From Desulfuromonas sp. TF (GTDB lineage Bacteria; Desulfobacterota; Desulfuromonadia; Desulfuromonadales; ATBO01): a stretch of DNA of 64,000 nt. Made by a program: the position numbers and the translations under genes. Location of the stretch: the NCBI RefSeq assembly GCF_000472285.1, contig NZ_KI421416.1, positions 12,032 to 76,031 on the forward strand. The letters are read 5' to 3'. A model generated the notes under the pieces. It saw only the letters and a list, made by a program, of their open reading frames with translations. It did not search any database and was not told the origin of the DNA. Shown piece after piece: positions 1 to 64,000 of the stretch (positions are counted from its first letter, which is position 1; every line of letters starts with the position of its first letter).

Positions 1-510
1 CTGGGCCGCGACTCCTCCGATCTCTTTCACGTACCCGCAGACCTGAATGCCGAGTTCCCGGAGGAAAGCTATGCAGAGCCCCCCCACGGCAACCCTGGCG
101 GCGGTTTCACGCGCGCTGGAGCGCTCAAGGATATTCCTGGCATCATCCTGGCGGTATTTGATGACCCCGCTGAGATCGGCGTGCCCGGGGCGCGGATGGG
201 TGACAGCGATCTCTTCCATGCGGTCTTCGGCTCGGGGCGACATCTGATCTTTCCAGTTCGACCAGTCCCGGTTCTGGATGGAGAGGGTAATGGGAGATCC
301 GAGCGTTCTGCCCCATCGGACCCCGGAAAGAAAGGTCACCTGATCCTGCTCGATCCTCATTCGCCCACCCCGGCCGTACCCCTGCTGACGGCGGCCCAGA
401 TGAATGTTGATGTTCTCCTCGCAGATCGAAAGGTTGGCGGGCATTCCCTCTACGATGGCGGTCAGGGAGGGACCATGGGATTCTCCGGCCGTGAGATAAC
501 GAAGTTTCAT
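1..510 (-). CDS. aroC: Chorismate synthase, N-terminal 170 residues (cut by window edge)
   Basis: Chorismate synthase converts 5-enolpyruvylshikimate-3-phosphate to chorismate, using reduced FMN, in the cytoplasm (shikimate pathway). The visible N-terminus starts [16 protein letters not shown] and carries the family signatures GESHGPSL (about residues 9-16), [13 protein letters not shown] (about 40-52), [11 protein letters not shown] and an [15 protein letters not shown] segment. The ATG at 510 follows an AGGAAG ribosome site. The 3' part lies beyond base 1. It sits downstream of pilQ, separated by a strong hairpin, so it is probably transcribed separately or by read-through; pilQ followed by shikimate genes is a common arrangement. 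The + strand ORFs here are shadows. Confidence 0.97.
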
Positions 511-534
511 CTTTCTTCCTGTGTCTGAAATTAA

Positions 535-572
535 GTAGAAGAGGGACAGGCCCGAGCCTGTCCCTCTTCTAC
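535..572 (-). terminator. Intrinsic terminator after pilQ
   Basis: A perfect 17-bp stem (GTAGAAGAGGGACAGGC, 535-551, with its complement at 556-572) closes on a 4-base loop. Read on the minus strand it is followed by TTAATTT, a weak T-tract. It lies 23 bases after the pilQ stop and 25 bases before the aroC start, so it should separate pilMNOPQ transcription from aroC. Confidence 0.8.
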
Positions 573-594
573 GTCTCGGTCCGATTTCGAATGA

Positions 595-3201
595 TCAGTC
601 AAGAATACGCGGGGTGATGAAAATCAGCAATTCAGAACGATCATTCGATCTGTTTGTCGACTTGAACAGATAACCGATAAAGGGGAGTTTCCGCAGCCAG
701 GGAATACCCGTTTCGCTTCTGCTGTCATTTTCCGTGAAGATGCCGCCGATGACGGTGGTTTCTCCGTTTTTGACCAGCACCTTTGTGGTGGCTTCCTTCT
801 TGTCGATACCGGGGGCGCTTGCGCCGCTTACGGTGGTCGGCGTATTGTTGCTGGCCTTGATCTCCAGAATGATGGAATTATCGGGATTGATGATCGGTGT
901 GACGTTCAACTCGAGCGTGGCATCGACGAATTCGGTCTTGGTTCCCTGATCACTGATCGACTGATAAGGGATCTGTGTCCCCTGGGAGATGACGGCGGTT
1001 TCCCCGTTCAAGGTGGACACCCTCGGCTTCGAAATAACCTTGCTGTTGCCAGCCGTCTCCGCAGCGGACAACCGCAGGTCGAGAACGGAGCTGCTGACAC
1101 CCAACTGCCCGAAGGTGAAGGAGCTGCCGAGCCCCGCGGCTCCCACCGTGGGGTTGATGACAAAACTTCCGCCACCGGAGATCCCGGCATTGGAGAGGTC
1201 GCTCACATCGTCCACCCCGTCGTCATCATAGCTGAAATTCCAGCTGACTCCGAGATCTCGGGTGAAATTCGTCCGAGCCTCGACGATCCGGGCCTCGATC
1301 ATCACCTGCTTCTCGGGGGTATCGAGAATCGCTACCAGTTTCTTGACTTCCTCGATGACGGACGGTATGTCCGTTACGATCAGTTGTTTGTTGCGATTGT
1401 CCGGCGTGATCTTTCCCCGATCCGTCAACAGTTCGCCGGCGGGTCCGGCAATATTGCCCAAGGCGGTGTAGCTGACGCTGATGACCTCGGTCACCAGCGG
1501 TTCAAGCTCCCGCTCCTCTTTTACCGCCGTCAGCTCGGCCTGTCGCATGGACCGGATTCTGTCCCTGGGAAGAATGCGAACCACATTCCCCTCTTTTAGC
1601 ATGCCGAGATTCTTGATGTCGAGGATGAGATCGAGGGCCTGATCCCAGGGGACATCGATCAGGCGGAGAGTGATGGTCCCCTTGACTTCATCTCCGACCA
1701 GAACGTTGAGATCGCTTACTTCGCCGATGAGCTGGAAGATGCGGCGGATATCCGCATCATCGAAAACAAGAGTTATCTTTTCACCTCTGTATGGTACTCC
1801 CTTCTTCTCAACCTCTACAATCCCTGCCGCGGATAGAACAGGTTCTGCCGGTTCGCCTTTAACCGCAGGCCGAGGGGCCGCCGGCGCCTTAATGTCTGCG
1901 GAAGGCTGCTTTGCTGCCTGAGCCGGAGGAGGCGCAAGCACGGATACCTTTTCGACGGCTGCCGGGGCGGCTTCGGCAAACGGGCCATCCTCGACCACGA
2001 AAAGCACCATGTCCCCCTCTCTTCGCAGAGTATAGGGAACGGGTCCTTTAAGTTCGACGGCAAATAGAACATCCTGCCGATTCTCGGCCAGAACCGTATA
2101 AGGGGTCACCAGTTTTACGGCACTCGGGAAAACCGAAGCATCGATCGAACGGCGAAGCGCCCGACTGATGTTGGCGTTTTTCACCCCGAACCGGACGATA
2201 TCCCCCTCGGAGGTCGTCTCGATTAATTCAGCTGGGCTCGAAAGCTCTACGGAAAGAAATGACTTTCCATCCTCACTTCGGAAATCGACCGCTTCTACGG
2301 TCATCGGTACGCCGGGCGGAGGAGAAGGAGGCATGGACGCCTTGCCGGCATTTCCTCCCCAGGAAACGACAATCGAATTTCCTTCCTCATTCACCGCATA
2401 GTCCGGCAGTTCTTCATTTTCGGCGTCAAACACGAATCGGGTCTTATCCTTGTAAGTCCCGACGCGTATTTTACTGAATCCATGCGAGGGGCTGAAAGCC
2501 CGCTCCTTAAAAACCGGTTCCACCCCATACACATCGACTACAAGGCGGGGAGGTGCCCCGAGATTGAAGTAGCGATGGCTTTTGATCGGCCCGTCCGCCA
2601 ACAGAGAAGCACCACCTTCCCGCATATCGACGGATTCAATCCGTCCGGCGGAGGCGAGAGGAGCCGGAGATACAGTGGCAGATTCGGGAGCCGGTTTTAC
2701 CAGGGCCTTCCCTGAAGACAGATCTGTGTCCTGCGGGGGAGCGGTTCTACTGTTTTCAACAAGAGGCGAATCGGAAGCCAGAACAACCTGAAAATGATTT
2801 CCCTCCAAGCGGATATCGTAGTCCGCCACCTTGGCCAGCAGCAACTCGATTCGACCCAACTTTCCCGAGGTCAGATCAAGGGATGAGACTCGAATCTCCT
2901 GAAGAGGCGGGGCATCGACCTGAATGGAGTCGTCCAGTTCCGAAACATCCATCCCGGGAAAGTCGAGGACGATCCGAACTGGGTCCAGGGAATCGTAAAC
3001 GGTGTAGCGGTACCCCACGGGGTCCTGAGAATGGATATCCACGGTCCTTCGGGCAGTTTCCGCGTCCACTGAAATGGACAGGATTCGATTTTGCTCCTGC
3101 TGAGCATAACCTTGGGAGGAAGATAAAACCAAAAGCAGCAGCAAAGAACTCAATCTAAAGGCCAACAGCCGCCCTCCACACTGCTTGAGAAAAAAACACA
3201 T
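595..3201 (-). CDS. pilQ: Type IV pilus secretin PilQ
   Basis: PilQ forms the outer-membrane ring through which the pilus passes. At 868 residues the protein has a hydrophobic signal peptide (LSSLLLLLVLSSSQGYA), two to three AMIN domains in the first 400 residues (peptidoglycan/periplasmic anchoring), a Pro/Ala-rich linker, an STN/secretin N region (about 475-600) and a C-terminal secretin domain from about residue 630, beginning near VMIEARIVEARTNF and ending LLIFITPRIL. I place the start at the ATG at 3201 rather than further upstream. It lies one base after the pilP stop (TAAG-ATG), has an AAGGAG site in front, and directly precedes the signal peptide. It is the last gene of the pilM-N-O-P-Q set and is followed by a strong terminator. 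Confidence 0.96.
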   Translation of the reverse strand: MCFFLKQCGGRLLAFRLSSLLLLLVLSSSQGYAQQEQNRILSISVDAETARRTVDIHSQDPVGYRYTVYDSLDPVRIVLDFPGMDVSELDDSIQVDAPPLQEIRVSSLDLTSGKLGRIELLLAKVADYDIRLEGNHFQVVLASDSPLVENSRTAPPQDTDLSSGKALVKPAPESATVSPAPLASAGRIESVDMREGGASLLADGPIKSHRYFNLGAPPRLVVDVYGVEPVFKERAFSPSHGFSKIRVGTYKDKTRFVFDAENEELPDYAVNEEGNSIVVSWGGNAGKASMPPSPPPGVPMTVEAVDFRSEDGKSFLSVELSSPAELIETTSEGDIVRFGVKNANISRALRRSIDASVFPSAVKLVTPYTVLAENRQDVLFAVELKGPVPYTLRREGDMVLFVVEDGPFAEAAPAAVEKVSVLAPPPAQAAKQPSADIKAPAAPRPAVKGEPAEPVLSAAGIVEVEKKGVPYRGEKITLVFDDADIRRIFQLIGEVSDLNVLVGDEVKGTITLRLIDVPWDQALDLILDIKNLGMLKEGNVVRILPRDRIRSMRQAELTAVKEERELEPLVTEVISVSYTALGNIAGPAGELLTDRGKITPDNRNKQLIVTDIPSVIEEVKKLVAILDTPEKQVMIEARIVEARTNFTRDLGVSWNFSYDDDGVDDVSDLSNAGISGGGSFVINPTVGAAGLGSSFTFGQLGVSSSVLDLRLSAAETAGNSKVISKPRVSTLNGETAVISQGTQIPYQSISDQGTKTEFVDATLELNVTPIINPDNSIILEIKASNNTPTTVSGASAPGIDKKEATTKVLVKNGETTVIGGIFTENDSRSETGIPWLRKLPFIGYLFKSTNRSNDRSELLIFITPRILD

Positions 3202-3202
3202 C

Positions 3203-3730
3203 TTATTCAACTCCTTCCCTCTTAGGAAGCATGATTTCCTGGACAACAGTCCTGACCTCTCCAGAAAAATCAATATAACGTTCCTGAACGACGACGGCAT
3301 CTCGAGTTACTCCGATAACGGTTCCATCGTTTTTGCCAACCTTGATACCTTTTTTCAGGATATACGATTTACCATCGGGGGCCACTACCATGGCTCTTGG
3401 CTCCCCTTTGCCTATGATCACGCCAATCAGCCTCAATTGGCCGATATCGAATTTCTGAAGAGGTGTAAGTGCTCGCTCCGGCAATATAGGTTGTTTTACG
3501 TTGAGCAGAGATTCAAAAGGATCGCGTCCCGTCGGATCGTATCTGTATCTCGGAGGCGCTGGTTCAGAAATCTTTTCAGAGGGCGCAGAATTCTCCACCG
3601 GTTTCTGGGGAGAGGATATAGCCTTCTTGGTCGGAGGAGGAACAGGAGAGGTCTCCGGTATCTCTTCACCACAACCAGCGCATAAAAGCATCGACAGAAG
3701 GACGGCGAAGAAAGGTAAAGTGCGTTTCAT
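3203..3730 (-). CDS. pilP: Pilus assembly lipoprotein PilP
   Basis: PilP is an inner-membrane lipoprotein that links the PilN/PilO dimer to PilQ. The sequence MKRTLPFFAVLLSMLLCAGC is a lipoprotein signal with lipobox CAGC. A proline-rich flexible linker and a small beta domain follow (near RYDPTGRDPFESLL, then QLRLIGVIIGKGEPRAM), which is the usual PilP layout at about 175 residues. An in-frame ATG at 3757 would add nine residues; I prefer 3730 because the signal peptide then begins at residue 1 and an AAAGGGA site lies upstream. The gap to pilO is about 30 bases, and the stop is one base from the pilQ start. Confidence 0.93.
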   Translation of the reverse strand: MKRTLPFFAVLLSMLLCAGCGEEIPETSPVPPPTKKAISSPQKPVENSAPSEKISEPAPPRYRYDPTGRDPFESLLNVKQPILPERALTPLQKFDIGQLRLIGVIIGKGEPRAMVVAPDGKSYILKKGIKVGKNDGTVIGVTRDAVVVQERYIDFSGEVRTVVQEIMLPKREGVE

Positions 3731-3759
3731 TATCGGAAATTTCCCTTTCCTTTGCATTC

Positions 3760-4332
3760 CTAGGAGCCTTCAAGGAAGCGGAAAGTCGTAGCCAAACAGT
3801 CAATCGAAAGGATCGTCTGTCCTCCGACGGTTTTCGGGCTGCCCATACTCAGATTATTGATGTTAACGATCCTGGATAAATCACTCACTGCCTGAAAAAA
3901 CAAAGCTACATCATGATAGGAACCGACCAGTTGAAGAGAAACAGGCACTTCTGCATAAAACCCCTTTTTTACTTCTCCCCCTGGTCTGAAACGAAGAACA
4001 TCCAATCCGTTGTCCTTGGCCAGAGAAGAGATGCTGGTCAACAGCGAAGGAATTTCTTTCTCATTCGGAAGTTCGGAGAGGGTTTGCGCTAGCTGTTCTT
4101 GCATTTTTTTGTATTCTGCCTGGAATTTTGGCAGATCGTTGGCAATGCGCTGGTCCTGTTGGAGCTTTGCCTGGAGCGCTGCACGCTGGTCCTGTAAGTT
4201 GTGATGCTCTTCCAGTTTAGGCAAATAAAGCAGATAAACGAAACCACCGACGATAACAAGTAAAAACGCAACCAGGATTATAATACGCTGATAGGCGGGA
4301 AACTTTAGAATTTTTTCAATACGAGGATTCAT
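3760..4332 (-). CDS. pilO: Pilus alignment protein PilO
   Basis: PilO pairs with PilN on the periplasmic face of the inner membrane and helps align the pilus motor with the secretin. The 190-residue protein has a short cytoplasmic N-terminus (MNPRIEKILKFPAYQR), one transmembrane helix (about residues 17-38), a Gln/Lys-rich coiled coil (about 40-95) and a ferredoxin-like C-terminal fold ending in ISIDCLATTFRFLEGS. Segments such as FYAEVPVSLQLVGSYHDVALF match the family well. It sits 16 bases after pilN and before pilP. Confidence 0.94.
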   Translation of the reverse strand: MNPRIEKILKFPAYQRIIILVAFLLVIVGGFVYLLYLPKLEEHHNLQDQRAALQAKLQQDQRIANDLPKFQAEYKKMQEQLAQTLSELPNEKEIPSLLTSISSLAKDNGLDVLRFRPGGEVKKGFYAEVPVSLQLVGSYHDVALFFQAVSDLSRIVNINNLSMGSPKTVGGQTILSIDCLATTFRFLEGS

Positions 4333-4348
4333 ATTTCAACGCCCTATA

Positions 4349-4912
4349 TTATTGATTTGCATCCTCTTTAGGAGGCGTTTGTACACTACAGGTCACATCA
4401 AAGCGCTGCAATTTACTACCTGAAGCGGAAATTTGCTCAATCACTTTAAGCTCGACGTTCTGATAATACGGGGAGGATTCGAGATTTTGTAAAAATTGCG
4501 CAACCGCCGGTTCATTCAATCCTACACCTTGGAGAGAAATATTCCCCCCCGATTCCTTGAAAGTAGTTATCCATAATTTGTCCGGCAAAGCATTCCTTAA
4601 TTCATCCAGCAGGTGAACCGGACCCGTTTGTCCTTCTTTGATCTTGCCGAGCACATCGAGTTTCCCTTGCAGCTCTTTCTGCAGTTTCTTGATGCGCCCC
4701 ACTTCCCCTATTTTTTTCTTGAGAGTGTTGATTTCGGCTTCGATTTTAGCAATTTCCACTTTCTCATCGTCTATCTTGCCAAGAAGGGAAGCATAGACGC
4801 CTATGCAGCCGGCCAGAACCACAACAACAGCTACCAGAAGGATGATCAACTGCCCTCGCAGCATCTCCTTCTTCTGGGCGGCCTTTACGGGCAAAAGATT
4901 GATACGAATCAT
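4349..4912 (-). CDS. pilN: Pilus alignment protein PilN
   Basis: PilN is a bitopic inner-membrane protein. Its N-terminal INLLP motif (here MIRINLLPVKAAQKK) docks onto cytoplasmic PilM and its periplasmic part pairs with PilO. The sequence shows the INLLP motif at residues 3-7, a transmembrane helix (about 22-45), a coiled coil with KIEAEINTLKKKIGEVGRIKK (shortened here to its core features) and a C-terminal beta/alpha domain. Length (187 residues) is normal. The start overlaps the end of pilM by four bases (ATGA), consistent with translational coupling. Confidence 0.95.
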   Translation of the reverse strand: MIRINLLPVKAAQKKEMLRGQLIILLVAVVVVLAGCIGVYASLLGKIDDEKVEIAKIEAEINTLKKKIGEVGRIKKLQKELQGKLDVLGKIKEGQTGPVHLLDELRNALPDKLWITTFKESGGNISLQGVGLNEPAVAQFLQNLESSPYYQNVELKVIEQISASGSKLQRFDVTCSVQTPPKEDANQ

Positions 4913-5967
4913 TTGTCGCCCATCCTCCTCATTGCAAGTCCGACCGCGACGGGAAAGAGGGGGCCGACGGAGCGGATGTATTCCGGGTCGAACTCCTTTT
5001 CATTCACCACGACTTGACGGAAGGGGTCGAGCACCTCCACCGACATGCCCAACCGACGTTCAAGGGCAGCCTGCACCTGCGGCGTTTTGGAAACCCCGCC
5101 GGCAAGGTAGAGTTTCTGGACCTTTTCATCCGCGGAGGTCGCGGAAAAGAAATCAAGAGACCGCTGCACTTCCTGGGCCAGGGTTTCGGCAGCGTCCGTG
5201 ATGACTTCCGTGACGGAAGCGTGGTCGACATCTTCAATCTCTAAACCCAGCTTGACCGCTTCGGCATCCTCGCTCCCTAAACCGAGTCGTTTCTGAATTT
5301 CCTCGTTGAACATGTTTCCGCCGACCTGGATATCTCGGGTGAAGACCGATTCTCCGCCTTTGAGAATATTGATATTCATGGCGCTCGCCCCCATGTTGAT
5401 CAAGGCGACATTCTCCTCGGTTTCAAAGCCGTAATTGATCTCGAACGCGTTCTCCAGAGCGAAGCAGTCGACATCCATGACCTGAGGGTTTAGGCCGGAT
5501 TCCTTGAACACCGCCACATAATCGTTGACGAAATCCTTCTTCGCGGCCACCAGGATGACATTCATCTGGGAAGGATCGTTGACGTCGGGACCGAGGATCT
5601 GAAAGTCGAGATTGACCTCGGAAATCTCGAATGGAATGTACTGTTCGGCTTCCCACTGAATGGACGCCTCCATTTCCTCCTCGGTCATGATGGGAAGCAG
5701 AATCTTGCGGATGATCACTGAATGACCGGAGATGGAGGTGGCGACATTTTGCGTCTTTACCTTCAGGCTTTTCACCAAGCCAATGACCACCTCGACGACC
5801 GAACTCGAATCCATAATGGCATTGTCGACAATGGCCTCAGGGGGCAGAGGGGCCAGGCCGAGATTTACCAGATGGTAAACCCCTTTCGCCTCCCGCAGCT
5901 GAACCAGCTTGGCCGAACTCGATCCGATGTCGATGCCGATGATGTCTTTTTTCGTCTTAAATAGCAT
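4909..5967 (-). CDS. pilM: Actin-like pilus platform protein PilM
   Basis: PilM is a cytoplasmic FtsA/actin-fold ATP-binding protein that binds the PilN tail and couples the motor ATPases to the envelope complex. The nucleotide-binding phosphate-1 motif is IGIDIGSSSAKLVQL (about residues 10-24), phosphate-2 is near NVALINMGASAMNI (about 185-198), and the adenosine motif is LYLAGGVSKTPQVQAAL (about 292-308). At 352 residues it is full length. It lies 79 bases downstream of the Xre regulator gene and is the first pil gene of its operon. Confidence 0.95.
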   Translation of the reverse strand: MLFKTKKDIIGIDIGSSSAKLVQLREAKGVYHLVNLGLAPLPPEAIVDNAIMDSSSVVEVVIGLVKSLKVKTQNVATSISGHSVIIRKILLPIMTEEEMEASIQWEAEQYIPFEISEVNLDFQILGPDVNDPSQMNVILVAAKKDFVNDYVAVFKESGLNPQVMDVDCFALENAFEINYGFETEENVALINMGASAMNINILKGGESVFTRDIQVGGNMFNEEIQKRLGLGSEDAEAVKLGLEIEDVDHASVTEVITDAAETLAQEVQRSLDFFSATSADEKVQKLYLAGGVSKTPQVQAALERRLGMSVEVLDPFRQVVVNEKEFDPEYIRSVGPLFPVAVGLAMRRMGDK

Positions 5968-6046
5968 CTATGAAATCCTGCCTGGAGCGTTGACAAAAAG
6001 GAATGTGCGGCAAGGTGTCCCGTCATACCAGCAAGGGACGTACCAT

Positions 6047-6253
6047 TTACTCACCCTGCTCCGGAAAGACTTTCTCGCGGTCCTCCAGGTCCAGGCCGAG
6101 AGCAAGAATTATCTTGCGCATGGTCGCCAGACGACAGGCTGCCCCCTTCTCGATGCGATCAACCGTAAGAGGTGAGATGCCCGCCTTGCGGGCCAGTTCC
6201 GCCTTGCTCATCAAAAGGGATTCACGGATTTTCCTGACCCTGTTCTGTTCCAT
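6047..6253 (-). CDS. Small Xre-family helix-turn-helix regulator
   Basis: A 68-residue protein made almost entirely of one Xre/Cro helix-turn-helix domain (MSKAELARKAGISPLTVDRI is the HTH core). It probably acts as a dimeric DNA-binding regulator. An in-frame TTG at 6265 could add four residues; I prefer the ATG at 6253 (MEQNRVRKIRE). It is the first gene downstream of a consensus sigma-70 promoter and precedes pilM, so it is likely co-transcribed with pilMNOPQ. The 26-base palindrome upstream of that promoter is a plausible operator for it. Target and effector are unknown. Confidence 0.82.
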   Translation of the reverse strand: MEQNRVRKIRESLLMSKAELARKAGISPLTVDRIEKGAACRLATMRKIILALGLDLEDREKVFPEQGE

Positions 6254-6293
6254 TTCACATTCCAATATTTAATATTAAGGGAAATTAGACCTA

Positions 6294-6321
6294 ATTATAT
6301 GTAAATTAAATGATGTGTCAA
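6294..6321 (-). promoter_or_regulatory. Sigma-70 promoter of the xre-pilMNOPQ operon
   Basis: On the minus strand: TTGACA (6321-6316), a 16-base spacer, then TATAAT (6299-6294). Both hexamers match the consensus exactly. Predicted transcription start is near 6287, about 34 bases before the xre ATG. The surrounding 180 bases are strongly AT-rich compared with the genes. Confidence 0.8.
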
Positions 6322-6324
6322 CTA

Positions 6325-6350
6325 ATTATAGGAGCATAAGCTCTTATAAT
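6325..6350. promoter_or_regulatory. Palindrome just upstream of the xre-pilM promoter (candidate operator)
   Basis: ATTATAGGAGC (6325-6335), a 4-base centre, then GCTCTTATAAT (6340-6350): 11-base arms with a single mismatch. It lies 3 bases upstream of the -35 hexamer, centred near -50 from the predicted start, which suits an activator or dimeric Xre site. Binding by the adjacent Xre protein is inferred. Confidence 0.5.
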
Positions 6351-6455
6351 TCTTAAAGAAAGGAAAGATCACATCATATAGTGGAATAAATAAAAGCCAC
6401 CCCCCAATATATAGAGATGCCAAAAGATTTTATTTTCGCGAAAAATCGGAAATGA

Positions 6456-7226
6456 TCATCGGAAAAGAGACAGATACCAGTGGATCAGTGCAGGTCCCCA
6501 GAGAAGATAGACCATTGCTCCCGTCACCAGAAAAGGGCCGAAGGGAATGGCGAGCCTGCGGTCGGCCTTTTTTATCATCATCAGCGGAATACCGACCAGC
6601 GATCCCAGGAGGGAGCTGATGAAGATGGTCGGCAAAACGGCCTTCCATCCGAGAAACGCCCCCAGCATGGCCAGAAGCTTGATGTCCCCCCCGCCCATCC
6701 CTTCTTTTTTGGTCAGCAGCTCATAACCTGCGGCGACGGCAAAGAGACTGCCTCCTCCGAGAAGGATGCCGAGGAGAGAATCGGTCCAGGAGACCCAGGG
6801 GATGAGGAAGGAGCATAGAAAGCCGATGATGATGCCGGGCAGGCTGATGACGTCGGGGATGATCTGATGATCGAGATCGATGAAGGTGATGACCACCAGG
6901 GCGGCGGCGAAGAGCCACAGAACCGGCACGAAGTGCTGCGGTCCGAAACGATAGACGATCAGGGCGAAGAGCAGTCCTGTCAGGGCTTCCACCATCGGGT
7001 AGCGTGGGGAGATCCGAACCTTGCATCCGGCGCATCTGCCCCGCAGCAGAATGTAGCTGAAGATGGGAATATTCTGATACCAGCGGATGGTCGCCGCGCA
7101 GGCAGGGCAGCGCGAAGGAGGATGGACGATCGACTCGCCGGCCGGGATGCGGTAGATGCAGACGTTGAGGAAGGAGCCGATGATGCTCCCGAATAGAAAG
7201 GAAACCAGTAAAAAATACAGGAACAT
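6456..7226 (-). CDS. pilD: Prepilin peptidase / N-methyltransferase PilD
   Basis: PilD cleaves the short leader of prepilins at the G-F bond and methylates the new N-terminus, in the inner membrane. The 256-residue protein shows the N-terminal methylase region with two Cys pairs (CPACAATI and CAGCKVRI), and the two catalytic aspartates of the GxGD-type protease (FIDLDHQIIPD near residue 120 and GMGGGDIKLLA near 180), with about eight hydrophobic segments. The start overlaps the stop of the upstream glycosyltransferase gene by one base. It is the last gene of the long glycan run and is separated from the rest of the pil machinery. Confidence 0.96.
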   Translation of the reverse strand: MFLYFLLVSFLFGSIIGSFLNVCIYRIPAGESIVHPPSRCPACAATIRWYQNIPIFSYILLRGRCAGCKVRISPRYPMVEALTGLLFALIVYRFGPQHFVPVLWLFAAALVVITFIDLDHQIIPDVISLPGIIIGFLCSFLIPWVSWTDSLLGILLGGGSLFAVAAGYELLTKKEGMGGGDIKLLAMLGAFLGWKAVLPTIFISSLLGSLVGIPLMMIKKADRRLAIPFGPFLVTGAMVYLLWGPALIHWYLSLFR

Positions 7227-8323
7227 CAGAATCTATTTCCTTGCATATTGCGCGCTAGGAGAGCTTCAGTGGCAGCGATTACCTCTTCGACTGAAATCTC
7301 CTGAAGACATTGCACTCCCTTGAGACATTTCGGCGTATTTCCGAACCTGCTGCATGGGGAGCAAGATAATCCACGTTTTACAATGATATGTTTGCTTCCA
7401 CGAGGTGCCCATTTAATATCATTACTGGGACCGAAGATAGATACAGTGGGTCGATCCAGACAAAAAGCTAAGTGCAGCATCCCTGAATCGCCACTGACAA
7501 CAATTGCCGCCTTCTCCATTACAGCTGCTGATTCTTCAAGACTGGTCAGCCCCGCTAGATTTAAGGCATTTCTGGCGGCAACATATTCACCCAAAGCCCG
7601 ATCATGCTTCCCTCCCAATATCACCACCTGTAATTCGTTTTCATTACACCACCAGACAAACTCCCGGAATTTCCTGGGATCCCAACGTTTTTCTTGAATA
7701 CTGGCAGCAGGGAAAAGTGCCAAAAGCGGTAATTGCTTAATATCACTAAGAATTGAGGCTACCTTCTGCTGAGCAGCCTCCGGCACTATAAGAAGGTCGT
7801 TGTTCGTTAAAAAATCATCTGCAATCCCAAGAGGCCCAAGTAGATTAAAGAAACTTTCCGACTCAAATTGATCTGGCAGATATGGGATCGGGTGCGTGAA
7901 CATACGGCGTCGCTCATTGGTATCAAAACCGACCTTTATTGACGAGCGTACAAGACGGCAGACTACAGCGGATAAGCGATGCCATTGTTCCGTATCTACA
8001 GCGATATCGTACCGGCGGCGTAGGATAGTACAAAGGTCAGAGGGATCGTCGTAAGTGAAAACTTCACGAATGCCGGGCATCAGGGCAAATGCTCTGGCGT
8101 TTCGCTTTTCCGCAAGCACATCAATGGTGGCGTCCCTAAAATACTTATGCAGGGCGGCAACAGTCATAGACAGGAGCAGGGCGTCGCCGATACCCCCGGG
8201 ACGGATTAACAGGATCGAAGACAGACTGCCTGGAATAAGACTGTTCGGTGGCGGAAGACAAGAAGTCAGAAATCGACCGAAAAAGTTATCAACTAACTTG
8301 AGCAGACCGGTTTTAATCGACAC
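7226..8323 (-). CDS. Heptosyltransferase-like GT9 glycosyltransferase
   Basis: A 365-residue GT-B fold protein of the ADP-heptose:LPS heptosyltransferase superfamily (GT9). The N-terminal ILLIRPGGIGDALLLSMTV motif, the central LFPAASIQEKRWDPRKF (donor-site region) and the C-terminal VSGDSGMLHLAFCLDRPTVS/FGPSN stretch are typical. It probably adds heptose or another sugar to an LPS core or surface glycan on the cytoplasmic side of the inner membrane. The start is a GTG at 8323 with an AAAGGAA site. The 66-base gap upstream to the GT11-like gene is one of the longest inside the glycan run. Confidence 0.85.
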   Translation of the reverse strand: MSIKTGLLKLVDNFFGRFLTSCLPPPNSLIPGSLSSILLIRPGGIGDALLLSMTVAALHKYFRDATIDVLAEKRNARAFALMPGIREVFTYDDPSDLCTILRRRYDIAVDTEQWHRLSAVVCRLVRSSIKVGFDTNERRRMFTHPIPYLPDQFESESFFNLLGPLGIADDFLTNNDLLIVPEAAQQKVASILSDIKQLPLLALFPAASIQEKRWDPRKFREFVWWCNENELQVVILGGKHDRALGEYVAARNALNLAGLTSLEESAAVMEKAAIVVSGDSGMLHLAFCLDRPTVSIFGPSNDIKWAPRGSKHIIVKRGLSCSPCSRFGNTPKCLKGVQCLQEISVEEVIAATEALLARNMQGNRF

Positions 8324-8389
8324 AAAAATTCCTTTAATCCTGCTTGCGGTAAGGTGGCGATATCACTACATGGAAAATACACTAATACT

Positions 8390-9286
8390 TTATACTTCAA
8401 CCACATCGAAGGTCTCAGGATTTTTAACCCAGAAAAGACGAGTCTTGCCATAAAAAGAGGCCCAACCAGAAAAAGAGCTTTGTGGTCCATATATTTCATC
8501 GCATCGCGCAAGAATATACATATCTTCAACTTCGCCGCCATGACCTCTCAGATACTCAAACTCACCGAAACGGTCCCAATCCTGTGATTCATTGCTGCAG
8601 ATTATGAATAAGATCTTCTTCCCTAGATGATTTTGCCTTATTTTCCTCATAAGTTCTAAATAACGATGGGTTTCAAAAAAAAACTTTCCGTTTTGCCAAA
8701 TCCTGTAATCACCCTGCCGGATATGAATCCCGACCAAAAAATCACATTTCTCCCGTGCGGCCGAAACAAAATCCTCAACCACGTGAGCTTTACCCTTGAT
8801 GAGAGAGAAATAATCCCTTATCGTATCCGCATGCCGTTCCAAAACCTGCGAATTTACTACAGGCCACCCAGCATAAAAGAGGACGGAGTGTTTTTTTATT
8901 TCTTGCCGGAGTGCTTCATCGAGAAAAGAGAAACATCCGCGCTCGTCTGGCTGGGCCACCTTAAGGCCAAAATAGACTCCGATTTTTTTCAGGAACGGTT
9001 CCAGGGCATTAAGAATCACATAGGAAATTCTATTAACAATCCGAGGAAGAAGTATTCCCGGACATCCGCAAAGAGCATTTCCGTTGGAGCCCTCGAAAGA
9101 TTCAGCATATTCATCGAATGTCAAATTAACAATTGGGATATTGTATTCGAGCGAAATGGCCATAAATGCTCTCAAATAAGCCAGGCGATTGCCAAGCTGT
9201 CCATTTTTACAGGCAAGGATAATCAATTCCCTCCTCCCCAAATTTGCTTTTGAGGATTTTGTATTCGGAAATATCGAGAATACCAT
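8390..9286 (-). CDS. Divergent GT11-like (fucosyltransferase-type) glycosyltransferase
   Basis: A 298-residue protein with the landmarks of the alpha-1,2-fucosyltransferase (GT11) fold: CKNGQLGNRLAYLRAF near residue 26 in place of the usual GGLGNQMFQY, the donor-binding VGIHIRQGDYR motif near residue 195, and a C-terminal GPQSSFSGWASFYG where classical members have NSSFSWWGAWL. The acceptor is unknown; fucose as donor is an inference from the family. Codon use looks more AT-rich than in neighbouring glycosyltransferases, suggesting separate acquisition. ATG at 9286, 12 bases after the upstream stop. Confidence 0.72.
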   Translation of the reverse strand: MVFSIFPNTKSSKANLGRRELIILACKNGQLGNRLAYLRAFMAISLEYNIPIVNLTFDEYAESFEGSNGNALCGCPGILLPRIVNRISYVILNALEPFLKKIGVYFGLKVAQPDERGCFSFLDEALRQEIKKHSVLFYAGWPVVNSQVLERHADTIRDYFSLIKGKAHVVEDFVSAAREKCDFLVGIHIRQGDYRIWQNGKFFFETHRYLELMRKIRQNHLGKKILFIICSNESQDWDRFGEFEYLRGHGGEVEDMYILARCDEIYGPQSSFSGWASFYGKTRLFWVKNPETFDVVEV

Positions 9287-9298
9287 CGCGACATTAAT

Positions 9299-10456
9299 CT
9301 ACTTACCCTTATATACCCTCTGATAAATATCAATGGTCTTTCGAGCCGCGTTATACCAACTGAAATCACTGGCACGCTGCAAACCCGATATAGCCATATG
9401 GTTCCGTTGCGCCTCATCCCCCCAGACTTCAAGCAAGGTAGCTGCAATATCCTCTGCAGAATAGGGATCAAAATAGAACGCGGCCTCGCCGGCGATTTCA
9501 GGCAAGGCGGTGGCCCGGGCCACCGCAACAGGGCAGCCACATCCCATTGCCTCAATCACCGGCAAACCGAAGCCTTCAAACAAGGACGGAAATACCATGA
9601 GCCTGGCCAGGCTGTACATACACGGTAAGTCTTCATCCGGGACATAGCCAAGCCAACGCACCTGCCGTTCCAAACCCAATCGGAGAATTTCGCTTAAAAC
9701 TTGGCCATGGAAATCCATGGGCACACCGGTCAGTATAAGTTCACCATCGAAACGACTCTGCTGAACCATGATATATACCGCGTTAAGGAGTAGGAGGTGA
9801 TTCTTGTGTGCCCAGGTCGCGGCCGGAAAAATCATAAATGGCCGCTGGAGTGAGTATTTCTCAACCACAACAGCCAAGCGTTCCGGATCACCGATCCGCT
9901 CGAACCGGCTGGAACAGCCGTGATGGACTACATGGATTTTTTCGGCAGAAGCGTCATAACGTTCAACAAGGCTATCCTTGACATGCTGCGAGATGGCAAT
10001 GACAGCCTGGGCCTGCTCGACGGAGGCGCGGTATTCTCTATGCCGGCGATTGAGTTCCATGGTGGAGAACAGCATGGGAAAGAATTCATGCTGCATATCG
10101 TGGAATGTCAATACGGCAGGGTATGGCAATCCTTGGGGATTCAGGGTCGTCAGGGGATGGTGCATGACATCCACAGGCAGCCCTTGTAAATGCCGGGTCA
10201 GCAGATCAAAACCTCCAAGATGTCGTCCCAAGCCGCGCAGAAACCAGTTTAGGCTCGGTTTCTCAATGGCGTGCAGTTGCAGTTTGAAGTTGGGGAGAGA
10301 AGAGCGGAAACCGGCTGCGGCCATAGGATCACATAGCACCAGATATTCATTGTGCGTATCCACCTCCTGCAGAGCTCGAAACAGGTTGACCAAGTAGGTT
10401 TCGACCCCTCCGCGCCCTGGAGTATAGCCAAGCAGGTTTAGAGCGACCCGCATCAT
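9299..10456 (-). CDS. GT4-family glycosyltransferase
   Basis: A 385-residue retaining GT-B enzyme. The N-terminal domain starts RVALNLLGYTPGRGGVETYL, and the C-terminal nucleotide-sugar domain has FPSLFEGFGLPVIEAMGCGC, with the E-x7-E motif of GT4. A mannosyl- or rhamnosyl-type activity is common for such proteins, but the donor cannot be told from sequence. Candidate starts are GTG at 10459 and ATG at 10456; I use ATG, which shares one base with the upstream stop (TGATG) and follows an AAGGGAGAG site. Confidence 0.85.
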   Translation of the reverse strand: MMRVALNLLGYTPGRGGVETYLVNLFRALQEVDTHNEYLVLCDPMAAAGFRSSLPNFKLQLHAIEKPSLNWFLRGLGRHLGGFDLLTRHLQGLPVDVMHHPLTTLNPQGLPYPAVLTFHDMQHEFFPMLFSTMELNRRHREYRASVEQAQAVIAISQHVKDSLVERYDASAEKIHVVHHGCSSRFERIGDPERLAVVVEKYSLQRPFMIFPAATWAHKNHLLLLNAVYIMVQQSRFDGELILTGVPMDFHGQVLSEILRLGLERQVRWLGYVPDEDLPCMYSLARLMVFPSLFEGFGLPVIEAMGCGCPVAVARATALPEIAGEAAFYFDPYSAEDIAATLLEVWGDEAQRNHMAISGLQRASDFSWYNAARKTIDIYQRVYKGK

Positions 10457-11235
10457 CACTCTCCCTTACCACCGCTGGTCTGAAAGTCTTGCGGGAGCAA
10501 CGAACGGCGACGAAAAATAAAGCCTAGCAGGGATACAACAGGAATGCAGATAAGTATTTTAAACGTGGTATCTGAGACCGGTCTCGCGCTGAACAAATGG
10601 AGGTTGTGACCGTTGGTGGCATAATGCAAATCCAGTTTATCGGCAATGATCTGCAAGGTTTTTCGAGTAAAAAACGAAATATGCTGGCCATGTTCTGCGC
10701 CATAGTACCACCACGTGCCAAGTGGCGGGGGCGGGTCTGGAAGGAGCTGAGTAGTAAATAGGATATTGCGAGAAAGTTCGGCCATCTTCCGCACGCTTGC
10801 AAGTGGATCCGGAAAATGTTCAAAGACTTCGGCTGCTGTCAGGAGTTCATATCGTTCGCCACTATTGAGATCTGCGGCAAATCCGTCAGCGTAAAGGTTT
10901 TGGCAATGCCGGTCATACCAGAAGAATTCGTAACCTGCATCCCTCATCAGGCGGGTGAAGAGACCCGACCCGCCGCCAAAGTCGAGGAATCGGCCGTTCC
11001 GGCCAAACAAACATTCAATCACTACTCGTGTGGTTTTTGCGAACCGGAGGTTGCGATCCACCATGCCGACGTCACTACAGGTAATCGGTCTCGCATAAGC
11101 TTCTTCAAGCCAGCAAGGCTCGTTTACGTAAATGAATGCACACTGCGGACAATGCCTATAGACTGCCCAATGACGGCCGAGAACCTGCATGCTGCCAAAG
11201 TCCTCAGTTTCGGCATTACAGATCGGACAATGCAT
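10456..11235 (-). CDS. Zinc-ribbon class I SAM-dependent methyltransferase
   Basis: A 259-residue protein. Residues 1-40 form a zinc ribbon (MHCPICNAE, then HCPQCAFIYV, two Cys-x2-Cys pairs). A Rossmann methyltransferase follows, with SAM motif I FLDFGGGSGLFTRLM (about 88-102) and a motif near AAEVFEHFPDPLASVRKM. Zinc-ribbon methyltransferases are frequent in surface-glycan clusters, where they methylate sugars or cap chains; the substrate is unknown. The C-terminus has a hydrophobic stretch (FKILICIPVVSLLGFIF), a possible membrane anchor. TAATG overlap with the upstream gene. Confidence 0.82.
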   Translation of the reverse strand: MHCPICNAETEDFGSMQVLGRHWAVYRHCPQCAFIYVNEPCWLEEAYARPITCSDVGMVDRNLRFAKTTRVVIECLFGRNGRFLDFGGGSGLFTRLMRDAGYEFFWYDRHCQNLYADGFAADLNSGERYELLTAAEVFEHFPDPLASVRKMAELSRNILFTTQLLPDPPPPLGTWWYYGAEHGQHISFFTRKTLQIIADKLDLHYATNGHNLHLFSARPVSDTTFKILICIPVVSLLGFIFRRRSLLPQDFQTSGGKGE

Positions 11236-12149
11236 TATCCAAGACCTCGAAACACAATCATCAGCTTGCGGAAGAATGTGAGCTTTCTGAACATAATACG
11301 CCCTGTGAAGGCATCAGCTTGTCTATTAACCTGAATGTCCGCAGGATGGTTGAGTGGGAACAGCATCTCCGAAGTTGGGATCTCGGCAAAGCGGCTCTCT
11401 TCCGTTGTGTGTGTGGCGGCGGGGCCGAAACCAATATTTGAGATAAGATTAAAATTCGGCAAAACAGTCAGCAAGCCGTGACTCCAGCAGGCCAGAGTCC
11501 ACTGACAGGCCCAGCTGTCAATCTCCCCGGCCGCGACTTTGTCAAGGACATCCGTCCAGTACCGGACTTCCGCCTGACCCGGCAGAACGCTCGCCAGCTT
11601 CCCCTCGGCACGCCAAACAGGCCAGTCCCCCATGGCGTTGTCATTCATCAACCATGCCCTGCGCCATGTGGCCCATCCCCACACATGATTGAAGCGTGAG
11701 AAAAAATAACTATCTTCTCCTCGCTTGCGACCAAACTGAAAGTTTGATCCGCTGATCTGAGCAATCCGTGGTTCTTCGCGATAATGGTTGAGCAGTTCCA
11801 CACAAAACGGGAAGAAAGTAGGAGCCGGCAGACAATCATCTTCGAGGATAATCGCTTCTTCGACCAGGCTGAAGACCCAGTCCAGACCGCTCGAGACCCG
11901 GTGCCCGCAGCCCATATTGGCGGCCGCATAATTGGTATCCACTTGGCAGGGCCAGTCAATCGTATTTAGAATCGCTCTTGCCTGCTCGCAAAGGGCCGCC
12001 TCTCCCGGGCGATCGGGACGCGGCCCATCGGCTATGACCAGTAAACGCTCCGGGCGGACTTGGCGGACCGCGTCGAAAACCCGCATGGTGGTCTCTGGGC
12101 GGTTAAAAATTATCAGCACGATCGGGGTCTGCAGTTGGGGCAAAGTCAT
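11235..12149 (-). CDS. GT-A type glycosyltransferase (HlpA-like family)
   Basis: A 304-residue GT-A-like protein: IVLIIFNRPETTMRVFDAV at the N-terminus, the acidic EDDCLPAPTFFPF motif (about 100-112) as the metal/nucleotide site, and WGWATWRRAW (about 153-162), a hallmark of proteins loosely named hemolytic protein HlpA-like glycosyltransferases. The donor and acceptor are unknown. Overlaps both neighbours (ATGA at its start, TAATG at its end). Confidence 0.8.
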   Translation of the reverse strand: MTLPQLQTPIVLIIFNRPETTMRVFDAVRQVRPERLLVIADGPRPDRPGEAALCEQARAILNTIDWPCQVDTNYAAANMGCGHRVSSGLDWVFSLVEEAIILEDDCLPAPTFFPFCVELLNHYREEPRIAQISGSNFQFGRKRGEDSYFFSRFNHVWGWATWRRAWLMNDNAMGDWPVWRAEGKLASVLPGQAEVRYWTDVLDKVAAGEIDSWACQWTLACWSHGLLTVLPNFNLISNIGFGPAATHTTEESRFAEIPTSEMLFPLNHPADIQVNRQADAFTGRIMFRKLTFFRKLMIVFRGLG

Positions 12150-13015
12150 TCCATCATCCCACCATCAGGCCATGGTCGTCTCTGTGTAGAGAAAAGACAT
12201 CGTGTGCTCTGCCATTTTTTTGCCAACAGGTTTTGCCCCGGGCGCAAGGTCGGAAACAAGCGATATAACAATGAGGCAAGGCGGCTAGCCCTGACAGGCA
12301 TTTCGTAGACGTGACTGATGCATTTGAAACCAGTCATCGAAAGCATCTCCAGAAGTTCGCTCCGGGTATATTCCCGCCAGTGAAGACCAACGATCATGTT
12401 CGCCCGAGCAGAGAGCTGAACGGCAAAATCCGAAATTGGATTGTGGATTGATCGCCCGCGCAGCAAATTAATCCGGTTGGGCAACGAAACCAGGTTCGGC
12501 AAAGCCAGATACAGGTGTCCATCAGTGTGCAAAACGCGGTTGATCTCGGCAATCACCGGCAGCGGATTAAAGTTCAGATGCTCGAGGGTTTCGCACATAA
12601 TCACAACATCAAAGCTGCCAGAATCGAAGGGGAGCTCATAGTCCTTCAGATTGAAGGCGACCGGTCCGATGGCAAATTGACGGTAACGCTCCTGCAAGCG
12701 CTCGTTCGTCATAAATTCAGGAATATCCAAGGCCGTCACCTGCATGCCGAGCCGTGCAAGAGAGAAACTGACCACACCGAGAAATGCGCCGATTTCCAGA
12801 ACTCGTATAGGCCGGTTTTGAGTCTTTTCTCTTGCGCATACCTTGGTCACATCGAGCAATGTTCTGCGATAAGAAGGGCGCGCATTCTCCAAGTATGCCC
12901 GCTCACCGTCATGATCGCCAATGTTCAGGAGATCAATCGGGTGTTCCTGCAAATCCGACACTGCCAGATCAAGTACCTGAAATACTCTTTCGATGGATAG
13001 ATCCATACCTGTCAC
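12146..13015 (-). CDS. Class I SAM-dependent methyltransferase
   Basis: A 289-residue methyltransferase with motif I VLEIGAFLGVVSFSLARLG (about 72-90), the acidic post-I strand ALDIPEF, and SFDVVIMCETLEHLNFNPL (motif II region), as in sugar or lipid methyltransferases of the UbiE/COQ5-like fold. The C-terminus has basic and hydrophobic segments. Two starts are possible: the GTG at 13015, which overlaps the upstream stop as GTGA, and an ATG at 13006; I keep the former because it conserves the local coupling pattern. Substrate unknown. Confidence 0.8.
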   Translation of the reverse strand: MTGMDLSIERVFQVLDLAVSDLQEHPIDLLNIGDHDGERAYLENARPSYRRTLLDVTKVCAREKTQNRPIRVLEIGAFLGVVSFSLARLGMQVTALDIPEFMTNERLQERYRQFAIGPVAFNLKDYELPFDSGSFDVVIMCETLEHLNFNPLPVIAEINRVLHTDGHLYLALPNLVSLPNRINLLRGRSIHNPISDFAVQLSARANMIVGLHWREYTRSELLEMLSMTGFKCISHVYEMPVRASRLASLLYRLFPTLRPGQNLLAKKWQSTRCLFSTQRRPWPDGGMME

Positions 13016-14268
13016 GACTCACCGGTGATTCTGGTTACGGAATCAAATAGGATCAGATACTGCTTAGCGATCACTTCCGTGCTGAAATGTTGTGTCACAT
13101 GTTGCATTGTGGATGCTTGCATGCGCTCACACAGACCCCGCTGGAGCAAACTGCTGGATCGCCACAGAAGACTCCTCAAATCCTGACATTGTACCAGAAA
13201 GCCGCTCAGGCCGTCTGCAATAAGTTCGCGATTACCACCGACATCAAACGTGACCATCGGCACCCCGCAGCAACCGGCTTCCAGGAGCGCCATGCTAAAA
13301 TTTTCGATCAGCGTCGGCGATACCCCGAAAGAGCAGGATTTAAGCAAAGCGATCGTCTCGCAATGACTGGTCTGGCCGGGCATATAAATTCGTGCATGTT
13401 CGGGAACTCTTTCCAGTTCCGATACAAGCTTGGCATCGATATTCCCGGACAGGTAAAATCCAATCGGACCAGCGAAATCACTGGCGAGGGAACGGATGAT
13501 CTCCGGTATAAAGCCTGACCCTTTCAAGGGACTGCCAGCGGAAGGGATGTATACTACCGGAGCCTCCGGAGCAAGCCGTAAATGTCGGCGAACATCGTTT
13601 ACTTCGATAGACTGGATCAGGGCGACATCGACTGCATTGGGAATGACTACAGCTTCCCCTTCGAATCGATAAACCTCCCGAAAGATTTTACGGATGTAGT
13701 CCGACGGGCAGACAACAAGGTCAACAGTCTTCAAGGCCTTCTGCTCGAGGGCCGTGGCTTTGACCGCATCAACTTTACAGAAGGCTCCAAAAGACGGCTC
13801 CGCAACAAAACGCATCGGCACATGGTGGACAACCTGGATTACAGTTGCCCAGGCTTTGGGAAGGCACAGCCCGGGAGCTCCGCGATCGGGGATAATCAGA
13901 ATATCGGGATCAATGTGTCGGAGATGCCGCTTCATCCGCAGGGCACCGGGGATCGAGCCGATGATGTCATTTAGTTGGTAGGCGATCTGCCGCGAACCGT
14001 GCAACCTCAGATAAGCCGTGACACCCAGACCGAGTAGTGACCTCATCCTCGCCGACGCCCCGGCACGGATGATGCCCGGTTCGTCCGGACGCTGTTCAGG
14101 CTCGTTATATGTCAACAGAGTTGCAAGACAGCCAACCCCTGCCAGTGCACTATAAAGGTTATAGTGGGCGCTGGCCACCCCACCAATCCGGGCGGGGGGC
14201 GCTGATGGCGCTGCGATTGCAACCTTATAACGGCATGCAGGATTCATCGGCGTTGTCGCTGACATCAT
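13012..14268 (-). CDS. GT4-family glycosyltransferase
   Basis: A 418-residue GT-B protein. The N-terminal domain has PSAPPARIGGVASAHYNLYS, and the C-terminal half contains VVYIPSAGSPLKGSGFIPEI and LIENFSMALLEAGCCGVPMV, corresponding to the E-x7-E donor site of GT4 enzymes. It likely transfers one sugar in the surface glycan built by this cluster; specificity unknown. The ATGATG start overlaps the stop of the upstream gene by four bases. Confidence 0.84.
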   Translation of the reverse strand: MMSATTPMNPACRYKVAIAAPSAPPARIGGVASAHYNLYSALAGVGCLATLLTYNEPEQRPDEPGIIRAGASARMRSLLGLGVTAYLRLHGSRQIAYQLNDIIGSIPGALRMKRHLRHIDPDILIIPDRGAPGLCLPKAWATVIQVVHHVPMRFVAEPSFGAFCKVDAVKATALEQKALKTVDLVVCPSDYIRKIFREVYRFEGEAVVIPNAVDVALIQSIEVNDVRRHLRLAPEAPVVYIPSAGSPLKGSGFIPEIIRSLASDFAGPIGFYLSGNIDAKLVSELERVPEHARIYMPGQTSHCETIALLKSCSFGVSPTLIENFSMALLEAGCCGVPMVTFDVGGNRELIADGLSGFLVQCQDLRSLLWRSSSLLQRGLCERMQASTMQHVTQHFSTEVIAKQYLILFDSVTRITGES

Positions 14269-15296
14269 CTAGCTCCCAGCAAACATCGACGCCAGAACTG
14301 CAACCGTTGCTGCCATGGGGCGCGATAAACTTGTTTAAACGGGGAATTATGCCAGGCACGATAAGCCACCGCACCAAGGGTGATCGACTGCTCACAGGTA
14401 TAGAACCAACGTTGGGCCAGCATAGCACTAAACGCAGGTTCGGTATAGATCGCCTGCTTCTGATTGGCTGCCTGCAAACGCAATAACCAGGCATGAACCC
14501 GCTCGAGGAACTTCCGGTCGGTTTGCGTATCCCAAAGCGCTAGAGTATCATGGATGGCCATTTCATCGACACTTGGAGTCAGGCCCAATTCTTCCAACGA
14601 TCGCTTTCGTACCCTGCTTGCGGTCGCAAGCTTTTCCTGCCGTCTGCGACCACCGATGCTCTCGCCATGAATCCGGTAGCGGAGCAGCACCTCCCCCATA
14701 TTCGCTGTCCTGAATAACCGGGCACAGCGGCTCCAGAGTTCGTAGTCCTCTGCATAAGGATAATGCTTGTTATATCGCAGGCCATATTTATCGACCAGCG
14801 CTTTGCGTAACATAACGGTCGGATGGTAAAGCACCGATTCAAAAAGCAAACGGCACAGGATCTCGTCATGAGTTCCCGGTGACTGCCACTGGATTTTCGA
14901 TTCCTGAGAGAACGCCTCCATCCAAGTCCCGCAGATACCCACATCCGGATTGGCATCCATGAAGGCCAGTTGTTTTTCCAGGCGTTGCGGCAGGCTAATG
15001 TCATCGGCGTCCATGCGGGCGACGTATTCACCGCGCGCCTCATCGAGACCCCGATTGAGAGCCGCCACCAGCCCGAGATTGTACGGCTGCCGAAGCAGTC
15101 GGATACGCTCGTCCCTGCGGGCCGTAACCCGGGTGGTGCTATCGTCGGTGGAGCCGTCGTCAACCACAAGCAGCTCGAAATTGGCGAAGGTCTGGTCAAG
15201 GATGCTGTCGAGAGCGGCATCCAGATGAGCCGCGCCTTGGTAGACCGGCATCAGGACTGTCACGCGCACCGGCGCCTGCGACTTCTGCTCAGTCAT
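14265..15296 (-). CDS. GT2-family glycosyltransferase
   Basis: A 343-residue inverting GT-A enzyme with VTVLMPVYQGAAHLDAAL at the N-terminus, VVDDGSTDDS (about 44-53) and the DXD-bearing ARMDADDISLPQRLEKQ (about 92-108). The C-terminal 120 residues are basic and rich in Arg/Trp. I take the ATG at 15296; a TTG two codons upstream is in frame. Overlap with the upstream fucosyltransferase gene is eight bases. It is similar in layout to the gene at 20330-21343, suggesting related sugar additions. Confidence 0.87.
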   Translation of the reverse strand: MTEQKSQAPVRVTVLMPVYQGAAHLDAALDSILDQTFANFELLVVDDGSTDDSTTRVTARRDERIRLLRQPYNLGLVAALNRGLDEARGEYVARMDADDISLPQRLEKQLAFMDANPDVGICGTWMEAFSQESKIQWQSPGTHDEILCRLLFESVLYHPTVMLRKALVDKYGLRYNKHYPYAEDYELWSRCARLFRTANMGEVLLRYRIHGESIGGRRRQEKLATASRVRKRSLEELGLTPSVDEMAIHDTLALWDTQTDRKFLERVHAWLLRLQAANQKQAIYTEPAFSAMLAQRWFYTCEQSITLGAVAYRAWHNSPFKQVYRAPWQQRLQFWRRCLLGAR

Positions 15297-16191
15297 TGGC
15301 AACCTGCAGCCAGCCAGCCGGAAGGAGGTCCGCCGTCTGCCGGTCAGGCTCTGCGAACCAACGTTGCGGGGCGACTACGACCTTATCGGGATTGTCAATA
15401 AGCCAGGCCCCCCACCAACTGAACGAGCTGTTGGCAATGATGGCATGTCGACAGAGACTCATGAGTTGCATATCGAGGTGGCCCCGATCGGGAGGGTTAT
15501 GATTTACGTATGTGGTCGGAACATCCAGCCGCAGGTGGTTGGCAACCCACTCAGAATCGTCTGAAAAAACGAAAATGTGCGGGTCTGTGACCTGGGCACG
15601 AAGCGCAGACATTGCGTTGGCATAGTAAGAAGGCGAGAGGAGTCCGTGGAAGGCTCTGGTCTTGCCGCTGGTGGCGTAATCACCTCGGCGGACATGGACA
15701 GCCACTGCATCGACACGCCCGATATGTTTGGATAGCTCAAGATTCTGGCCAACCAGCGGAGTGCGGACGGCCAGTTCCCGCCGGATGATCTCGGCCTGAT
15801 CGTTGAAGTAACGTTCTGAGTGCCAGTATCCCTGCAGGTAGACATTATCCGGGAGGGTCAGCACCTCTGGGTCGAACCGCCCCGTCCGCTCTTTGACAAT
15901 GTGTGATCGGTAATGGGAGAAACCAGACAACCGTCGCAGGTGCAGCCGCATCCTTTGCCAGCAGTCGCGGCAGCGGCCGCTCAGCTCAGCGACCTCGTCG
16001 GGGCCGGCGAACCGAGCGCGAATCCCTAGATGGCCGAGCTCATAACGGCGCGGCGTATCCTCCGGTGGCGCCTGAGCGAAATATCCGGAGTCAAAGGCCA
16101 GTTCGGCATCGTGCTGCAATGCCAATCGCCTGGCCGCAGCGTATTGGAACATCTGGTTGCCAAGTCCGCCCATCAGTCGGACAATGATCAT
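15289..16191 (-). CDS. Alpha-1,2-fucosyltransferase-type GT11 enzyme
   Basis: A 300-residue protein with the full GT11 signature: MIIVRLMGGLGNQMFQYAAA at the start, the donor-binding VAVHVRRGDYATSG (about 183-196) and IIANSSFSWWGAWLIDNP near residue 265. It should transfer a fucosyl-like residue from a GDP-sugar; no GDP-fucose synthesis gene is present in the window, so the donor would come from elsewhere. The open frame extends upstream but would overlap the previous gene; the ATG at 16191 begins exactly at the conserved fold. A divergent relative lies at 8390-9286. Confidence 0.92.
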   Translation of the reverse strand: MIIVRLMGGLGNQMFQYAAARRLALQHDAELAFDSGYFAQAPPEDTPRRYELGHLGIRARFAGPDEVAELSGRCRDCWQRMRLHLRRLSGFSHYRSHIVKERTGRFDPEVLTLPDNVYLQGYWHSERYFNDQAEIIRRELAVRTPLVGQNLELSKHIGRVDAVAVHVRRGDYATSGKTRAFHGLLSPSYYANAMSALRAQVTDPHIFVFSDDSEWVANHLRLDVPTTYVNHNPPDRGHLDMQLMSLCRHAIIANSSFSWWGAWLIDNPDKVVVAPQRWFAEPDRQTADLLPAGWLQVAND

Positions 16192-16234
16192 AACCGCCCC
16201 CGATGCGCTGCCATTAGTCTGTACAGAAATGTTG

Positions 16235-17941
16235 TCACACCGTTTCCCTCTGTTCATCGCGAAACTGCTGCAGCAGTTTCTGAATAATCTCGAACTCCTT
16301 TTCGTACCAGGCCTTAGGTACCGATCGGTCATAACCGCCCGGCTGAAACCGGCTGCTGGCAGCAATCATATCGTTGATGACTTGGGAATCCCCATCCGCC
16401 GCCCTTTGCAGTTGATCTACCCAGTAGTTAAAACTGCCGCCGGGGTCGCAGACCTCACGCCGTTCACGGGAAAGTGCCCGAGTACTCAAGGCGAAGTGGA
16501 ATAGCAGGCCGCAGATGTTCTGGCCGAAAGCCCCGTCTTTCGGAGTCAAGCCGATGTAGCTGGTCAGGGGGAGGTTAAACTTGGGCCCCATGTGGTTGAT
16601 GTCCAGGAAATGGTTAGCCGCTACCCCATTGTCGCATCCTCCGGGCAGGTAGGGATGGCGCGGATTCGGCTCAGGAAGACCCCGCATCCGGCGGAGTCGC
16701 CGCCGCAGGCGGTCGCCAATTGGCATTTCACCCCCGGGGGTCGCCCGAGTGAAGCCGATTTGTTCAGAAGCCACCCGTGCCAGAGCGGTCGGCATGACTC
16801 GGTAAAGGTTGTTGGTGCAGGTGAACGACTCATTATCGTAAAGACCAGCAGACGGAGTGTAACCTGTGGCCGGTTGCCACCAGTTCCGGGCTGTATCGCG
16901 ACGTGCATAACCGGTGGACAGCCCCGTGTCGAGACCGACCGAACTGCAACCGTATTTCTCAATCAGCCAGATCGGGAAGGAGAGCCATTCATCAATCAAC
17001 GGCATGGCATCGGCATCGGTCATAGCTACGTATTGCTCCTGCACCAAATCAAGGCCGTAATCGAGCAATAATCCCACATCGGCATCATGATTTTTATTTG
17101 GACGCTCGAACCTGTTGAAGATGATCCTCTCGTCACCGGCAAAGTATGCGCGGGCCTTCTCGTAACTGCCGTCACCACTGGCATCGTCCAGCACATAGAT
17201 GCGTTCGTCAAGATTCTTATTACGCCGGGCTTGCATCCTTTCCAGACAAGGCCGCAGAAAGGTCCAGCTCTCCCAGTGCGGAAGCAGGATGGCCATACTT
17301 TTCGGTTCGTCACGCGCATCCAAGGTCATGCCTAGCACGCGGATGTGGCGGTACACGTCAGTCTGTCGCTGCCCGAAGCGGGCCAGTTGGGGATCAACCG
17401 AGGTCAGGCTGTCATTCGGCAGGCTGGGAATGGTGACTCCCAAGAACTGCTCCAACTCGCGGGTCTGAGTGCGGGACAGGCCTAGATTCTCGCTGACATC
17501 CATGGTGACAACGACACGGTGGCGGGCAAGACGCAGCATCTCGCGCAGCACCGCAATCGGGTCGGGCATCTCCTCTATGGCGGAGATGCTGAAGGTGTAG
17601 GGGAAGGCGTCGTCCTCCAGCGGGATCGCCGTGGCGTCGCTGATGATCAGTCGTCCATCAGGCCACTTCTGGTGATGCAAAGGGTGATCGAGGCGGTTCA
17701 GGTCCCGGCAGTCAACCGAACAGGCTGCGGGGAAACTCTTGAACAGCACGAACGGATAGGTGCCGCCGACATCGAGACAGTGGGTCGCTGCGGGAACCCG
17801 GCTGACCAGATAGGGGTACTCCCAGATCCGCTGCCAGAAGTTCGGCGGTAGCGGGTTTCGACTGTTCCACTGCCGCCAAAGCGGCAGTTCCATGTCGCGC
17901 CAGTTCGCCCAGCGCAGATCGGTCACGGCCCAGCGTCTCAT
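16235..17941 (-). CDS. Fused methyltransferase-like and glycosyltransferase-like protein
   Basis: A 568-residue two-part protein. Residues about 50-160 resemble a class I methyltransferase: HCLDVGGTYPFVLFKSF as a degenerate motif I, then VDCRDLN, ATAIPLEDDAF and SAIEEMPDPIAVLREMLRLA. From about 215 a GT-A glycosyltransferase follows: SMAILLPHWESWTFLRPCL, VLDDASGDGSYEKA, and DXD-like AMTDADAMPLIDEWL near residue 300. The remaining 250 residues include YLPGGCDNGVAANHFLDINH. Both activities are inferred. It overlaps wecB by four bases (ATGA) and is followed by 43 bases before the GT11 gene. Confidence 0.72.
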   Translation of the reverse strand: MRRWAVTDLRWANWRDMELPLWRQWNSRNPLPPNFWQRIWEYPYLVSRVPAATHCLDVGGTYPFVLFKSFPAACSVDCRDLNRLDHPLHHQKWPDGRLIISDATAIPLEDDAFPYTFSISAIEEMPDPIAVLREMLRLARHRVVVTMDVSENLGLSRTQTRELEQFLGVTIPSLPNDSLTSVDPQLARFGQRQTDVYRHIRVLGMTLDARDEPKSMAILLPHWESWTFLRPCLERMQARRNKNLDERIYVLDDASGDGSYEKARAYFAGDERIIFNRFERPNKNHDADVGLLLDYGLDLVQEQYVAMTDADAMPLIDEWLSFPIWLIEKYGCSSVGLDTGLSTGYARRDTARNWWQPATGYTPSAGLYDNESFTCTNNLYRVMPTALARVASEQIGFTRATPGGEMPIGDRLRRRLRRMRGLPEPNPRHPYLPGGCDNGVAANHFLDINHMGPKFNLPLTSYIGLTPKDGAFGQNICGLLFHFALSTRALSRERREVCDPGGSFNYWVDQLQRAADGDSQVINDMIAASSRFQPGGYDRSVPKAWYEKEFEIIQKLLQQFRDEQRETV

Positions 17942-19131
17942 ATTCGCTTAGATCCTTCAGGTCCAGCAATGTACGGTGCCAGGTCGCCAGTCGTCGTTCC
18001 ATTGCCGGAGCTCAGCCCCTCCCCCGCTTCTGACGTCGTCATCCCGGCCAGTACATCGACGATGCGCCGGGCGGCGCAGCCGTCACCGTACGGGTTGGGA
18101 ATGGCGCGGATCGCGCGCAAGGCCTGCGCATCGTGCAGAAGGCTCTCCACCTGCACGATGATGTTCGCGCGGTCGGTGCCGACCAAGCGGGCCGTCCCTG
18201 CCGCCACCCCTTCAGGGCGTTCGGTGGTTTCGCGCAGCACCAGTACCGGCACGCCGAGACTGGGCGCCTCCTCTTGGATTCCCCCTGAATCAGTCAGAAT
18301 CAGCGTGCTGCGCCGCACGAGATGGACAAGTGTGACATAATCGACCGGGGGAAGCAATTTTACCCCCGGTCGCTCGTGGAGAATACTCTTTACCGTCTTC
18401 TGGACATTCGGGTTGAGGTGTACAGGATAGACGAACTGCAGATCAGGGTGACGGCGGGCCAGTTCCGCCACGGCATTGCAAATCTCCTCAAGCGGGTGGC
18501 CGAAGTTCTCGCGCCGGTGGGCGGTGATCAGGATCAGCCGCCGGTCCGCTTCGAGCAGTTCGTCAAAGCAGGGCGGGGGCGACTGCGCCAGAATGACGTG
18601 CAGGGCGTCGATCACCGGGTTGCCGGTGACGTGAATGCTCGTTGGTTCGATCCCCTCCCTGAGCAGGTTGTCGGCGGATTGCCAGGTCGGCGCGAAGTGC
18701 AGCGCGCTCAGGCGGGTGACCAACTGGCGGTTAATCTCTTCCGGAAAAGGGTTCTCGCAGTCCCAAGTCCTCAACCCCGCCTCAACATGGCCGACCCGGA
18801 TGTGACGGTGCCGAGCTGCCAGTGCCGCCGCCAAGACCGAGGTCGTGTCGCCTTGGACCAGCACCAGATCGGGAGTGTTCTCCAGAAGTACCCGATCGAG
18901 GGCGTTCAGCACCGAGGCGGTCAGCGCGGAGAGCGACTGATCTGGCTGCATCAGGTCCAGGGCATTGTCCGGGACAATGTCGAACACTTGCAAGACCTGC
19001 TGCAGCATTTCCTGGTGTTGCCCGGTGGTGCAGACCCGGCAGGCAAAGCCGGGCCGGGATACAATCTCTTTGATCACTGGAGCCATCTTGATGGCCTCGG
19101 GGCGGGTACCGATGACGACGAGAATCTTCAT
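17938..19131 (-). CDS. wecB: UDP-N-acetylglucosamine 2-epimerase, non-hydrolysing
   Basis: Interconverts UDP-GlcNAc and UDP-ManNAc in the cytoplasm, giving the precursor for ManNAc/ManNAcA-containing glycans. The 397-residue protein begins MKILVVIGTRPEAIKMAPVI, has QGDTTSVLAAALAARH (about 92-107), HVEAGLRTWD and PFPEEINRQLVTRLS, and ends with LTDSGGIQEEAPSLGVPVL (about 285-303), all typical of the WecB/MnaA type. The ATG at 19131 forms an ATGA overlap with the upstream gene; an earlier in-frame start would lie inside that gene. No UDP-ManNAc dehydrogenase (wecC) is seen in the window. Confidence 0.94.
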   Translation of the reverse strand: MKILVVIGTRPEAIKMAPVIKEIVSRPGFACRVCTTGQHQEMLQQVLQVFDIVPDNALDLMQPDQSLSALTASVLNALDRVLLENTPDLVLVQGDTTSVLAAALAARHRHIRVGHVEAGLRTWDCENPFPEEINRQLVTRLSALHFAPTWQSADNLLREGIEPTSIHVTGNPVIDALHVILAQSPPPCFDELLEADRRLILITAHRRENFGHPLEEICNAVAELARRHPDLQFVYPVHLNPNVQKTVKSILHERPGVKLLPPVDYVTLVHLVRRSTLILTDSGGIQEEAPSLGVPVLVLRETTERPEGVAAGTARLVGTDRANIIVQVESLLHDAQALRAIRAIPNPYGDGCAARRIVDVLAGMTTSEAGEGLSSGNGTTTGDLAPYIAGPEGSKRI

Positions 19132-20327
19132 TGTCCCCCCTCCCGTGTCCGCCCCTGGAGAAGTGCTCTGTACAGCTCCTCGTAGCGCAGGGCGATTCTC
19201 TCCCAGGTGAACCGCTCCCGCCAGGCGGCAAAGCCGGACTCGCCAAGACGTTGCCGGCGCGCTGGGTCGTACCACAAAGATTCGAGCTGCAAGGCCGAGC
19301 CGCTGATATCGGCACGTCGGAAACCGTCTTCATCAGGGCGCGTGGGGAGCAGCACGCCGCCCTGCGACCATTCGATGATCTCGGCGGCGTTGCCGACGTC
19401 GGTGGTCAGAAACGGCGTTCGCGCCGCCAACGCCTCAAACAAGACCACGGGCGAGCATTCAATCCGCGACGGGAAGAGCAGCAGATCCGCGGCCTTAAAT
19501 GCGTTGATTGTCGCGGCCCGGTCCAGGACGCGAAGTTGAAGCCGTCGGTCGGTGATACGCCAGAGCGGGTTGAGCCGTGCGTGCCAACCCGACCTGCGGC
19601 ACTCATCAATGCAGCCGGTTCCCGTGCCTTTGTCACTACCGACCAGCAGTAGCGTGGCATGGCGCAGGCGGCTTTTGCCGAAAATACCGATCGCCTCGGC
19701 GTGCCCCTTCAGCCCAGTGTGGGCACCGACATGCAGGATCAGGGCGTGTTCGCGAGGAATGCCAAGTTCGGTCCGGATATCCACCTGTGGTGCGGGCAGG
19801 AATTCGTCGGCGGCAGCGCCGTTTGGGATCAGCACCCGGTTGTCGATGTGGTGGCTACGGGCAAAATCGACGTCGTGGTAGCGGTCCGAGAGGAAGATGT
19901 TCATGTCATACTGCCGCAGCCAGTCAGGCATGGCGCGATAGTATTCGAGGTAACGCGCGTCGTGCAGGTAGGAGAAGCCGGTCGGTACGAAAACCTTGGG
20001 GACCGGGATTTTATCCAGCACCGGCAGCAGGGCGTCGGTGGCCCACTGCTGGGCTGCGAAATTGGTGACGATGTCGAAATCGCCGCCGATCACGAACTCA
20101 CGATAGGTCGCGACCTCCCCCTGTAGGCCGCGCACGAGGCTGCCGGAGACGTTGAACTCGGCGATGGTGACACCATTGCGGGTCGTCCCTTCGCGGCTGG
20201 CGTGACGTCCTGTGGCGACTGTCACGGCATGGCCTAAACCCACCAAGCGTTCGGAAAGCTGGCGCACCACCTCAGGCATGCCCCCGACAGCAGGAGGGTA
20301 GGATTCGACAGTGTGCAGGATCTTCAT
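19128..20327 (-). CDS. GT4-family glycosyltransferase
   Basis: A 399-residue GT-B enzyme: MKILHTVESYPPAVGGMPEV at the N-terminus, LILHVGAHTGLKGHAEAIGI at the start of the C-terminal domain (about 195) and FPSRIECSPVVLFEALAART (about 285), the E-x7-E region. Sugar specificity unknown. It follows the GT2 gene by two bases and overlaps wecB. Confidence 0.86.
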   Translation of the reverse strand: MKILHTVESYPPAVGGMPEVVRQLSERLVGLGHAVTVATGRHASREGTTRNGVTIAEFNVSGSLVRGLQGEVATYREFVIGGDFDIVTNFAAQQWATDALLPVLDKIPVPKVFVPTGFSYLHDARYLEYYRAMPDWLRQYDMNIFLSDRYHDVDFARSHHIDNRVLIPNGAAADEFLPAPQVDIRTELGIPREHALILHVGAHTGLKGHAEAIGIFGKSRLRHATLLLVGSDKGTGTGCIDECRRSGWHARLNPLWRITDRRLQLRVLDRAATINAFKAADLLLFPSRIECSPVVLFEALAARTPFLTTDVGNAAEIIEWSQGGVLLPTRPDEDGFRRADISGSALQLESLWYDPARRQRLGESGFAAWRERFTWERIALRYEELYRALLQGRTREGGQ

Positions 20328-20329
20328 TG

Positions 20330-21343
20330 TCAGAGTCCCTCACGGATCCGCCCAGGCTTGCGGAATACGGTATCGAACAGGCGCAGCAGGCGGCCCGGGC
20401 CATTGCCGTAGCAATACGTGTAGTGCAGGAAGCGGGCATTCTCCAGTCGCTGCATGGCCAACTCGGCTAGACGGGCATTAACCGCCTCGTCCGACCCGCG
20501 CAGCCGAGCGACAACAGCCTGCATCAGCACCGTCAGCTCCCGGATAGAGGGCATCACCGGCGGCCGGTGGCCACGGGCCAGTTGCGCCAACGCGGTTACG
20601 GCGGCGTCGTCCGCCGCCCGGTCTGCGGCCCAGGCCAGGTTCGCCCGATTGAGCATCTCCAACTGCGTGGTCAGGTCGCGCTTACGGCTCCGCGAAATGC
20701 TGGTCGGCACTTCCCGGTAATCGTGCAGCAGTTCCGGGAGATTGGCCAGACGGTAGTGAGGCATGATCCTCGACCAGAGTTCGTAGTCCTGAGGCTGCCG
20801 CTGTTCCACGGTGGCGTAGGGGCCGACCCGGTCGAAAACCTCGCGGCGGATCATCATCGAGCTGTGCACCAGCGGGTTATAGAAAAGCAGGTCGAATTTT
20901 ATCAGGGCATCCTCAGGCGGAGGTCTTAAGCAGCGGGAGGTCAAGCGTTCCCCCTCGATGATCCGAGCCCAGGTGCCGACCATGCCACATTCCGGGTGCG
21001 TATCGAGGTAGGCGACCTGCCGGGCAAAACGCTCGGGTGCGGAGACGTCGTCGGCGTCCATGCGCGCTATGTAGTCGCCACCGACCAGTTCAAGTCCACG
21101 GTTGAGGGTTGCGGCCAACCCCCGGTTTGCATGGTGGTAGCAGCGCAGGCGCGGATCGGTGAAGCTTGCGATGATCGCGGGGGTGTCATCGGTCGATCCG
21201 TCATCGATGACAATCAGTTCAAAATCGTCGAAGGTCTGGGCAAGTAGGCTGTGCAGTGCAGCCGCCAGGTAGGGGGCGGCATTGTAACACGGCAGCAGCA
21301 CGCTGACCCTAGGTCGCCGATCCTTTCGTTGGTCAAGCATCAT
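20330..21343 (-). CDS. GT2-family glycosyltransferase
   Basis: A 337-residue inverting GT-A enzyme: VSVLLPCYNAAPYLAAAL near residue 13, VIDDGSTDDTPAIIASF, and ARMDADDVSAPERFARQ with the metal-binding DXD (about 90). The start at 21343 (MMLDQRKDRRPRVS) follows an AGGGAACGAGG stretch and lies at the end of the upstream methyltransferase; an in-frame ATG at 21364 is possible but lacks a ribosome site. Closely similar in layout to the gene at 14265-15296. Confidence 0.88.
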   Translation of the reverse strand: MMLDQRKDRRPRVSVLLPCYNAAPYLAAALHSLLAQTFDDFELIVIDDGSTDDTPAIIASFTDPRLRCYHHANRGLAATLNRGLELVGGDYIARMDADDVSAPERFARQVAYLDTHPECGMVGTWARIIEGERLTSRCLRPPPEDALIKFDLLFYNPLVHSSMMIRREVFDRVGPYATVEQRQPQDYELWSRIMPHYRLANLPELLHDYREVPTSISRSRKRDLTTQLEMLNRANLAWAADRAADDAAVTALAQLARGHRPPVMPSIRELTVLMQAVVARLRGSDEAVNARLAELAMQRLENARFLHYTYCYGNGPGRLLRLFDTVFRKPGRIREGL

Positions 21344-22277
21344 CGGGGCCTCGTTCCCTGTCATCGGCGCCGTGTTGCGCGATGATCGCCATTTCAGCGC
21401 AGAGCGTCCGGGTGAAGAACGCCTTCAGCAGCAGCAAACGGTAGGTTTTATCGGACTGAAGACCCCGCATGGAGTGATAGGGGTTGCGCACCTGCCGGAT
21501 ATCGTCATAACCAGCTTGGAGCATGCGGTTCATCACCCGATAGCCATAGTAATGGAAGGCGGCATGCCGGATAATTCTAAAACCATATCGTTCCAGCAAC
21601 TGCGCCAACCCTCTCATCGTATAAAGGACACGATGGCACGGCCGCCAGAAATTGATGTCGACGGCGGTCGCATCCAGCGTCACATTTCTGGCCGTGATCA
21701 CTGGTAGACGGAGCACCAGTACGCCATTTGGGGAGAGCGTCGCTGCGAGATTGGTCAGGAAATGGTCGGGCCGGTCGAGATGCTCAAACAGGGCATTTGA
21801 ATAGACCAGGTCGACCGGGCGGTCGAGTCGGGTTCCGCAGGCAACCCGCCCGGCATAGTCGGGATGCCGGCGCCGAAAGGCGTCGACCGCCGTGTCGGCG
21901 AGGTCGAGACCATAGAGATTGGCCCCGGCATCGAGCAGCCGTTTCAGTTCGGCGCCGCTACCGAAGCCGACCTCAACCGCGATGCCGGCGGCAAGAATGC
22001 GTTTTTCGATCTCCTCTAGCAGCGCCGTGAACCCTTCCCTCTCTCCGGCGGCGAACCAGCGGACGTAGCGAGCCTCGCAAGCGTGATAAAATTGTTGTCG
22101 CTGGAACAGCGGCCGGCGCCCGGTATCTCCGTGCAACGCGTTGAAATAGGCGCAGTTGTCGGACTCGGCGCCGGCGGCCGAAAAGTAGTTCGCACTGCCG
22201 CAGTTGCTGCAGAACAGGTAGCGGTCGAGACCCGTCTCCAGGGGGTGCCGGCAGGCCCGGCAGTGCTGGTCAGTCAT
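21333..22277 (-). CDS. Zinc-ribbon class I SAM-dependent methyltransferase
   Basis: A 314-residue protein with an N-terminal zinc ribbon (HCRACRHPL and LFCSNCGSANYF, two Cys pairs in the first 32 residues) followed by a Rossmann methyltransferase: VEVGFGSGAELKRLLDAGA (motif I, about 107-125), YGLDLADTAVDAFRRRHP and LVYSNALFEHLDRPDHFL. Probably methylates a glycan or nucleotide-sugar intermediate; substrate unknown. ATG at 22277 lies inside the last codons of the upstream gene (ATGACTGA). A second zinc-ribbon methyltransferase is at 10456-11235. Confidence 0.82.
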   Translation of the reverse strand: MTDQHCRACRHPLETGLDRYLFCSNCGSANYFSAAGAESDNCAYFNALHGDTGRRPLFQRQQFYHACEARYVRWFAAGEREGFTALLEEIEKRILAAGIAVEVGFGSGAELKRLLDAGANLYGLDLADTAVDAFRRRHPDYAGRVACGTRLDRPVDLVYSNALFEHLDRPDHFLTNLAATLSPNGVLVLRLPVITARNVTLDATAVDINFWRPCHRVLYTMRGLAQLLERYGFRIIRHAAFHYYGYRVMNRMLQAGYDDIRQVRNPYHSMRGLQSDKTYRLLLLKAFFTRTLCAEMAIIAQHGADDRERGPDDA

Positions 22278-23409
22278 CCCCGGACACCTCTCTACCGGTC
22301 CATTCCAGACTGAGAATGGCCGTGTAGATGCGATGGCACTCCGGGCCGCACTGCTGCCAGGCACGCTCCCGGTCGCGCTGCAGGGCCTGTTCGTGCAGCC
22401 CGGCCCAAGCAGCCTCTTCCATCTGCAAGGCAGTGGCGATGCTCCGATCAAGGCCGCGGGGGGTCCGATCAATATCGATCACGGCACCGGCCACCATGTC
22501 GATGGAGGCACCGTAGCGATATGCAATCACCGGTACGCCGTAGCTCATGGAGCAACGCAAGACTCCCGAGGTCAGGTACTCGTCGGCGTCATTGACCAAA
22601 AAGTCGGCGGCGGAGAGGATGTTTCTGATTGCATCGTTGTCGAGCATCCCGGTTAAGAAACGAATCTTCGCCGAAGTGCCGAGACTTCTGTAACTCTCGT
22701 CATGCATCCCCGCCACCACCAGGATGGCATTCTCCTGATCAAGGCGGTTGAACAGCTCGATGATCCTTTTCGGGTTCCGGTTCGGCCGGGCCGTACCGAG
22801 ATAAACGAACAGTTTCGGCTCCAAAGGGATCTTTAGAAATGCTCGCGCCGCGGACCGTGCGACCGGTGGGCCGTGGAATTCCTTATAGTCGCCCAAGAAG
22901 GTGACGCCGAATAGCTTTTTGCCGTAGAACGCTTCAATGCACGGCAAACTGGAATACTCCTGAGTCAGGGCCGCCCGGCTCAAATTATAGATTTTTCGGC
23001 GAAAGTAGCTGTCGAGCCGCTTCAACAAAGTATTGCCGTGGTACTGGTGGGAAACCAGTTCATGAATCTGCACGACTACCGGAATACCTAACCTCTCGAC
23101 CTTTCGCAGCCAAACATGAAGCCGCCATTTGATCAGCAGATAATCGAGCAGCAGCTTTTTGCGATCATAGAAGGCCAAGCCAAGAAATCGGGAGAGGATC
23201 GACTCCGGCCAGTGCAGGTGCAGAATCTTGATGTCCAGGTCCAGTAATCTTCGGCAATCGATGAGTTCGTCCAACGACAGACCGATGATTTCGTAGCCTT
23301 CACTGGCGATAGCATCGGCCCAACTGCGCAAGACCGGGTTATACTCCGCGGCCCATTTATCCTCATGATAAGGGTTTGGGAAAATCCCTATTTTCGGTTT
23401 GTTCTTCAT
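22270..23409 (-). CDS. GT-B glycosyltransferase (GT4-like)
   Basis: A 379-residue protein: PKIGIFPNPYHEDKWAAEYN at the N-terminus, VVQIHELVSHQY near residue 113, then a C-terminal domain with LFVYLGTARPNRNPKRIIEL (about 198-217), IRFLTGMLDNDAIRNILSAA and YLTSGVLRCSMSYGVPVIAY, which is the expected donor-site region though the E-x7-E is not classical. Function inferred from fold and context only. ATGA overlap with the upstream GT2 gene. Confidence 0.75.
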   Translation of the reverse strand: MKNKPKIGIFPNPYHEDKWAAEYNPVLRSWADAIASEGYEIIGLSLDELIDCRRLLDLDIKILHLHWPESILSRFLGLAFYDRKKLLLDYLLIKWRLHVWLRKVERLGIPVVVQIHELVSHQYHGNTLLKRLDSYFRRKIYNLSRAALTQEYSSLPCIEAFYGKKLFGVTFLGDYKEFHGPPVARSAARAFLKIPLEPKLFVYLGTARPNRNPKRIIELFNRLDQENAILVVAGMHDESYRSLGTSAKIRFLTGMLDNDAIRNILSAADFLVNDADEYLTSGVLRCSMSYGVPVIAYRYGASIDMVAGAVIDIDRTPRGLDRSIATALQMEEAAWAGLHEQALQRDRERAWQQCGPECHRIYTAILSLEWTGREVSGDD

Positions 23410-24257
23410 TTCTCACACTTGAACCGACCCAGCAGGCGGGCAAGCATGCCCGGTCGGGTAAAAGCCCGGGATGTCTGCTGCGGGTCACTGAATTCAATGC
23501 TGTCGACCTGTGCACGGTTCTCAGCGGCAAAGCGGCCTAGTCCATGGACCTTCTGCCACCTGTCGATGAAGTTCCGGCCGTCCTCGTCGTCGAAGCGAAA
23601 GTTCTCCGCGCGTCCCTGCTTGTCGACATGCATGTAGTGCTCGATAAACGAGGTCGGCGATGGGATGATGGCGTAACCGGCCCGGTCGAGCTTAAAAGCC
23701 AAGTCGACGTCGCCATAATAGAAACGATAGAGCTCCTCCTCGGCATGGCCGACCTCAGCAAGAGCCTCGCGCAGGTAGAGTCCGTGATTGACATTGAGAA
23801 CGCCATAGAACCGGAACACGGAGTACTTCTGCTGTTCTGGCCAATTGCGCCAGTAGAAGGCCACACCTCCGAGCTTTCGTCCAGATCGACGCTCGCTCTC
23901 GGCAAGTTCATAGCCGTTGCGAATCGCCCCCGGGACCACCATGCAGTCGTCACTCAGCATGCATACGTAGCGCCCCTGGGCCGCCTTGAAGGCGAGATTC
24001 ATAAAGTAGCCCCAGGAGCGGCGGACAATCGGTCGCCCCCGCCACTCGCCGTGGTTGTGCTGGGAGATGGTGACAATGTCCTTCTGCCGGATGAGCCACT
24101 GCAGCGAACCATCTACCGAGCCGCCATCGACAACAATGATCTCAGCGGCCAAGCCGCCGCGCGTCAATTCCCGCCGGACGCTCTCGATAGCGGCAACCAG
24201 GAATGGTCTGCGGTTGAACGAACCGATGACGATGGAAAGTTCGGGGCTCACGCCCAT
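23406..24257 (-). CDS. GT2-family glycosyltransferase
   Basis: A 283-residue GT-A enzyme: LSIVIGSFNRRPFLVAAIES at the N-terminus, IIVVDGGSVDGSLQWL (about 41-56), CMLSDDCMVVPGAIRNGY (DXD-like, about 98-115) and FYYGDVDLAFKLDRAGYAI in the acceptor half. The open frame extends upstream to 24347, into the preceding gene; I take the ATG at 24257, 22 bases after that gene's stop. Specificity unknown. Confidence 0.84.
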   Translation of the reverse strand: MGVSPELSIVIGSFNRRPFLVAAIESVRRELTRGGLAAEIIVVDGGSVDGSLQWLIRQKDIVTISQHNHGEWRGRPIVRRSWGYFMNLAFKAAQGRYVCMLSDDCMVVPGAIRNGYELAESERRSGRKLGGVAFYWRNWPEQQKYSVFRFYGVLNVNHGLYLREALAEVGHAEEELYRFYYGDVDLAFKLDRAGYAIIPSPTSFIEHYMHVDKQGRAENFRFDDEDGRNFIDRWQKVHGLGRFAAENRAQVDSIEFSDPQQTSRAFTRPGMLARLLGRFKCEK

Positions 24258-24279
24258 ACGGCACACACTTTCCAGGTCC

Positions 24280-25464
24280 TCATGAGGAGGCCCTCCGCTG
24301 CAACAGGTTGAGCAAGACATTGTGTATGCGTTCGGCATAATCCTCAATGCAAAAACGGGACCGGGCGACGTCCCAGCCGTTCTTACCCAACTGCTCGGCC
24401 CACTCCGGTTGTTCCAGAAGCCGCCTCATGCAGCTGGCAAGTTCGGCAGGACCGCCACGATAGAGCAAACCGGTCCTCTCGTGTTCAATGATTTCGGAAG
24501 TTCCGGCCTGGTCATAGCCGATCACCGGCAAACAGGCCGACATCGCCTCGGCCGTCACCCTTCCCATTGCTTCATACCTGGAGCACATGAGGAGTGCATC
24601 AGCTTGTCGGTAAACCTGGTAAGGGTCACTGACGTAGCCGAGGAAGCTAACCTTATCCCCGATGCCCAGTTCATTGGCCAGGCGGATCAGCGGCTCCATC
24701 TCTCCTTCGCCGGCAATCGACAGACGCGCCTGCGGAAAATCATGTTTGAGCAGCGCCAGGGCACGAACTGCAGTCTCCTGTCCCTTGGCGGCGCATAGCT
24801 TGCCGATCATGGCGAAGGAATATTGCCCTGTTGACGAAGGCTTCGCTCGGCACTCTTTGTACAAAATATCAAACCCGTCCCTGCTTAGCACTCCATTATA
24901 GATGAGGTGCATGTGGGACCACTCTGCTCCACCGGTGTAGTAATGTGCCATGGCCTTACTGATCGCAACGAGTGCATCCGCGCGACGAATGACCGCCTGC
25001 GTCCACCACTTGCCAAAATCATATTGAAAACCGTAATGCAAATCACAAAATTCACGAAGGTGCCACACATGCCGGCACTTGAGTTGTGAGGCGAGCATAG
25101 CACCCAGTGGCGTAACCGAACTGTTTGTATAAACCAGATCAATCTGCCAGTTTTTCAACTGATGAACAAGCCTTGGCAGTAAATTTCGATTTTTATACAA
25201 TTTTTGAATTGACGCGCGAAATAACTTAAATTTCCGGCCAATCCCACTGAAGACGGCAATTCCAGGCAACGAAACCCAGCACTCCATGGGTGCAATAACA
25301 CAAGGGATTTCACGCTTTGCCAACTCCTCGGTTATCGGACCATGACATGGGGCAATGACATGACAAGCGACTCCTAATGGCGTCAGTCCATCTATCAAGT
25401 CGAGCAGGGAGCGGTTGGCACCGTAAAGAGTATGATAGTGGGTTACAAAACAGACGCGCATCAT
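24280..25464 (-). CDS. GT4-family glycosyltransferase
   Basis: A 394-residue GT-B enzyme: MRVCFVTHYHTLYGANRSLL at the N-terminus, YSFAMIGKLCAAKGQETAVR (about 217-236) and MCSRYEAMGRVTAEAMSACL (about 294-313), carrying the E-x7-E donor site. ATGATG start overlapping the stop of the preceding gene. The AT-rich 5' third contrasts with the 3' part. Donor sugar unknown. Confidence 0.86.
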   Translation of the reverse strand: MMRVCFVTHYHTLYGANRSLLDLIDGLTPLGVACHVIAPCHGPITEELAKREIPCVIAPMECWVSLPGIAVFSGIGRKFKLFRASIQKLYKNRNLLPRLVHQLKNWQIDLVYTNSSVTPLGAMLASQLKCRHVWHLREFCDLHYGFQYDFGKWWTQAVIRRADALVAISKAMAHYYTGGAEWSHMHLIYNGVLSRDGFDILYKECRAKPSSTGQYSFAMIGKLCAAKGQETAVRALALLKHDFPQARLSIAGEGEMEPLIRLANELGIGDKVSFLGYVSDPYQVYRQADALLMCSRYEAMGRVTAEAMSACLPVIGYDQAGTSEIIEHERTGLLYRGGPAELASCMRRLLEQPEWAEQLGKNGWDVARSRFCIEDYAERIHNVLLNLLQRRASS

Positions 25465-26951
25465 GCTGTCCCCCGCCTGTCCCGCACCGCCGCCAGCAGA
25501 GTCCGTAGCGCGGCATCACCGGCCGATGCCGGTGCAAAGGTTGTCTCGACAGTGTCCCGACAGCGCTGTGCAGCGACCGCCGCCAAAGCATTGATTCCCG
25601 CCAGCAGCGCGCCTTCGTTTTCGGCATGGAAAACAACCCCCTGTTCGATCAGGGACCGGAATGCCCGCCGCCCCTCCTTGCTTACCGTTACGGTCGGCAC
25701 ACCAAAACCGAGCGCTTCCAAGCAACAGGTCGAATGGCCGGTCACATGCACATCGGCAAATCGAAGAAGGGTATAGAGGGCGCATTCATTCGCCAATCCG
25801 AACTCGGCCCGCCCCCCTCCTTCCTTCCTATACAGGATACGAAGTGCGGCTTTTTCGGCTTCATCACTACCCCGGTGAAAACGTACCAGCCATCGCCATT
25901 CAGGGGGGCTGAAAGCCATCGCCGCAATGATCGGGGCGTGGAAATCGGTATTCTTCTGCAGAGTGACAAGGATTATTCGAGAATCATTGGCAAAGTGGCG
26001 GCGAGCCTCCTTGAACTCCTTGGAGAGAAATGGCATTTCTCCGGCGCGGCAGAGATTGAACCACTGGAAGCCTCCAGCCAGAGTGGCGCTATGTCGCTCA
26101 AACGCCGGGTTGGCACGGTGCAAGCGCTCGGCCTGGTTTTCGCCCCAACACCAGAAAAAATCCGGGACCAATTCGAATCCGCCCGCTGGAGCCCGATCCC
26201 AGCCGACATAGGCGATATGACTTTCGTCCTGGAGGCCATGCTGATAGTCAATGGCGGGAATGCCACAGCGCCGGGCGGCCAAGGTCGCTGCCATGGCAAT
26301 AGGGTCATACCAGCAGACGTTGACCAGCAGTCTTGCACCGGCCCGGCGAAGCCATTGCTCAAACAACAAGCTGCGTTGCTGCAGGTGGAGAATCTGTTGT
26401 TCCAGAGAAGGCCAGTCGAGCGGTTCATTGCAGAGACATCCGGTCAGTTCCTGATAATCTCCAAACCAAACCGGCTGCTGCAGCGGCCCGCGCGCAGCCG
26501 TCGAAGACATCAGGGTACCGAGAATCGGGGATATCCGGGCCGAAGACGAACAGCGTGGGACCGACGTGCCCCCATGCTCCCATACAATAGTGTTCATATC
26601 GTGGCGCCGCAGTAGTTCACGAAGCGGGTCGCTGAACACATCATAGTAACAGCGGTCGGTGCGAATCCGGTAACCGGATGAAGTCAATATGACGGCATCC
26701 GCCAGGGCATCGGCCCCCCCCTCCTGGAAACGATCGAAATACTGTCTGATCCTGGTCGCAATCGGCGGCGCGGGAGTTGGTGAAGATACAGGCCCCCTAT
26801 CCATCCCCGCAGGGAAGGGGGTCTGCAACGCTCGGTATGCCGCCAGAATTCGCATCAGGGGCCACGCATGCCATCCGAAAGCCTTGTACGTGTCAACGGC
26901 ATGTGCTCTTTCATATTTGGTCAATATATATAAAATTTCTGCTCGCTGCAA
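25461..26951 (-). CDS. Unassigned GT-B-like surface-carbohydrate protein
   Basis: A 496-residue protein I cannot assign to a named family. The C-terminal half looks like the second Rossmann domain of a GT-B enzyme: IILVTLQKNTDFHAPIIAAM (about 325), WLVRFHRGSDE, and FADVHVTGHSTCCLEALGFG (about 400) followed by VPTVTVSKEGRRAF, which resembles the donor-site end of capsule or glycerophosphate transferases. The start is a TTG at 26951 with a well-placed AGGGGA site; the next Met is 32 residues in. It overlaps the downstream GT4 gene by four bases. A role in building the surface glycan is inferred from context. Confidence 0.65.
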   Translation of the reverse strand: MQRAEILYILTKYERAHAVDTYKAFGWHAWPLMRILAAYRALQTPFPAGMDRGPVSSPTPAPPIATRIRQYFDRFQEGGADALADAVILTSSGYRIRTDRCYYDVFSDPLRELLRRHDMNTIVWEHGGTSVPRCSSSARISPILGTLMSSTAARGPLQQPVWFGDYQELTGCLCNEPLDWPSLEQQILHLQQRSLLFEQWLRRAGARLLVNVCWYDPIAMAATLAARRCGIPAIDYQHGLQDESHIAYVGWDRAPAGGFELVPDFFWCWGENQAERLHRANPAFERHSATLAGGFQWFNLCRAGEMPFLSKEFKEARRHFANDSRIILVTLQKNTDFHAPIIAAMAFSPPEWRWLVRFHRGSDEAEKAALRILYRKEGGGRAEFGLANECALYTLLRFADVHVTGHSTCCLEALGFGVPTVTVSKEGRRAFRSLIEQGVVFHAENEGALLAGINALAAVAAQRCRDTVETTFAPASAGDAALRTLLAAVRDRRGTA

Positions 26952-26973
26952 ACGAATCCCCTGTTCGAAATAT

Positions 26974-28773
26974 TTACCCAGATCGACGCCCTAATCCTAA
27001 GCTTCTGATTATTTTAGACACCTGACTTTCCTCGACAACACTGCAATCCATCAGTATGGCAATAAGCTCATCGGCAATATCGAGATATCTTTCACGATTA
27101 TAATGGCGGATATTATCTGTTACATCTTGGCAGAATCTGACATGTTTACGAACATCACACAATTTTGTATTTTCTTCGTGCGTTTTCACAAAATTGTCAA
27201 CAACCTGATTAAGTGCATGGTGATGTTGCCAACGATTCGTCTCAAAATCATGCATGATTTTAACTTCAGAGGCATTTAATATTATAAGTTGACGATCTTG
27301 AGGAATCCTTCTTCTCATCCATTCTAGATTTTCGCTCAATTCCTGGGCCGACATTCCTCCCATGAAAACGAAATTCTCCGCAAACCAATAGAAAAAGTTC
27401 TCATCTATCCCCTTATCTTCATACTTCTGCAGATAACGCATCCAATGGGTGGATTGCGTGATATCGATAAGAAAATCGCCGAACGGCACAATCAGACTGG
27501 TATTCTGGTATCGATACAACCCTTGGGTATAATCCATTAATATGCTGTAAACTCGTATTCCCCAACGGCGTTGAAAAAAATTTGTCCTATAAGCATTACG
27601 GTTGAGGAAAGGCAGTCTGTCAATAACCTCAGCGAAACATTCAAGTGTCCCAGAATTGCAACGTTTTAGAATTTCAGTATGCTCCGTATGAATGGGAAAA
27701 CCTGTTTCGGAGGGATAATTGTATTCCGTTTCTATTCGGAATGAATCAGTCAGATAAGTTGATAATTGCTCTAGGTCGCATCCCCCTTTGATGAGTATTC
27801 TATGCTTTGGGAAACTGCGACGTGTCTTAACAGAGGGTGATATTTCAGCAACTTCCCGGATCCAGTCTGGGGGCATTTTATTTTCAAGGGACGAGGCGAC
27901 TTCTCCTTGAATGCTGATATGAGGTTTTCCAAGTTTGTGATAGATCCAATCTTCTATTCCCATATTCATGACGCGACAGGAGAATAAAAAATGCTGTAAC
28001 TGACCCCCTTGTAAAGAATAAAAACCACAAACGCCATAATCACCATACCGATCAACGACATGAAGATATCTTGTTTCAATATTTATGTCGTTAAACAAAC
28101 TCAATAAATTTTCTTCATCAAGCCTAACCTTGGTAAAGTTCAATTGATTGGTGCGGTTGATCAACTCCAGAATCCTGTCCTTTTCGGATAAGCAATTTTC
28201 TTTGATAGTCACCTTAATATCACATTGTCGAAGAAAATCGGCATTGCTATTGACAGCCAGATTTTTGTCTGATTGTTTAGTTTCAAGTATCTTATAATGG
28301 TGAAGTCTAGAAAGATCAGGATCATATTTGCCTTGAAATGAGGTAAGGCCAAGCATTCCATCAATATTCAAGGGAGAAGCGACTTGAATACCGGGTACAT
28401 AGAATTTTGCATCCTCCAGATTCAAAGGATTGTCATCGATAAATAAAACATTCTCTGGACGGAGTTGTATTTCTTTGATCAATTTTTCAATTACTGGTCC
28501 CTTCGGCTCCCAATTGATAAGGGGGAAGATGAAGTACGGCCAAATTTCGGCATCCTCCAGAACAGCCTTTGCATTTTCAAAAATGTTTTTTGAACAGATT
28601 GAATTGACTATCCCACGCTTCGACAATTCGATAACAAGATCATGGTTGGCTTGAACATATTCAATTGGCCCCTCGGCTAGAGTTCCCTTCCAAAAGGTAT
28701 CGTCCAGATCCCATATGACCAGTCTTACCTCTTCAGAAGTGCTTAGATTGCCTAGTGCGCGTTCCAAATCCAT
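26974..28773 (-). CDS. FkbH-like HAD-IIIC protein with extra C-terminal domain
   Basis: A 599-residue protein. Residues 15-150 form a HAD-IIIC phosphatase/transferase domain: RLVIWDLDDTFWKGTL (catalytic DxD at 22 and 24), ICSKNI and NVLFIDDNPLNLEDAKF. Residues about 175-320 look like the acyltransferase-type domain usual in FkbH relatives (NQLNFTKVRLDEENLL, YGDYGVCGFYSL). The last 250 residues, from ILIKGGCDLEQLSTYL, are unassigned, possibly SGNH-like. FkbH proteins load glyceryl units on carriers; others may act as sugar phosphatases. DNA is clearly more AT-rich than its neighbours, suggesting transfer. ATG at 28773 follows an AGGA; the frame upstream lies in the preceding gene. Confidence 0.78.
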   Translation of the reverse strand: MDLERALGNLSTSEEVRLVIWDLDDTFWKGTLAEGPIEYVQANHDLVIELSKRGIVNSICSKNIFENAKAVLEDAEIWPYFIFPLINWEPKGPVIEKLIKEIQLRPENVLFIDDNPLNLEDAKFYVPGIQVASPLNIDGMLGLTSFQGKYDPDLSRLHHYKILETKQSDKNLAVNSNADFLRQCDIKVTIKENCLSEKDRILELINRTNQLNFTKVRLDEENLLSLFNDINIETRYLHVVDRYGDYGVCGFYSLQGGQLQHFLFSCRVMNMGIEDWIYHKLGKPHISIQGEVASSLENKMPPDWIREVAEISPSVKTRRSFPKHRILIKGGCDLEQLSTYLTDSFRIETEYNYPSETGFPIHTEHTEILKRCNSGTLECFAEVIDRLPFLNRNAYRTNFFQRRWGIRVYSILMDYTQGLYRYQNTSLIVPFGDFLIDITQSTHWMRYLQKYEDKGIDENFFYWFAENFVFMGGMSAQELSENLEWMRRRIPQDRQLIILNASEVKIMHDFETNRWQHHHALNQVVDNFVKTHEENTKLCDVRKHVRFCQDVTDNIRHYNRERYLDIADELIAILMDCSVVEESQVSKIIRSLGLGRRSG

Positions 28774-28798
28774 GTCCTCATGATGAAAATTATTGGCC

Positions 28799-29506
28799 TC
28801 ACTCAATAGAAAGACCCAGGACCTGGTAACGCAAGATTGCTTCGCAAACCAGGAAATCGAGTTCCGTATCGACATCCACCGACCGTGTGACCGGCATCAC
28901 ATAACCCTCGGTATGGCTGGCCAGGAAGCTCTCGCTCTCTATCAGCCAGGGAATCGAGGCGACGTAAACGGCCCCGTTAAGGGCGTAGGCTTTCGGCAGA
29001 GTCTGCCGGCATTCGAAACCCTCCGGACGCGGCAGCAGCGGCTCCAGTCGGCCCGCGATATCGAGGCCGTACATCCAGTAGGGGCTTTGGACCGCCTCCA
29101 CCACCGATACACAGGCGGGCACATCGGAACGGGTACAGCGCTCGATGCAGGCGTCGATGTCGTCGGCGCTCCGTAGCGGCGATGTCGGCTGCAGTTTGAC
29201 GACCAGGTCGTATCCCGGCAGGCGGGCGAGTGTATGTAGAATCGGCAAAATTCCCGGAGTTTCATCCCGGGACAATTCGGCCGGGCGCACGAATGGCACC
29301 TCGCAGTCCCATGCCCGGGCGATTCGAATGATCTCCGCGTCCTCCGAAGAAAGCACCAGACGGTCGATATACCGCGACTGGCGGGCCGTCTCAATGGTCC
29401 AGGCAAGCAGCGGCTTTTCGCCGAGTGGACGAATGTTTTTGCCGAGGAGCCCTTTGCTGCCGCCCCTGGCGGGGATGATAGCGAGAACTTTAAGGCCGTT
29501 GATCAT
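28799..29506 (-). CDS. CMP-nonulosonate (acylneuraminate) cytidylyltransferase
   Basis: Activates a nonulosonic acid (sialic-, legionaminic- or pseudaminic-type) with CTP to the CMP-sugar. The 235-residue protein has VLAIIPARGGSKGLLGKNIR (CTP-binding P-loop-like motif, residues 7-26), LVLSSEDAEIIRIARAWDCE, and VKLQPTSPLRSADDIDACIE (about 106-125), all characteristic of the NeuA/LegF/PseF family. ATG at 29506 with a GGAGAAGG site. It lies between the CBS-aminotransferase and the FkbH-like gene and completes activation of the product of the NeuB-like synthase at 32350-33408. Which acid is made is not decidable here. Confidence 0.9.
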   Translation of the reverse strand: MINGLKVLAIIPARGGSKGLLGKNIRPLGEKPLLAWTIETARQSRYIDRLVLSSEDAEIIRIARAWDCEVPFVRPAELSRDETPGILPILHTLARLPGYDLVVKLQPTSPLRSADDIDACIERCTRSDVPACVSVVEAVQSPYWMYGLDIAGRLEPLLPRPEGFECRQTLPKAYALNGAVYVASIPWLIESESFLASHTEGYVMPVTRSVDVDTELDFLVCEAILRYQVLGLSIE

Positions 29507-29539
29507 GCGCTTACCTTCTCCTCAAATTGCATAAGCCTC

Positions 29540-31009
29540 TCAGCCCCGCTCATGGTGCCGGAAAACTGTGGAACTATCCAAAATAGAGCGGACTGCCTTG
29601 CAGACCCGATCGACATCGTCTAGGCTGATGTTGTTGGACGTCGGCAGACTCATGCCGCTTGCCGCCAGCCAAGTGGAATTAGGGCAATTCACCGCCGCGC
29701 CGTCGGCATACGGCGGCTGCTGATGCACCGGATGGAAGAACGGCCGGGTATCGATGCCATAGACGGCGAGCTGGGACATTAGACTGTCGCGATCAATGCC
29801 GGAGGCCGTCTCGTCGACAAGTATCGAGTAGAGCCAGAAGATGTTCCGGCCCCAGGCTTCCCGAGGCGGCAGGACGATCCCCGGCAGGCCGCCCAACTGC
29901 ATGTCGTAGCGTTTGATCACCTTGTCTCGGTAGGCTAGGAATTTTTCGATCCGCTCCATCTGGGCCAGGCCGATGGCCGCCTGAATATTGGTGAGCCGGT
30001 AGTTGAAGCCAGCCTGCAGATGCCAGTAGCGCCTCTCCCGCGACATGCCGTGGTCACGCAGCAGCATCATCCGATGGTGAAGTTCCGGATTCCGCGTGAC
30101 GACCATTCCACCCTCACCGGTAGTGATCACCTTATTTGCAAAGAAGCTGAAGGTCCCGATATCGCCGAAGGTACCGACTTTTCGCCCCTTGTATTCGGCG
30201 CCCAAAGCCTCTGCGCAATCCTCGATGACATAAAGGTCGTGCTTTCGAGCAATCTCAAGGAGCGGGTCCATGTCGCAGGGGTGGCCATAGAGATGAACTG
30301 GAAGGATTGCCCGGGTCCGGCTGGTGATAGCCGCCTCGACAGCAGATGGATCGATAGTCCATGTTCGACGATCAACATCCACTAGTACCGGCTTAGCCCC
30401 CGTGTGAAGAATCATACTGGCCGGAGCGACGAAGGTCAGATCGGGGACGATCACCTCATCGCCAGAACCGATGCCGAGAGCCACCAGGGCCAGGTGGATG
30501 GCAACGGTACCATTGCTGACGCAGAGGGCATGACAGCCACCGAGATAGCTCCGGAACGCCTGCTGGAAGTCCTCAACATACTGCCCCTGCGAGGAGATCC
30601 AGTTGCTGGTCAGGCAATCGACCACGTATTCCAGTTCCTTCCCCTGCAGATCCGGTTCCATGATCGGAAGCCGATACAGGTCGGCCCAGTGCAGGATTTC
30701 GACCAGCTGCCCCTGTGCATCGATTACCGGAAGGGTCCGAATCCGCTCGTTCAGCAGTTTGAGGTTGGCCTGGTTCCCCGTAGCGACCGAGCCTGAGACG
30801 AAATCCCGGTTCATGTAGCGTTCGACCGGGTCGGTCAGACTGGCACCGCCCAGCAGGGCGCGGCGGATGTCGCCGTCGGTCAGAATGCCGACCAAGGTAT
30901 TACCCCCAAGGACGAAGACGACCCCATGGGCCGTCAGGTCGATGGATGCCATTGCATCACGGATGGTTGCGCCGACCTTGATAATTGTTTTGCTGAGATC
31001 CCGCGTCAT
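29540..31009 (-). CDS. CBS-domain pair fused to a DegT/DnrJ/EryC1 aminotransferase
   Basis: A 489-residue fusion. Residues 1-115 are a CBS pair (VVFVLGGNTLVGILTDGDIR, then VERYMNRDF and LKLLNERIRTLPVIDAQGQ), closely like the pair in PtmE-type sugar nucleotidyltransferases. From about 120 a PLP-dependent sugar aminotransferase follows: NWISSQGQYVEDFQQAF, ALCVSNGTVAIHLALVALG, EVIVPDLTFVAPASMI, VIEDCAEALGAEYKG, and the PLP-lysine segment GTFSFFANKVITTGEGGMVV. It would aminate a keto-sugar nucleotide, as LegC or PseC do, perhaps gated by a nucleotide bound to the CBS pair. A TTG at 31033 is an alternative start; I use the ATG at 31009. Confidence 0.85.
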   Translation of the reverse strand: MTRDLSKTIIKVGATIRDAMASIDLTAHGVVFVLGGNTLVGILTDGDIRRALLGGASLTDPVERYMNRDFVSGSVATGNQANLKLLNERIRTLPVIDAQGQLVEILHWADLYRLPIMEPDLQGKELEYVVDCLTSNWISSQGQYVEDFQQAFRSYLGGCHALCVSNGTVAIHLALVALGIGSGDEVIVPDLTFVAPASMILHTGAKPVLVDVDRRTWTIDPSAVEAAITSRTRAILPVHLYGHPCDMDPLLEIARKHDLYVIEDCAEALGAEYKGRKVGTFGDIGTFSFFANKVITTGEGGMVVTRNPELHHRMMLLRDHGMSRERRYWHLQAGFNYRLTNIQAAIGLAQMERIEKFLAYRDKVIKRYDMQLGGLPGIVLPPREAWGRNIFWLYSILVDETASGIDRDSLMSQLAVYGIDTRPFFHPVHQQPPYADGAAVNCPNSTWLAASGMSLPTSNNISLDDVDRVCKAVRSILDSSTVFRHHERG

Positions 31010-31025
31010 AAACGTGTATGCACCA

Positions 31026-31892
31026 TCAAACAAGAAAGGGCTCGAGTTGACCTGCCAGCAGTTGCAACCGCGACAGGGGCTGTGATGTCACTTCAATGAC
31101 CATTGTTCGGCCCCGGCATCCAGCCAGATAAGGAAAGAACCAGGCCGAGGCGTCGAACGGCAGGTTGGTGTCGGACTTTCCATCGTTGTCGCTCAGGTGG
31201 AGCGCCTCGATCCAAGGACCGAGCCGCTCGAAATAGCTTTCCGGGCTGATGCCGAAGGTCCGCGCAGAGACCTTGGCATGGCCGACATCGAGTAGAAGCC
31301 GCACCTGCGAATGATCAATGTCTTGAAAAAACCGTTCAAGTTCGTCGACCTCGGCCAGCAGCAGGGGACAGGTGCCAAAGGAATCGAGATTGTTCAACGC
31401 AGCCACATTGTTTTCAATCAGCAGCATCAGACCCTGCCTTCGGGCATATTCTGCTAGATCACGGACGGTTGCGACGAAGGTCTGGTAAGCCGCATCTCGA
31501 TCGAAAAACGCCGCCGGACCCAACTGCCTCTGCCGGGCGGGACGTCCCAGATCATCGGGGGCCATGTGCATGGCGAAGCCGGCATGAACGCTGTAGAACG
31601 GCGCCCCAAGCTCGCGACAGAGGTCAATGGCTGTCCGGCAGAGTTGAACGCTGCGAGTGTGGATCACAGCATCAACAGAAGCCAGATTGAGCACGAAGGG
31701 CTCGACAGTCGGAGGAAAATAGTTGTGGACCAGAAATCGCCTGTCGCCGGCCGCCTGCAAGAGGGCGAAAGGATCCTCTATAGGATCGAGGCCCGAAGAG
31801 AGCTCCAGACCGATGCGGCCGATCTTCGTGGTCAGGACCTTGCGCAAGTCGCGGGTTGGGAACGCAGCCGTCGACAGATAACAAGCCATCAT
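31026..31892 (-). CDS. Sugar-phosphate isomerase/epimerase-like TIM-barrel protein
   Basis: A 288-residue protein resembling the xylose-isomerase-like/AP-endonuclease family 2 barrel: IGLELSSGLDPIEDP, RFLVHNYFPPTVEPFVLNLA, APFYSVHAGFAMHMAPDDLG, LMLLIENNVAALNNLDSFG (a conserved Glu-Asn pair), VRLLLDVGHAKVSARTFG (metal-ligand Asp and His) and IEALHLSDNDGKSDTNLPF. These supply the Glu, Asp and His ligands of a divalent metal site. Relatives of this type recur in nonulosonate and surface-sugar clusters, but the exact reaction is unknown. It overlaps the GNAT gene by four bases. Confidence 0.75.
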   Translation of the reverse strand: MMACYLSTAAFPTRDLRKVLTTKIGRIGLELSSGLDPIEDPFALLQAAGDRRFLVHNYFPPTVEPFVLNLASVDAVIHTRSVQLCRTAIDLCRELGAPFYSVHAGFAMHMAPDDLGRPARQRQLGPAAFFDRDAAYQTFVATVRDLAEYARRQGLMLLIENNVAALNNLDSFGTCPLLLAEVDELERFFQDIDHSQVRLLLDVGHAKVSARTFGISPESYFERLGPWIEALHLSDNDGKSDTNLPFDASAWFFPYLAGCRGRTMVIEVTSQPLSRLQLLAGQLEPFLV

Positions 31893-32353
31893 TCAGCCCA
31901 GCGCAGTTCCATGACAAGGTGACCGGTGTTCAGGCAGATGCCGATATCCTTGAAGCCGGCCTTCTCATATGAGCGCCGTGCAAAACGGTTGTCCGGGTGC
32001 ACTTTCAGCATCAGAGCCGCGACCCCATTAAGCTGGCACCAGCTGATGGCATAATTGATCGCCAGCCGCGACAGACCACGGTCGGCGTATGTCTGGCCGA
32101 TATAGACCCCGAAGGAGGGCCGGTGATACCCTTCATCGAACCCCCGCAGCATGAAAAAAGCGGCAAGATTTCGATCGAACCAGACCCCCCAGTAACGGTC
32201 CTTACGGGCTTCGGCCAGCCGACGGGCAAGACTGTCCGCGGAAGTTTCGAACGGGAGGAAATAGCCGCTGTAGCCGACATCGCCGGAGGTCATCAAAGCC
32301 GAGAGTGTTTCGGCATCCTCCAGACCGAGCGGGCGGATTTGCAGATCCTTCAT
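31889..32353 (-). CDS. GNAT-family N-acetyltransferase
   Basis: A 154-residue GNAT-fold protein: LQIRPLGLEDAETLSALMTS at the N-terminus, SFGVYIGQTYADRGLSRLAI (beta4 and acetyl-CoA pyrophosphate loop region) and VHPDNRFARRSYEKAGFKDI at the C-terminal end. Such enzymes acetylate amino-sugar nucleotides in legionaminic and pseudaminic acid synthesis (LegH/PseH role). The ATG at 32353 overlaps the NeuB-like stop as ATGA, which fits the local coupling better than the start five codons upstream. Confidence 0.85.
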   Translation of the reverse strand: MKDLQIRPLGLEDAETLSALMTSGDVGYSGYFLPFETSADSLARRLAEARKDRYWGVWFDRNLAAFFMLRGFDEGYHRPSFGVYIGQTYADRGLSRLAINYAISWCQLNGVAALMLKVHPDNRFARRSYEKAGFKDIGICLNTGHLVMELRWAE

Positions 32354-33408
32354 GAGCGCCCCCCGCACATGCTCCAGTCGAGCTGAGTATCCGCTTCGAT
32401 ATCGCAGACGGCAACCCGGCCGAGCAGTTCACCGGCCAGCATCGGCGGGATCCCGGTGGCCGGCCGTTTGCAGGCCAGCATATCGGCGGTAAAGACCTCG
32501 CCCGCGCGAATGCGACGCACAGCGACCAAACTGCGGCGCATATTGCGGGCATTTTCCGCCTCGGCGGGGCACGGTTCCTTGCGTCCAGAGCCTAGGGCTT
32601 GGCTGGCCTCCCGAATGGCTGATATCAGCCTCAGCAGTTCGTCCGGAGTGGCAGAGGCGGCATGGTCCGGTCCGGGCATGGTCTTATCGAGGGTTAAATG
32701 CTTCTCGAACACTCGGGCACCGAGGCCTACGGCGACCAGGCAGGCCGTGTCCGAGCAGGTATGATCGGAATAGCCCATGACCGTGCCGAAGGCCGCAGCC
32801 ATTGTCGGAATAGCACGGAGGTTGGCATCTTCGAGCCGCGAGGGATAATTGGTCGTGCACTGCAACAGCACCAGGCGATCATTACCGGCCGCGCGGAGGG
32901 TACGCACCGCCGCATCGACTTCGGCCAAGGTCGCCATCCCGGTCGAGAGAAGGATCGGCTTGCCGGTCCGGGCCACCGCGCTTAAGAAATCAGGCTCGAC
33001 TATCTGCCCCGAGGCGACCTTGAACGCCGACACTCCCAGATCTTCGAGCAGTTCAATGTCCCGCAGGCTGTAGGGAGTTGAAAGGAACTCTATACCGAGA
33101 CGGTCGCAGCAGGCTTTTAACTCGCGATGGTTGGCCAAATCCAGCTCCAGCTTCTGCAGCATCGCCAATTGGCTCTCGGCCATGTCCGTGACCACCAGTT
33201 GGTAGCGAGCCTTCGGCGCTCCGGCGGTCGCCACCTCGGCTGCGCGGAAGGTCTGAAACTTGACCGCATCGGCTCCCGCAGCGTGTGCAGCCTCGATGAG
33301 CCGCAGGGCCAGATTGAGGTCGCCGTTGTGGTTGACCCCCGCTTCTGCAATCACCAGGGCCTCTGCAGCCCCGCTTCCGGATTGTTCAAAAAGCTTGTTC
33401 CAGATCAT
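32350..33408 (-). CDS. NeuB-family nonulosonic acid synthase
   Basis: Condenses a six-carbon N-acylamino sugar (ManNAc-like or its 2,4-diamino derivatives) with phosphoenolpyruvate to a nine-carbon acid. The 352-residue protein shows LVIAEAGVNHNGDLNLALRL (about 18-37), ADAVKFQTFRAAE, EFLSTPYSLRDIELLEDLGV, FKVASGQIVEPDFL, GKPILLSTGMATLAEV, LVLLQCTTNYPSRLEDANL and MGYSDHT, all family hallmarks, and a C-terminal SAF (antifreeze-like) domain (about 285-345, MRRSLVAVRRIRAGEVF). ATG at 33408 with AGGA; the upstream in-frame start would lie close to the wzt stop. Whether it is NeuB, LegI or PseI is unclear. Confidence 0.92.
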   Translation of the reverse strand: MIWNKLFEQSGSGAAEALVIAEAGVNHNGDLNLALRLIEAAHAAGADAVKFQTFRAAEVATAGAPKARYQLVVTDMAESQLAMLQKLELDLANHRELKACCDRLGIEFLSTPYSLRDIELLEDLGVSAFKVASGQIVEPDFLSAVARTGKPILLSTGMATLAEVDAAVRTLRAAGNDRLVLLQCTTNYPSRLEDANLRAIPTMAAAFGTVMGYSDHTCSDTACLVAVGLGARVFEKHLTLDKTMPGPDHAASATPDELLRLISAIREASQALGSGRKEPCPAEAENARNMRRSLVAVRRIRAGEVFTADMLACKRPATGIPPMLAGELLGRVAVCDIEADTQLDWSMCGGRS

Positions 33409-33445
33409 GTGCTGTCCTATTGATGCAATTAGGCATGCCCGGTGG

Positions 33446-34699
33446 TCAACCCTCACTACGCCAGATCAGTGGCTGATAAATAGTGCCGGAGCGGCTCTGC
33501 CGGATTCCATCAGTGTCCACCACCTTGAACGATACTGCATGCTCCCGGACATTGATGGTGCCGAGCGGCGGCCGGGCTACCGAGGCTGAAATCGTGTAGC
33601 TTCCAGGGGTTAGCAACGGCGCAGGGAAGACAACTTCGAGGCTGGTGGTCCCCTTCCCTTCCAGGCTGACCGAATCCTTACTGTCGCGGTTGTCCGAGAG
33701 CATGACGATCTCGCCAAGGTGGTTCTTGAGCAGCAGAACGGCGTAGCCGCCCGGGAGGGGCTCCCGGCACCGATAGACCAGGTGAACTGCGAATGGTTCA
33801 TGCACCTGAAGCGGCCGGTCAAGGGGACGGCCGTCTGCATGGGTCAGGCGGACCGACAGTACCTGGTGGGGGTTGGCGGGATCGTCTGGGAAGTCCGCGC
33901 TGGCATGTTCCTCGCCCCCCCCCTGCTGCAGGTAGCGGAAGGTGATGTTCTCCGTAGGGCCATGGTCGACGATCCGGCCGTCACACAGCAGGATGGCCCG
34001 CTGGCAGAGCCGGTTGACTGCGTTCATGTTGTGACTGACAAACAGCACTGTGCGCCCTGCCCGACCGACCTCAGCCATCTTGCCCAGGCACTTCTTCTGG
34101 AATTCAGCATCCCCGACGGCGAGCACCTCGTCGACAATCAGGATCTCCGGTTCGAGATGAGCCGCGACCGCGAACGCCAGGCGTACATACATCCCAGACG
34201 AATAGCGTTTCACCGGAGTATCGATGAACTTCTCCACTCCGGAGAAGGCCAAAATCTCATCAAAGCATCGGACGATTTCGGCCTTGGTCATCCCCAGCAC
34301 CGCACCGTTGAGAAAGACATTCTCGCGACCGGTCAATTCGGGATGAAAACCCGTTCCCACTTCGAGCAGGCTGGCCACTCTTCCCTTGAGCCTGATTCGG
34401 CCGCTGGTTGGATCGGTAATCCGTGATAAAATCTTCAACAGAGTCGATTTTCCGGCACCATTGCAGCCAATGATACCGAGGGTTTCGCCGCGCTGAACGT
34501 CGAAGCTGATATTGTCGAGGGCCAGAAAGGTCCCGATGGGACTAGATTTGTTTTCGCTTCCCAGCTTGGTGTGCGGGTCATCCTTGCCGCGCAGGCGGGC
34601 CCACCAACTCTCCAAGTCATGCCGGAGGGTGCCGTGATTGATGACCCCCAGCCGGTAGGCCTTGGTCAGATGTTCCACGCGGATGACCGGATCACTCAT
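33446..34699 (-). CDS. wzt: Polysaccharide ABC exporter ATPase with C-terminal glycan-binding domain
   Basis: Energises export of a completed lipid-linked polysaccharide. The 417-residue protein has an ABC domain (Walker A GCNGAGKSTLLKIL at about 82-95, signature YSSGMYVRLAFAVAAHLEP, Walker B ILIVDEVLAVGD) and a C-terminal beta-sandwich of about 150 residues (from SVRLTHADGRPLDRPLQVHE) of the Wzt-C type, which in O9a-like systems recognises the chain terminus. It lies three bases after the permease gene. Presence of the C-terminal domain suggests the exported glycan has a capping modification, consistent with the methyltransferases nearby. Confidence 0.92.
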   Translation of the reverse strand: MSDPVIRVEHLTKAYRLGVINHGTLRHDLESWWARLRGKDDPHTKLGSENKSSPIGTFLALDNISFDVQRGETLGIIGCNGAGKSTLLKILSRITDPTSGRIRLKGRVASLLEVGTGFHPELTGRENVFLNGAVLGMTKAEIVRCFDEILAFSGVEKFIDTPVKRYSSGMYVRLAFAVAAHLEPEILIVDEVLAVGDAEFQKKCLGKMAEVGRAGRTVLFVSHNMNAVNRLCQRAILLCDGRIVDHGPTENITFRYLQQGGGEEHASADFPDDPANPHQVLSVRLTHADGRPLDRPLQVHEPFAVHLVYRCREPLPGGYAVLLLKNHLGEIVMLSDNRDSKDSVSLEGKGTTSLEVVFPAPLLTPGSYTISASVARPPLGTINVREHAVSFKVVDTDGIRQSRSGTIYQPLIWRSEG

Positions 34700-34702
34700 G
34701 GC

Positions 34703-35548
34703 TCAGACCATATCGACGAAGGTCCGCTCGACGCGGGTGAAGACTTTGATGGCGACAAAAAACAGGATGATCGTCTCGAGCAGGCTGAATGCCATTCTGG
34801 TGAAATCGACCGGGCCGGTGTCCCAGAAGGCATGCCGAAAGAACTCGACGATGAAGACCATCGGGTTGATCGCGTAGAGCCATTGCCAGTTCTCCGGAAC
34901 CAGACTTACGGGATAGATGATTGGAGTTGCGTACATCCAGAGCTGCACGGCGAATCCGGTAAGGAAGGTCAGATCCCGGTATTTGATGGTCAGGGACGAA
35001 ACAAGAATGCCGACCGAAAAGCTCAGGGCGGCCACTTGCATCAAAAGCAGCGGCAACAGCAGGGTCGCCGCCGTCAGACGGATCGGCATCCCTTCGAGCC
35101 AAAAATAGCAGCAGAACAGTGCAAATAAAATAAATTGCAGCAGAAAGGTGGCGCTATGGACGATTAATGCCGCCGCCGACACAGCCAGTCGAGGAAAATA
35201 AACCTTCTTGAAAATGCCCGCATTGGCAATGAACATCTCCGAATTCTTGGTAAGACTGGAGGCAAAAAAGTTCCAGATGGTCACCCCGGACAAATAAAAA
35301 AGGACCTTTGGGACACTGCCGGTCGAAATGCCAATGATATTGCCAAAGACGATCGTAAAAATCAGAGTGGTCATCAACGGCTGCAACAAAAACCAGAATG
35401 GCCCGAGAATAGTCTGTTTATAGACCGCTACAAAATCCCGCCGAACCAATAGCATGATCAGATCGCGATATCTCCAGAGTTCCCGCAGGCCCAGTGAGAA
35501 TACTCGTCTGCGTACAGGGATTTCAATCGTCCATTCCTGCTGCTGCAT
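34703..35548 (-). CDS. wzm: Polysaccharide ABC exporter permease
   Basis: A 281-residue ABC-2 type permease of the Wzm family: FSLGLRELWRYRDLIMLLVR (amphipathic N-terminus), YKQTILGPFWFLLQPLMTTL and FFASSLTKNSEMFIANAGIF are family landmarks, with six predicted transmembrane helices and the C-terminal ATPIIYPVSLVPENWQW loop. It forms the membrane channel for the glycan with the Wzt-type ATPase. The ATG at 35548 overlaps the stop of the preceding GT2 gene by one base (TAATG). Confidence 0.92.
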   Translation of the reverse strand: MQQQEWTIEIPVRRRVFSLGLRELWRYRDLIMLLVRRDFVAVYKQTILGPFWFLLQPLMTTLIFTIVFGNIIGISTGSVPKVLFYLSGVTIWNFFASSLTKNSEMFIANAGIFKKVYFPRLAVSAAALIVHSATFLLQFILFALFCCYFWLEGMPIRLTAATLLLPLLLMQVAALSFSVGILVSSLTIKYRDLTFLTGFAVQLWMYATPIIYPVSLVPENWQWLYAINPMVFIVEFFRHAFWDTGPVDFTRMAFSLLETIILFFVAIKVFTRVERTFVDMV

Positions 35549-36303
35549 TACTCTACCTTTATCGAACCGGGGCGCCGCCGCTCCCCGGCGCGCAATATCT
35601 TCACGATATCTATGACATGCCGCCAATAAAGCTTCCGATGCCGGGAAAGCATCTTTAGTAACAGCCGAGATTTGGCCATCGGGCTCAAGGAACGTTCACG
35701 CGAATCACGGCGAATACGATAGTAAAATTGTACGCCGGGCAGCTTCACGACCTCGCGACCGAGTCCCAGCAGACGGTTCCAGAAATCCCAGTCTTCCCAG
35801 CCAGCTTGCATGCCTTCCGCGTAGCCGCCGACTGCCTGCCAATCGGCACGACGGAACAGGGCGGCCGAAAATATCAGATTGTCGAGGAGCTGATGCGACA
35901 GGGAAAATTCCGGGAGCATCCAATGTCCATTCAACTCCCCTAACAGCTCCGCACCGCAATAGACGATTCCGACCTCGGCCTGTTCATCAAGGATTTCGAG
36001 AGCCTGCCGCAGGTAATTCGGACCGATCCGGTCGTCGGCATCGAGGGGCAGTACATATTCACCGTAGGCTTGGGCGATACCGAAGTTGCGTGCCGCGGAC
36101 ACCCCTCGGTTAGGTGTGTGGATAACACGGGTCCGGGGCCATTCCCCCTCCTGAAGAATCCGTTGGGTTTCCGCATCGGTCGATCCGTCATTTACCACAA
36201 TGATTTCAAAGTCAGCAAAAGTTTGGGCCAGAACCGACCTGATCGCCTGATCCAGATAGAGTCCCAGATTGTAGCAAGGGATGACTACACTCACCTTGGG
36301 CAT
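35548..36303 (-). CDS. GT2-family glycosyltransferase
   Basis: A 251-residue inverting GT-A enzyme: VSVVIPCYNLGLYLDQAIRS (residues 4-23), IIVVNDGSTDAETQRIL (about 34-50) and VLPLDADDRIGPNYLRQALE (DXD at about 85), then WEDWDFWNRLLGLGREVVKL (catalytic-base ED region). It overlaps the upstream GT2 gene by 13 bases. Specificity unknown. Confidence 0.87.
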   Translation of the reverse strand: MPKVSVVIPCYNLGLYLDQAIRSVLAQTFADFEIIVVNDGSTDAETQRILQEGEWPRTRVIHTPNRGVSAARNFGIAQAYGEYVLPLDADDRIGPNYLRQALEILDEQAEVGIVYCGAELLGELNGHWMLPEFSLSHQLLDNLIFSAALFRRADWQAVGGYAEGMQAGWEDWDFWNRLLGLGREVVKLPGVQFYYRIRRDSRERSLSPMAKSRLLLKMLSRHRKLYWRHVIDIVKILRAGERRRPGSIKVE

Positions 36304-37097
36304 GATCGTCTCTCAAGCGAACCCGCCTTCAGCAGGCCGTGAACAAAGGCTCGATTGAGAACCCGCTTGACTAGACACGCCAGGTAATGCGGAAAAGCTA
36401 CTTGCCCCATTGCACGCAAATAATGGCGTCGAATGGCATACTCCTCAACAAGGGCGGCATCCGAATAGTGGATCGAGCAACTCCCACTATGCACCCGAAA
36501 GCAGGCCAGGGAACGATCCAGCAGAACCGGTGCCGATAAAGATCCAATACGTAGCCAGAGATCATAGTCCATCGCCAGTTTCAAATTCGGATCGAATTGA
36601 TTTTGGCGTAGGATGTCCGTTCGGACGAAGGTGGCGGGGTGAAAGAGCTGGTTCGACCGAAGCAGGCGATTATAGTTGTAGGTCCGCACCGGGAAACTTC
36701 GAAAGCAATACCCCTGGGCGTTGATAAAATCGATGCCGCCGGTCAGCCAGATTGCGCCCGGGCTGCCTTCAAAACCTGCCACAACGGATGTGATGACATC
36801 TGCGGTAGGATAACAATCGTCACTATGAAGAAAACCGACAACATCACCCGACGCCAGGCTAATCCCCTTGTTCATCGCATCTGCGATCCCCTGATCGGAT
36901 CCGGATGTCCATGAAATCCTCTGGTCGCGACCGGCTGCCTGCTCAATCGTGGCGAGGCTACCGTCCGTTGAACCCCCATCGATGATAATATGCTCGAGTT
37001 CAGGGTAATCCTGCCGCAGCACGCTGTCGATAGCCTGAGCGAGGAAACGATTACCATTGAGATTAACTGTAACGATGGTGATCTTCATCTTTTTCAT
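36291..37097 (-). CDS. GT2-family glycosyltransferase
   Basis: A 268-residue GT-A enzyme of the WcaA-like type: ITIVTVNLNGNRFLAQAIDS (6-25), HIIIDGGSTDGSLATIEQ (about 37-54) and VVGFLHSDDCYPTADVITSV (DXD-like, about 85-104), then LKLAMDYDLWLRIGSLSAPV. ATG at 37097 overlaps the previous stop by four bases (ATGA). Donor unknown. Confidence 0.87.
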   Translation of the reverse strand: MKKMKITIVTVNLNGNRFLAQAIDSVLRQDYPELEHIIIDGGSTDGSLATIEQAAGRDQRISWTSGSDQGIADAMNKGISLASGDVVGFLHSDDCYPTADVITSVVAGFEGSPGAIWLTGGIDFINAQGYCFRSFPVRTYNYNRLLRSNQLFHPATFVRTDILRQNQFDPNLKLAMDYDLWLRIGSLSAPVLLDRSLACFRVHSGSCSIHYSDAALVEEYAIRRHYLRAMGQVAFPHYLACLVKRVLNRAFVHGLLKAGSLERRSCPR

Positions 37098-38134
37098 CTT
37101 ACCGGATGACAGGGGTTAACCTTTTGGCCTGTAATAATCTGCCAGATTAACCTTACCCGCTCCCATTTACAGCACAGTGCACGAATCAGCATGGCGATCA
37201 TCAGCGAGAAGTAGATGGAAGGGAGCACCGCGGGAAAATAACGCCGAGTGAACAGCAAACGATTCCTCATGTTGTAATAATCGCAGATATAGCTCTTTCG
37301 GCTCGGCAGGCTGCTCGTCCCGATGCTTCGTCCCACCTTGTGATAAACACGGCTTTCGATCGCATAGGCCAGTGCGAACCGTCCGCGAATGCGCAGGGAC
37401 CAGTCGGTATCCTCAAAAAAAAGGAAATAGTCTTCGCACATGAGACCCACCTTCTCCAGCATGGAACGAGACACGAATAAAGATGCGCCTACCACATAAT
37501 TCATCCGGCGCTCTATCCGTCCCACATCCACCCGGTCTCCTGCCCGTCCGAGCTGCCCTAGATGCCAAGGAAGGCCGATCCACTTGCAATACCAGCCACC
37601 ACCGCGTGCCTGCACCTGCTCAGGAACATCGTAACGCAGCAGGGTCGAACCACATATGCCGGCATCGGGGCGCTCAGACATCCGGATGAGCAAAGCATCC
37701 AGCGCACCTGGCGCGATGACAGTGTCATTGTTCAGCAGCCAGATATAATCCGAATCCTCCCGGGACAAGAAATAACGAAGACCGACGTTGTTTCCTCCGG
37801 CAAACCCTAGATTGCCTCCCGTTCGAATAAGCACCAACTTGGCTTCGTCATAGGAATCCCCTCCCCGCTCGGCCTCATCACGTTCGTAGATCCGATACCT
37901 GATCGGTTTAGGTATTGGGGGCCACGACAAAGCCTTGAAGTGATGCTCAACAGGGACGAGGACATTCATATTCCCATTAGCCCACGCTTGGATCCTTTCC
38001 AGGGAGCCATCCGTCGACTCGTTATCACAAACGATGACCCGGGTTTCCGCCGGCACATTCCGGAAGATGCTCTCCAGGCATTCAATGGTATCCTTCCAGC
38101 CGTTCCAATTGAGCAGGAGTATGTAGGTACTCAT
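37094..38134 (-). CDS. Rhamnosyltransferase-like GT2 enzyme
   Basis: A 346-residue protein: YILLLNWNGWKDTIECLESI (4-23), VIVCDNESTDGSLERI (about 35), GNLGFAGGNNVGLRYFLSRE (about 115-134) and IWLLNNDTVIAPGALDALLI (about 139-158) are typical of WbbL/dTDP-rhamnosyltransferase-like GT2 members. The C-terminal part has two hydrophobic stretches (about 300-340). The ATG at 38134 sits on the UbiA-type gene's stop (ATGA). A rhamnosyl donor is a family-level guess. Confidence 0.83.
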   Translation of the reverse strand: MSTYILLLNWNGWKDTIECLESIFRNVPAETRVIVCDNESTDGSLERIQAWANGNMNVLVPVEHHFKALSWPPIPKPIRYRIYERDEAERGGDSYDEAKLVLIRTGGNLGFAGGNNVGLRYFLSREDSDYIWLLNNDTVIAPGALDALLIRMSERPDAGICGSTLLRYDVPEQVQARGGGWYCKWIGLPWHLGQLGRAGDRVDVGRIERRMNYVVGASLFVSRSMLEKVGLMCEDYFLFFEDTDWSLRIRGRFALAYAIESRVYHKVGRSIGTSSLPSRKSYICDYYNMRNRLLFTRRYFPAVLPSIYFSLMIAMLIRALCCKWERVRLIWQIITGQKVNPCHPVR

Positions 38135-38976
38135 TGATAAACGCTCCATCCCACCATCAATATCCAGAGAGTGCCGGTGGCCAGTAGAGGAACATCCTTT
38201 ATAAGAGCCTCGGTGGGGTCTCCACTTTGTCCGGATTTGATGCGCATCAGATATCGCAAAAGCCCAAACATGCAAAGGGGCACAGTATAAACCAGAAGAG
38301 GTGTGGAAATGGCATAAATGGAATAGGTTACCAGTACCGCCGCGCCGGAAAGGTACATGGCGCTTTCCAGGAAACCATCGGGGTACTCCTCAAGGGTGCG
38401 GCGGTGATCTCCCGCCGCGGTTCCCAAGTGGCGCCTCTCACTGTAGCGCTTACCCACGCTCAGGAAAATCGACAGGAGAAAAACGGTAAGAAAAAGCCAG
38501 TCGGAAATATAGACATCGAAGGCCTCGCCGCCGCCGTAAAGACGCAAAACGAATCCCAGCGAGATACAGAAAAGATCAATTATCGGCAGATTCTTCAGAT
38601 ACATACTGTAACATGCCGACACCATCAGATATACAATGATATAGGCGATGAACGCAGAGGATATGCGCCAGCTGATTACAACTGCCAAAGCCAACAAGAC
38701 GCAGCAGAGGAGCGCCGCCGCCGTTCTAGACACCCTACCGGACGGAAGCGGTCGGCTCTTCTTGTCAGGGTGGTGGGCATCGCGATCCTGGTCGGCCAGA
38801 TCGTTGAAGACGTATGATGCACTGGATGCGCAACAGAACGCGGCAAAGGGCAGAATGCCGCGTTCGGCAACACCGGAATGAATTAACGCGCCGCTCAGCA
38901 GTGGCGGGAAAAAGATCATCAGGTTCTTCAGCCACTGCCATGGTCTCAGCAGTCTGACAAAATCGATAATATTCAT
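38131..38976 (-). CDS. UbiA-family prenyltransferase (polyprenyl-P phosphoribosyltransferase-like)
   Basis: A 281-residue integral membrane protein with about eight hydrophobic helices and the two Asp-rich UbiA motifs: NDLADQDRDAHHPDKKSRPL (about 58-77) and YISDWLFLTVFLLSIFLSVG later. The N-terminal VRLLRPWQWLKNLMIFFPPL and the HP-x-K-x-RP segment match decaprenyl-phosphate phosphoribosyltransferases, which start synthesis of polyprenyl-P-ribose/arabinose donors. Such lipid donors feed GT-C enzymes; a GT-C-like gene lies directly upstream and overlaps it by four bases. No oxidoreductase pair for ribose-to-arabinose epimerisation is seen in the window. Confidence 0.82.
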   Translation of the reverse strand: MNIIDFVRLLRPWQWLKNLMIFFPPLLSGALIHSGVAERGILPFAAFCCASSASYVFNDLADQDRDAHHPDKKSRPLPSGRVSRTAAALLCCVLLALAVVISWRISSAFIAYIIVYLMVSACYSMYLKNLPIIDLFCISLGFVLRLYGGGEAFDVYISDWLFLTVFLLSIFLSVGKRYSERRHLGTAAGDHRRTLEEYPDGFLESAMYLSGAAVLVTYSIYAISTPLLVYTVPLCMFGLLRYLMRIKSGQSGDPTEALIKDVPLLATGTLWILMVGWSVYQ

Positions 38977-40712
38977 GGTACCGACAGTCTCGCGGCAAGC
39001 TTGGCCGCGGCGTCCTTGTAGGAAGAGCCCTCGGGCGCCTGCTCGGCGGCAAGACGGAAATTCAGCGCGGCATTCGCCTTATCGGATTCCTGCAGATGAA
39101 GTCGTCCGAGCTGATAATAGTAATGTGGGTCCCGAGTTACCTGAATGAGTTCCCGGAGGAGCAGGATGATTTCTTCCACGATTTCCTGTCGCTCCCGGCC
39201 AGTGCGGCTCTCCAGCAACTGGCGGTCCACCGTAATCAGTAGCTTCTGAAAATTGTAGTAGAGCTGTCCTTTTCTCTGGCGCTTATCCATGATCAGCGCT
39301 CGGGCTTCTTCATATTTTCTTTCATGAAGGAGGAGTTCGGCCCGCTTCAGGTCGAGGAAATCGGCATTTCGCAACCCTTCCGGGGCCGTATTGGATCGGA
39401 TGATGGCCACTCCTTCCGCTTCTCTCCTCGACTCCATGAGCAGACTGGCCAATACCGAGCGGGCAAAGGGGAAATTAGGGGATTTCCTCACCGAATCCTC
39501 AAACAGATGCACATTGTCCTGCCAGACCAGGTTTCGATGCACGGTGGCAGAGGCAGTGGCCGCGAAGAAGATGGTCAGCACCAACGGAACGGCCCGCGGG
39601 AACGAGAAACGGAGGACCAGCCGGTGTCCGACGATCACCAGCGCGAGACAGAAAAAGGCCGAAGGGAGATAAAGGTAGCGTTCCGCTGCCGGGGTCCAGG
39701 CCGGACTAAGCAGCATGACCACGATCGCCGAAGTTCCCACACATGCAGATGCAAGAAAAAGGCCACCGATGATATTCCACTTAAAAACGCAGTACACCAG
39801 CAGCAAGAAAACAGCCAGTCCCACCCAGAAATAGTATCCGGGCACTTCAAAAATTGTGAAATTGAGTGGCCAGGGGATCAGCAGCTTTTTGAAATAGAAG
39901 CCGAAACCTGTAAAAATGGTCTGCAGAACAGTCGTCAGGCCCAGTTCCCGTTCACCGATAAATTGGCGCACCAGTCCTGCTCCGGCATCCCGGGCTAAAC
40001 CACCCCGCACGGCGATATAAAAGAGTGGGAGGATCAAAAAGGGAAAAAGAAACGGAAGTCGTTCTTTCACCCGCTCGATAAGCTTGGGCCGAGGTGAGGC
40101 GGGACGTGGTTCCTCAAAAAGCAGGATAATAGCCAAAGCCGCCGGAACAAAAAATACGGCCGTTTCCTTGGAAAAGAAACCGGGAGCCAAGGGCAGCACG
40201 GACAGATACGCATAGAGGGGACGGATGGTCGCAAGCCCGTATAGCAGGAGCATCGCGGCGATAAGGACGAAGAAGCCGGCCAGTAGATCGCTTCTGGCGG
40301 CAATCCAGTTAACCGCCTCCGTGTTGACCGGATGGATGGAAAAGAGAAGGGCCGCCAGAAAAGGGGGCCAGATCGCCTCGTCAAAGAACCGGTTAACCAC
40401 GATGCGTGCACAGGCAAAGAGAAGAAGGGTATTGGCGGCATGAAGAAGGATATTCTCCAGATGCAGGAAGCTGGTTTCCGCCCCCCAGAGTTTCATGTCG
40501 AGCAGATAGGTAGCCAGCAGAACCGGCCGGTAGAAATAATCCGTCGCATGGGTGAGGATTTTCCATGCACCGGAACCTTCCGTGTCATGCAGCCATTGGA
40601 CGATGGCCCGGTCGTCAACGGGATTGAGTGGAGCCGAAATCACGGGATAAAAAATTACAATGACCAGGGCAGCAAGCCCTAGGGCCTGTATGCCGGTACG
40701 AGGGGCTTTCAT
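38973..40712 (-). CDS. GT-C-like membrane protein with C-terminal TPR region
   Basis: A 579-residue protein: about eleven to twelve transmembrane segments over residues 10-390, then a soluble, TPR-like tail (RNADFLDLKRAELLLHERKY and ITRDPHYYYQLGRLHLQESD-type repeats, about 430-570). The early loop FYRPVLLATYLLDMKLWGAE and IHPVNTEAVNWIAARSDLLA are typical of the TMTC/PMT-related GT-C family, which uses lipid-linked sugars on the periplasmic side. It follows the ABC ATPase gene with an ATGA overlap and precedes the UbiA-type gene. A role in glycosylating pilin or another exported protein is inferred. Confidence 0.78.
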   Translation of the reverse strand: MKAPRTGIQALGLAALVIVIFYPVISAPLNPVDDRAIVQWLHDTEGSGAWKILTHATDYFYRPVLLATYLLDMKLWGAETSFLHLENILLHAANTLLLFACARIVVNRFFDEAIWPPFLAALLFSIHPVNTEAVNWIAARSDLLAGFFVLIAAMLLLYGLATIRPLYAYLSVLPLAPGFFSKETAVFFVPAALAIILLFEEPRPASPRPKLIERVKERLPFLFPFLILPLFYIAVRGGLARDAGAGLVRQFIGERELGLTTVLQTIFTGFGFYFKKLLIPWPLNFTIFEVPGYYFWVGLAVFLLLVYCVFKWNIIGGLFLASACVGTSAIVVMLLSPAWTPAAERYLYLPSAFFCLALVIVGHRLVLRFSFPRAVPLVLTIFFAATASATVHRNLVWQDNVHLFEDSVRKSPNFPFARSVLASLLMESRREAEGVAIIRSNTAPEGLRNADFLDLKRAELLLHERKYEEARALIMDKRQRKGQLYYNFQKLLITVDRQLLESRTGRERQEIVEEIILLLRELIQVTRDPHYYYQLGRLHLQESDKANAALNFRLAAEQAPEGSSYKDAAAKLAARLSVP

Positions 40713-41617
40713 GATGTCCGGCCTACGATCTCCAGGAAAAGGGCCTCTAGGCTCCGACGCTGTGGTTCGATGAGCAGGACATGCCCACCGCAGATGAAAA
40801 GCTGCTCCATGAACTCCTGGAAATGCTCTCTTGGCACGGAGGCATCGATACGCCCTTCGCTTATTTCGGTGACGATAAACTCGGACATGGCGCCGGGTGA
40901 AACTCCGCCGACCCGTACCGTGTATCCTTCGATGCCGCTCTGAAGCACCTGTTCGACGTCATGGATGGCCTGCAGGGTGCCGGCGGCGATGATCGCCACG
41001 TGGTCGCAGACTGCTTCCACATCGGCAATGACATGCGTGCTGAAGAAGACCGTTTTTCCCTTCTTCTTGAGATCGAGAATAATCTCCTTGACGAGCGCCC
41101 GACCGACAGGGTCGAGGCCGCTCATCGGCTCGTCGAGAATAAAGAGGTCCGGATCATGAAAGAGCGTCTGCGCCAGCCCGAGCCGCTGCACCATTCCCTT
41201 GCTATAGCCACGGATCGGACGGTTGGCCGCCTCCGTAAGGGACATGGTCTCAAGAACCTGTTCCGACTCGCGGCGAAGGACGGCGGGCGGCAGCCCGAAG
41301 GCGCGTCCAACGAGGTCGAGGTATTCCCGAGCGGTCAGAAAATCGTAAAATGACGGGTTTTCCGGCAGATAGCCGACGCACACACGGGCCTCCGCTGTCC
41401 CGGTCGGTCGGCCGAAGAGGCGGGCAACCCCGCCGCTCGGGCGGATCTGCCCGAGCAAAGCTTTGATCAGGGTGCTTTTCCCCGCGCCGTTGGGACCAAG
41501 AAAACCGAAAACCTCCCCTTCGGCGACCGAAAGGCTTACGCCTTTCAGAGCTTCTACTCTTCGTCCTTTTTTCCCGCGAAAGGTCTTCGATAACTCTTCG
41601 ATTTCGATCGGCTTCAT
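40709..41617 (-). CDS. ABC transporter ATP-binding protein
   Basis: A 302-residue ABC ATPase: Walker A FGPNGAGKSTLIKAL-type loop (GPNGAGKST at about 44-52), signature YSKGMVQRLGLAQTLF, Walker B LFILDEPMSGLDP, and H-loop FFSTHVIADVEAVCDH, followed by a C-terminal regulatory stretch. It pairs with the ABC-2 permease at 42476-43279. Four in-frame Met codons exist near the start; I choose the ATG at 41617, which has AGGAA six bases upstream and lies 13 bases after the TPR gene. Substrate unknown; proximity to pilA suggests involvement in pilus biogenesis or in exporting a factor needed for it. Confidence 0.9.
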   Translation of the reverse strand: MKPIEIEELSKTFRGKKGRRVEALKGVSLSVAEGEVFGFLGPNGAGKSTLIKALLGQIRPSGGVARLFGRPTGTAEARVCVGYLPENPSFYDFLTAREYLDLVGRAFGLPPAVLRRESEQVLETMSLTEAANRPIRGYSKGMVQRLGLAQTLFHDPDLFILDEPMSGLDPVGRALVKEIILDLKKKGKTVFFSTHVIADVEAVCDHVAIIAAGTLQAIHDVEQVLQSGIEGYTVRVGGVSPGAMSEFIVTEISEGRIDASVPREHFQEFMEQLFICGGHVLLIEPQRRSLEALFLEIVGRTS

Positions 41618-41630
41618 TTTAAGTTCCTGA

Positions 41631-42479
41631 TCAGCCATCATTGGATGAGGTGACGAACTGGCTTGTGCTCCGCACCTTTCCCTGTTCATCGAGATAGAAC
41701 GTTCCGCCGTAAGGGTCGGCCGGCAACTCAGACAGCAGCCCGGACCGAACCAGCAGGGACAACTCGGATGGGAGCTCTCCGAAACGCGTGCGGAACACTT
41801 CCAAAGCTCCCTCGATAACCGTGACCGCTGTTAAGGCTTCATACCTCAGCTCATAGGCCTGTCGCACCACTTTGTCCTTGGAGGTGCGGATCATGGTTTC
41901 TAGAAATGCCAGGCCCATAGCGGATTGCTCCGACTCATAAAAGTAGCGGGCCGCGAGTTGAGCAAACAACGGATTGCCGGAAATCTCAGCAGCATGCTGC
42001 ATGTAGGAGGCGGCCTTCGAATAATCGTTCAGGAAATATGCATAATTGAAGCCCAGGTAGAACGGCAGCCAGGGGTCCCATGTACGATGCGCCACACCTT
42101 TTTCCAGGAGGTGGTTCACCTCGTTCACGCGCCCTACCTCCCAGGTAAAGGCCGCCTGGGCAAAATAATAGGCATCCATATTGTAGGGATCGACATGCAC
42201 CGCCCCCTGAAGCGTTTTGTACATGTTGTAGAATTCGGGTTGAATAACGACGTTTTCCTGAAGCTTCTGCAGGATCGTGCCGAAATAAAAAAGAACCCGC
42301 ACAACTGCCAGTCCAGCGACCGTGGGGCGATGCTCCCCGCTCGCGACTCTAAGCAACTGAGGATGGGGTAGATAGCCGAGTTTCACCTCCACCGGGCGAT
42401 TTTTAAGATATTGGGTAAAGGGTGAAATCAATAGCGCATACGCCACAACCAGAGCGGCGAAGGCGAGACGCCACCTCAT
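41631..42479 (-). CDS. Membrane-anchored TPR-like protein of the pilA-linked ABC module
   Basis: A 282-residue protein with an N-terminal signal anchor (LAFAALVVAYALLISPFTQY), a second hydrophobic stretch near 60, and helical repeats over about 90-215 (VHVDPYNMDAYYFAQAAFTW, DPWLPFYLGFNYAYFLNDYS, NPLFAQLAARYFYESEQSAM), which look like degenerate TPRs. The end has the pattern SGLLSELPADPYGGTFYLDE, seen in many pilus or secretion-linked proteins. I recall no firm function. It overlaps the permease gene by four bases and sits between permease and ATPase, so it is likely a periplasmic partner of that transporter. Confidence 0.72.
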   Translation of the reverse strand: MRWRLAFAALVVAYALLISPFTQYLKNRPVEVKLGYLPHPQLLRVASGEHRPTVAGLAVVRVLFYFGTILQKLQENVVIQPEFYNMYKTLQGAVHVDPYNMDAYYFAQAAFTWEVGRVNEVNHLLEKGVAHRTWDPWLPFYLGFNYAYFLNDYSKAASYMQHAAEISGNPLFAQLAARYFYESEQSAMGLAFLETMIRTSKDKVVRQAYELRYEALTAVTVIEGALEVFRTRFGELPSELSLLVRSGLLSELPADPYGGTFYLDEQGKVRSTSQFVTSSNDG

Positions 42480-43279
42480 GGCAGTTCCCGTCGACCGAAG
42501 GCAAACACCGCAAGTCCCAGCAGGATACCTGTATAGACCAGGGCATAAAGAAAAGCAAACGATACCCCCTCAAAAGATATGGGAAGGCCGTAAACTGCCT
42601 CCACCTGAAAATCGAAGGCGGATAGATTAGGCAGCAGGTAATAGGCCACGGTGACCACCTTGGCGGCGATGGGGCTCATCCCCTGGCCGAATTCGGCGGA
42701 GACATATTCGAAGACCTCCTGAGAGGCACTGCCGCAGAAGTAGATGATCAGCGTACCGAAAAAGGGGAGATAAAAAGAGGTACTGACAGAAGATAGCAAA
42801 AGGGCGAACGCCGCAAGCAGAAGATATTTAAAAATATCGCCAGCGAGGACTACAGTGATATTGCCCCAATGGAGCGGGATATCGGAGGGGTAGGAATTCG
42901 CCGCGATCAGGATGACCACAGCGCTCCCACATCCGAGCACGATCGTGCAGAGAACAAGAAAGAAGGCGATGCTGGTGAATTTACTAAGTAGAAAGGCCGC
43001 CCGACTGATGGGAAGAGTAAGAACCGAGGTCGTGTAGCGTCGCTCGATGTCCCGCCAGATCGAGGAGGCGCCAAGAAGCAGGGTGACGACCAGGAGAACT
43101 CCGGAGACCGTCGAAAGGGACAGGGTAACTGCCAACTCCTGGACCTGGCGCATGGAAAAGCTGCTCAGCGCCGGCACCAGGAGAATCATGGCCAAGGCGA
43201 CCCCGAGGACGGCATACAGCACCCGGTCGCGCATGATGGCACGCAAATGGTTTTGAACAAGGACCGCAACTTGACGCAT
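42476..43279 (-). CDS. ABC-2 type transporter permease
   Basis: A 267-residue permease with six hydrophobic helices: HLRAIMRDRVLYAVLGVALA at the N-terminus, SSIWRDIERRYTTSVLTLPI and SRAAFLLSKFTSIAFFLVLC (about 77-115), typical of ABC-2/NosY-like permeases. With the ATPase at 40709-41617 it would form a complete transporter. The ATG at 43279 lies only 12 bases after the terminator that closes the pilA pair, leaving no room for its own promoter; expression likely comes from read-through. Confidence 0.85.
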   Translation of the reverse strand: MRQVAVLVQNHLRAIMRDRVLYAVLGVALAMILLVPALSSFSMRQVQELAVTLSLSTVSGVLLVVTLLLGASSIWRDIERRYTTSVLTLPISRAAFLLSKFTSIAFFLVLCTIVLGCGSAVVILIAANSYPSDIPLHWGNITVVLAGDIFKYLLLAAFALLLSSVSTSFYLPFFGTLIIYFCGSASQEVFEYVSAEFGQGMSPIAAKVVTVAYYLLPNLSAFDFQVEAVYGLPISFEGVSFAFLYALVYTGILLGLAVFAFGRRELP

Positions 43280-43290
43280 TTTTTAACCTA

Positions 43291-43330
43291 ACAAAAAAGA
43301 CCGGCGGAAGTCAATCTTCCGCCGGTCTTT
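43291..43330 (-). terminator. Intrinsic terminator downstream of the pilA pair
   Basis: A perfect 15-bp stem (AAAGACCGGCGGAAG at 43296-43310, loop 43311-43315, complement at 43316-43330). On the minus strand it is followed by TTTTTTGTT, a proper T-tract. It starts 20 bases after the PilA-C stop and ends 12 bases before the ABC permease start. Confidence 0.9.
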
Positions 43331-43349
43331 ATGATGCTGCGTAACGAGA

Positions 43350-43724
43350 TTACATCGCGGTCCAGGCGGAACCGAAGGCAGTGTTTGAGGCAGCACTCGG
43401 GGTCACAGTGGAGAGCGCAGCCGTGCCGATATCCTGGAAATAGATGGCGGTGGAGTCGTGGGCGGTGCCGTAAGCCTTGCTGCCGCTGGTGTGCTTGGTC
43501 GCACAAGCATACCCTCCAGTAGTGTAGGCGGCCCCGAAGTAAACTCCTTTCGACATCTTGCCGAGAAGGACGCTGGAAGAGCCGGCTGCATCATCGGCAT
43601 CAACACCGCCGAAAACCTGAAGGCCGGTTGTGGTGGTAGTACCACCCGATGCGAGAGCCGCCGCAAAGGAGACGTTGCAGGCGATGAATACGAAGAGAAC
43701 GGCAAGAATGGATATTTTTTTCAC
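43350..43724 (-). CDS. Second pilin subunit (PilA-C-like) with signal peptide
   Basis: A 124-residue exported protein: VKKISILAVLFVFIACNVSFAAA (signal peptide read from a GTG at 43724, GGAGGATAAA in front) then about 100 residues rich in Gly/Ser/Thr/Ala (LQVFGGVDADDAAGSSSVLL, VYFGAAYTTGGYACATKH, ending FGSAWTAM). It lacks the Gly-Phe prepilin cleavage motif. In Geobacter the equivalent gene after pilA encodes a short partner (PilA-C) of the truncated pilin, forming a heterodimer; this identification is by position, length and composition. The ATG-based frame starting at 43814 would overlap pilA. Terminator follows at 43291. Confidence 0.8.
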   Translation of the reverse strand: MKKISILAVLFVFIACNVSFAAALASGGTTTTTGLQVFGGVDADDAAGSSSVLLGKMSKGVYFGAAYTTGGYACATKHTSGSKAYGTAHDSTAIYFQDIGTAALSTVTPSAASNTAFGSAWTAM

Positions 43725-43758
43725 TTTATCCTCCGACTTGAGAAAGTATTGACGAAAT

Positions 43759-43986
43759 TTATCGGGCGTCAAGGGCGGCGGGGTATACCTGGGTTTCCGC
43801 CATGAATGCTTCAAAACCGGTCTTGGTGTTCTTCAGATCACTGTTGCCGGCGGAGTTGAACGCCTTCTGCCGATAGCTGGAGAACTGCGGGATGGCGATG
43901 GCCGCCAGGATGCCGATGATCGCCACAACGATCAGCAGCTCGATCAGAGTGAAACCTTTTTCGTTCTTACGAAACTTTTTAAGCAT
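43759..43986 (-). CDS. pilA: Geobacter-type truncated type IV pilin PilA (PilA-N)
   Basis: The pilus subunit. A 75-residue prepilin: 11-residue leader ending KNEKG, then mature [20 protein letters not shown] with Glu5, cut by PilD between Gly and Phe. The mature chain is 64 residues, about half the length of classic pilins, with aromatic residues at mature positions 1, 24, 27, 32, 47, 50 and 57. That resembles Geobacter sulfurreducens PilA. The missing globular part appears to be supplied by the gene at 43350-43724, 34 bases downstream. The ATG at 43986 precedes [12 protein letters not shown]; the longer frame to 44049 is the 5' leader. Confidence 0.96.
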
Positions 43987-44065
43987 GTTTTTTCCTCCTT
44001 GTATTGTGGACGAATCTCGTCCAGGATTTCGGGCTGAACATTCCGTCATGTCGCTCCATGTTTAA

Positions 44066-44080
44066 GCAATAGGCGTGCCA
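44066..44080 (-). promoter_or_regulatory. Sigma-54 promoter of pilA
   Basis: On the minus strand: TGGCAC, five bases, TTGC (TGGCACGCCTATTGC), a full match to the RpoN -24/-12 consensus. Predicted transcription start is near 44054, giving a leader of about 68 bases before the pilA ATG. The adjacent pilS-pilR genes encode the expected RpoN activator. Confidence 0.9.
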
Positions 44081-44100
44081 GGCCATTCATGCCCAACTTG

Positions 44101-44135
44101 TTGCTAAAAAAGATTTTAAATTAAGTTGTTAGCAA
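44101..44135. promoter_or_regulatory. Inverted repeat upstream of the pilA sigma-54 promoter
   Basis: TTGCTAA (44101-44107) and TTAGCAA (44129-44135) form an inverted repeat with a 21-base AT-rich spacer, between the TGTC-rich block and the -24 element. Related ttgct/agcaa words recur here. It may help DNA bending or bind a regulator; no specific protein is suggested by the sequence. Confidence 0.3.
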
Positions 44136-44171
44136 AGAGTTCAATATGGAAAAAAGAAGTTCACTTCGCCT

Positions 44172-44210
44172 TGTCCCAAGAATGTCAACCTGGCCTGACA
44201 ATAATTGTCA
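44172..44210. promoter_or_regulatory. Candidate PilR enhancer sites (TGTC repeats)
   Basis: Four TGTC/GACA words occur in 39 bases: TGTC at 44172, 44183 and 44206, and GACA at 44197. The last two form a perfect 15-base palindrome, TGACAATAATTGTCA (44196-44210). They lie about 118-156 bases upstream of the predicted pilA start, the distance expected for an RpoN enhancer. In Pseudomonas, PilR binds TGTC-containing repeats upstream of pilA. The palindrome overlaps the pilR stop codon. Confidence 0.55.
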
Positions 44211-45602
44211 CTCATCCTCCCCATCCGCATCAATCCCGAACTTCGCCAGCCGGTACCGAATCGAACGAAAGGTGATCCCCAGCAGCTCGGCCGCTCTCTT
44301 GCGCACCCCTCCTGTCCTGTCCAGAGCCTTGAGGAGGATGTCTTTTTCAATATCGCCGAGGTAGGCATCCAAGTCCAGGCCGGTTTCAGGGAGTTCGGTC
44401 ATGGGGCCGCCAGACTCCGGAGCCTGCCGCTGCAGGGAGAGGGGCAGGCACTCTTCGGTCAGCTCCTCGGAGTGGCTCAGGACCAGGCAGCGCTCGATGG
44501 CGTTTTCCAGCTCCCGGATGTTGCCGGGCCAGGGATAATCAAGCAGGCGACGCATCGCTTTTTCGGTGACCGTCACGGAATCCTTGCCCGATATTTTCCG
44601 GCAGAAGTGCTCAACGAGGAGGGGAATATCCTCGCGCCGCTCCCGCAGAGGGGGCAGCGCGACCTGGATGACGTTCAATCTGTAAAAAAGGTCTTCGCGA
44701 AAATCACCGGAAGCCACCTCGTCCTGCAGATCCTTATTGGTGGCAGCGACAAGACGGATATCGACCTGGATGTTCTTCGTCCCGCCCACACGGCGGAACT
44801 CCCTCTCCTGCAGCACGCGCAGCAATTTCACCTGCATCATCTGGGGAAGTTCGCCGATCTCATCCAGAAACAGGGTGCCTCCGTCGGCCACTTCGAAGAG
44901 ACCGGACTTCTGCTGGATGGCGCCGGTAAACGACCCCTTTTCGTGGCCGAACAGCTCGCTTTCGAGGAGATTCTCGGGGATCGCTCCGCAGTTGATGGGG
45001 ACGAAGGGCCTGTCGCGCCGCCCGCTGTTGTAGTGGATCGCCCGGGCCGCCAGCTCCTTCCCGGTGCCGCTTTCCCCTGTCACCAATACATTGGCGCTGC
45101 TCGCAGCGACCTTCTGGATGAGGTCGTAGACCACCTGCATGCTCTTGCTCTTCCCGACCAGCCCGGCGAAGGAGTAGCGCAGGCCCAGCTCTTTTTTCAG
45201 AGCGATATTCTCCTGACGAAGGGCCTTGCGCTCAAGTGCATTTTTGATGATCAGCCGGATCTCTTCATTCTTGAAGGGCTTGGTGATGTAATCGTAGGCC
45301 CCCTGCTTCATCGCCTCCACCGCCTCTTCGGTGGTGGAAAAGGCGGTGATCATGATCATGACCGTTTCGGGAGCACGTTCCCTGACATGGGCCAGAAGTT
45401 CAAGACCACCGACCCGGGGCATTTTGATATCACTGATGATCAGGTCGTAATCCTGCTCCTTCAGGCGCGCAATCGCCTGGGCTCCATCGGCGGCGGCATC
45501 GACGCGATACCCTTCCCGGTGCAGCATGATGGAGAGAAATTCCCGCATGCTCTCTTCATCGTCCACCAGAAGAATATGATATTTTTTCCGGTCACTGATC
45601 AT
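44208..45602 (-). CDS. pilR: Sigma-54-dependent response regulator PilR
   Basis: Activates pilA transcription with RNA polymerase-RpoN after phosphorylation by PilS. The 464-residue protein has a receiver domain (LLVDDEESMREFLS, phospho-acceptor in DLIISDIKMP, about residue 50), an AAA+ domain (Walker A GESGTGKELAARA near 177, the sigma-54 contact loop as GSFTGA, Walker B GGTLFLDEIGELP, R-finger YPWPGNIRELENA) and a Fis-type HTH (RKRAAELLGITFRSIRYRLA) at the C-terminus. A TTG five codons upstream is also in frame. It lies 96 bases after pilS. Confidence 0.95.
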   Translation of the reverse strand: MISDRKKYHILLVDDEESMREFLSIMLHREGYRVDAAADGAQAIARLKEQDYDLIISDIKMPRVGGLELLAHVRERAPETVMIMITAFSTTEEAVEAMKQGAYDYITKPFKNEEIRLIIKNALERKALRQENIALKKELGLRYSFAGLVGKSKSMQVVYDLIQKVAASSANVLVTGESGTGKELAARAIHYNSGRRDRPFVPINCGAIPENLLESELFGHEKGSFTGAIQQKSGLFEVADGGTLFLDEIGELPQMMQVKLLRVLQEREFRRVGGTKNIQVDIRLVAATNKDLQDEVASGDFREDLFYRLNVIQVALPPLRERREDIPLLVEHFCRKISGKDSVTVTEKAMRRLLDYPWPGNIRELENAIERCLVLSHSEELTEECLPLSLQRQAPESGGPMTELPETGLDLDAYLGDIEKDILLKALDRTGGVRKRAAELLGITFRSIRYRLAKFGIDADGEDE

Positions 45603-45698
45603 TGGCCATTTGTCCAATCCATTTATTAGTGCAGATCTTCAGAAAATCTATTGCCTTAGGCCTGATTCCTGCGACTCGATGCACGAGCTGAAGATTAG

Positions 45699-47360
45699 TT
45701 ACGAACCAGTTTTATCCTTGAACTCAGTCGTCGCATCCGGCAAATGAATGGAGAACCGGGCTCCGCCGGCGGGCGCCGTCGCAACCTCGATTCTGCCGCC
45801 GTGCGCTTCAACAATGGAGTACACTGTGGCCAGGCCCAATCCCGTTCCCCGCTCTTTCGTGGTAAAAAAGGGATCAAATATCCTGTCACGGATTTCCCCG
45901 GGGATGCCCGGTCCGGAATCCTCCACATAGACCGTCCTCGCATCCGGCGAGATGCCGAGGTGCATCGTGCCCTCTCCCTCCATCGCCTCGGCGCCATTGA
46001 TGACCAGATTCCACAGGGCCTGGCTGAACAGGCGGTGATCGAGATGCATCCTTCTCCCAGGCGGATATTCCCGGGAAATTTTTAAACCCGAGAAACGGGA
46101 ATCAGCAGTTATCATATCGGCCAGTTCATCCAATAGAATCGAAACGTCCACCGACTCGAAACGGGGAGGCGAGGGCCGGGCGAAAAGCAAAAAATCGGTG
46201 AGCAGATCGCTGAGCCTGTTCGCTTCCTTGACGACGATCCCCTTTAGACGGCGGTTTTCGTCGGTGAGGTGATCTCCTTCCATGAGCAGTTGAACCGAAC
46301 CGCTGATGGCTGCCAGGGGATTGCGTATCTCATGGGCCATGCCGGACGCCAGCTGTCCGACGGCGGCGAGTCGGTCGGCCCGATGGAGCTGCTCCTCGAG
46401 TTGTTTCACATGGGTGAGATCCTGAAACGTGATCAGGAGACCGAGGGTCTCATCCTGTGGATTCTTGATCAGGGAGGACGCGTAGCCGAGAACCCTCTGA
46501 GTTCCGCGCTGATCGGGAAAACGGCCCTCACCCCGGCTGATGACCCTGAACTCACCATTATACACCGCTAGATGGGGAAAAACCTCCCGCACCTCCCGGT
46601 CATAGACGTCCTGCAGAGAGTAGCCGGTGATCTTTTCAGCGGCGGCATTCCAGGACCGGATTCGCCCCCGCGAGTTGACGATCATCAGGCCGCTGCTGAT
46701 ATTGGACAGGATGGTTTGGTTGAGATTTTCCAGCTCCTCGTAATCGATTTCCTTTTTTTCCAGAGCAAGTTCGCTTCTACGCAAACGCTCCGCCAGGGTA
46801 CCGCTTAAAAGAGCGGTAAGGAGAAAGGCCAGGACGTTTACGAAGACCGCGAAGAAAACGTCCCGATCACTGATCTGCTCGGGGAAATACAACCCTCCGA
46901 CCAGGGGAAGGTACCCGTAATACTGAAGATCCAGGATACTGCCATAGAGAATGGCCGAAGCCGAGGCGACGAGCAGAACCTCTTTGCGGGTTAAAAAAAC
47001 ACTGGAGCTGATGATGACCAGAATAAAGAGAAAAGAGAAGAGACTCTCAATTCCGCCGGTCACGTAAATCAAGGAAGAAACGAAGAGCAGGTCCCATACA
47101 ATTTGGGCCTGGGTGAATAGACGCAGGCGACGGGTTAGAGGGAGAACCGAAGCTGATAGCAGCGCATACAGATAGGAGATGCCGACCAGCAGATAGAGAA
47201 AGGGCAATACCGGGTGGGGCTTCTGCAAGCCGCTGCGCAGCTGATAGACAATGGCTCCCCCCAGGAAAAGGGTAATGATCAGAACCCTGAAAAAGAGGAA
47301 CCACCTCAATTGCCTGCGAGAAGGATCTATCTTGAACTTTGAACCCGAGTCTTTCCCCAT
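45699..47360 (-). CDS. pilS: Sensor histidine kinase PilS
   Basis: Inner-membrane sensor that phosphorylates PilR; in Pseudomonas it responds to PilA level in the membrane. The 553-residue protein has six hydrophobic segments (about 18-195), a PAS domain (about 220-325, ILSNISSGLMIVNSRGRIRS), a HisKA domain with the phospho-acceptor His in GMAHEIRNPLAAISGSVQLL (about 340) and a HATPase domain (WNLVINGAEAM N-box, DSGPGIPGEIRDRIFDPFFT, GTGLGLATVYSIVEAHGG). The ATG at 47360 follows the pilC stop by eight bases; a longer frame lies inside pilC. Confidence 0.94.
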   Translation of the reverse strand: MGKDSGSKFKIDPSRRQLRWFLFFRVLIITLFLGGAIVYQLRSGLQKPHPVLPFLYLLVGISYLYALLSASVLPLTRRLRLFTQAQIVWDLLFVSSLIYVTGGIESLFSFLFILVIISSSVFLTRKEVLLVASASAILYGSILDLQYYGYLPLVGGLYFPEQISDRDVFFAVFVNVLAFLLTALLSGTLAERLRRSELALEKKEIDYEELENLNQTILSNISSGLMIVNSRGRIRSWNAAAEKITGYSLQDVYDREVREVFPHLAVYNGEFRVISRGEGRFPDQRGTQRVLGYASSLIKNPQDETLGLLITFQDLTHVKQLEEQLHRADRLAAVGQLASGMAHEIRNPLAAISGSVQLLMEGDHLTDENRRLKGIVVKEANRLSDLLTDFLLFARPSPPRFESVDVSILLDELADMITADSRFSGLKISREYPPGRRMHLDHRLFSQALWNLVINGAEAMEGEGTMHLGISPDARTVYVEDSGPGIPGEIRDRIFDPFFTTKERGTGLGLATVYSIVEAHGGRIEVATAPAGGARFSIHLPDATTEFKDKTGS

Positions 47361-47370
47361 GCCGAAGTCA

Positions 47371-48588
47371 TTACCCGCCGACCGCGCCGGCAAGTTTGAA
47401 TATCGGGAGGTACATCGCGATAACCAGCCCACCGACTGTTGTACCGAGGAAGAGCATGAGCAGCGGCTCCATCATGGCGGTAAGATTGCCCACGGCGTCA
47501 TCGACTTCGTCGTCATAGAAGTCGGCGATCTTGTTGAGCATGGTGTCGAGCGCGCCGGCCTGTTCACCGACGGAGATCATCTGACAAACCATGGGAGGGA
47601 AAACCCCGGAACTGGTCAAGGGCTCCGCGATCGTCTTGCCTTCACTGATGCTCTGCTTGACCTTGTAGATAGCTTTTTCCACCGTCTTGTTGCCGGCCGT
47701 CTTGGCCACGATATCGAGGCCGTCGAGGATCGGCACGCCGCTGGACATCATCGTCCCCAGAGTGCGGGTGAATTTTGCGACCGCCACCTTACGGATCAGG
47801 ACACCGAAGACAGGAAGTTTAAGAGCAAAGTCATCAATGACCTCCCGACCTTTCTTGGTCCGGTAGATGCGCTTGAATCCGACGATTAATGCTACGATGG
47901 CACCTATGATCGCCAGGATATAATCCTGGATGAAATTGCTGAGATTTATAACGATGACAGTCGGTGTCGGCAGGGCACTGCCGAAATCCTCAAACATCTT
48001 AGAGAACTGAGGAATGACGAAGACCAGAATGACCGAGATGACGAGGACGGCAATTGCAACGATCGTGGCCGGATAGGTCATGGCGCTCTTGACCTGCTTC
48101 TTCAGCTTGAGGGCCTTCTCGATATAGGCTGCCAGGCGATTCAAGATGGTATCGAGAATTCCCCCCACTTCCCCCGCCGCCACCAGGTTGACATAAAGTT
48201 CGTCGAAAGCTTTAGGATGCTTTTTCAGAGCGTCGGCGAAGGTGGAGCCCGACTCCACGCTCTCCTTCACTGTGGTGAGAATTTTTTTGAATGTCTTGTT
48301 GTCCTGCTGCTTGCCCAGGATGTCGAGGCATTGCACCAGCGGCAGTCCCGCATCGATCATGGTGGCGAACTGGCGGGTGAAGACAACCAGGTCCTTGGTA
48401 GTGACTTTGGGCTGCATGCCGGGGATCTTTATCTCCACGTCCAGCCCCTTGCCCCGAGCCTTGATCTTGGATGGCATGATCCCCTGGCGCCTCAGTTGGG
48501 CTGTGACCACGGCCTCGCTGGCTGCCTCCATGTCGCCTTTCTGTATTGCGCCGGTGCGGGTCTTACCTTCCCAGGAAAACTTGGGCAT
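47371..48588 (-). CDS. pilC: Type IV pilus inner-membrane platform protein PilC
   Basis: Polytopic platform on which PilB and PilT act. The 405-residue protein has the two duplicated GspF domains: VVFTRQFATMIDAGLPLVQC (about 69-88) and KFTRTLGTMMSSGVPILDGL (about 275-294), three to four transmembrane helices (AIVALIV and TTVGGLVIAMYLPIF regions) and the conserved VGEQAGALDTMLNKIADFY near the end. ATG at 48588 with a GAGGTG site. Confidence 0.96.
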   Translation of the reverse strand: MPKFSWEGKTRTGAIQKGDMEAASEAVVTAQLRRQGIMPSKIKARGKGLDVEIKIPGMQPKVTTKDLVVFTRQFATMIDAGLPLVQCLDILGKQQDNKTFKKILTTVKESVESGSTFADALKKHPKAFDELYVNLVAAGEVGGILDTILNRLAAYIEKALKLKKQVKSAMTYPATIVAIAVLVISVILVFVIPQFSKMFEDFGSALPTPTVIVINLSNFIQDYILAIIGAIVALIVGFKRIYRTKKGREVIDDFALKLPVFGVLIRKVAVAKFTRTLGTMMSSGVPILDGLDIVAKTAGNKTVEKAIYKVKQSISEGKTIAEPLTSSGVFPPMVCQMISVGEQAGALDTMLNKIADFYDDEVDDAVGNLTAMMEPLLMLFLGTTVGGLVIAMYLPIFKLAGAVGG

Positions 48589-48610
48589 CTGTCACCTCAA
48601 CTTCTAGAGC

Positions 48611-48631
48611 GGTGATAGGTGATTGGTCTAC
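48611..48631. repeat. Short heptanucleotide repeat between pilT and pilC
   Basis: Three 7-base units in phase, ggtgata, ggtgatt, ggtctac, in the 61-base gap between pilT and pilC. The weakest member of the intergenic heptad family at the other junctions (49780, 51687, 52714, 56069). Confidence 0.5.
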
Positions 48632-48649
48632 TCACCCTTCACGGATTAT

Positions 48650-49759
48650 TCAGCCCCGGCCCGGTGCCGCAGGGGTCGGGCGTCGCAGCACCGAGGCCGG
48701 GTTGGCGATCATCTGCTTCAGTTCTTCAACCTCCGGGGAGCGAAGCATGGCCGACTCCAGGGAGATCTGCTTCTTGTGATAAAGCATGAACAGACACTGG
48801 TTCATGGTCAACATGCCGTACTTATCCTGCCCCATCTGCATCTGGGAATAGATCTGATGGATCTTGTCGTCCCGGATAAGAGCCCGAATCGCCATATTGG
48901 GGACCATCACTTCCAGGGCCAGTGCCCTCCCCCGCCCCTGCAGCTTGGGAATGAGAGTCTGGGAGAGAACCCCCTCCAGCACGAAGGAGAGCTGGGTCCG
49001 GATCTGCTGCTGCTGATTGGTCGGAAAAACGTCGACGATCCGGTTGATGGTCTGGACGCAGGAGTTGGTGTGCAGGGTGGCGAAACAGAGGTGGCCGGTT
49101 TCGGCGATGGTAAGCGCCGCCTCGATGGTCTCCATGTCGCGAAGTTCTCCGAGCAGAACGACATCGGGGTCCTGGCGCAGGATGTATTTGAGGGCTTTCT
49201 TGAAGGATTGGGTATCGGCTCCGACTTCGCGCTGGTTGACGACGCAGTTCTTGTGCGGATGAATATACTCGATGGGATCCTCGATGGTGACGATATGCTC
49301 GCGGCGCTCCCGGTTGATCGCATCGATCATGGAGGCGAGGGTCGTCGACTTGCCGCTCCCCGTAGGGCCGGTCACCAGCACCAGTCCATTGGGCTTATTG
49401 GAAATCGTTTTTATGACCGGCGGCAGGCCCAGCTGTTCAAAGGTAAGGATCTCGAAGGGAATGCGCCGGAAAACGCCGGCCATGGCTCCACGCTGGATGA
49501 AGATGTTGCCGCGGAACCGAGCCAACCCCTTGACGCCGAAAGAGAGGTCGAGCTCGTTCTCTTCTTCGAACTTGCGCTTCTGGGCATCGGTCAGGATGCT
49601 GTAGCACAGCTGCTTGGTCTCCATGGCCTGAAGGGGCGGAAGCTTCAGGGGCGCCATTTTGCCGTCGATGCGAAGCTGAGGCGGAGTGCCCGTCGTGATA
49701 TGGAGATCGGATGCTCCCTGTTCAACCATGGTTTTCAGGAGCTGGTGGATATCGGCCAT
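48650..49759 (-). CDS. pilT: Type IV pilus retraction ATPase PilT
   Basis: Hexameric ATPase that depolymerises pili and powers retraction. The 369-residue protein has LVTGPTGSGKSTTLASMIDA (Walker A, about 128-147), the Asp-box VTIEDPIEYIH, the Walker B region DVVLLGELRDMETIEAALTI, the His-box GHLCFATLHTNSCVQTINRI and a C-terminal IRALIRDDKIHQIYSQMQMG retraction-type motif. ATG at 49759 with AAGGA. Confidence 0.95.
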   Translation of the reverse strand: MADIHQLLKTMVEQGASDLHITTGTPPQLRIDGKMAPLKLPPLQAMETKQLCYSILTDAQKRKFEEENELDLSFGVKGLARFRGNIFIQRGAMAGVFRRIPFEILTFEQLGLPPVIKTISNKPNGLVLVTGPTGSGKSTTLASMIDAINRERREHIVTIEDPIEYIHPHKNCVVNQREVGADTQSFKKALKYILRQDPDVVLLGELRDMETIEAALTIAETGHLCFATLHTNSCVQTINRIVDVFPTNQQQQIRTQLSFVLEGVLSQTLIPKLQGRGRALALEVMVPNMAIRALIRDDKIHQIYSQMQMGQDKYGMLTMNQCLFMLYHKKQISLESAMLRSPEVEELKQMIANPASVLRRPTPAAPGRG

Positions 49760-49779
49760 TCAATTAAGTCCTTTTAAAT

Positions 49780-49807
49780 GCGTGAGGCGTGAGGGGTGAG
49801 GTGTAAT
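49780..49807. repeat. Heptanucleotide tandem repeat between pilB and pilT
   Basis: Four 7-base units in perfect phase: gcgtgag, gcgtgag, gggtgag, gtgtaat, filling part of the 65-base gap between pilB and pilT. Same period as the repeats at 51687, 52714 and 56069, but with a gTGAG-type unit. Confidence 0.75.
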
Positions 49808-49824
49808 CCTCACGAAGTCAGGTT

Positions 49825-51525
49825 TTAATCATCCCCCACCGTGCTGCGCAGCACCTCTTCGAAAGAAGTGGCTCCTTCCTTGAGCTTGGTCAAGGCCGAC
49901 TGACGCATGGTCTTGATCCCCAGGCGCATCGATTCCCGCTTGATTTCGGCGGTATTGGCACCCGCCAGGACAAGTTCACGAATCTCCTCGAACATGGGCA
50001 TGACCTGATAAATGCCTATCCGCCCCTTGTAGCCGGTGCCGTTGCAGGCGGGGCACCCCGCACCCTTGTAGCAGACGAACTCATCGACCTCTTCCGGCGA
50101 AACTCCGGCATCGATGAGAGCCTGTTTGGGTACATCTTCCGGCGACTTGCATTCGGAGCAGACCCGCCGGCCCAGCCGCTGGGCGGTGATCAGGTTGACC
50201 GCCGAGGCGACCAGGAAGGGTTCGATTCCCATGTTGAGCAGGCGGTTGATGGTACTGGGCGCATCGTTGGTGTGCAGCGTCGAGAGGACCAGGTGGCCGG
50301 TCAGGGCCGCCTTGACCCCGATCTCCGCCGTCTCGAAATCGCGAATTTCACCGATCATGATGATGTCGGGATCCTGGCGCAGAAAGGCGCGCAGAGCCGA
50401 GGCGAAGTTGAGGCCGATCTCCTCGTGCATCTGCACCTGATTGATTCCGGCGAAATTGAACTCGACCGGATCTTCGGCGGTGGAGATGTTTTCGGTGGTC
50501 TTGTTGAGCTCGGAGAGGGCCGAATAGAGGGAAACGGTTTTCCCCGATCCGGTGGGACCGGTGACGAGGACCATTCCAAAGGGCTTGCTGATCTCCGCCT
50601 TGAAGAATTTGAGCGCCTCCTCCTCATACCCGAGCTTGGTCATATCGAGCTGCAGGTTGGACTTGTCCAGAAGACGGCAGCAGATTTTTTCCCCGAACAG
50701 GGTAGGCAGGCAGTTGACCCGGTAATCCATATCCTTGCCGCCCGGGAGCTTGATCTTGATTCGCCCGTCCTGGGGGAGCCGCCGCTCGGCGATATCCATC
50801 TCCGCCATGATCTTGATCCGGGAGGTAATGGCGTTTTTGAGCTTCATCGGCGGTTTCATCACCTCATAAAGTACCCCGTCGATGCGGTAGCGAACACGGA
50901 ACGTTTTCTCATAGGGTTCAATATGAATGTCGGAGGCCTTTTTCTTGATGGCGTCCGTCAGAATCAGGTTGCAGAGTTTGACGACCGGAGCGTCTTCGCT
51001 GGCCTTCGCCAGGTCGCTGACATCGACATCGTCCCCCTCTTCCACGATTTCCAGGTCGATATCCTCGAGATCTTCCATGACATCGGCGAGGGATGCGCTC
51101 TGGTCGTAGTACTTGTCGATGGCGGCCTTGATGGAAGCCTCGGCGGCGACGACCACCTCGACGTTGTACCCGGTCATGAACTTGATGTCGTCGATGGCGA
51201 AGATGTTCGACGGATCGCTCATGGCGATGATCAGGGTCGAACCGGCCCGGTTGATGGGGACGATCTGATACTTCTGAGAAACCTCGGCGGGAATCAGTTG
51301 AATGACGGCGGGATCGATCTCGAACTCGGAAAGATTGATGGAGGGAACGCCGTACTGCCGGGAAAGAAAGGCCGCGAGGTCTTCTTCCTTGATGAAGCCC
51401 AGCTTGACGAGGCTGGCGCCCAGGCGCCCTCCCTGGACCTTTTGCTCCTCCAGGGCCTTTGAGAGTTGAACCTCATTAATCAGCTTGTTCCGAAGAAGCA
51501 GTTCTCCGAGTCGGTTACTTGTCAT
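49825..51525 (-). CDS. pilB: Type IV pilus extension ATPase PilB
   Basis: Hexameric ATPase driving pilus extension. The 566-residue protein has an N-terminal MshEN domain (LGELLLRNKLINEVQLSKAL onward, about 5-150, the c-di-GMP-binding type), the GspE core with Walker A LVTGPTGSGKTVSLYSALSE (about 320), Asp-box STAEDPVEFNF, Walker B DIIMIGEIRDFETAEIGVKA, His-box GHLVLSTLHTNDAPSTINRL, and a zinc-binding pair of Cys pairs (CSECKSPEDVP near 453 and CPACNGTGYKGRIGIYQV near 491). ATG at 51525, downstream of a sigma-70 promoter. Confidence 0.96.
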   Translation of the reverse strand: MTSNRLGELLLRNKLINEVQLSKALEEQKVQGGRLGASLVKLGFIKEEDLAAFLSRQYGVPSINLSEFEIDPAVIQLIPAEVSQKYQIVPINRAGSTLIIAMSDPSNIFAIDDIKFMTGYNVEVVVAAEASIKAAIDKYYDQSASLADVMEDLEDIDLEIVEEGDDVDVSDLAKASEDAPVVKLCNLILTDAIKKKASDIHIEPYEKTFRVRYRIDGVLYEVMKPPMKLKNAITSRIKIMAEMDIAERRLPQDGRIKIKLPGGKDMDYRVNCLPTLFGEKICCRLLDKSNLQLDMTKLGYEEEALKFFKAEISKPFGMVLVTGPTGSGKTVSLYSALSELNKTTENISTAEDPVEFNFAGINQVQMHEEIGLNFASALRAFLRQDPDIIMIGEIRDFETAEIGVKAALTGHLVLSTLHTNDAPSTINRLLNMGIEPFLVASAVNLITAQRLGRRVCSECKSPEDVPKQALIDAGVSPEEVDEFVCYKGAGCPACNGTGYKGRIGIYQVMPMFEEIRELVLAGANTAEIKRESMRLGIKTMRQSALTKLKEGATSFEEVLRSTVGDD

Positions 51526-51567
51526 GAAAAGGGGGATTTCTCCTGAAGAATTAATTCAATCTATCAT

Positions 51568-51595
51568 CTTATAAAAAGGCCGAGGACTCTGTCAA
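51568..51595 (-). promoter_or_regulatory. Sigma-70 promoter of pilB-T-C-S-R
   Basis: On the minus strand TTGACA (51595-51590), 16-base spacer, TATAAG (51573-51568), one mismatch overall. Predicted start near 51561, about 36 bases before the pilB ATG. It would drive the pilBTCSR genes; a 19-base palindrome lies 12 bases upstream of its -35 element. Confidence 0.7.
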
Positions 51596-51607
51596 GATGC
51601 ACGTGCC

Positions 51608-51626
51608 GGCAGGGGGACCCCCTGCC
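51608..51626. promoter_or_regulatory. GC-rich palindrome upstream of the pilB promoter
   Basis: GGCAGGGGG, one base, CCCCCTGCC: a 19-base palindrome flanked by further symmetric GCC/GGC. It lies about 47-65 bases upstream of the predicted pilB start. It could be the end of the ribF transcript or a protein-binding site; there is no T-tract on either side, which argues against a simple terminator. Confidence 0.4.
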
Positions 51627-51686
51627 CGGCGGTTGATGCTCCCCGGGTCCTGTCCACGTGTGCAAAGGACATGCCTGCAAACACCG

Positions 51687-51728
51687 GTTCAAGGTTCAAC
51701 CTTTTACCTTTTTTCTTTCACCTTCCAT
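51687..51728. repeat. Heptanucleotide repeat between ribF and pilB
   Basis: Six phased 7-base units: gttcaag, gttcaac, cttttac, ctttttt, ctttcac, cttccat. The last units run into the 3' end of ribF (stop at 51718). The change from a gttcaag-type to a cttttac-type unit is the same as at 52714 and 56069. Confidence 0.8.
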
Positions 51729-52698
51729 CTGCATTCATACCACAGTCGAGATATTCACGGTATTCAACGATCCTTGCATGCTCAAGGATATGCCGGGCGC
51801 GCTCGATATCGGCGGCAATAGCGGTTACGAGCGCGGAGGTATCCGGAAAGAGCATCTCATCCCTCAGACGCTCCACGAAATAGAGGCGCAGGCATTCGCC
51901 GTAAATCTCCTGGTGAAAATCAAGGATGTGGACCTCCACGGAAAGTCCTTCGGTGCGGAACGTCGGATTGCAGCCGATGTTTACTACCCCGTTCAGCACT
52001 TCTTCACCACGTCGGACCTTGACGGCATAGACGCCTGGTTTAGGCAGCAGTTCCTTATCGGTCCGCAGGTTGGCCGTGGGAAAGCCGAGTTTTTTCCCTC
52101 GTTTGGCGCCATGAACCACCTCCCCTTCCAGGGTAAAGTGCCGCCCGAGAAGATCCACCATCCGAGTCACATCCCCTTCGAGAAGGTGCCGACGAATGCG
52201 GGTGGAGCTGAATACGATTCCGTTTCTGGCAATCGGATCGAGAATTTCCATATTAAATCCAAGAGATTCTCCCTTCCGGCGCAGGAAACGGACATCCCCT
52301 TCACGGCCCTTCCCGAAAGCGTAGTCATGACCGACGATGAGATGATGCACCCCTATCTTCTTCACCAGAATTTCTTCGACGAAACGGGAGGCGGGCAGGT
52401 CCGCCATCTCGCGTGTGAAAGGGACGCAAATCAGCACGTCGATGCAGGACGCCTCGATCAACACCTCCTTCTCGGCATCGGTATTGATCAGACGGGGCGC
52501 TTTCTCCGGAGCAAGCAGCTTGAGAGGATGGGGCGAAAACGTGAAGACCACCGCCGTCCCGCTGCACTCCCTCGCCCGGCGCACGACCCGGCGGAAAATC
52601 TCCCGGTGCCCGAGATGCACGCCGTCAAAGTTTCCGATAGTGACAACGGCATTTGGCAGGGGAGTAGTGAGTTCGTTTAAATTGTGAATGATTCGCAT
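51718..52698 (-). CDS. ribF: Bifunctional riboflavin kinase/FAD synthetase RibF
   Basis: Phosphorylates riboflavin to FMN and adenylylates FMN to FAD. The 326-residue protein has an N-terminal nucleotidyltransferase domain (VVTIGNFDGVHLGHREIFRR, about 17-36; GIVFSSTRIRRHL near 161) and a C-terminal flavokinase domain (KRGKKLGFPTANLRTDKELL about 190-209, GVVNIGCNPTFRTEGLSVEV, FVERLRDEMLF). The ATG at 52698 starts MRIIHNLNELT; an earlier in-frame start lies in the intergenic repeat. The final codons extend into the heptad repeat at 51687-51728. Confidence 0.94.
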   Translation of the reverse strand: MRIIHNLNELTTPLPNAVVTIGNFDGVHLGHREIFRRVVRRARECSGTAVVFTFSPHPLKLLAPEKAPRLINTDAEKEVLIEASCIDVLICVPFTREMADLPASRFVEEILVKKIGVHHLIVGHDYAFGKGREGDVRFLRRKGESLGFNMEILDPIARNGIVFSSTRIRRHLLEGDVTRMVDLLGRHFTLEGEVVHGAKRGKKLGFPTANLRTDKELLPKPGVYAVKVRRGEEVLNGVVNIGCNPTFRTEGLSVEVHILDFHQEIYGECLRLYFVERLRDEMLFPDTSALVTAIAADIERARHILEHARIVEYREYLDCGMNADGR

Positions 52699-52713
52699 GA
52701 TTAGGCGTCCAAG

Positions 52714-52839
52714 GTTCAAGGTTCGAGGTTCGAAGTTTTACCTTTGGACCTGAGCCTTTTGCCTTTAGTCTCGGGCCTTTTACCTTTAGCCGTTTTCCTT
52801 TTAACTTTTTCCTCTTGTCTTTTTCCTTTTTCCTTTTCT
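52714..52839. repeat. Heptanucleotide repeat array in and after rnr
   Basis: Eighteen 7-base units in unbroken phase. It begins gttcaag, gttcgag, gttcgaa, gttttac and changes to degenerate ctttttc/cttttac-type units (consensus near c-t-t-t-t-N-c). The 52716-52839 part is translated, antisense to the listed units, as the Lys/Arg-rich tail of RNase R. Every base of the array keeps the 7-base register, so it is a true tandem repeat and not just a pyrimidine-rich stretch. Confidence 0.85.
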
Positions 52840-54959
52840 CCGGGTTCTTCCCCCGCCAGATGAAAATCGATTTCCCGGCGTTCCAGATTTACTTTGACGA
52901 CCCTGACTCTCACCGCGTCTCCGACCTGAAAGATCCGGCGGCGGTTCTGCCCGACCATCCGGTGGCGATCTTCCTCGTAATGGTAAAAATCGTCGGCCAG
53001 AGTGGAGATATGCACCAACCCCTCAACAAAGATGTCTTCCAGTTCAACGAACAACCCGAACGGCTGTACGCCCGAGACCAATCCCGCAAATTCCTCCCCG
53101 GTCCGGTGCTCCATGAACTGGCACTTCTTCAGATCGATGATCTCCCGTTCGGCCTCCATGGCGCGGCGCTCGCGCTGGGAAGTATGCTCTCCCAGGCGCG
53201 GAAGGACCCGCTGCAGGTGTGTCCGTCGCCGAGCGGGAAGATGGTCCTTCTGCAGGACTTCCCGCAAGACGCGGTGAACCAGCAGATCGGGATACCGGCG
53301 GATGGGTGACGTAAAATGGCAGTAGAGATCCGCTGCCAGCCCGAAATGTCCCGCATTTTCGGGAGCGTAACGGGCCTGTTTCATACTCCGAAGCAGAACC
53401 CGGTTGAGCAATTTTTCTTCGGGCTTCCCCTCCGCCTCCGCAAGAAGTTTCTGCAGCTGGGCCGGCATCACACTTCCGCGACTGAGGTCGAGGCCGTAGT
53501 TGAAATGGGCGATGAACTCCTGATACGCCAGCAGCTTCTCCATCTCGGGAGGCTCGTGAACCCGGTACAGGAGGGGGGCTTCATGTTCGGTGAGGAAGGA
53601 GGCGACGGCCTCGTTGGCCGCCAGCATGAACTCCTCAATGATGCGATGGGCGAGATTCCGCTCCGAACGCACGATGTCCTCGGGCCGGCCGCGCAGATCA
53701 AGAACCACCTCGGCCTCGGGTAGGTCGAAATCAAGACTTCCGCGATTCCGGCGCATCCCCGTCAGCCGCAGGGCCAGGTCTTCCATTACCTTCAGATCTG
53801 GATAAATGGCGGGATAGCGCCCGATGACTTCCCGGTCCTCCATGACTACCATGTTCCGCACTTCGGTATAGGTCAGGCGCGCCGCACTGCGCATGACCGC
53901 TGGATAGAAGCGACTCTCCAGTCTCTTCCCATGCCGGTCAAAGAGCATTTCGGCAGTCATGGCCAGCCGCTCCACCCCGGGATTCAGGGAGCAAATGCCG
54001 TTGCTCAGGGCCTCGGGGAGCATGGGGATGCAGCGGCCGGGAAAATAGACGCTGGTGGCCCTCTCTACGGCTTCGAGGTCCGTCGGTGTCCCCTCCGCGA
54101 CGTAATGGGCGACATCGGCAATGGCGACCCAGAGGCGTATTTGTCCTTCCGATTCGCGGCGGACCGCGACCGCGTCGTCGAAATCCCTGGCCGTTTCTCC
54201 ATCGATGGTCACAAGAGGGAGCTGTCTCAGATCCTCCCGACCCCGACGATCTCCTGGCGCAACCTGATCGGGAACGGGAATGTCCAGGACCTCCTGCGGA
54301 AAACGGTAGGGCAATCCGTATTTGTGGACGATGGTGAGGATCTCCACCTCGGGATCATCGGGATCACCCAGGATTTCTACGATCGTTCCTTCGGGATTGC
54401 GGGTTCTGCTCGGATAAACATCGATACAAACGATCACGATCTGGCCGGCCTGGGCCTGGGAATCCTCGGCGATGAAGATATCGTGGGTGATACGGGGATC
54501 TAGCGGCACGACGTAACCGAACCGGCGACCCGGTTCGAAGCGGCCGACCACGGTAAGATGCGCCCGTTCCAGCACCTCAAGAATGCGCCCTTCAGATTTG
54601 CCTCCCGGCCCCCGACGCTCCACCCGCGCCATGACCTTGTCGCCGTGCATCGCCTCCCCCATAAAACGGGCCGGGATGAACACATCGCTTCCCTCCCCGG
54701 AAGGAACGGAGACAAAGCCGTAGCCGTCGCGGTGCGCAGAGATCGTTCCGACGGCTACGTTTATCTGCCGGGGCAGGGAATAACGCCCTGTACGATTGCG
54801 GACGACCGCTCCTTCATGGACGAGAGCATCCAGCATCCGGACTGCGGCCTGACGCTCTTTTCTGGAAACGGGGAACTGATCCAGTATTTCCCGGAGGGAG
54901 AGAGGGCGGCGGGCGTGTTTTTCGAGAAACTTGAGAAGGTCGACCGGGGAGACAGGCAT
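52716..54959 (-). CDS. rnr: Ribonuclease R
   Basis: A 3'-5' exoribonuclease that digests structured RNA and takes part in RNA quality control. The 747-residue protein has an N-terminal winged-helix region, two cold-shock (OB) domains (INVAVGTISAHRDGYGFVSV, about 67-86), the RNB catalytic domain with LVTIDGETARDFDDAVAVRR (about 250-269) and NGICSLNPGVERLAMTAEM, and a C-terminal S1 domain (about 590-690, GLVSGVQPFGLFVELEDIFV). The final 40 residues are a Lys/Arg-rich tail encoded by the heptad repeat. ATG at 54959 with GAGGGT; the longer frame lies in the upstream gap and the ParM-like gene. Confidence 0.95.
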   Translation of the reverse strand: MPVSPVDLLKFLEKHARRPLSLREILDQFPVSRKERQAAVRMLDALVHEGAVVRNRTGRYSLPRQINVAVGTISAHRDGYGFVSVPSGEGSDVFIPARFMGEAMHGDKVMARVERRGPGGKSEGRILEVLERAHLTVVGRFEPGRRFGYVVPLDPRITHDIFIAEDSQAQAGQIVIVCIDVYPSRTRNPEGTIVEILGDPDDPEVEILTIVHKYGLPYRFPQEVLDIPVPDQVAPGDRRGREDLRQLPLVTIDGETARDFDDAVAVRRESEGQIRLWVAIADVAHYVAEGTPTDLEAVERATSVYFPGRCIPMLPEALSNGICSLNPGVERLAMTAEMLFDRHGKRLESRFYPAVMRSAARLTYTEVRNMVVMEDREVIGRYPAIYPDLKVMEDLALRLTGMRRNRGSLDFDLPEAEVVLDLRGRPEDIVRSERNLAHRIIEEFMLAANEAVASFLTEHEAPLLYRVHEPPEMEKLLAYQEFIAHFNYGLDLSRGSVMPAQLQKLLAEAEGKPEEKLLNRVLLRSMKQARYAPENAGHFGLAADLYCHFTSPIRRYPDLLVHRVLREVLQKDHLPARRRTHLQRVLPRLGEHTSQRERRAMEAEREIIDLKKCQFMEHRTGEEFAGLVSGVQPFGLFVELEDIFVEGLVHISTLADDFYHYEEDRHRMVGQNRRRIFQVGDAVRVRVVKVNLERREIDFHLAGEEPGEKEKGKRQEEKVKRKTAKGKRPETKGKRLRSKGKTSNLEP

Positions 54960-55011
54960 GGCGAACAGACCCTCATGGATGATGTTCAGATCAGCGGACT
55001 TCGTGAAACCG

Positions 55012-56052
55012 TCAACTCCCTTGCGGTGCCGGGACCTGGCCTTTGGCCCAGAGGTGTTTGCCGAACTTCCAGTAGCCCTGCACGTTGAATAGCCGGGCGT
55101 CCTTGGCCGGATCAACGGGTGTCACATGGCCATGCAGCAGGGGCTGCAGATATTTGGCCAGAACCGCCCCGCCGCCGCCGGTGATGACCACGGTGTCCAT
55201 GTCCCAATCATCCACCCACAATCGGTCGACTTCATTGGCCACGGCCGAAGCGAGCTGTCCGAAGACCTGCTCGGTGATTCCCTTGAGATCGTACTCCTTG
55301 CCTCGGATCTTGATGCTGCCGCGATCCACGGCTTCATAGAGCCTGTAGAGCTCGACATTGACCCCGCTCTTTTCCCGGAGCTTGGTGGCGATGACCGTAA
55401 AAGCCCGGGCGATGCCGGAATCGGTGGTGCGACTCCCTCTCTCCGAATAGCGCATCTTGTCGGAAACGGTATAATCGCTCGTGCGAAAACCCACATCAAT
55501 GATCCCGATTTTCTCCCGCACCAGCCGTTTGTCGCCGAGGTCTCCCAGATCGTTAAGCATCATATTGAACAGTGAGCCGAAGGGTTGGGGAATCACCCGC
55601 ACCTTGTTGACGTTGACGGTCTTTTCCTCGCGCTTGCCGTCGGCCCCGGTGACGGCCACCTTGTGTTCGCCCTGGAGGATCCTGGCCAGTTCGTCCTTGT
55701 GCTGGCGGTAATGACCGATGGGAAGACCGGTCACCAGATTGACGGGAATATACCCGCCGACCAACCGGGCGGCGGCACTGAGGGCCAGGCTCTTGGCGAA
55801 GGAGCTGATGAACTGGGCCTGGTCCAGGGTGAAAAAACGGACGTTGCTCTGCCTCTCCGCCAATTCTCCCACGAAGTAGGACTTACCGTCCACCTCCACC
55901 TGCAAATGCTCCTCGTCGGCGGCATCGACAAGAATCTGCTCACGAAACTGCAGCTCCGTCGCTTCTCCCAGCACCGACTTGAAAACCAGGGACTCCCTGC
56001 CGTTCGTCGCCTTCGTAAAACCGAAACCGATATCGATACCGATGATTTCCAT
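55012..56052 (-). CDS. ParM/StbA-like actin-family ATPase
   Basis: A 346-residue actin-fold protein: phosphate-1 IIGIDIGFGFTKATNGRE (3-20), phosphate-2 IGIIDVGFRTSDYTVSDKMR (about 185-204), adenosine motif TVVITGGGGAVLAKYLQPLL (about 290-309). Relatives such as ParM and AlfA form filaments for plasmid segregation, but chromosomal members of unknown role also exist. No partner (ParR-like) gene or plasmid feature is seen here; its neighbours are rnr and a DUF1015 gene. ATG at 56052 with a GGAGGG site. Whether it polymerises is unknown. Confidence 0.82.
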   Translation of the reverse strand: MEIIGIDIGFGFTKATNGRESLVFKSVLGEATELQFREQILVDAADEEHLQVEVDGKSYFVGELAERQSNVRFFTLDQAQFISSFAKSLALSAAARLVGGYIPVNLVTGLPIGHYRQHKDELARILQGEHKVAVTGADGKREEKTVNVNKVRVIPQPFGSLFNMMLNDLGDLGDKRLVREKIGIIDVGFRTSDYTVSDKMRYSERGSRTTDSGIARAFTVIATKLREKSGVNVELYRLYEAVDRGSIKIRGKEYDLKGITEQVFGQLASAVANEVDRLWVDDWDMDTVVITGGGGAVLAKYLQPLLHGHVTPVDPAKDARLFNVQGYWKFGKHLWAKGQVPAPQGS

Positions 56053-56068
56053 TTAACCCTCCGCGAAG

Positions 56069-56103
56069 GTTCAAGGTTCAAGGTTTCAGCCTTTTACCCT
56101 TTA
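56069..56103. repeat. Heptanucleotide repeat between the ParM-like and DUF1015 genes
   Basis: Five phased units: gttcaag, gttcaag, gtttcag, ccttttA, cccttta, filling most of the 58-base gap. Same unit types and order as at 51687 and 52714. Confidence 0.75.
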
Positions 56104-56110
56104 TCTGATT

Positions 56111-57457
56111 TTACTCCGCCTTCTCTCCTTCGGCGATCTTGTTGATGACCAGGCCGGTGAGAAGCTTGGGATAGAAATAGGTCGACTTCTGGGGCATTTT
56201 TTCCCCGGCGTTGGCCACGTCGCGCACTTCGCTCATGCGGGTGGCATTCATCAGAAAAGCAAGCTGGAACTCTCCGTCCTGAACCAGCTCGAAAGGATCG
56301 TCGAAATTCTTGACGTATTTCAGATTGGTCTGCTGTTCCTGGGCTTCGGGGGTGATATTCAGCAGATTCTCGAGAATGAGACGGTGCAGAATTGAGACGT
56401 CGAGAGTGCGCAGAGCCTTGGGAGCCTTCTCGTCAAAAAAGCGGTCCATGATGCTCTCGTCCCGCAAAATCAGGAAGTACAAAGTCTCCCCGCCGGCGAA
56501 AAGAGACAGGACGTGCCTTCCCTCCCCCTTCTCCTGCAGAATCCGGCGAGCCTCCCGGCGGGCTTCGGGATCCCGGGGATCGATCGTCCACGTCTCCACC
56601 TCGAAAAATTCCTCCAGTGCGTTAAGAAAGGGTGGGAGGCTGAAGTCCGTCAGATTGAAAAGGAGGCGGTGAGTGGGAAAAATAAGCATTCCCTGGTCTT
56701 CCATATTGGCAAAATACATCAGGACATAATTGAACAGTTCTTTTCCCGTGTAACCCGGATGATTCTCCCGCATGTGATTGCGGTAGTTGATGGCGGTTTC
56801 ATAGCGGTGGTGGCCGTCGGCAATGAAAAGCGGCTTGCTGTCGAGGAGGTCCTGCGCCTTCTGCTGGATACCAGAATCGGTTACCCGCCATAGCCGGTGC
56901 TTCACCCCGTCGTCGTCGGTGACCTCCAGGTCCGGACCGCGCTCCTTCTCCTTGCGGGTCAGCGACTCGAGGACGCAGCAGGGATCGGAATAGAGGGAGA
57001 ATATGGGGCTGAAATTGGCGGAGCAGGCCTTGGTCAGGTGCAGGCGGTCTGTCTTGGGACCGGCGAGCGTCTTCTCGTGAGGCTTGACCACCCCTGAGGA
57101 GAAGTCCTCGATGCGGGTCAGAGCCATGAACCCCTTGCGCACCACCGTCTCGCCATCCTCGAGGGGATATTCCTGGTCGTAAAGATAGAGGGAGGGCTCG
57201 GAATCGCGCACCAGCACCCCTTCCTCCTGCCATTTCCGGAAATCGGCGGCGGCGCGTGTATACCTGTTGTCCGTCTCGCTGTCCCCCTCACCGGTCTTGC
57301 CCAGGATGAGCCGCACGACATTATGAGGGTCACGCCGGTAAAGCTCCTCCTGCAGCGTCGGAGAAATCACATCGTAGGGGGGCGCCATGACGCGCTCAGG
57401 GTTCCCGATTTTGGCGGGATTGTAACGCAAAGCACGAAAAGGAACGATTTTGGCCAT
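56111..57457 (-). CDS. DUF1015 family protein
   Basis: A 448-residue soluble protein of the DUF1015 family. It begins AKIVPFRALRYNPAKIGNPE, has PYDVISPTLQEELYRRDPHN (about 27-46), GVVKPHEKTLAGPKTDRL and the signature LFIADGHHRYETAINYRNHM (about 210-229). A ParB-like fold and, in a few archaeal relatives, serine kinase activity have been reported for this superfamily; the function in bacteria is not established. GAGGGAG ribosome site; predicted promoter at 57496-57524. Confidence 0.85.
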   Translation of the reverse strand: MAKIVPFRALRYNPAKIGNPERVMAPPYDVISPTLQEELYRRDPHNVVRLILGKTGEGDSETDNRYTRAAADFRKWQEEGVLVRDSEPSLYLYDQEYPLEDGETVVRKGFMALTRIEDFSSGVVKPHEKTLAGPKTDRLHLTKACSANFSPIFSLYSDPCCVLESLTRKEKERGPDLEVTDDDGVKHRLWRVTDSGIQQKAQDLLDSKPLFIADGHHRYETAINYRNHMRENHPGYTGKELFNYVLMYFANMEDQGMLIFPTHRLLFNLTDFSLPPFLNALEEFFEVETWTIDPRDPEARREARRILQEKGEGRHVLSLFAGGETLYFLILRDESIMDRFFDEKAPKALRTLDVSILHRLILENLLNITPEAQEQQTNLKYVKNFDDPFELVQDGEFQLAFLMNATRMSEVRDVANAGEKMPQKSTYFYPKLLTGLVINKIAEGEKAE

Positions 57458-57495
57458 GCTAAAACTCCCTCTTTTTACTGGAAATAGAGAGAGTT

Positions 57496-57524
57496 ACTAT
57501 GCCAAATCAATGGAGGGGTTGCAA
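57496..57524 (-). promoter_or_regulatory. Possible sigma-70 promoter of the DUF1015 gene
   Basis: On the minus strand TTGCAA (57524-57519), 17-base spacer, CATAGT (57501-57496). Both hexamers deviate by two bases from consensus. It lies about 40 bases before the ATG. Confidence 0.35.
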
Positions 57525-57798
57525 GGGAAAAGCTAAGTAGAATGAATCTGAACACAGGGGGAAGCAAGACATGCAGCTATAAAACCAGGGGGGTGAGAAT
57601 GAATCGTGATTGGAAGCCCTAATGACCCTCGTGACAAATAAGGGCACACGAAACCGCTAAATCGCCACCTACTTACACACGCAAAGAAAAAGCTGATGTT
57701 AATTCCTTTATGGTGTATCCCGACAATTACTGAGTGCCTACTGATAAATCCTTTTAAATTGAGGAGTAATCTTGGAATCCAATGAGTCCGTTTGAGTA

Positions 57799-57813
57799 TG
57801 GCACTAGAATTGC
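57799..57813 (+). promoter_or_regulatory. Sigma-54 promoter of the exported-protein gene
   Basis: TGGCACTAGAATTGC: the full TGGCAC-N5-TTGC pattern, with the same hexamer and tetramer as the pilA promoter. The predicted start near 57825 leaves a leader of about 68 bases before the ATG at 57893, again like pilA. A GACAATTACTGA word lies about 75 bases upstream. Confidence 0.85.
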
Positions 57814-57892
57814 TGAATAATTAAAGCGATGAATGCAAGATAGAATGCCCAAATAGATCATATTTTTTCACACCCACTGACCAGGAGGCATG

Positions 57893-58345
57893 ATGAAAAC
57901 CGCCAAGATGAAGATCATCCCCATTTTCCTAGTTTCCTTGATGATGGTTTTTGCTGGACAGGCTTTTTCCGAAACCATTGCTCTCTTTGGACCAAAGGTT
58001 TTCAAAAAGGAAAAGGGTGCTCCGGTCGCCTACACTGACCGCTTCATAGTTCCGCCTGGAGCGGGAAATTTCCGACTGCTTGTCAAGAATGGCGAAGGTG
58101 ATTCCGGCGAAGTCAAGAATCTTTCCATCATGATCAATGGCACGGAAGTCATATCTTCATCGGATTTACGCCCCACTCCCATGGCCATGAAGCAAATCAC
58201 GCTTCAGCCTGAAAACGAGATCAAGATCACCCTCAAAGGGCAGGGAGGCAATGCGGTTTTCGTGCAATTGGACGGCGATGTTCTCGTGGCCGAACCAACA
58301 GAACCAGCTCCGCCCATGCCGCCGTCACCGCAGATGCCTGACTGA
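57893..58345 (+). CDS. Small exported protein of unknown function
   Basis: A 150-residue protein with a signal peptide (KIIPIFLVSLMMVFAGQAFS, cleavage after Ala-Phe-Ser) and a compact beta-rich body: TIALFGPKVFKKEKGAPVAY, TDRFIVPPGAGNFRLLVKNG, NLSIMINGTEVISSSDL and ITLKGQGGNAVFVQLDGDV, ending in a Pro-rich tail. I recall similar GPK/VKNG-bearing beta domains in secreted Geobacter proteins but cannot name a function. Start 57893 is preferred over ATG 57890 because AGGAGG ends four bases before it. The only plus-strand gene in the window and the only one outside the pil genes with a sigma-54 promoter. Confidence 0.78.
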   Translation: MKTAKMKIIPIFLVSLMMVFAGQAFSETIALFGPKVFKKEKGAPVAYTDRFIVPPGAGNFRLLVKNGEGDSGEVKNLSIMINGTEVISSSDLRPTPMAMKQITLQPENEIKITLKGQGGNAVFVQLDGDVLVAEPTEPAPPMPPSPQMPD

Positions 58346-58374
58346 TACGCCTCCATTCATCTCTCTTATTTGCG

Positions 58375-58408
58375 TTAAAAAGGGCCGGCATTTACCGGCC
58401 CTTTTTAA
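58375..58408. terminator. Bidirectional terminator between convergent genes
   Basis: TTAAAAAGGGCCGG (58375-58388), a six-base loop, CCGGCCCTTTTTAA (58395-58408): a perfect 14-bp stem with a T-run on each strand. It lies between the exported-protein gene (plus) and the fimT-like gene (minus), so it can serve both. Confidence 0.9.
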
Positions 58409-58455
58409 TTGAGGCGAGTAGGCTATTGCGACTGGCTTGCCGTAAGTGCTTCTTC

Positions 58456-58986
58456 TCATTGCCAACTGCTGCCCTGCCATCTCTCTATGGTGATCCTCCC
58501 GGTTGTAGTCGAGGCGATACCGGTCCTGAATTTATTGTTTCCGTTATTATCCAGAATGCAAACATACCAACCGGTGCCCCCCGCTGAACCGTTGGGATTG
58601 AACTGCAACTTGTAATTGGTACTCGCGTCTTCTGTACACCCGATCTCACCTTTCAAATCAACCACTTCCGGAACTTCGATACCGCTGAAAATGATTGTCC
58701 AGTCACCGGGATACGAGGCATAGATGCGCGTACCGTATGCCTTATTCCCTCTCCGCAACATGTAGTTGTTCGATGCCAGATCGAAAGCGACTTCATGTTC
58801 CAGGTTCTGACTGATCGCCCTTGCCCTGGCATCCCGCAGCATGGAAGCGACATTCCGGGCCGCCTCCTTGTATTGGGCGTTTCGCATCCAGTCCAGGAAA
58901 GGAGGGGTGGCCAGCGCCGCCAAAATACCGATAATCGCCATGGCGATGATGACTTCTATAAGGGTAAAGCCAACCTGCTTTTTCAA
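58456..58986 (-). CDS. Type IV minor pseudopilin (FimT/GspH-like)
   Basis: A 176-residue minor pilin: leader KKQVG, then [20 protein letters not shown] (PilD cleavage at Gly-Phe, Glu5 present), followed by the GspH/FimT fold (KEAARNVASMLRDARARAIS, NPNGSAGGTGWYVCILDNNG). Minor pilins prime pilus assembly and with PilY1 sit at the tip. The start is a TTG at 58986 with a good AGGAGG; it overlaps the lipoprotein stop by four bases (TTGA). Downstream is the shared terminator at 58375. Confidence 0.9.
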   Translation of the reverse strand: MKKQVGFTLIEVIIAMAIIGILAALATPPFLDWMRNAQYKEAARNVASMLRDARARAISQNLEHEVAFDLASNNYMLRRGNKAYGTRIYASYPGDWTIIFSGIEVPEVVDLKGEIGCTEDASTNYKLQFNPNGSAGGTGWYVCILDNNGNNKFRTGIASTTTGRITIERWQGSSWQ

Positions 58987-59945
58987 TTTTCCTCCTGGGC
59001 GGCGATCTCAAGGGAAAGCGTGAACTCCTGAAAAGCGTTCATCCCCTCCTCGTCCCGGGCCGCTATTCTCACATGGTGTTCTCCGGCGGAGCCTGCTTCG
59101 ATCGGCCATCGGATGTCGCCGATTGCATTGTCGATGGTCATGCCCGAAGGGGCGGATTCGAGAGAATAGGCCAGCCGGTCGCCGTCGGGGTCTGCCGCCC
59201 GCGCCTCATAGGCATAGATCCTTTCCTTGAACTGAAGAGGGGGGGTCGAGACGAAAGCCGGCGGTGAGTTGGGAATCACGAATCCTTTTCCCCGGAAGGC
59301 CTTCCCGGGTCCATCCTCGTCGTAGGGGACGACCTCGAGGGCAATCCGGTCTCCTTTGCAGAAGCTATCAGCCGATAGCAGAGGGGAGTCATTTCCGATG
59401 ACCTCTTCACCGTTGATCGACCAGGCGTACCTAAAATAGACGGAATCGCCGTCTTCGTCTACAGCTTCCGGTTCGGCGACGATATCCGTGCCGCAAACGA
59501 CAAATGGATTCGCAAAGGGAATCGAAATCACCTCCGGCGGGCTGTTGAGAATTGTTATGGAAGCCTGAGACTGACGGTCTTCCGATTCAACCGCCACCGC
59601 AATCGTATCTCCCTTCACGAAATTGTGCGCGGGAAGAATGGCCTGCATCTGCCCTTCTAGGAGTTCACCATTGCGCATCCACCGAATTGTCACTCCCTTC
59701 TCTTTCCCCGAGATCACCGCCTGCAGGGCATCGCCGACCCGAGGGTTAGTGGGAAACAAGGCGACTGAAAGTATTCTCGCTGGCTCCCCTTTTTCAGGGG
59801 AAACAACGACAGCTTCGGATTGCTGCCCTCTCGAGATTGCTCCCTGAATGGGGGATTCCTCCTGGCCACTGCATCCGCCGCTGAAAAGAAAAAAGGCAAT
59901 CAGAAGCAGTGCGGCAGAGTTTCTATTTTTCAGGCTGTTCAGCAT
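58983..59945 (-). CDS. Predicted lipoprotein with Ig/cadherin-like repeats
   Basis: A 320-residue protein: signal with lipobox FLFSGGC (residues about 18-24), then Ig-like or cadherin-like beta repeats (VGDALQAVISGKEKGVTIRW, VDEDGDSVYFRYAWSINGEE, AADPDGDRLAYSLESAPSGM), each with acidic DxDGD calcium-type loops. It likely sits at the outer or inner membrane. Function unknown; position between pilY1 and the fimT-like gene implies a role in minor-pilin or tip assembly. ATG at 59945, five bases after the pilY1 stop. Confidence 0.78.
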   Translation of the reverse strand: MLNSLKNRNSAALLLIAFFLFSGGCSGQEESPIQGAISRGQQSEAVVVSPEKGEPARILSVALFPTNPRVGDALQAVISGKEKGVTIRWMRNGELLEGQMQAILPAHNFVKGDTIAVAVESEDRQSQASITILNSPPEVISIPFANPFVVCGTDIVAEPEAVDEDGDSVYFRYAWSINGEEVIGNDSPLLSADSFCKGDRIALEVVPYDEDGPGKAFRGKGFVIPNSPPAFVSTPPLQFKERIYAYEARAADPDGDRLAYSLESAPSGMTIDNAIGDIRWPIEAGSAGEHHVRIAARDEEGMNAFQEFTLSLEIAAQEEN

Positions 59946-59950
59946 CAAAA

Positions 59951-62900
59951 TCACCACGATAACCAGTAGATGGGGACAATGGTCCCTCCGGTGACAGGAT
60001 CCTCGCTGCAGAGGCCGCCACCGCAACCGATCAGCAGTTTGGCATCGCCGCTCGGGGGCATGAGCACCACAAGTCCGGAAGGGATCCCCACACCCAGGGT
60101 AATTTCCCGGTCATCCCGGCGGAGCACCTTTCCGTCTTTGCTGAGGGCTCGACGGTTATTGTCGGTGTCTTCAAGATCATTGTTGGTATCGGGAGTATCG
60201 GCATTCGCGAAGTTCAACACAGCTTCGCCAGTCTTGTAATCCACCGCATACAGACGCGATACCCCCAGGTTCCCCGGCTCACAGGGGTCGACCGAAAGGC
60301 TGCTGTTGGGGGTATAGGTGGTGAAATAGGCCACCTTGTTGAACGCCAGGGGGGAGGCGAGAACCTTTTCTCCGGGGCGCCGGTTGAGACGGATGTACCA
60401 GCCAAGATTGGTTGCGTTATTCAAGCCATCGTTCCCATTGAGTATATCGTCAATTGTTTCCGCGGAGGTCGTATCGATTTGCAATTCATTTAGGGTGACG
60501 TCCTTGAAATTCGAATCGGTGTACCATTTCATGTCAGCGTAATTTCTGTCCTTGAAGGCGTAGAAACGGTTGACCGTTCCGGTATTGAGGGGGTGCTCCC
60601 GATCGCCAGTTCCGAAGAAAAGAAAAGTGTAGCCGTGCTCAAAGGTGACTGAGGGCCGGTAGAAGAACTTTGCGCCTGAGTAGTCCCAGAAGATCGGTTT
60701 CTGGGTCCAAGTGGTTTTATCGGTGTTACCCACATCAAAACGCCATATCTGTCCGCCCGTGTTGCCGACATAGAGACGATCGATTAAACCATTAAAGTCC
60801 GTGTCCAGCACCGCGATATCGGAAGCAAACGCGTAGTCGTACTTCAAAGCGGCATGATAAAGCGGATGAAAGGCCTTCACCAGCGTGGGGGATGATGGGA
60901 CAACCGGAACTCCGCTGGTCACATCGGCGACCTCCAGGGCATAGACGGCCCTGCCAGTCGTCCGCGTCGTTCCAGTCGGAATGTCAGAGGGATTATAGGT
61001 CGACAGGCTTCCGACGCTGCCGCTTCCCTGTTCGGGAACGTCATAGGCTAAAGGGAACATCCAGCGATTACCGAAGCGGCTGTCCTCATAGGTGTCGTAT
61101 CCTCCGCCGAAGAAGGCGACGACCTTCTGAGCCGTTCCTATCTTCATCTTGCCGAGCTGCGGCTCGCTCCAGGTTTCACCGAGCCGTTCGAAGCCAGAAG
61201 TGCCTGAATGGATGTGCCATTGCAGGGAAGGCGAAGCTGGATTGCTGACGTCCAGAGCGTAATAGGCATCCCCTCCCCGCCTCAGTCCGAACAAAATTAT
61301 CACCTTGTCGTCGGAGCCGTTGTCGCTGTCGCCGTCGGCCGCCTCGGAAGGGCCGATATTTCCGTCATTATCCTTGTCGAAGATGTAGGAGACCGGCGAG
61401 GAATCGACAAAATAGGTGTGCTGGGTCGGCCGCTCGCCAAGCTCCTTTAAGTTGGGAACCACATTGTCGGGAATGAAGGCCCACGCCTCACCGCCGTCGC
61501 AGTCGCGAAAAGCATGAAGCATGCCGTCATTGGTCCCGACGTAGATCATGGTCTTGTTGACGGAGCAGTTGTTTTCGTTGGCCGTGGTAAAAGCATAATG
61601 ATTGTAGTTGATGATCTGCGGTTTCGAGTGGAGGATGTCGCCCAGTATCCAGTCCAGCTTCTCGCCATTGATCTGATCGCCGTACGTTCCGTCACCGTCA
61701 TCGTCGTAGGCATCATAGCCGTAGATGAAGTCGATGAGGGAATCCCTTGCCGCGTCACCGGCCACCCCCAGGTCCCCGGCGCTGACATTGGTGCTGTTGA
61801 AGAGATTGGAGCTGTCGGTCAGGTCTGTGGAGGTTCCCGTATTAGTATAGATCAGGCGCGTGGAAGGATTGCGCAGGAGCAGAATCTCGCCGGCGCCTCC
61901 TTCCTCCACGATCCCGGCGTCGGTGGTGGTGCTCCAGAAGGAAACGGCCGAGGCATTGAAGCTTCCATCTGCGAGAGTCGCTTCGACTCCGTTCTTATCG
62001 ACGATGCGGTTCTGGTCGTCGATGCCGTATTTCTTCAGGTTCCCGTGCCAGGGGCGCTGTGAGATCGGCTTGAAAAACCCGAGGTAGACGCGCTCGCCGC
62101 TGTAAGTGCGGTTTTCGGGGCTGGTGGGAACGACCGGAGCGACAAAGGAGGTATCCGACTCATTTACGATATTGGCCATTGCATTGAGCAGCGCCTCGGT
62201 CAGTTCGTTTGAGTTATTGACGTGAAAATAGTCACCCCGACCGTGCGAGGCATCGGTAGCCCTTTTAAGGCGCATCACCTCGGGGGTTAGGAGCTGAATG
62301 ATATGGGTCTGTATGCGCTCGGTATAATCGGTACTAATGTCCAAGTCGGTTTCGTAAAGATACTTGGTGAGGTCGTCGACGAAGCCCTGATTTCCGTCGC
62401 CGTCGAGATCCCCTATCGCCCGAGTCTTCGGGTTGTTGGTATCGGTGGCCCCGGTGGTCAGGACGATGATGAAATTCTTCTGGCAGGTATATCCGACAGG
62501 GTAGGGATAAGACACGTTGTCGCTGGCGATCTTGTTGCTGCTGTCGTTATGGCCGGTGAAATAATAGGAGACGTCGTGAAAGAGTTCGTTTACCGGCTGG
62601 TTGTTGGAACCCAGAAGAGTGATGCCGGCAATCGCGGTCTGCAGTGCGGAATAATTGGTCGGACCGTCGTCCACCGGCACGGTGCCGGGGTCATCAGGGT
62701 CGGTGAGTGCAATCTTTTGAATGGGCCGAAGCACCTTGCCCCCTGCGTTGTTGTCGCCGAAAACCATCAGCCCGAAATTCACGCTTGGACGGGCCCCCTG
62801 CACCACTTGGGCGAGGGTGTCCTTGACCATGTCGATAATATCGCCGGGGAGAGCCCAGGTCACCCCTCCGTCCGTGACGGAAGAGCCCGGTGAAGTGGGC

Positions 62901-63658
62901 CATGTCGGTTCAGTCGAACCTGAAGTGCCGGCGACGGAGCATTCAAAGATATAATCGGTCCCGTCGATAGCCTTCCTTATCAGGTCGCCGACCTCATAAG
63001 CAGTGTCGGCCGTCCAGGCGGGATTCGCCACCTGCCAGGTAACCTCGTTGTCTGTGACCGTGGCTCCGGAAGTGGTCGGCCAGGTCGGCTCGGTCGAACC
63101 GGAAGTGCCTCCCACGGTGCATTCATAGATGTAGTGAGTACCACTCTCAACCCGCCGGATTAAATCGCCGACGGCGTAAACCGTCTCAGCCTGCCATGCG
63201 CCGGTGGGCGTATTGATATAGTTGAGGAGGTTTCCCAGGAAAAAGTTCCCCGACTGACTGGCGGTACAGCTGCCATCGTTCTTCTTCAACGGACCGGCGA
63301 AATATCCGGTCGTCTGCAATGCGGTCTGGGCGTCGCTGCAAGTGACATCGGTGGTCACGTCATCGATATACTGTACATAATTGATGACGCCCCCGGTGGC
63401 CGTCTTGCGCTCATAAACCTTATTGTTGACATAGCTGCCCGGATAGGTTTGAACCGGATCATACACCTCTCGGCTGCCGGACTGTTCCATTCCCGCGCTG
63501 TTATCGACTACGAACAGAACATTGGGCCGAAGATATTCGGTGGTGGCGCTATAAATGGCCGAATCACCCACGAATTGATCGAGCGACGCCAGTGCGGAAA
63601 CCGGAGCGGACAAGACGCTGCCGAGGCACAGCAAAAAGATCATTGAATAGCGTTTCAT
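59951..63658 (-). CDS. pilY1: Pilus tip-associated protein PilY1
   Basis: A 1235-residue exported protein (signal MKRYSMIFLLCLGSVLSAPVSA). Residues 40-510 contain a von Willebrand A-like domain (MIDAS-type DNSAGM near 52; KNFIIVLTTGATDTNNPKTR near 400), interrupted at about 154-270 by two copies of a carbohydrate-binding-like module. The C-terminal PilY1 propeller (about 690-1230) includes MIYVGTNDGMLHAFRDCDGG, a calcium loop DKDNDGNIGPSEAADGDSD and FFGTGDREHPLNTGTVNRFY. PilY1 proteins promote pilus extension and surface contact. ATG at 63658; it is preceded by a PilX-like gene. Confidence 0.93.
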   Translation of the reverse strand: MKRYSMIFLLCLGSVLSAPVSALASLDQFVGDSAIYSATTEYLRPNVLFVVDNSAGMEQSGSREVYDPVQTYPGSYVNNKVYERKTATGGVINYVQYIDDVTTDVTCSDAQTALQTTGYFAGPLKKNDGSCTASQSGNFFLGNLLNYINTPTGAWQAETVYAVGDLIRRVESGTHYIYECTVGGTSGSTEPTWPTTSGATVTDNEVTWQVANPAWTADTAYEVGDLIRKAIDGTDYIFECSVAGTSGSTEPTWPTSPGSSVTDGGVTWALPGDIIDMVKDTLAQVVQGARPSVNFGLMVFGDNNAGGKVLRPIQKIALTDPDDPGTVPVDDGPTNYSALQTAIAGITLLGSNNQPVNELFHDVSYYFTGHNDSSNKIASDNVSYPYPVGYTCQKNFIIVLTTGATDTNNPKTRAIGDLDGDGNQGFVDDLTKYLYETDLDISTDYTERIQTHIIQLLTPEVMRLKRATDASHGRGDYFHVNNSNELTEALLNAMANIVNESDTSFVAPVVPTSPENRTYSGERVYLGFFKPISQRPWHGNLKKYGIDDQNRIVDKNGVEATLADGSFNASAVSFWSTTTDAGIVEEGGAGEILLLRNPSTRLIYTNTGTSTDLTDSSNLFNSTNVSAGDLGVAGDAARDSLIDFIYGYDAYDDDGDGTYGDQINGEKLDWILGDILHSKPQIINYNHYAFTTANENNCSVNKTMIYVGTNDGMLHAFRDCDGGEAWAFIPDNVVPNLKELGERPTQHTYFVDSSPVSYIFDKDNDGNIGPSEAADGDSDNGSDDKVIILFGLRRGGDAYYALDVSNPASPSLQWHIHSGTSGFERLGETWSEPQLGKMKIGTAQKVVAFFGGGYDTYEDSRFGNRWMFPLAYDVPEQGSGSVGSLSTYNPSDIPTGTTRTTGRAVYALEVADVTSGVPVVPSSPTLVKAFHPLYHAALKYDYAFASDIAVLDTDFNGLIDRLYVGNTGGQIWRFDVGNTDKTTWTQKPIFWDYSGAKFFYRPSVTFEHGYTFLFFGTGDREHPLNTGTVNRFYAFKDRNYADMKWYTDSNFKDVTLNELQIDTTSAETIDDILNGNDGLNNATNLGWYIRLNRRPGEKVLASPLAFNKVAYFTTYTPNSSLSVDPCEPGNLGVSRLYAVDYKTGEAVLNFANADTPDTNNDLEDTDNNRRALSKDGKVLRRDDREITLGVGIPSGLVVLMPPSGDAKLLIGCGGGLCSEDPVTGGTIVPIYWLSW
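62849..63199 (-). repeat. Tandem duplicated module inside pilY1
   Basis: Two about 57-residue copies at protein positions 154-210 and 214-270. Each has A-W-x-A-x-T-x-Y-x-V-G-D-L-I-R, then a Y-I-F/Y-E-C segment, G-T-S-G-S-T-E-P-T-W-P-T and V-T-W at the end. The layout resembles small carbohydrate-binding (chitin-binding type 3) modules. The copies differ enough to be an old duplication. Confidence 0.75.
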
Positions 63659-63681
63659 CGATATACTCCGTCTGCTCGGGT

Positions 63682-64000
63682 TTATTTTGGAACAATTCGC
63701 GAAACCTGGGATTCGACGCGGACCGTTGAATTTCTTGGACCTTGGGCCGTCACCGTGACAATGTAGTAGCGGGCCTGAAAAATGGTGGGATCCGAGCCGG
63801 TTCCCGGCGGCAGTGCGCCGCTGGTGAGGTAATCAACCTGGTTGATTTCCCCGCTTTTCAAGCCGCTGTTTCCAACGGCGATGTGGGTCGCGTAATCGCC
63901 AGTCAGGGCAACGGGAAAATCCGTTGTCGGGCGGTCGAAAATATCCTTATTGGTGTATCCGTACTCCACGGCCCTCTCGGCCGCAAAAAAAGCCTCCTTG
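63682..64000 (-). CDS. PilX-like minor pilin, C-terminal part (cut by window edge)
   Basis: The open frame continues beyond base 64000. The visible part reads EAFFAAERAVEYGYTNKDIF and ends VESQVSRIVPK, a pattern seen in the PilX type of minor pilin, whose N-terminal region lies outside the window. It stops 23 bases before pilY1. The GTG at 63967 is internal and should not be taken as the start. Confidence 0.7.
   Translation of the reverse strand, partial: KEAFFAAERAVEYGYTNKDIFDRPTTDFPVALTGDYATHIAVGNSGLKSGEINQVDYLTSGALPPGTGSDPTIFQARYYIVTVTAQGPRNSTVRVESQVSRIVPK

Follow-up and report, generated by a model that had tools for sequence, protein, structure and literature searches.

Results and Discussion

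The gene at 57893-58345 probably belongs to the set controlled by PilSR and RpoN and, judging from its promoter, its candidate enhancer and its predicted product, would encode a secreted surface protein that is co-expressed with type IV pili. The window, meaning the whole 64-kb stretch of DNA that was analyzed (G000:C5:12032-76031, from a 4.4-Mb genome whose family had no second representative in the comparison set), contains a type IV pilus cluster made up of pilB, pilT, pilC, pilS, pilR, pilA, a separate second pilin gene and a minor-pilin/PilY1 set, all of it on the minus strand. Here pilS, pilR, pilA and the PilY1-like protein were assigned by family matches and the remaining pilus genes by sequence reading. 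As claimed in a preliminary description of this DNA, the target is the sole plausible plus-strand gene across the 64 kb, and it converges with the minor-pilin operon on a common terminator, a perfect 12-bp hairpin with T tracts on both strands (z −5 to −6) that lies between the convergent genes. The SD sequence AGGAGG at 57883-57888 favors the ATG at 57893, which gives a protein of 150 amino acids, over the ATG at 57890. The features discussed below are the following.

57632-57646, no strand assigned: candidate PilR enhancer TGACAAATAAGGGCA (matrix score 16.2; three such positions in 863 kb)
57799-57813, plus strand: sigma-54 −24/−12 core TGGCACTAGAATTGC (exact consensus)
57825-57892, plus strand: predicted 68-nt leader with SD sequence AGGAGG (read from the sequence; +1 predicted)
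57893-58345, plus strand: gene for the exported protein of 150 amino acids (alternative ATG at 57890; homologues found)
57893-57970, plus strand: probable Sec signal sequence of 26 amino acids, cut after AFS, no lipobox (read from the sequence)
57971-58282, plus strand: beta-sandwich domain (AlphaFold model, pLDDT 77; profile matches)
58283-58342, plus strand: Pro-rich C-terminal tail (read from the sequence; also in the G009 homologue)
58377-58406, no strand assigned: two-way hairpin terminator common to the target gene and the convergent minor-pilin operon (hairpin analysis)
44066-44080, minus strand: sigma-54 core of pilA, for comparison (exact consensus)
44196-44210, minus strand: enhancer palindrome of pilA TGACAATTATTGTCA, for comparison (enhancer matrix)
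44208-45617, minus strand: PilR, NtrC-type activator and presumed regulator (family match)
45699-47432, minus strand: PilS sensor kinase (6TM_PilS, PAS, HisKA and HATPase; family matches)

A Probable Sigma-54 Promoter and Its Predicted Leader

The site at 57799-57813 is very likely a sigma-54 promoter. The exact pattern TGGCAC-N5-TTGC occurs only twice in the window, at 57799-57813 on the plus strand and before pilA at 44066-44080 on the minus strand, which agrees with the two full promoters counted previously; at the target gene GG-N10-GC is present and the exact core is followed by T. The whole genome contains 23 exact matches, compared with 5 for a reversed-pattern control; several of the 23 are intergenic before co-oriented genes, and others lie inside genes. 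On a −24/−12 matrix built mostly from the pilA promoters of other genomes, the target core scored 17.2, with only 7 of 1.73 million positions (863 kb of the genome) as good; when the 432-bp intergenic region was shuffled by dinucleotides, 0.06% of the shuffles reached this score (p 0.0006). Given these figures and the PilR-type enhancer upstream, it is very improbable that the −24/−12 match arose by chance and that an ordinary sigma-70 promoter reads the gene, even with a TTGAGT-N18-AATAAT match overlapping the core (57792-57821), such matches being at chance level. One rpoN gene was found in the genome. The divergent minus-strand gene at 57457 was also searched for a sigma-54 core, and none was found.

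Transcription from the predicted +1 at 57825 would produce a leader of 68 nt up to the ATG at 57893. The pilA leader of this genome is likewise predicted at 68 nt, matching the estimate of about 68 bases made earlier for both promoters, and the distance from TGG to ATG is 94 bp at both genes. Leader length varies among the pilA genes of the order, however, and the likeness therefore carries little weight.

The pilA Enhancer Across the Order

The pilA promoters of the order have in common a palindrome, TGAC-N7-GTCA (typically TGACAAAATTTGTCA), located about 71-140 bp, and in some cases 191-249 bp, before the −24 element. An enhancer score of at least 12 was found in 55 of the 58 pilA promoters with a recognizable core, a count that comes from related genomes and so does not represent 55 independent observations, and in which L036 was measured from the wrong core. 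Distances between enhancer and core group by helical turn, with a best period of ~10.9 bp (R 0.69). In the pilA upstream regions L034-L063 and L129-L166 they cluster near 104, 115, 126 and 137 bp, and many of these promoters have a second enhancer-like copy ~22 bp, or two helical turns, from the first. A strict enhancer-plus-core pattern had a match in 26 of 134 genomes, at most one per genome, and none in the reversed control; the matches are mostly pilA, those at L175, L181 and L187 look like chance occurrences inside genes, and the one at L172 stands before a different small exported protein (see below).

In the genome studied here the pilA palindrome scores 22.5 and is located 123 bp upstream. 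It overlaps the stop codon of pilR, so that the pilA operator is built into the end of the gene for its regulator.

A Candidate PilR Enhancer Upstream of the Target Gene

An enhancer matrix was built from 20 pilA sites, excluding that of this genome, and scanned over 863 kb of it. Three positions scored at least 16.2 (about one per 290 kb), namely the target site at 57632-57646, the pilA palindrome and one site without a core, and only the target and pilA sites are accompanied by a sigma-54 core no more than 260 bp away. The third site, TGACGAAATGGGTCA at L123:14825 (G000:C2:334825), scored 17.4, and neither of its flanks has a sigma-54 core within 260 bp. The score of the target site was reached in 20 of 20,000 shuffles of the 230 bp upstream, and the shuffle p was 0.0022 over the entire 432-bp intergenic region. 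Read as its reverse complement, TGCCCTTATTTGTCA, the site is identical at every letter to the pilA enhancer of a genome of another family (G010, L132), a sequence absent from the training set. On a first matrix, in which the pilA site of this genome was included, the best upstream score among the remaining 21 exact cores, all outside the window, was 7.7, compared with 14.5 at the target. A combined enhancer-plus-core pattern for this genome had been loosened to admit the target, with ~0.5 chance matches expected, and was not used as a test.

The target site differs by one letter from TGAC-N7-GTCA. Its center lies 160 bp upstream of the TGG, ~1.5 bp from the pilA phase peak at the best-fitting periods, at a spacing for which the pilA set has no example (141-190 bp); this is also longer than the 100-140 bp usually given as the distance between an enhancer and an RpoN promoter (PMC7962754). 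No second enhancer copy was seen by eye 22 bp to either side of the site, and a search for an IHF site between enhancer and core gave only a match with two mismatches. The sequence that had originally been likened to the palindrome near the pilA enhancer, GACAATTACTGA at 57722-57733, was rejected as an operator, since it is a half-site only, with a matrix score of −1.1. The proposal that the gene is a candidate member of the PilSR/RpoN regulon is supported through the candidate operator at 57632-57646 instead, as the recurrence of a pilA-type enhancer there and before the stand-alone homologue in G009 (see below) backs it.

PilR or Another Activator

PilSR/RpoN control of pilA is known in Geobacter, Pseudomonas and Myxococcus. 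The target gene resembles this system in having a sigma-54 core, an enhancer palindrome of the same type, the leader length of its own pilA and nearby PilS and PilR genes. It differs in that the product is no pilin and in that the enhancer departs by one letter from the palindrome core and lies 160 bp upstream, compared with 123 bp at pilA. In G. sulfurreducens, pilA is controlled by PilR from an RpoN promoter (PMC2725144), and a PilR regulon was predicted at 54 loci, according to the account of that work in a later paper (Krushkal 2010, as described in PMC6058289). The PilR regulon of P. aeruginosa also reaches beyond pilA (PMC6058289). As in these regulons, which already hold PilR-controlled genes besides pilA, a second PilR gene here would add to a known kind of regulon.

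We consider control of the target gene by PilR likely. PilR from the pilSR pair ~12-14 kb away would bind TGACAAATAAGGGCA at 57632-57646 and, through a loop of ~160 bp, would activate RNA polymerase-sigma-54 at 57799-57813, the same action that it would exert on pilA through TGACAATTATTGTCA. The product, a single beta-sandwich with a Pro-rich tail, would be exported by Sec and would most likely act beyond the inner membrane, at the cell surface, on matrix polysaccharide or on the pilus, during pilus production.

It is improbable that this true sigma-54 promoter is driven by another NtrC-type activator, with a PilR-like site present by chance and a protein that answers a different signal. Potential activators are numerous, with 41 AAA+ activator-domain matches in the genome (38-39 of them strong), one of them in a kinase/activator pair upstream of the minor-pilin operon, ~8 kb away; nevertheless, none of the other activators compared matches the HTH of PilR (best 19 of 47 residues identical, no close paralogue), and an exact stand-in for PilR is therefore not evident. 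The spacing of 160 bp falls outside the pilA clusters and would suit another activator, but a chance origin of the site is opposed by its density of ~1 in 290 kb, by the shuffle p of 0.001-0.002, by its identity with a pilA enhancer elsewhere and by the PilR-type site that also precedes the G009 homologue.

The pair upstream of the minor-pilin operon consists of a histidine kinase and an NtrC-type activator at G000:C5:77768-80667 (65737-68636 on the scale of the window, ~1.7 kb past its end). It lies directly upstream of the minor-pilin/PilY1 operon, is distinct from PilSR and is possibly a separate regulator of the minor pilins.

A Stand-Alone Beta-Sandwich Protein

The gene encodes a single, free-standing copy of an unnamed beta-sandwich module that is usually N-terminal in large exported Ig-type proteins. 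Its preliminary description as a secreted, beta-rich protein of 150 residues fits both the predicted beta-sandwich and the Sec-type signal sequence read from the sequence. The mature part is without cysteine. Assignment as a type IV pilin or minor pilin was rejected, as the N-terminal prepilin methylation motif (PF07963) is absent and an ordinary Sec-type signal sequence is present instead. In Pfam and NCBIfam searches no model covered the protein.

The domain, with the pattern FGP ... G-P ... NG ... LNG ... DF, was detected in 33 of the 395 genomes sampled from the phylum. It is usually found in large exported proteins, immediately behind the signal peptide, and sometimes in tandem; many of these proteins have Ig-type repeats. 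Homology of the target with this N-terminal domain, in proteins of the same phylum and of a Nitrospiria contig, is clear; the fused homologues reach E ~1e-44 when scored with the family profile, and in most of them a signal peptide precedes this domain. Unlike in these large proteins, the domain of the target stands alone with a short Pro-rich tail.

AlphaFold predicted an eight-strand beta-sandwich (pLDDT 77, pTM 0.63; three sequences). The fold matches are common beta-sandwiches, including collagen-binding/PPC domains, carbohydrate-binding modules, BcsB and GH86 C-terminal domains, and no one of them stands out clearly from the others (best Foldseek E 2e-3; VIA Z 8.8, 2.6 Å over 88; many unrelated rows tied). 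Membership of BPA_C by sequence was rejected at 12.1 bits against a curated cut-off of 26.2 (E 0.22). The target is like BPA_C, CBM35-36 and the PPC collagen-binding type in being a beta-sandwich with a weak BPA_C match and with GH86, CBM and PPC chains among its fold matches, but the strength of these matches is only that of a common arrangement. On a plain reading, the protein would be a binding module.

Homologues and Their Promoters

Within the order, the domain is present in 14 of 136 genomes, and the only other stand-alone homologue found there (G009, L011) is 32% identical to the target and also ends in a Pro-rich tail. The 254-bp intergenic region before it contains a PilR-type site, TGACAAAGATTGACA (16.3, shuffle p 0.0011, on a matrix from which the pilA site of G009 itself was omitted), together with a second partial site. 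A weak GG-N10-GC core, AGGCTCGTTTTTTGCA (p 0.076), would give a leader of ~72 nt, and the distance of 89 bp between enhancer and core is off phase. Neither such a core nor an enhancer near this score was found before the homologues in which the domain heads longer proteins, and stand-alone homologues in the more distant family f81 have neither core nor enhancer. Only the stand-alone copies of the order seem to be linked to PilR, and these are few (two cases). Scans with the protein as query gave no matches in genome contigs, in viral contigs or in plasmids, a profile scan of genome contigs returned two loci only, and a domain sequence of the same class was matched by one Geobacteraceae contig, from which the class is probably Desulfuromonadia.

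A comparable arrangement was observed on the reverse complement of L172 (G065:C12), where a PilR-type enhancer, TGACGTAAATTGTCA at 1501, and a core, TGGTACGATCGTTGC at 1615, precede an open reading frame at 1676-2122. Its product is a different small exported protein of 148 amino acids that starts MKSLVQVLTVTI, has no Pfam family above cut-off and is unrelated to the target protein. It may be another non-pilin target of PilR.

Possible Role at the Pilus

No homologue examined adjoins pilus genes, and the neighborhoods are not pilus loci; we infer an action of the protein with the pilus against this background and that of the f81 stand-alone copies without the signals. A pilus-specific job for the protein is a real possibility, if somewhat short of an even prospect. 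It may equally be, and here too we stop short of calling it probable, that PilR/RpoN control is real and that the protein takes no direct part in the work of the pilus, being a general surface- or matrix-binding module, the gene for which acquired a PilR site by chance in this lineage. The homologues are consistent with such a module, as they are N-terminal parts of unrelated large exported proteins, and so are the genomic neighborhoods and the f81 copies just mentioned; two families of the order nevertheless retain a PilR-type site upstream of the stand-alone form, and this points to use with pili.

A role with the pilus could be taken further, in a tentative scheme that we regard as rather unlikely. 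The stand-alone secreted family would then consist of single N-terminal modules freed from giant surface proteins and captured by PilR, and would serve as a partner dedicated to the Geobacter-type (split PilA) pilus or its matrix. The PilR-type promoters on small exported non-pilins, that is the target, the G009 homologue and the unrelated 148-amino-acid protein of G065, would represent an extracellular arm of the pilus regulon.

The enhancer matrix, with its helically phased matches in 55 of 58 pilA promoters, offers a means of listing PilR targets across the order. The extracellular function of Geobacter-type pili is disputed, and the proteins expressed alongside them are poorly listed. Standing by itself away from the pilus operons, and having the type of enhancer and promoter used by the pilin itself, the gene at 57893-58345 is a direct and cheap candidate for an extracellular factor made at the time of the pilus.
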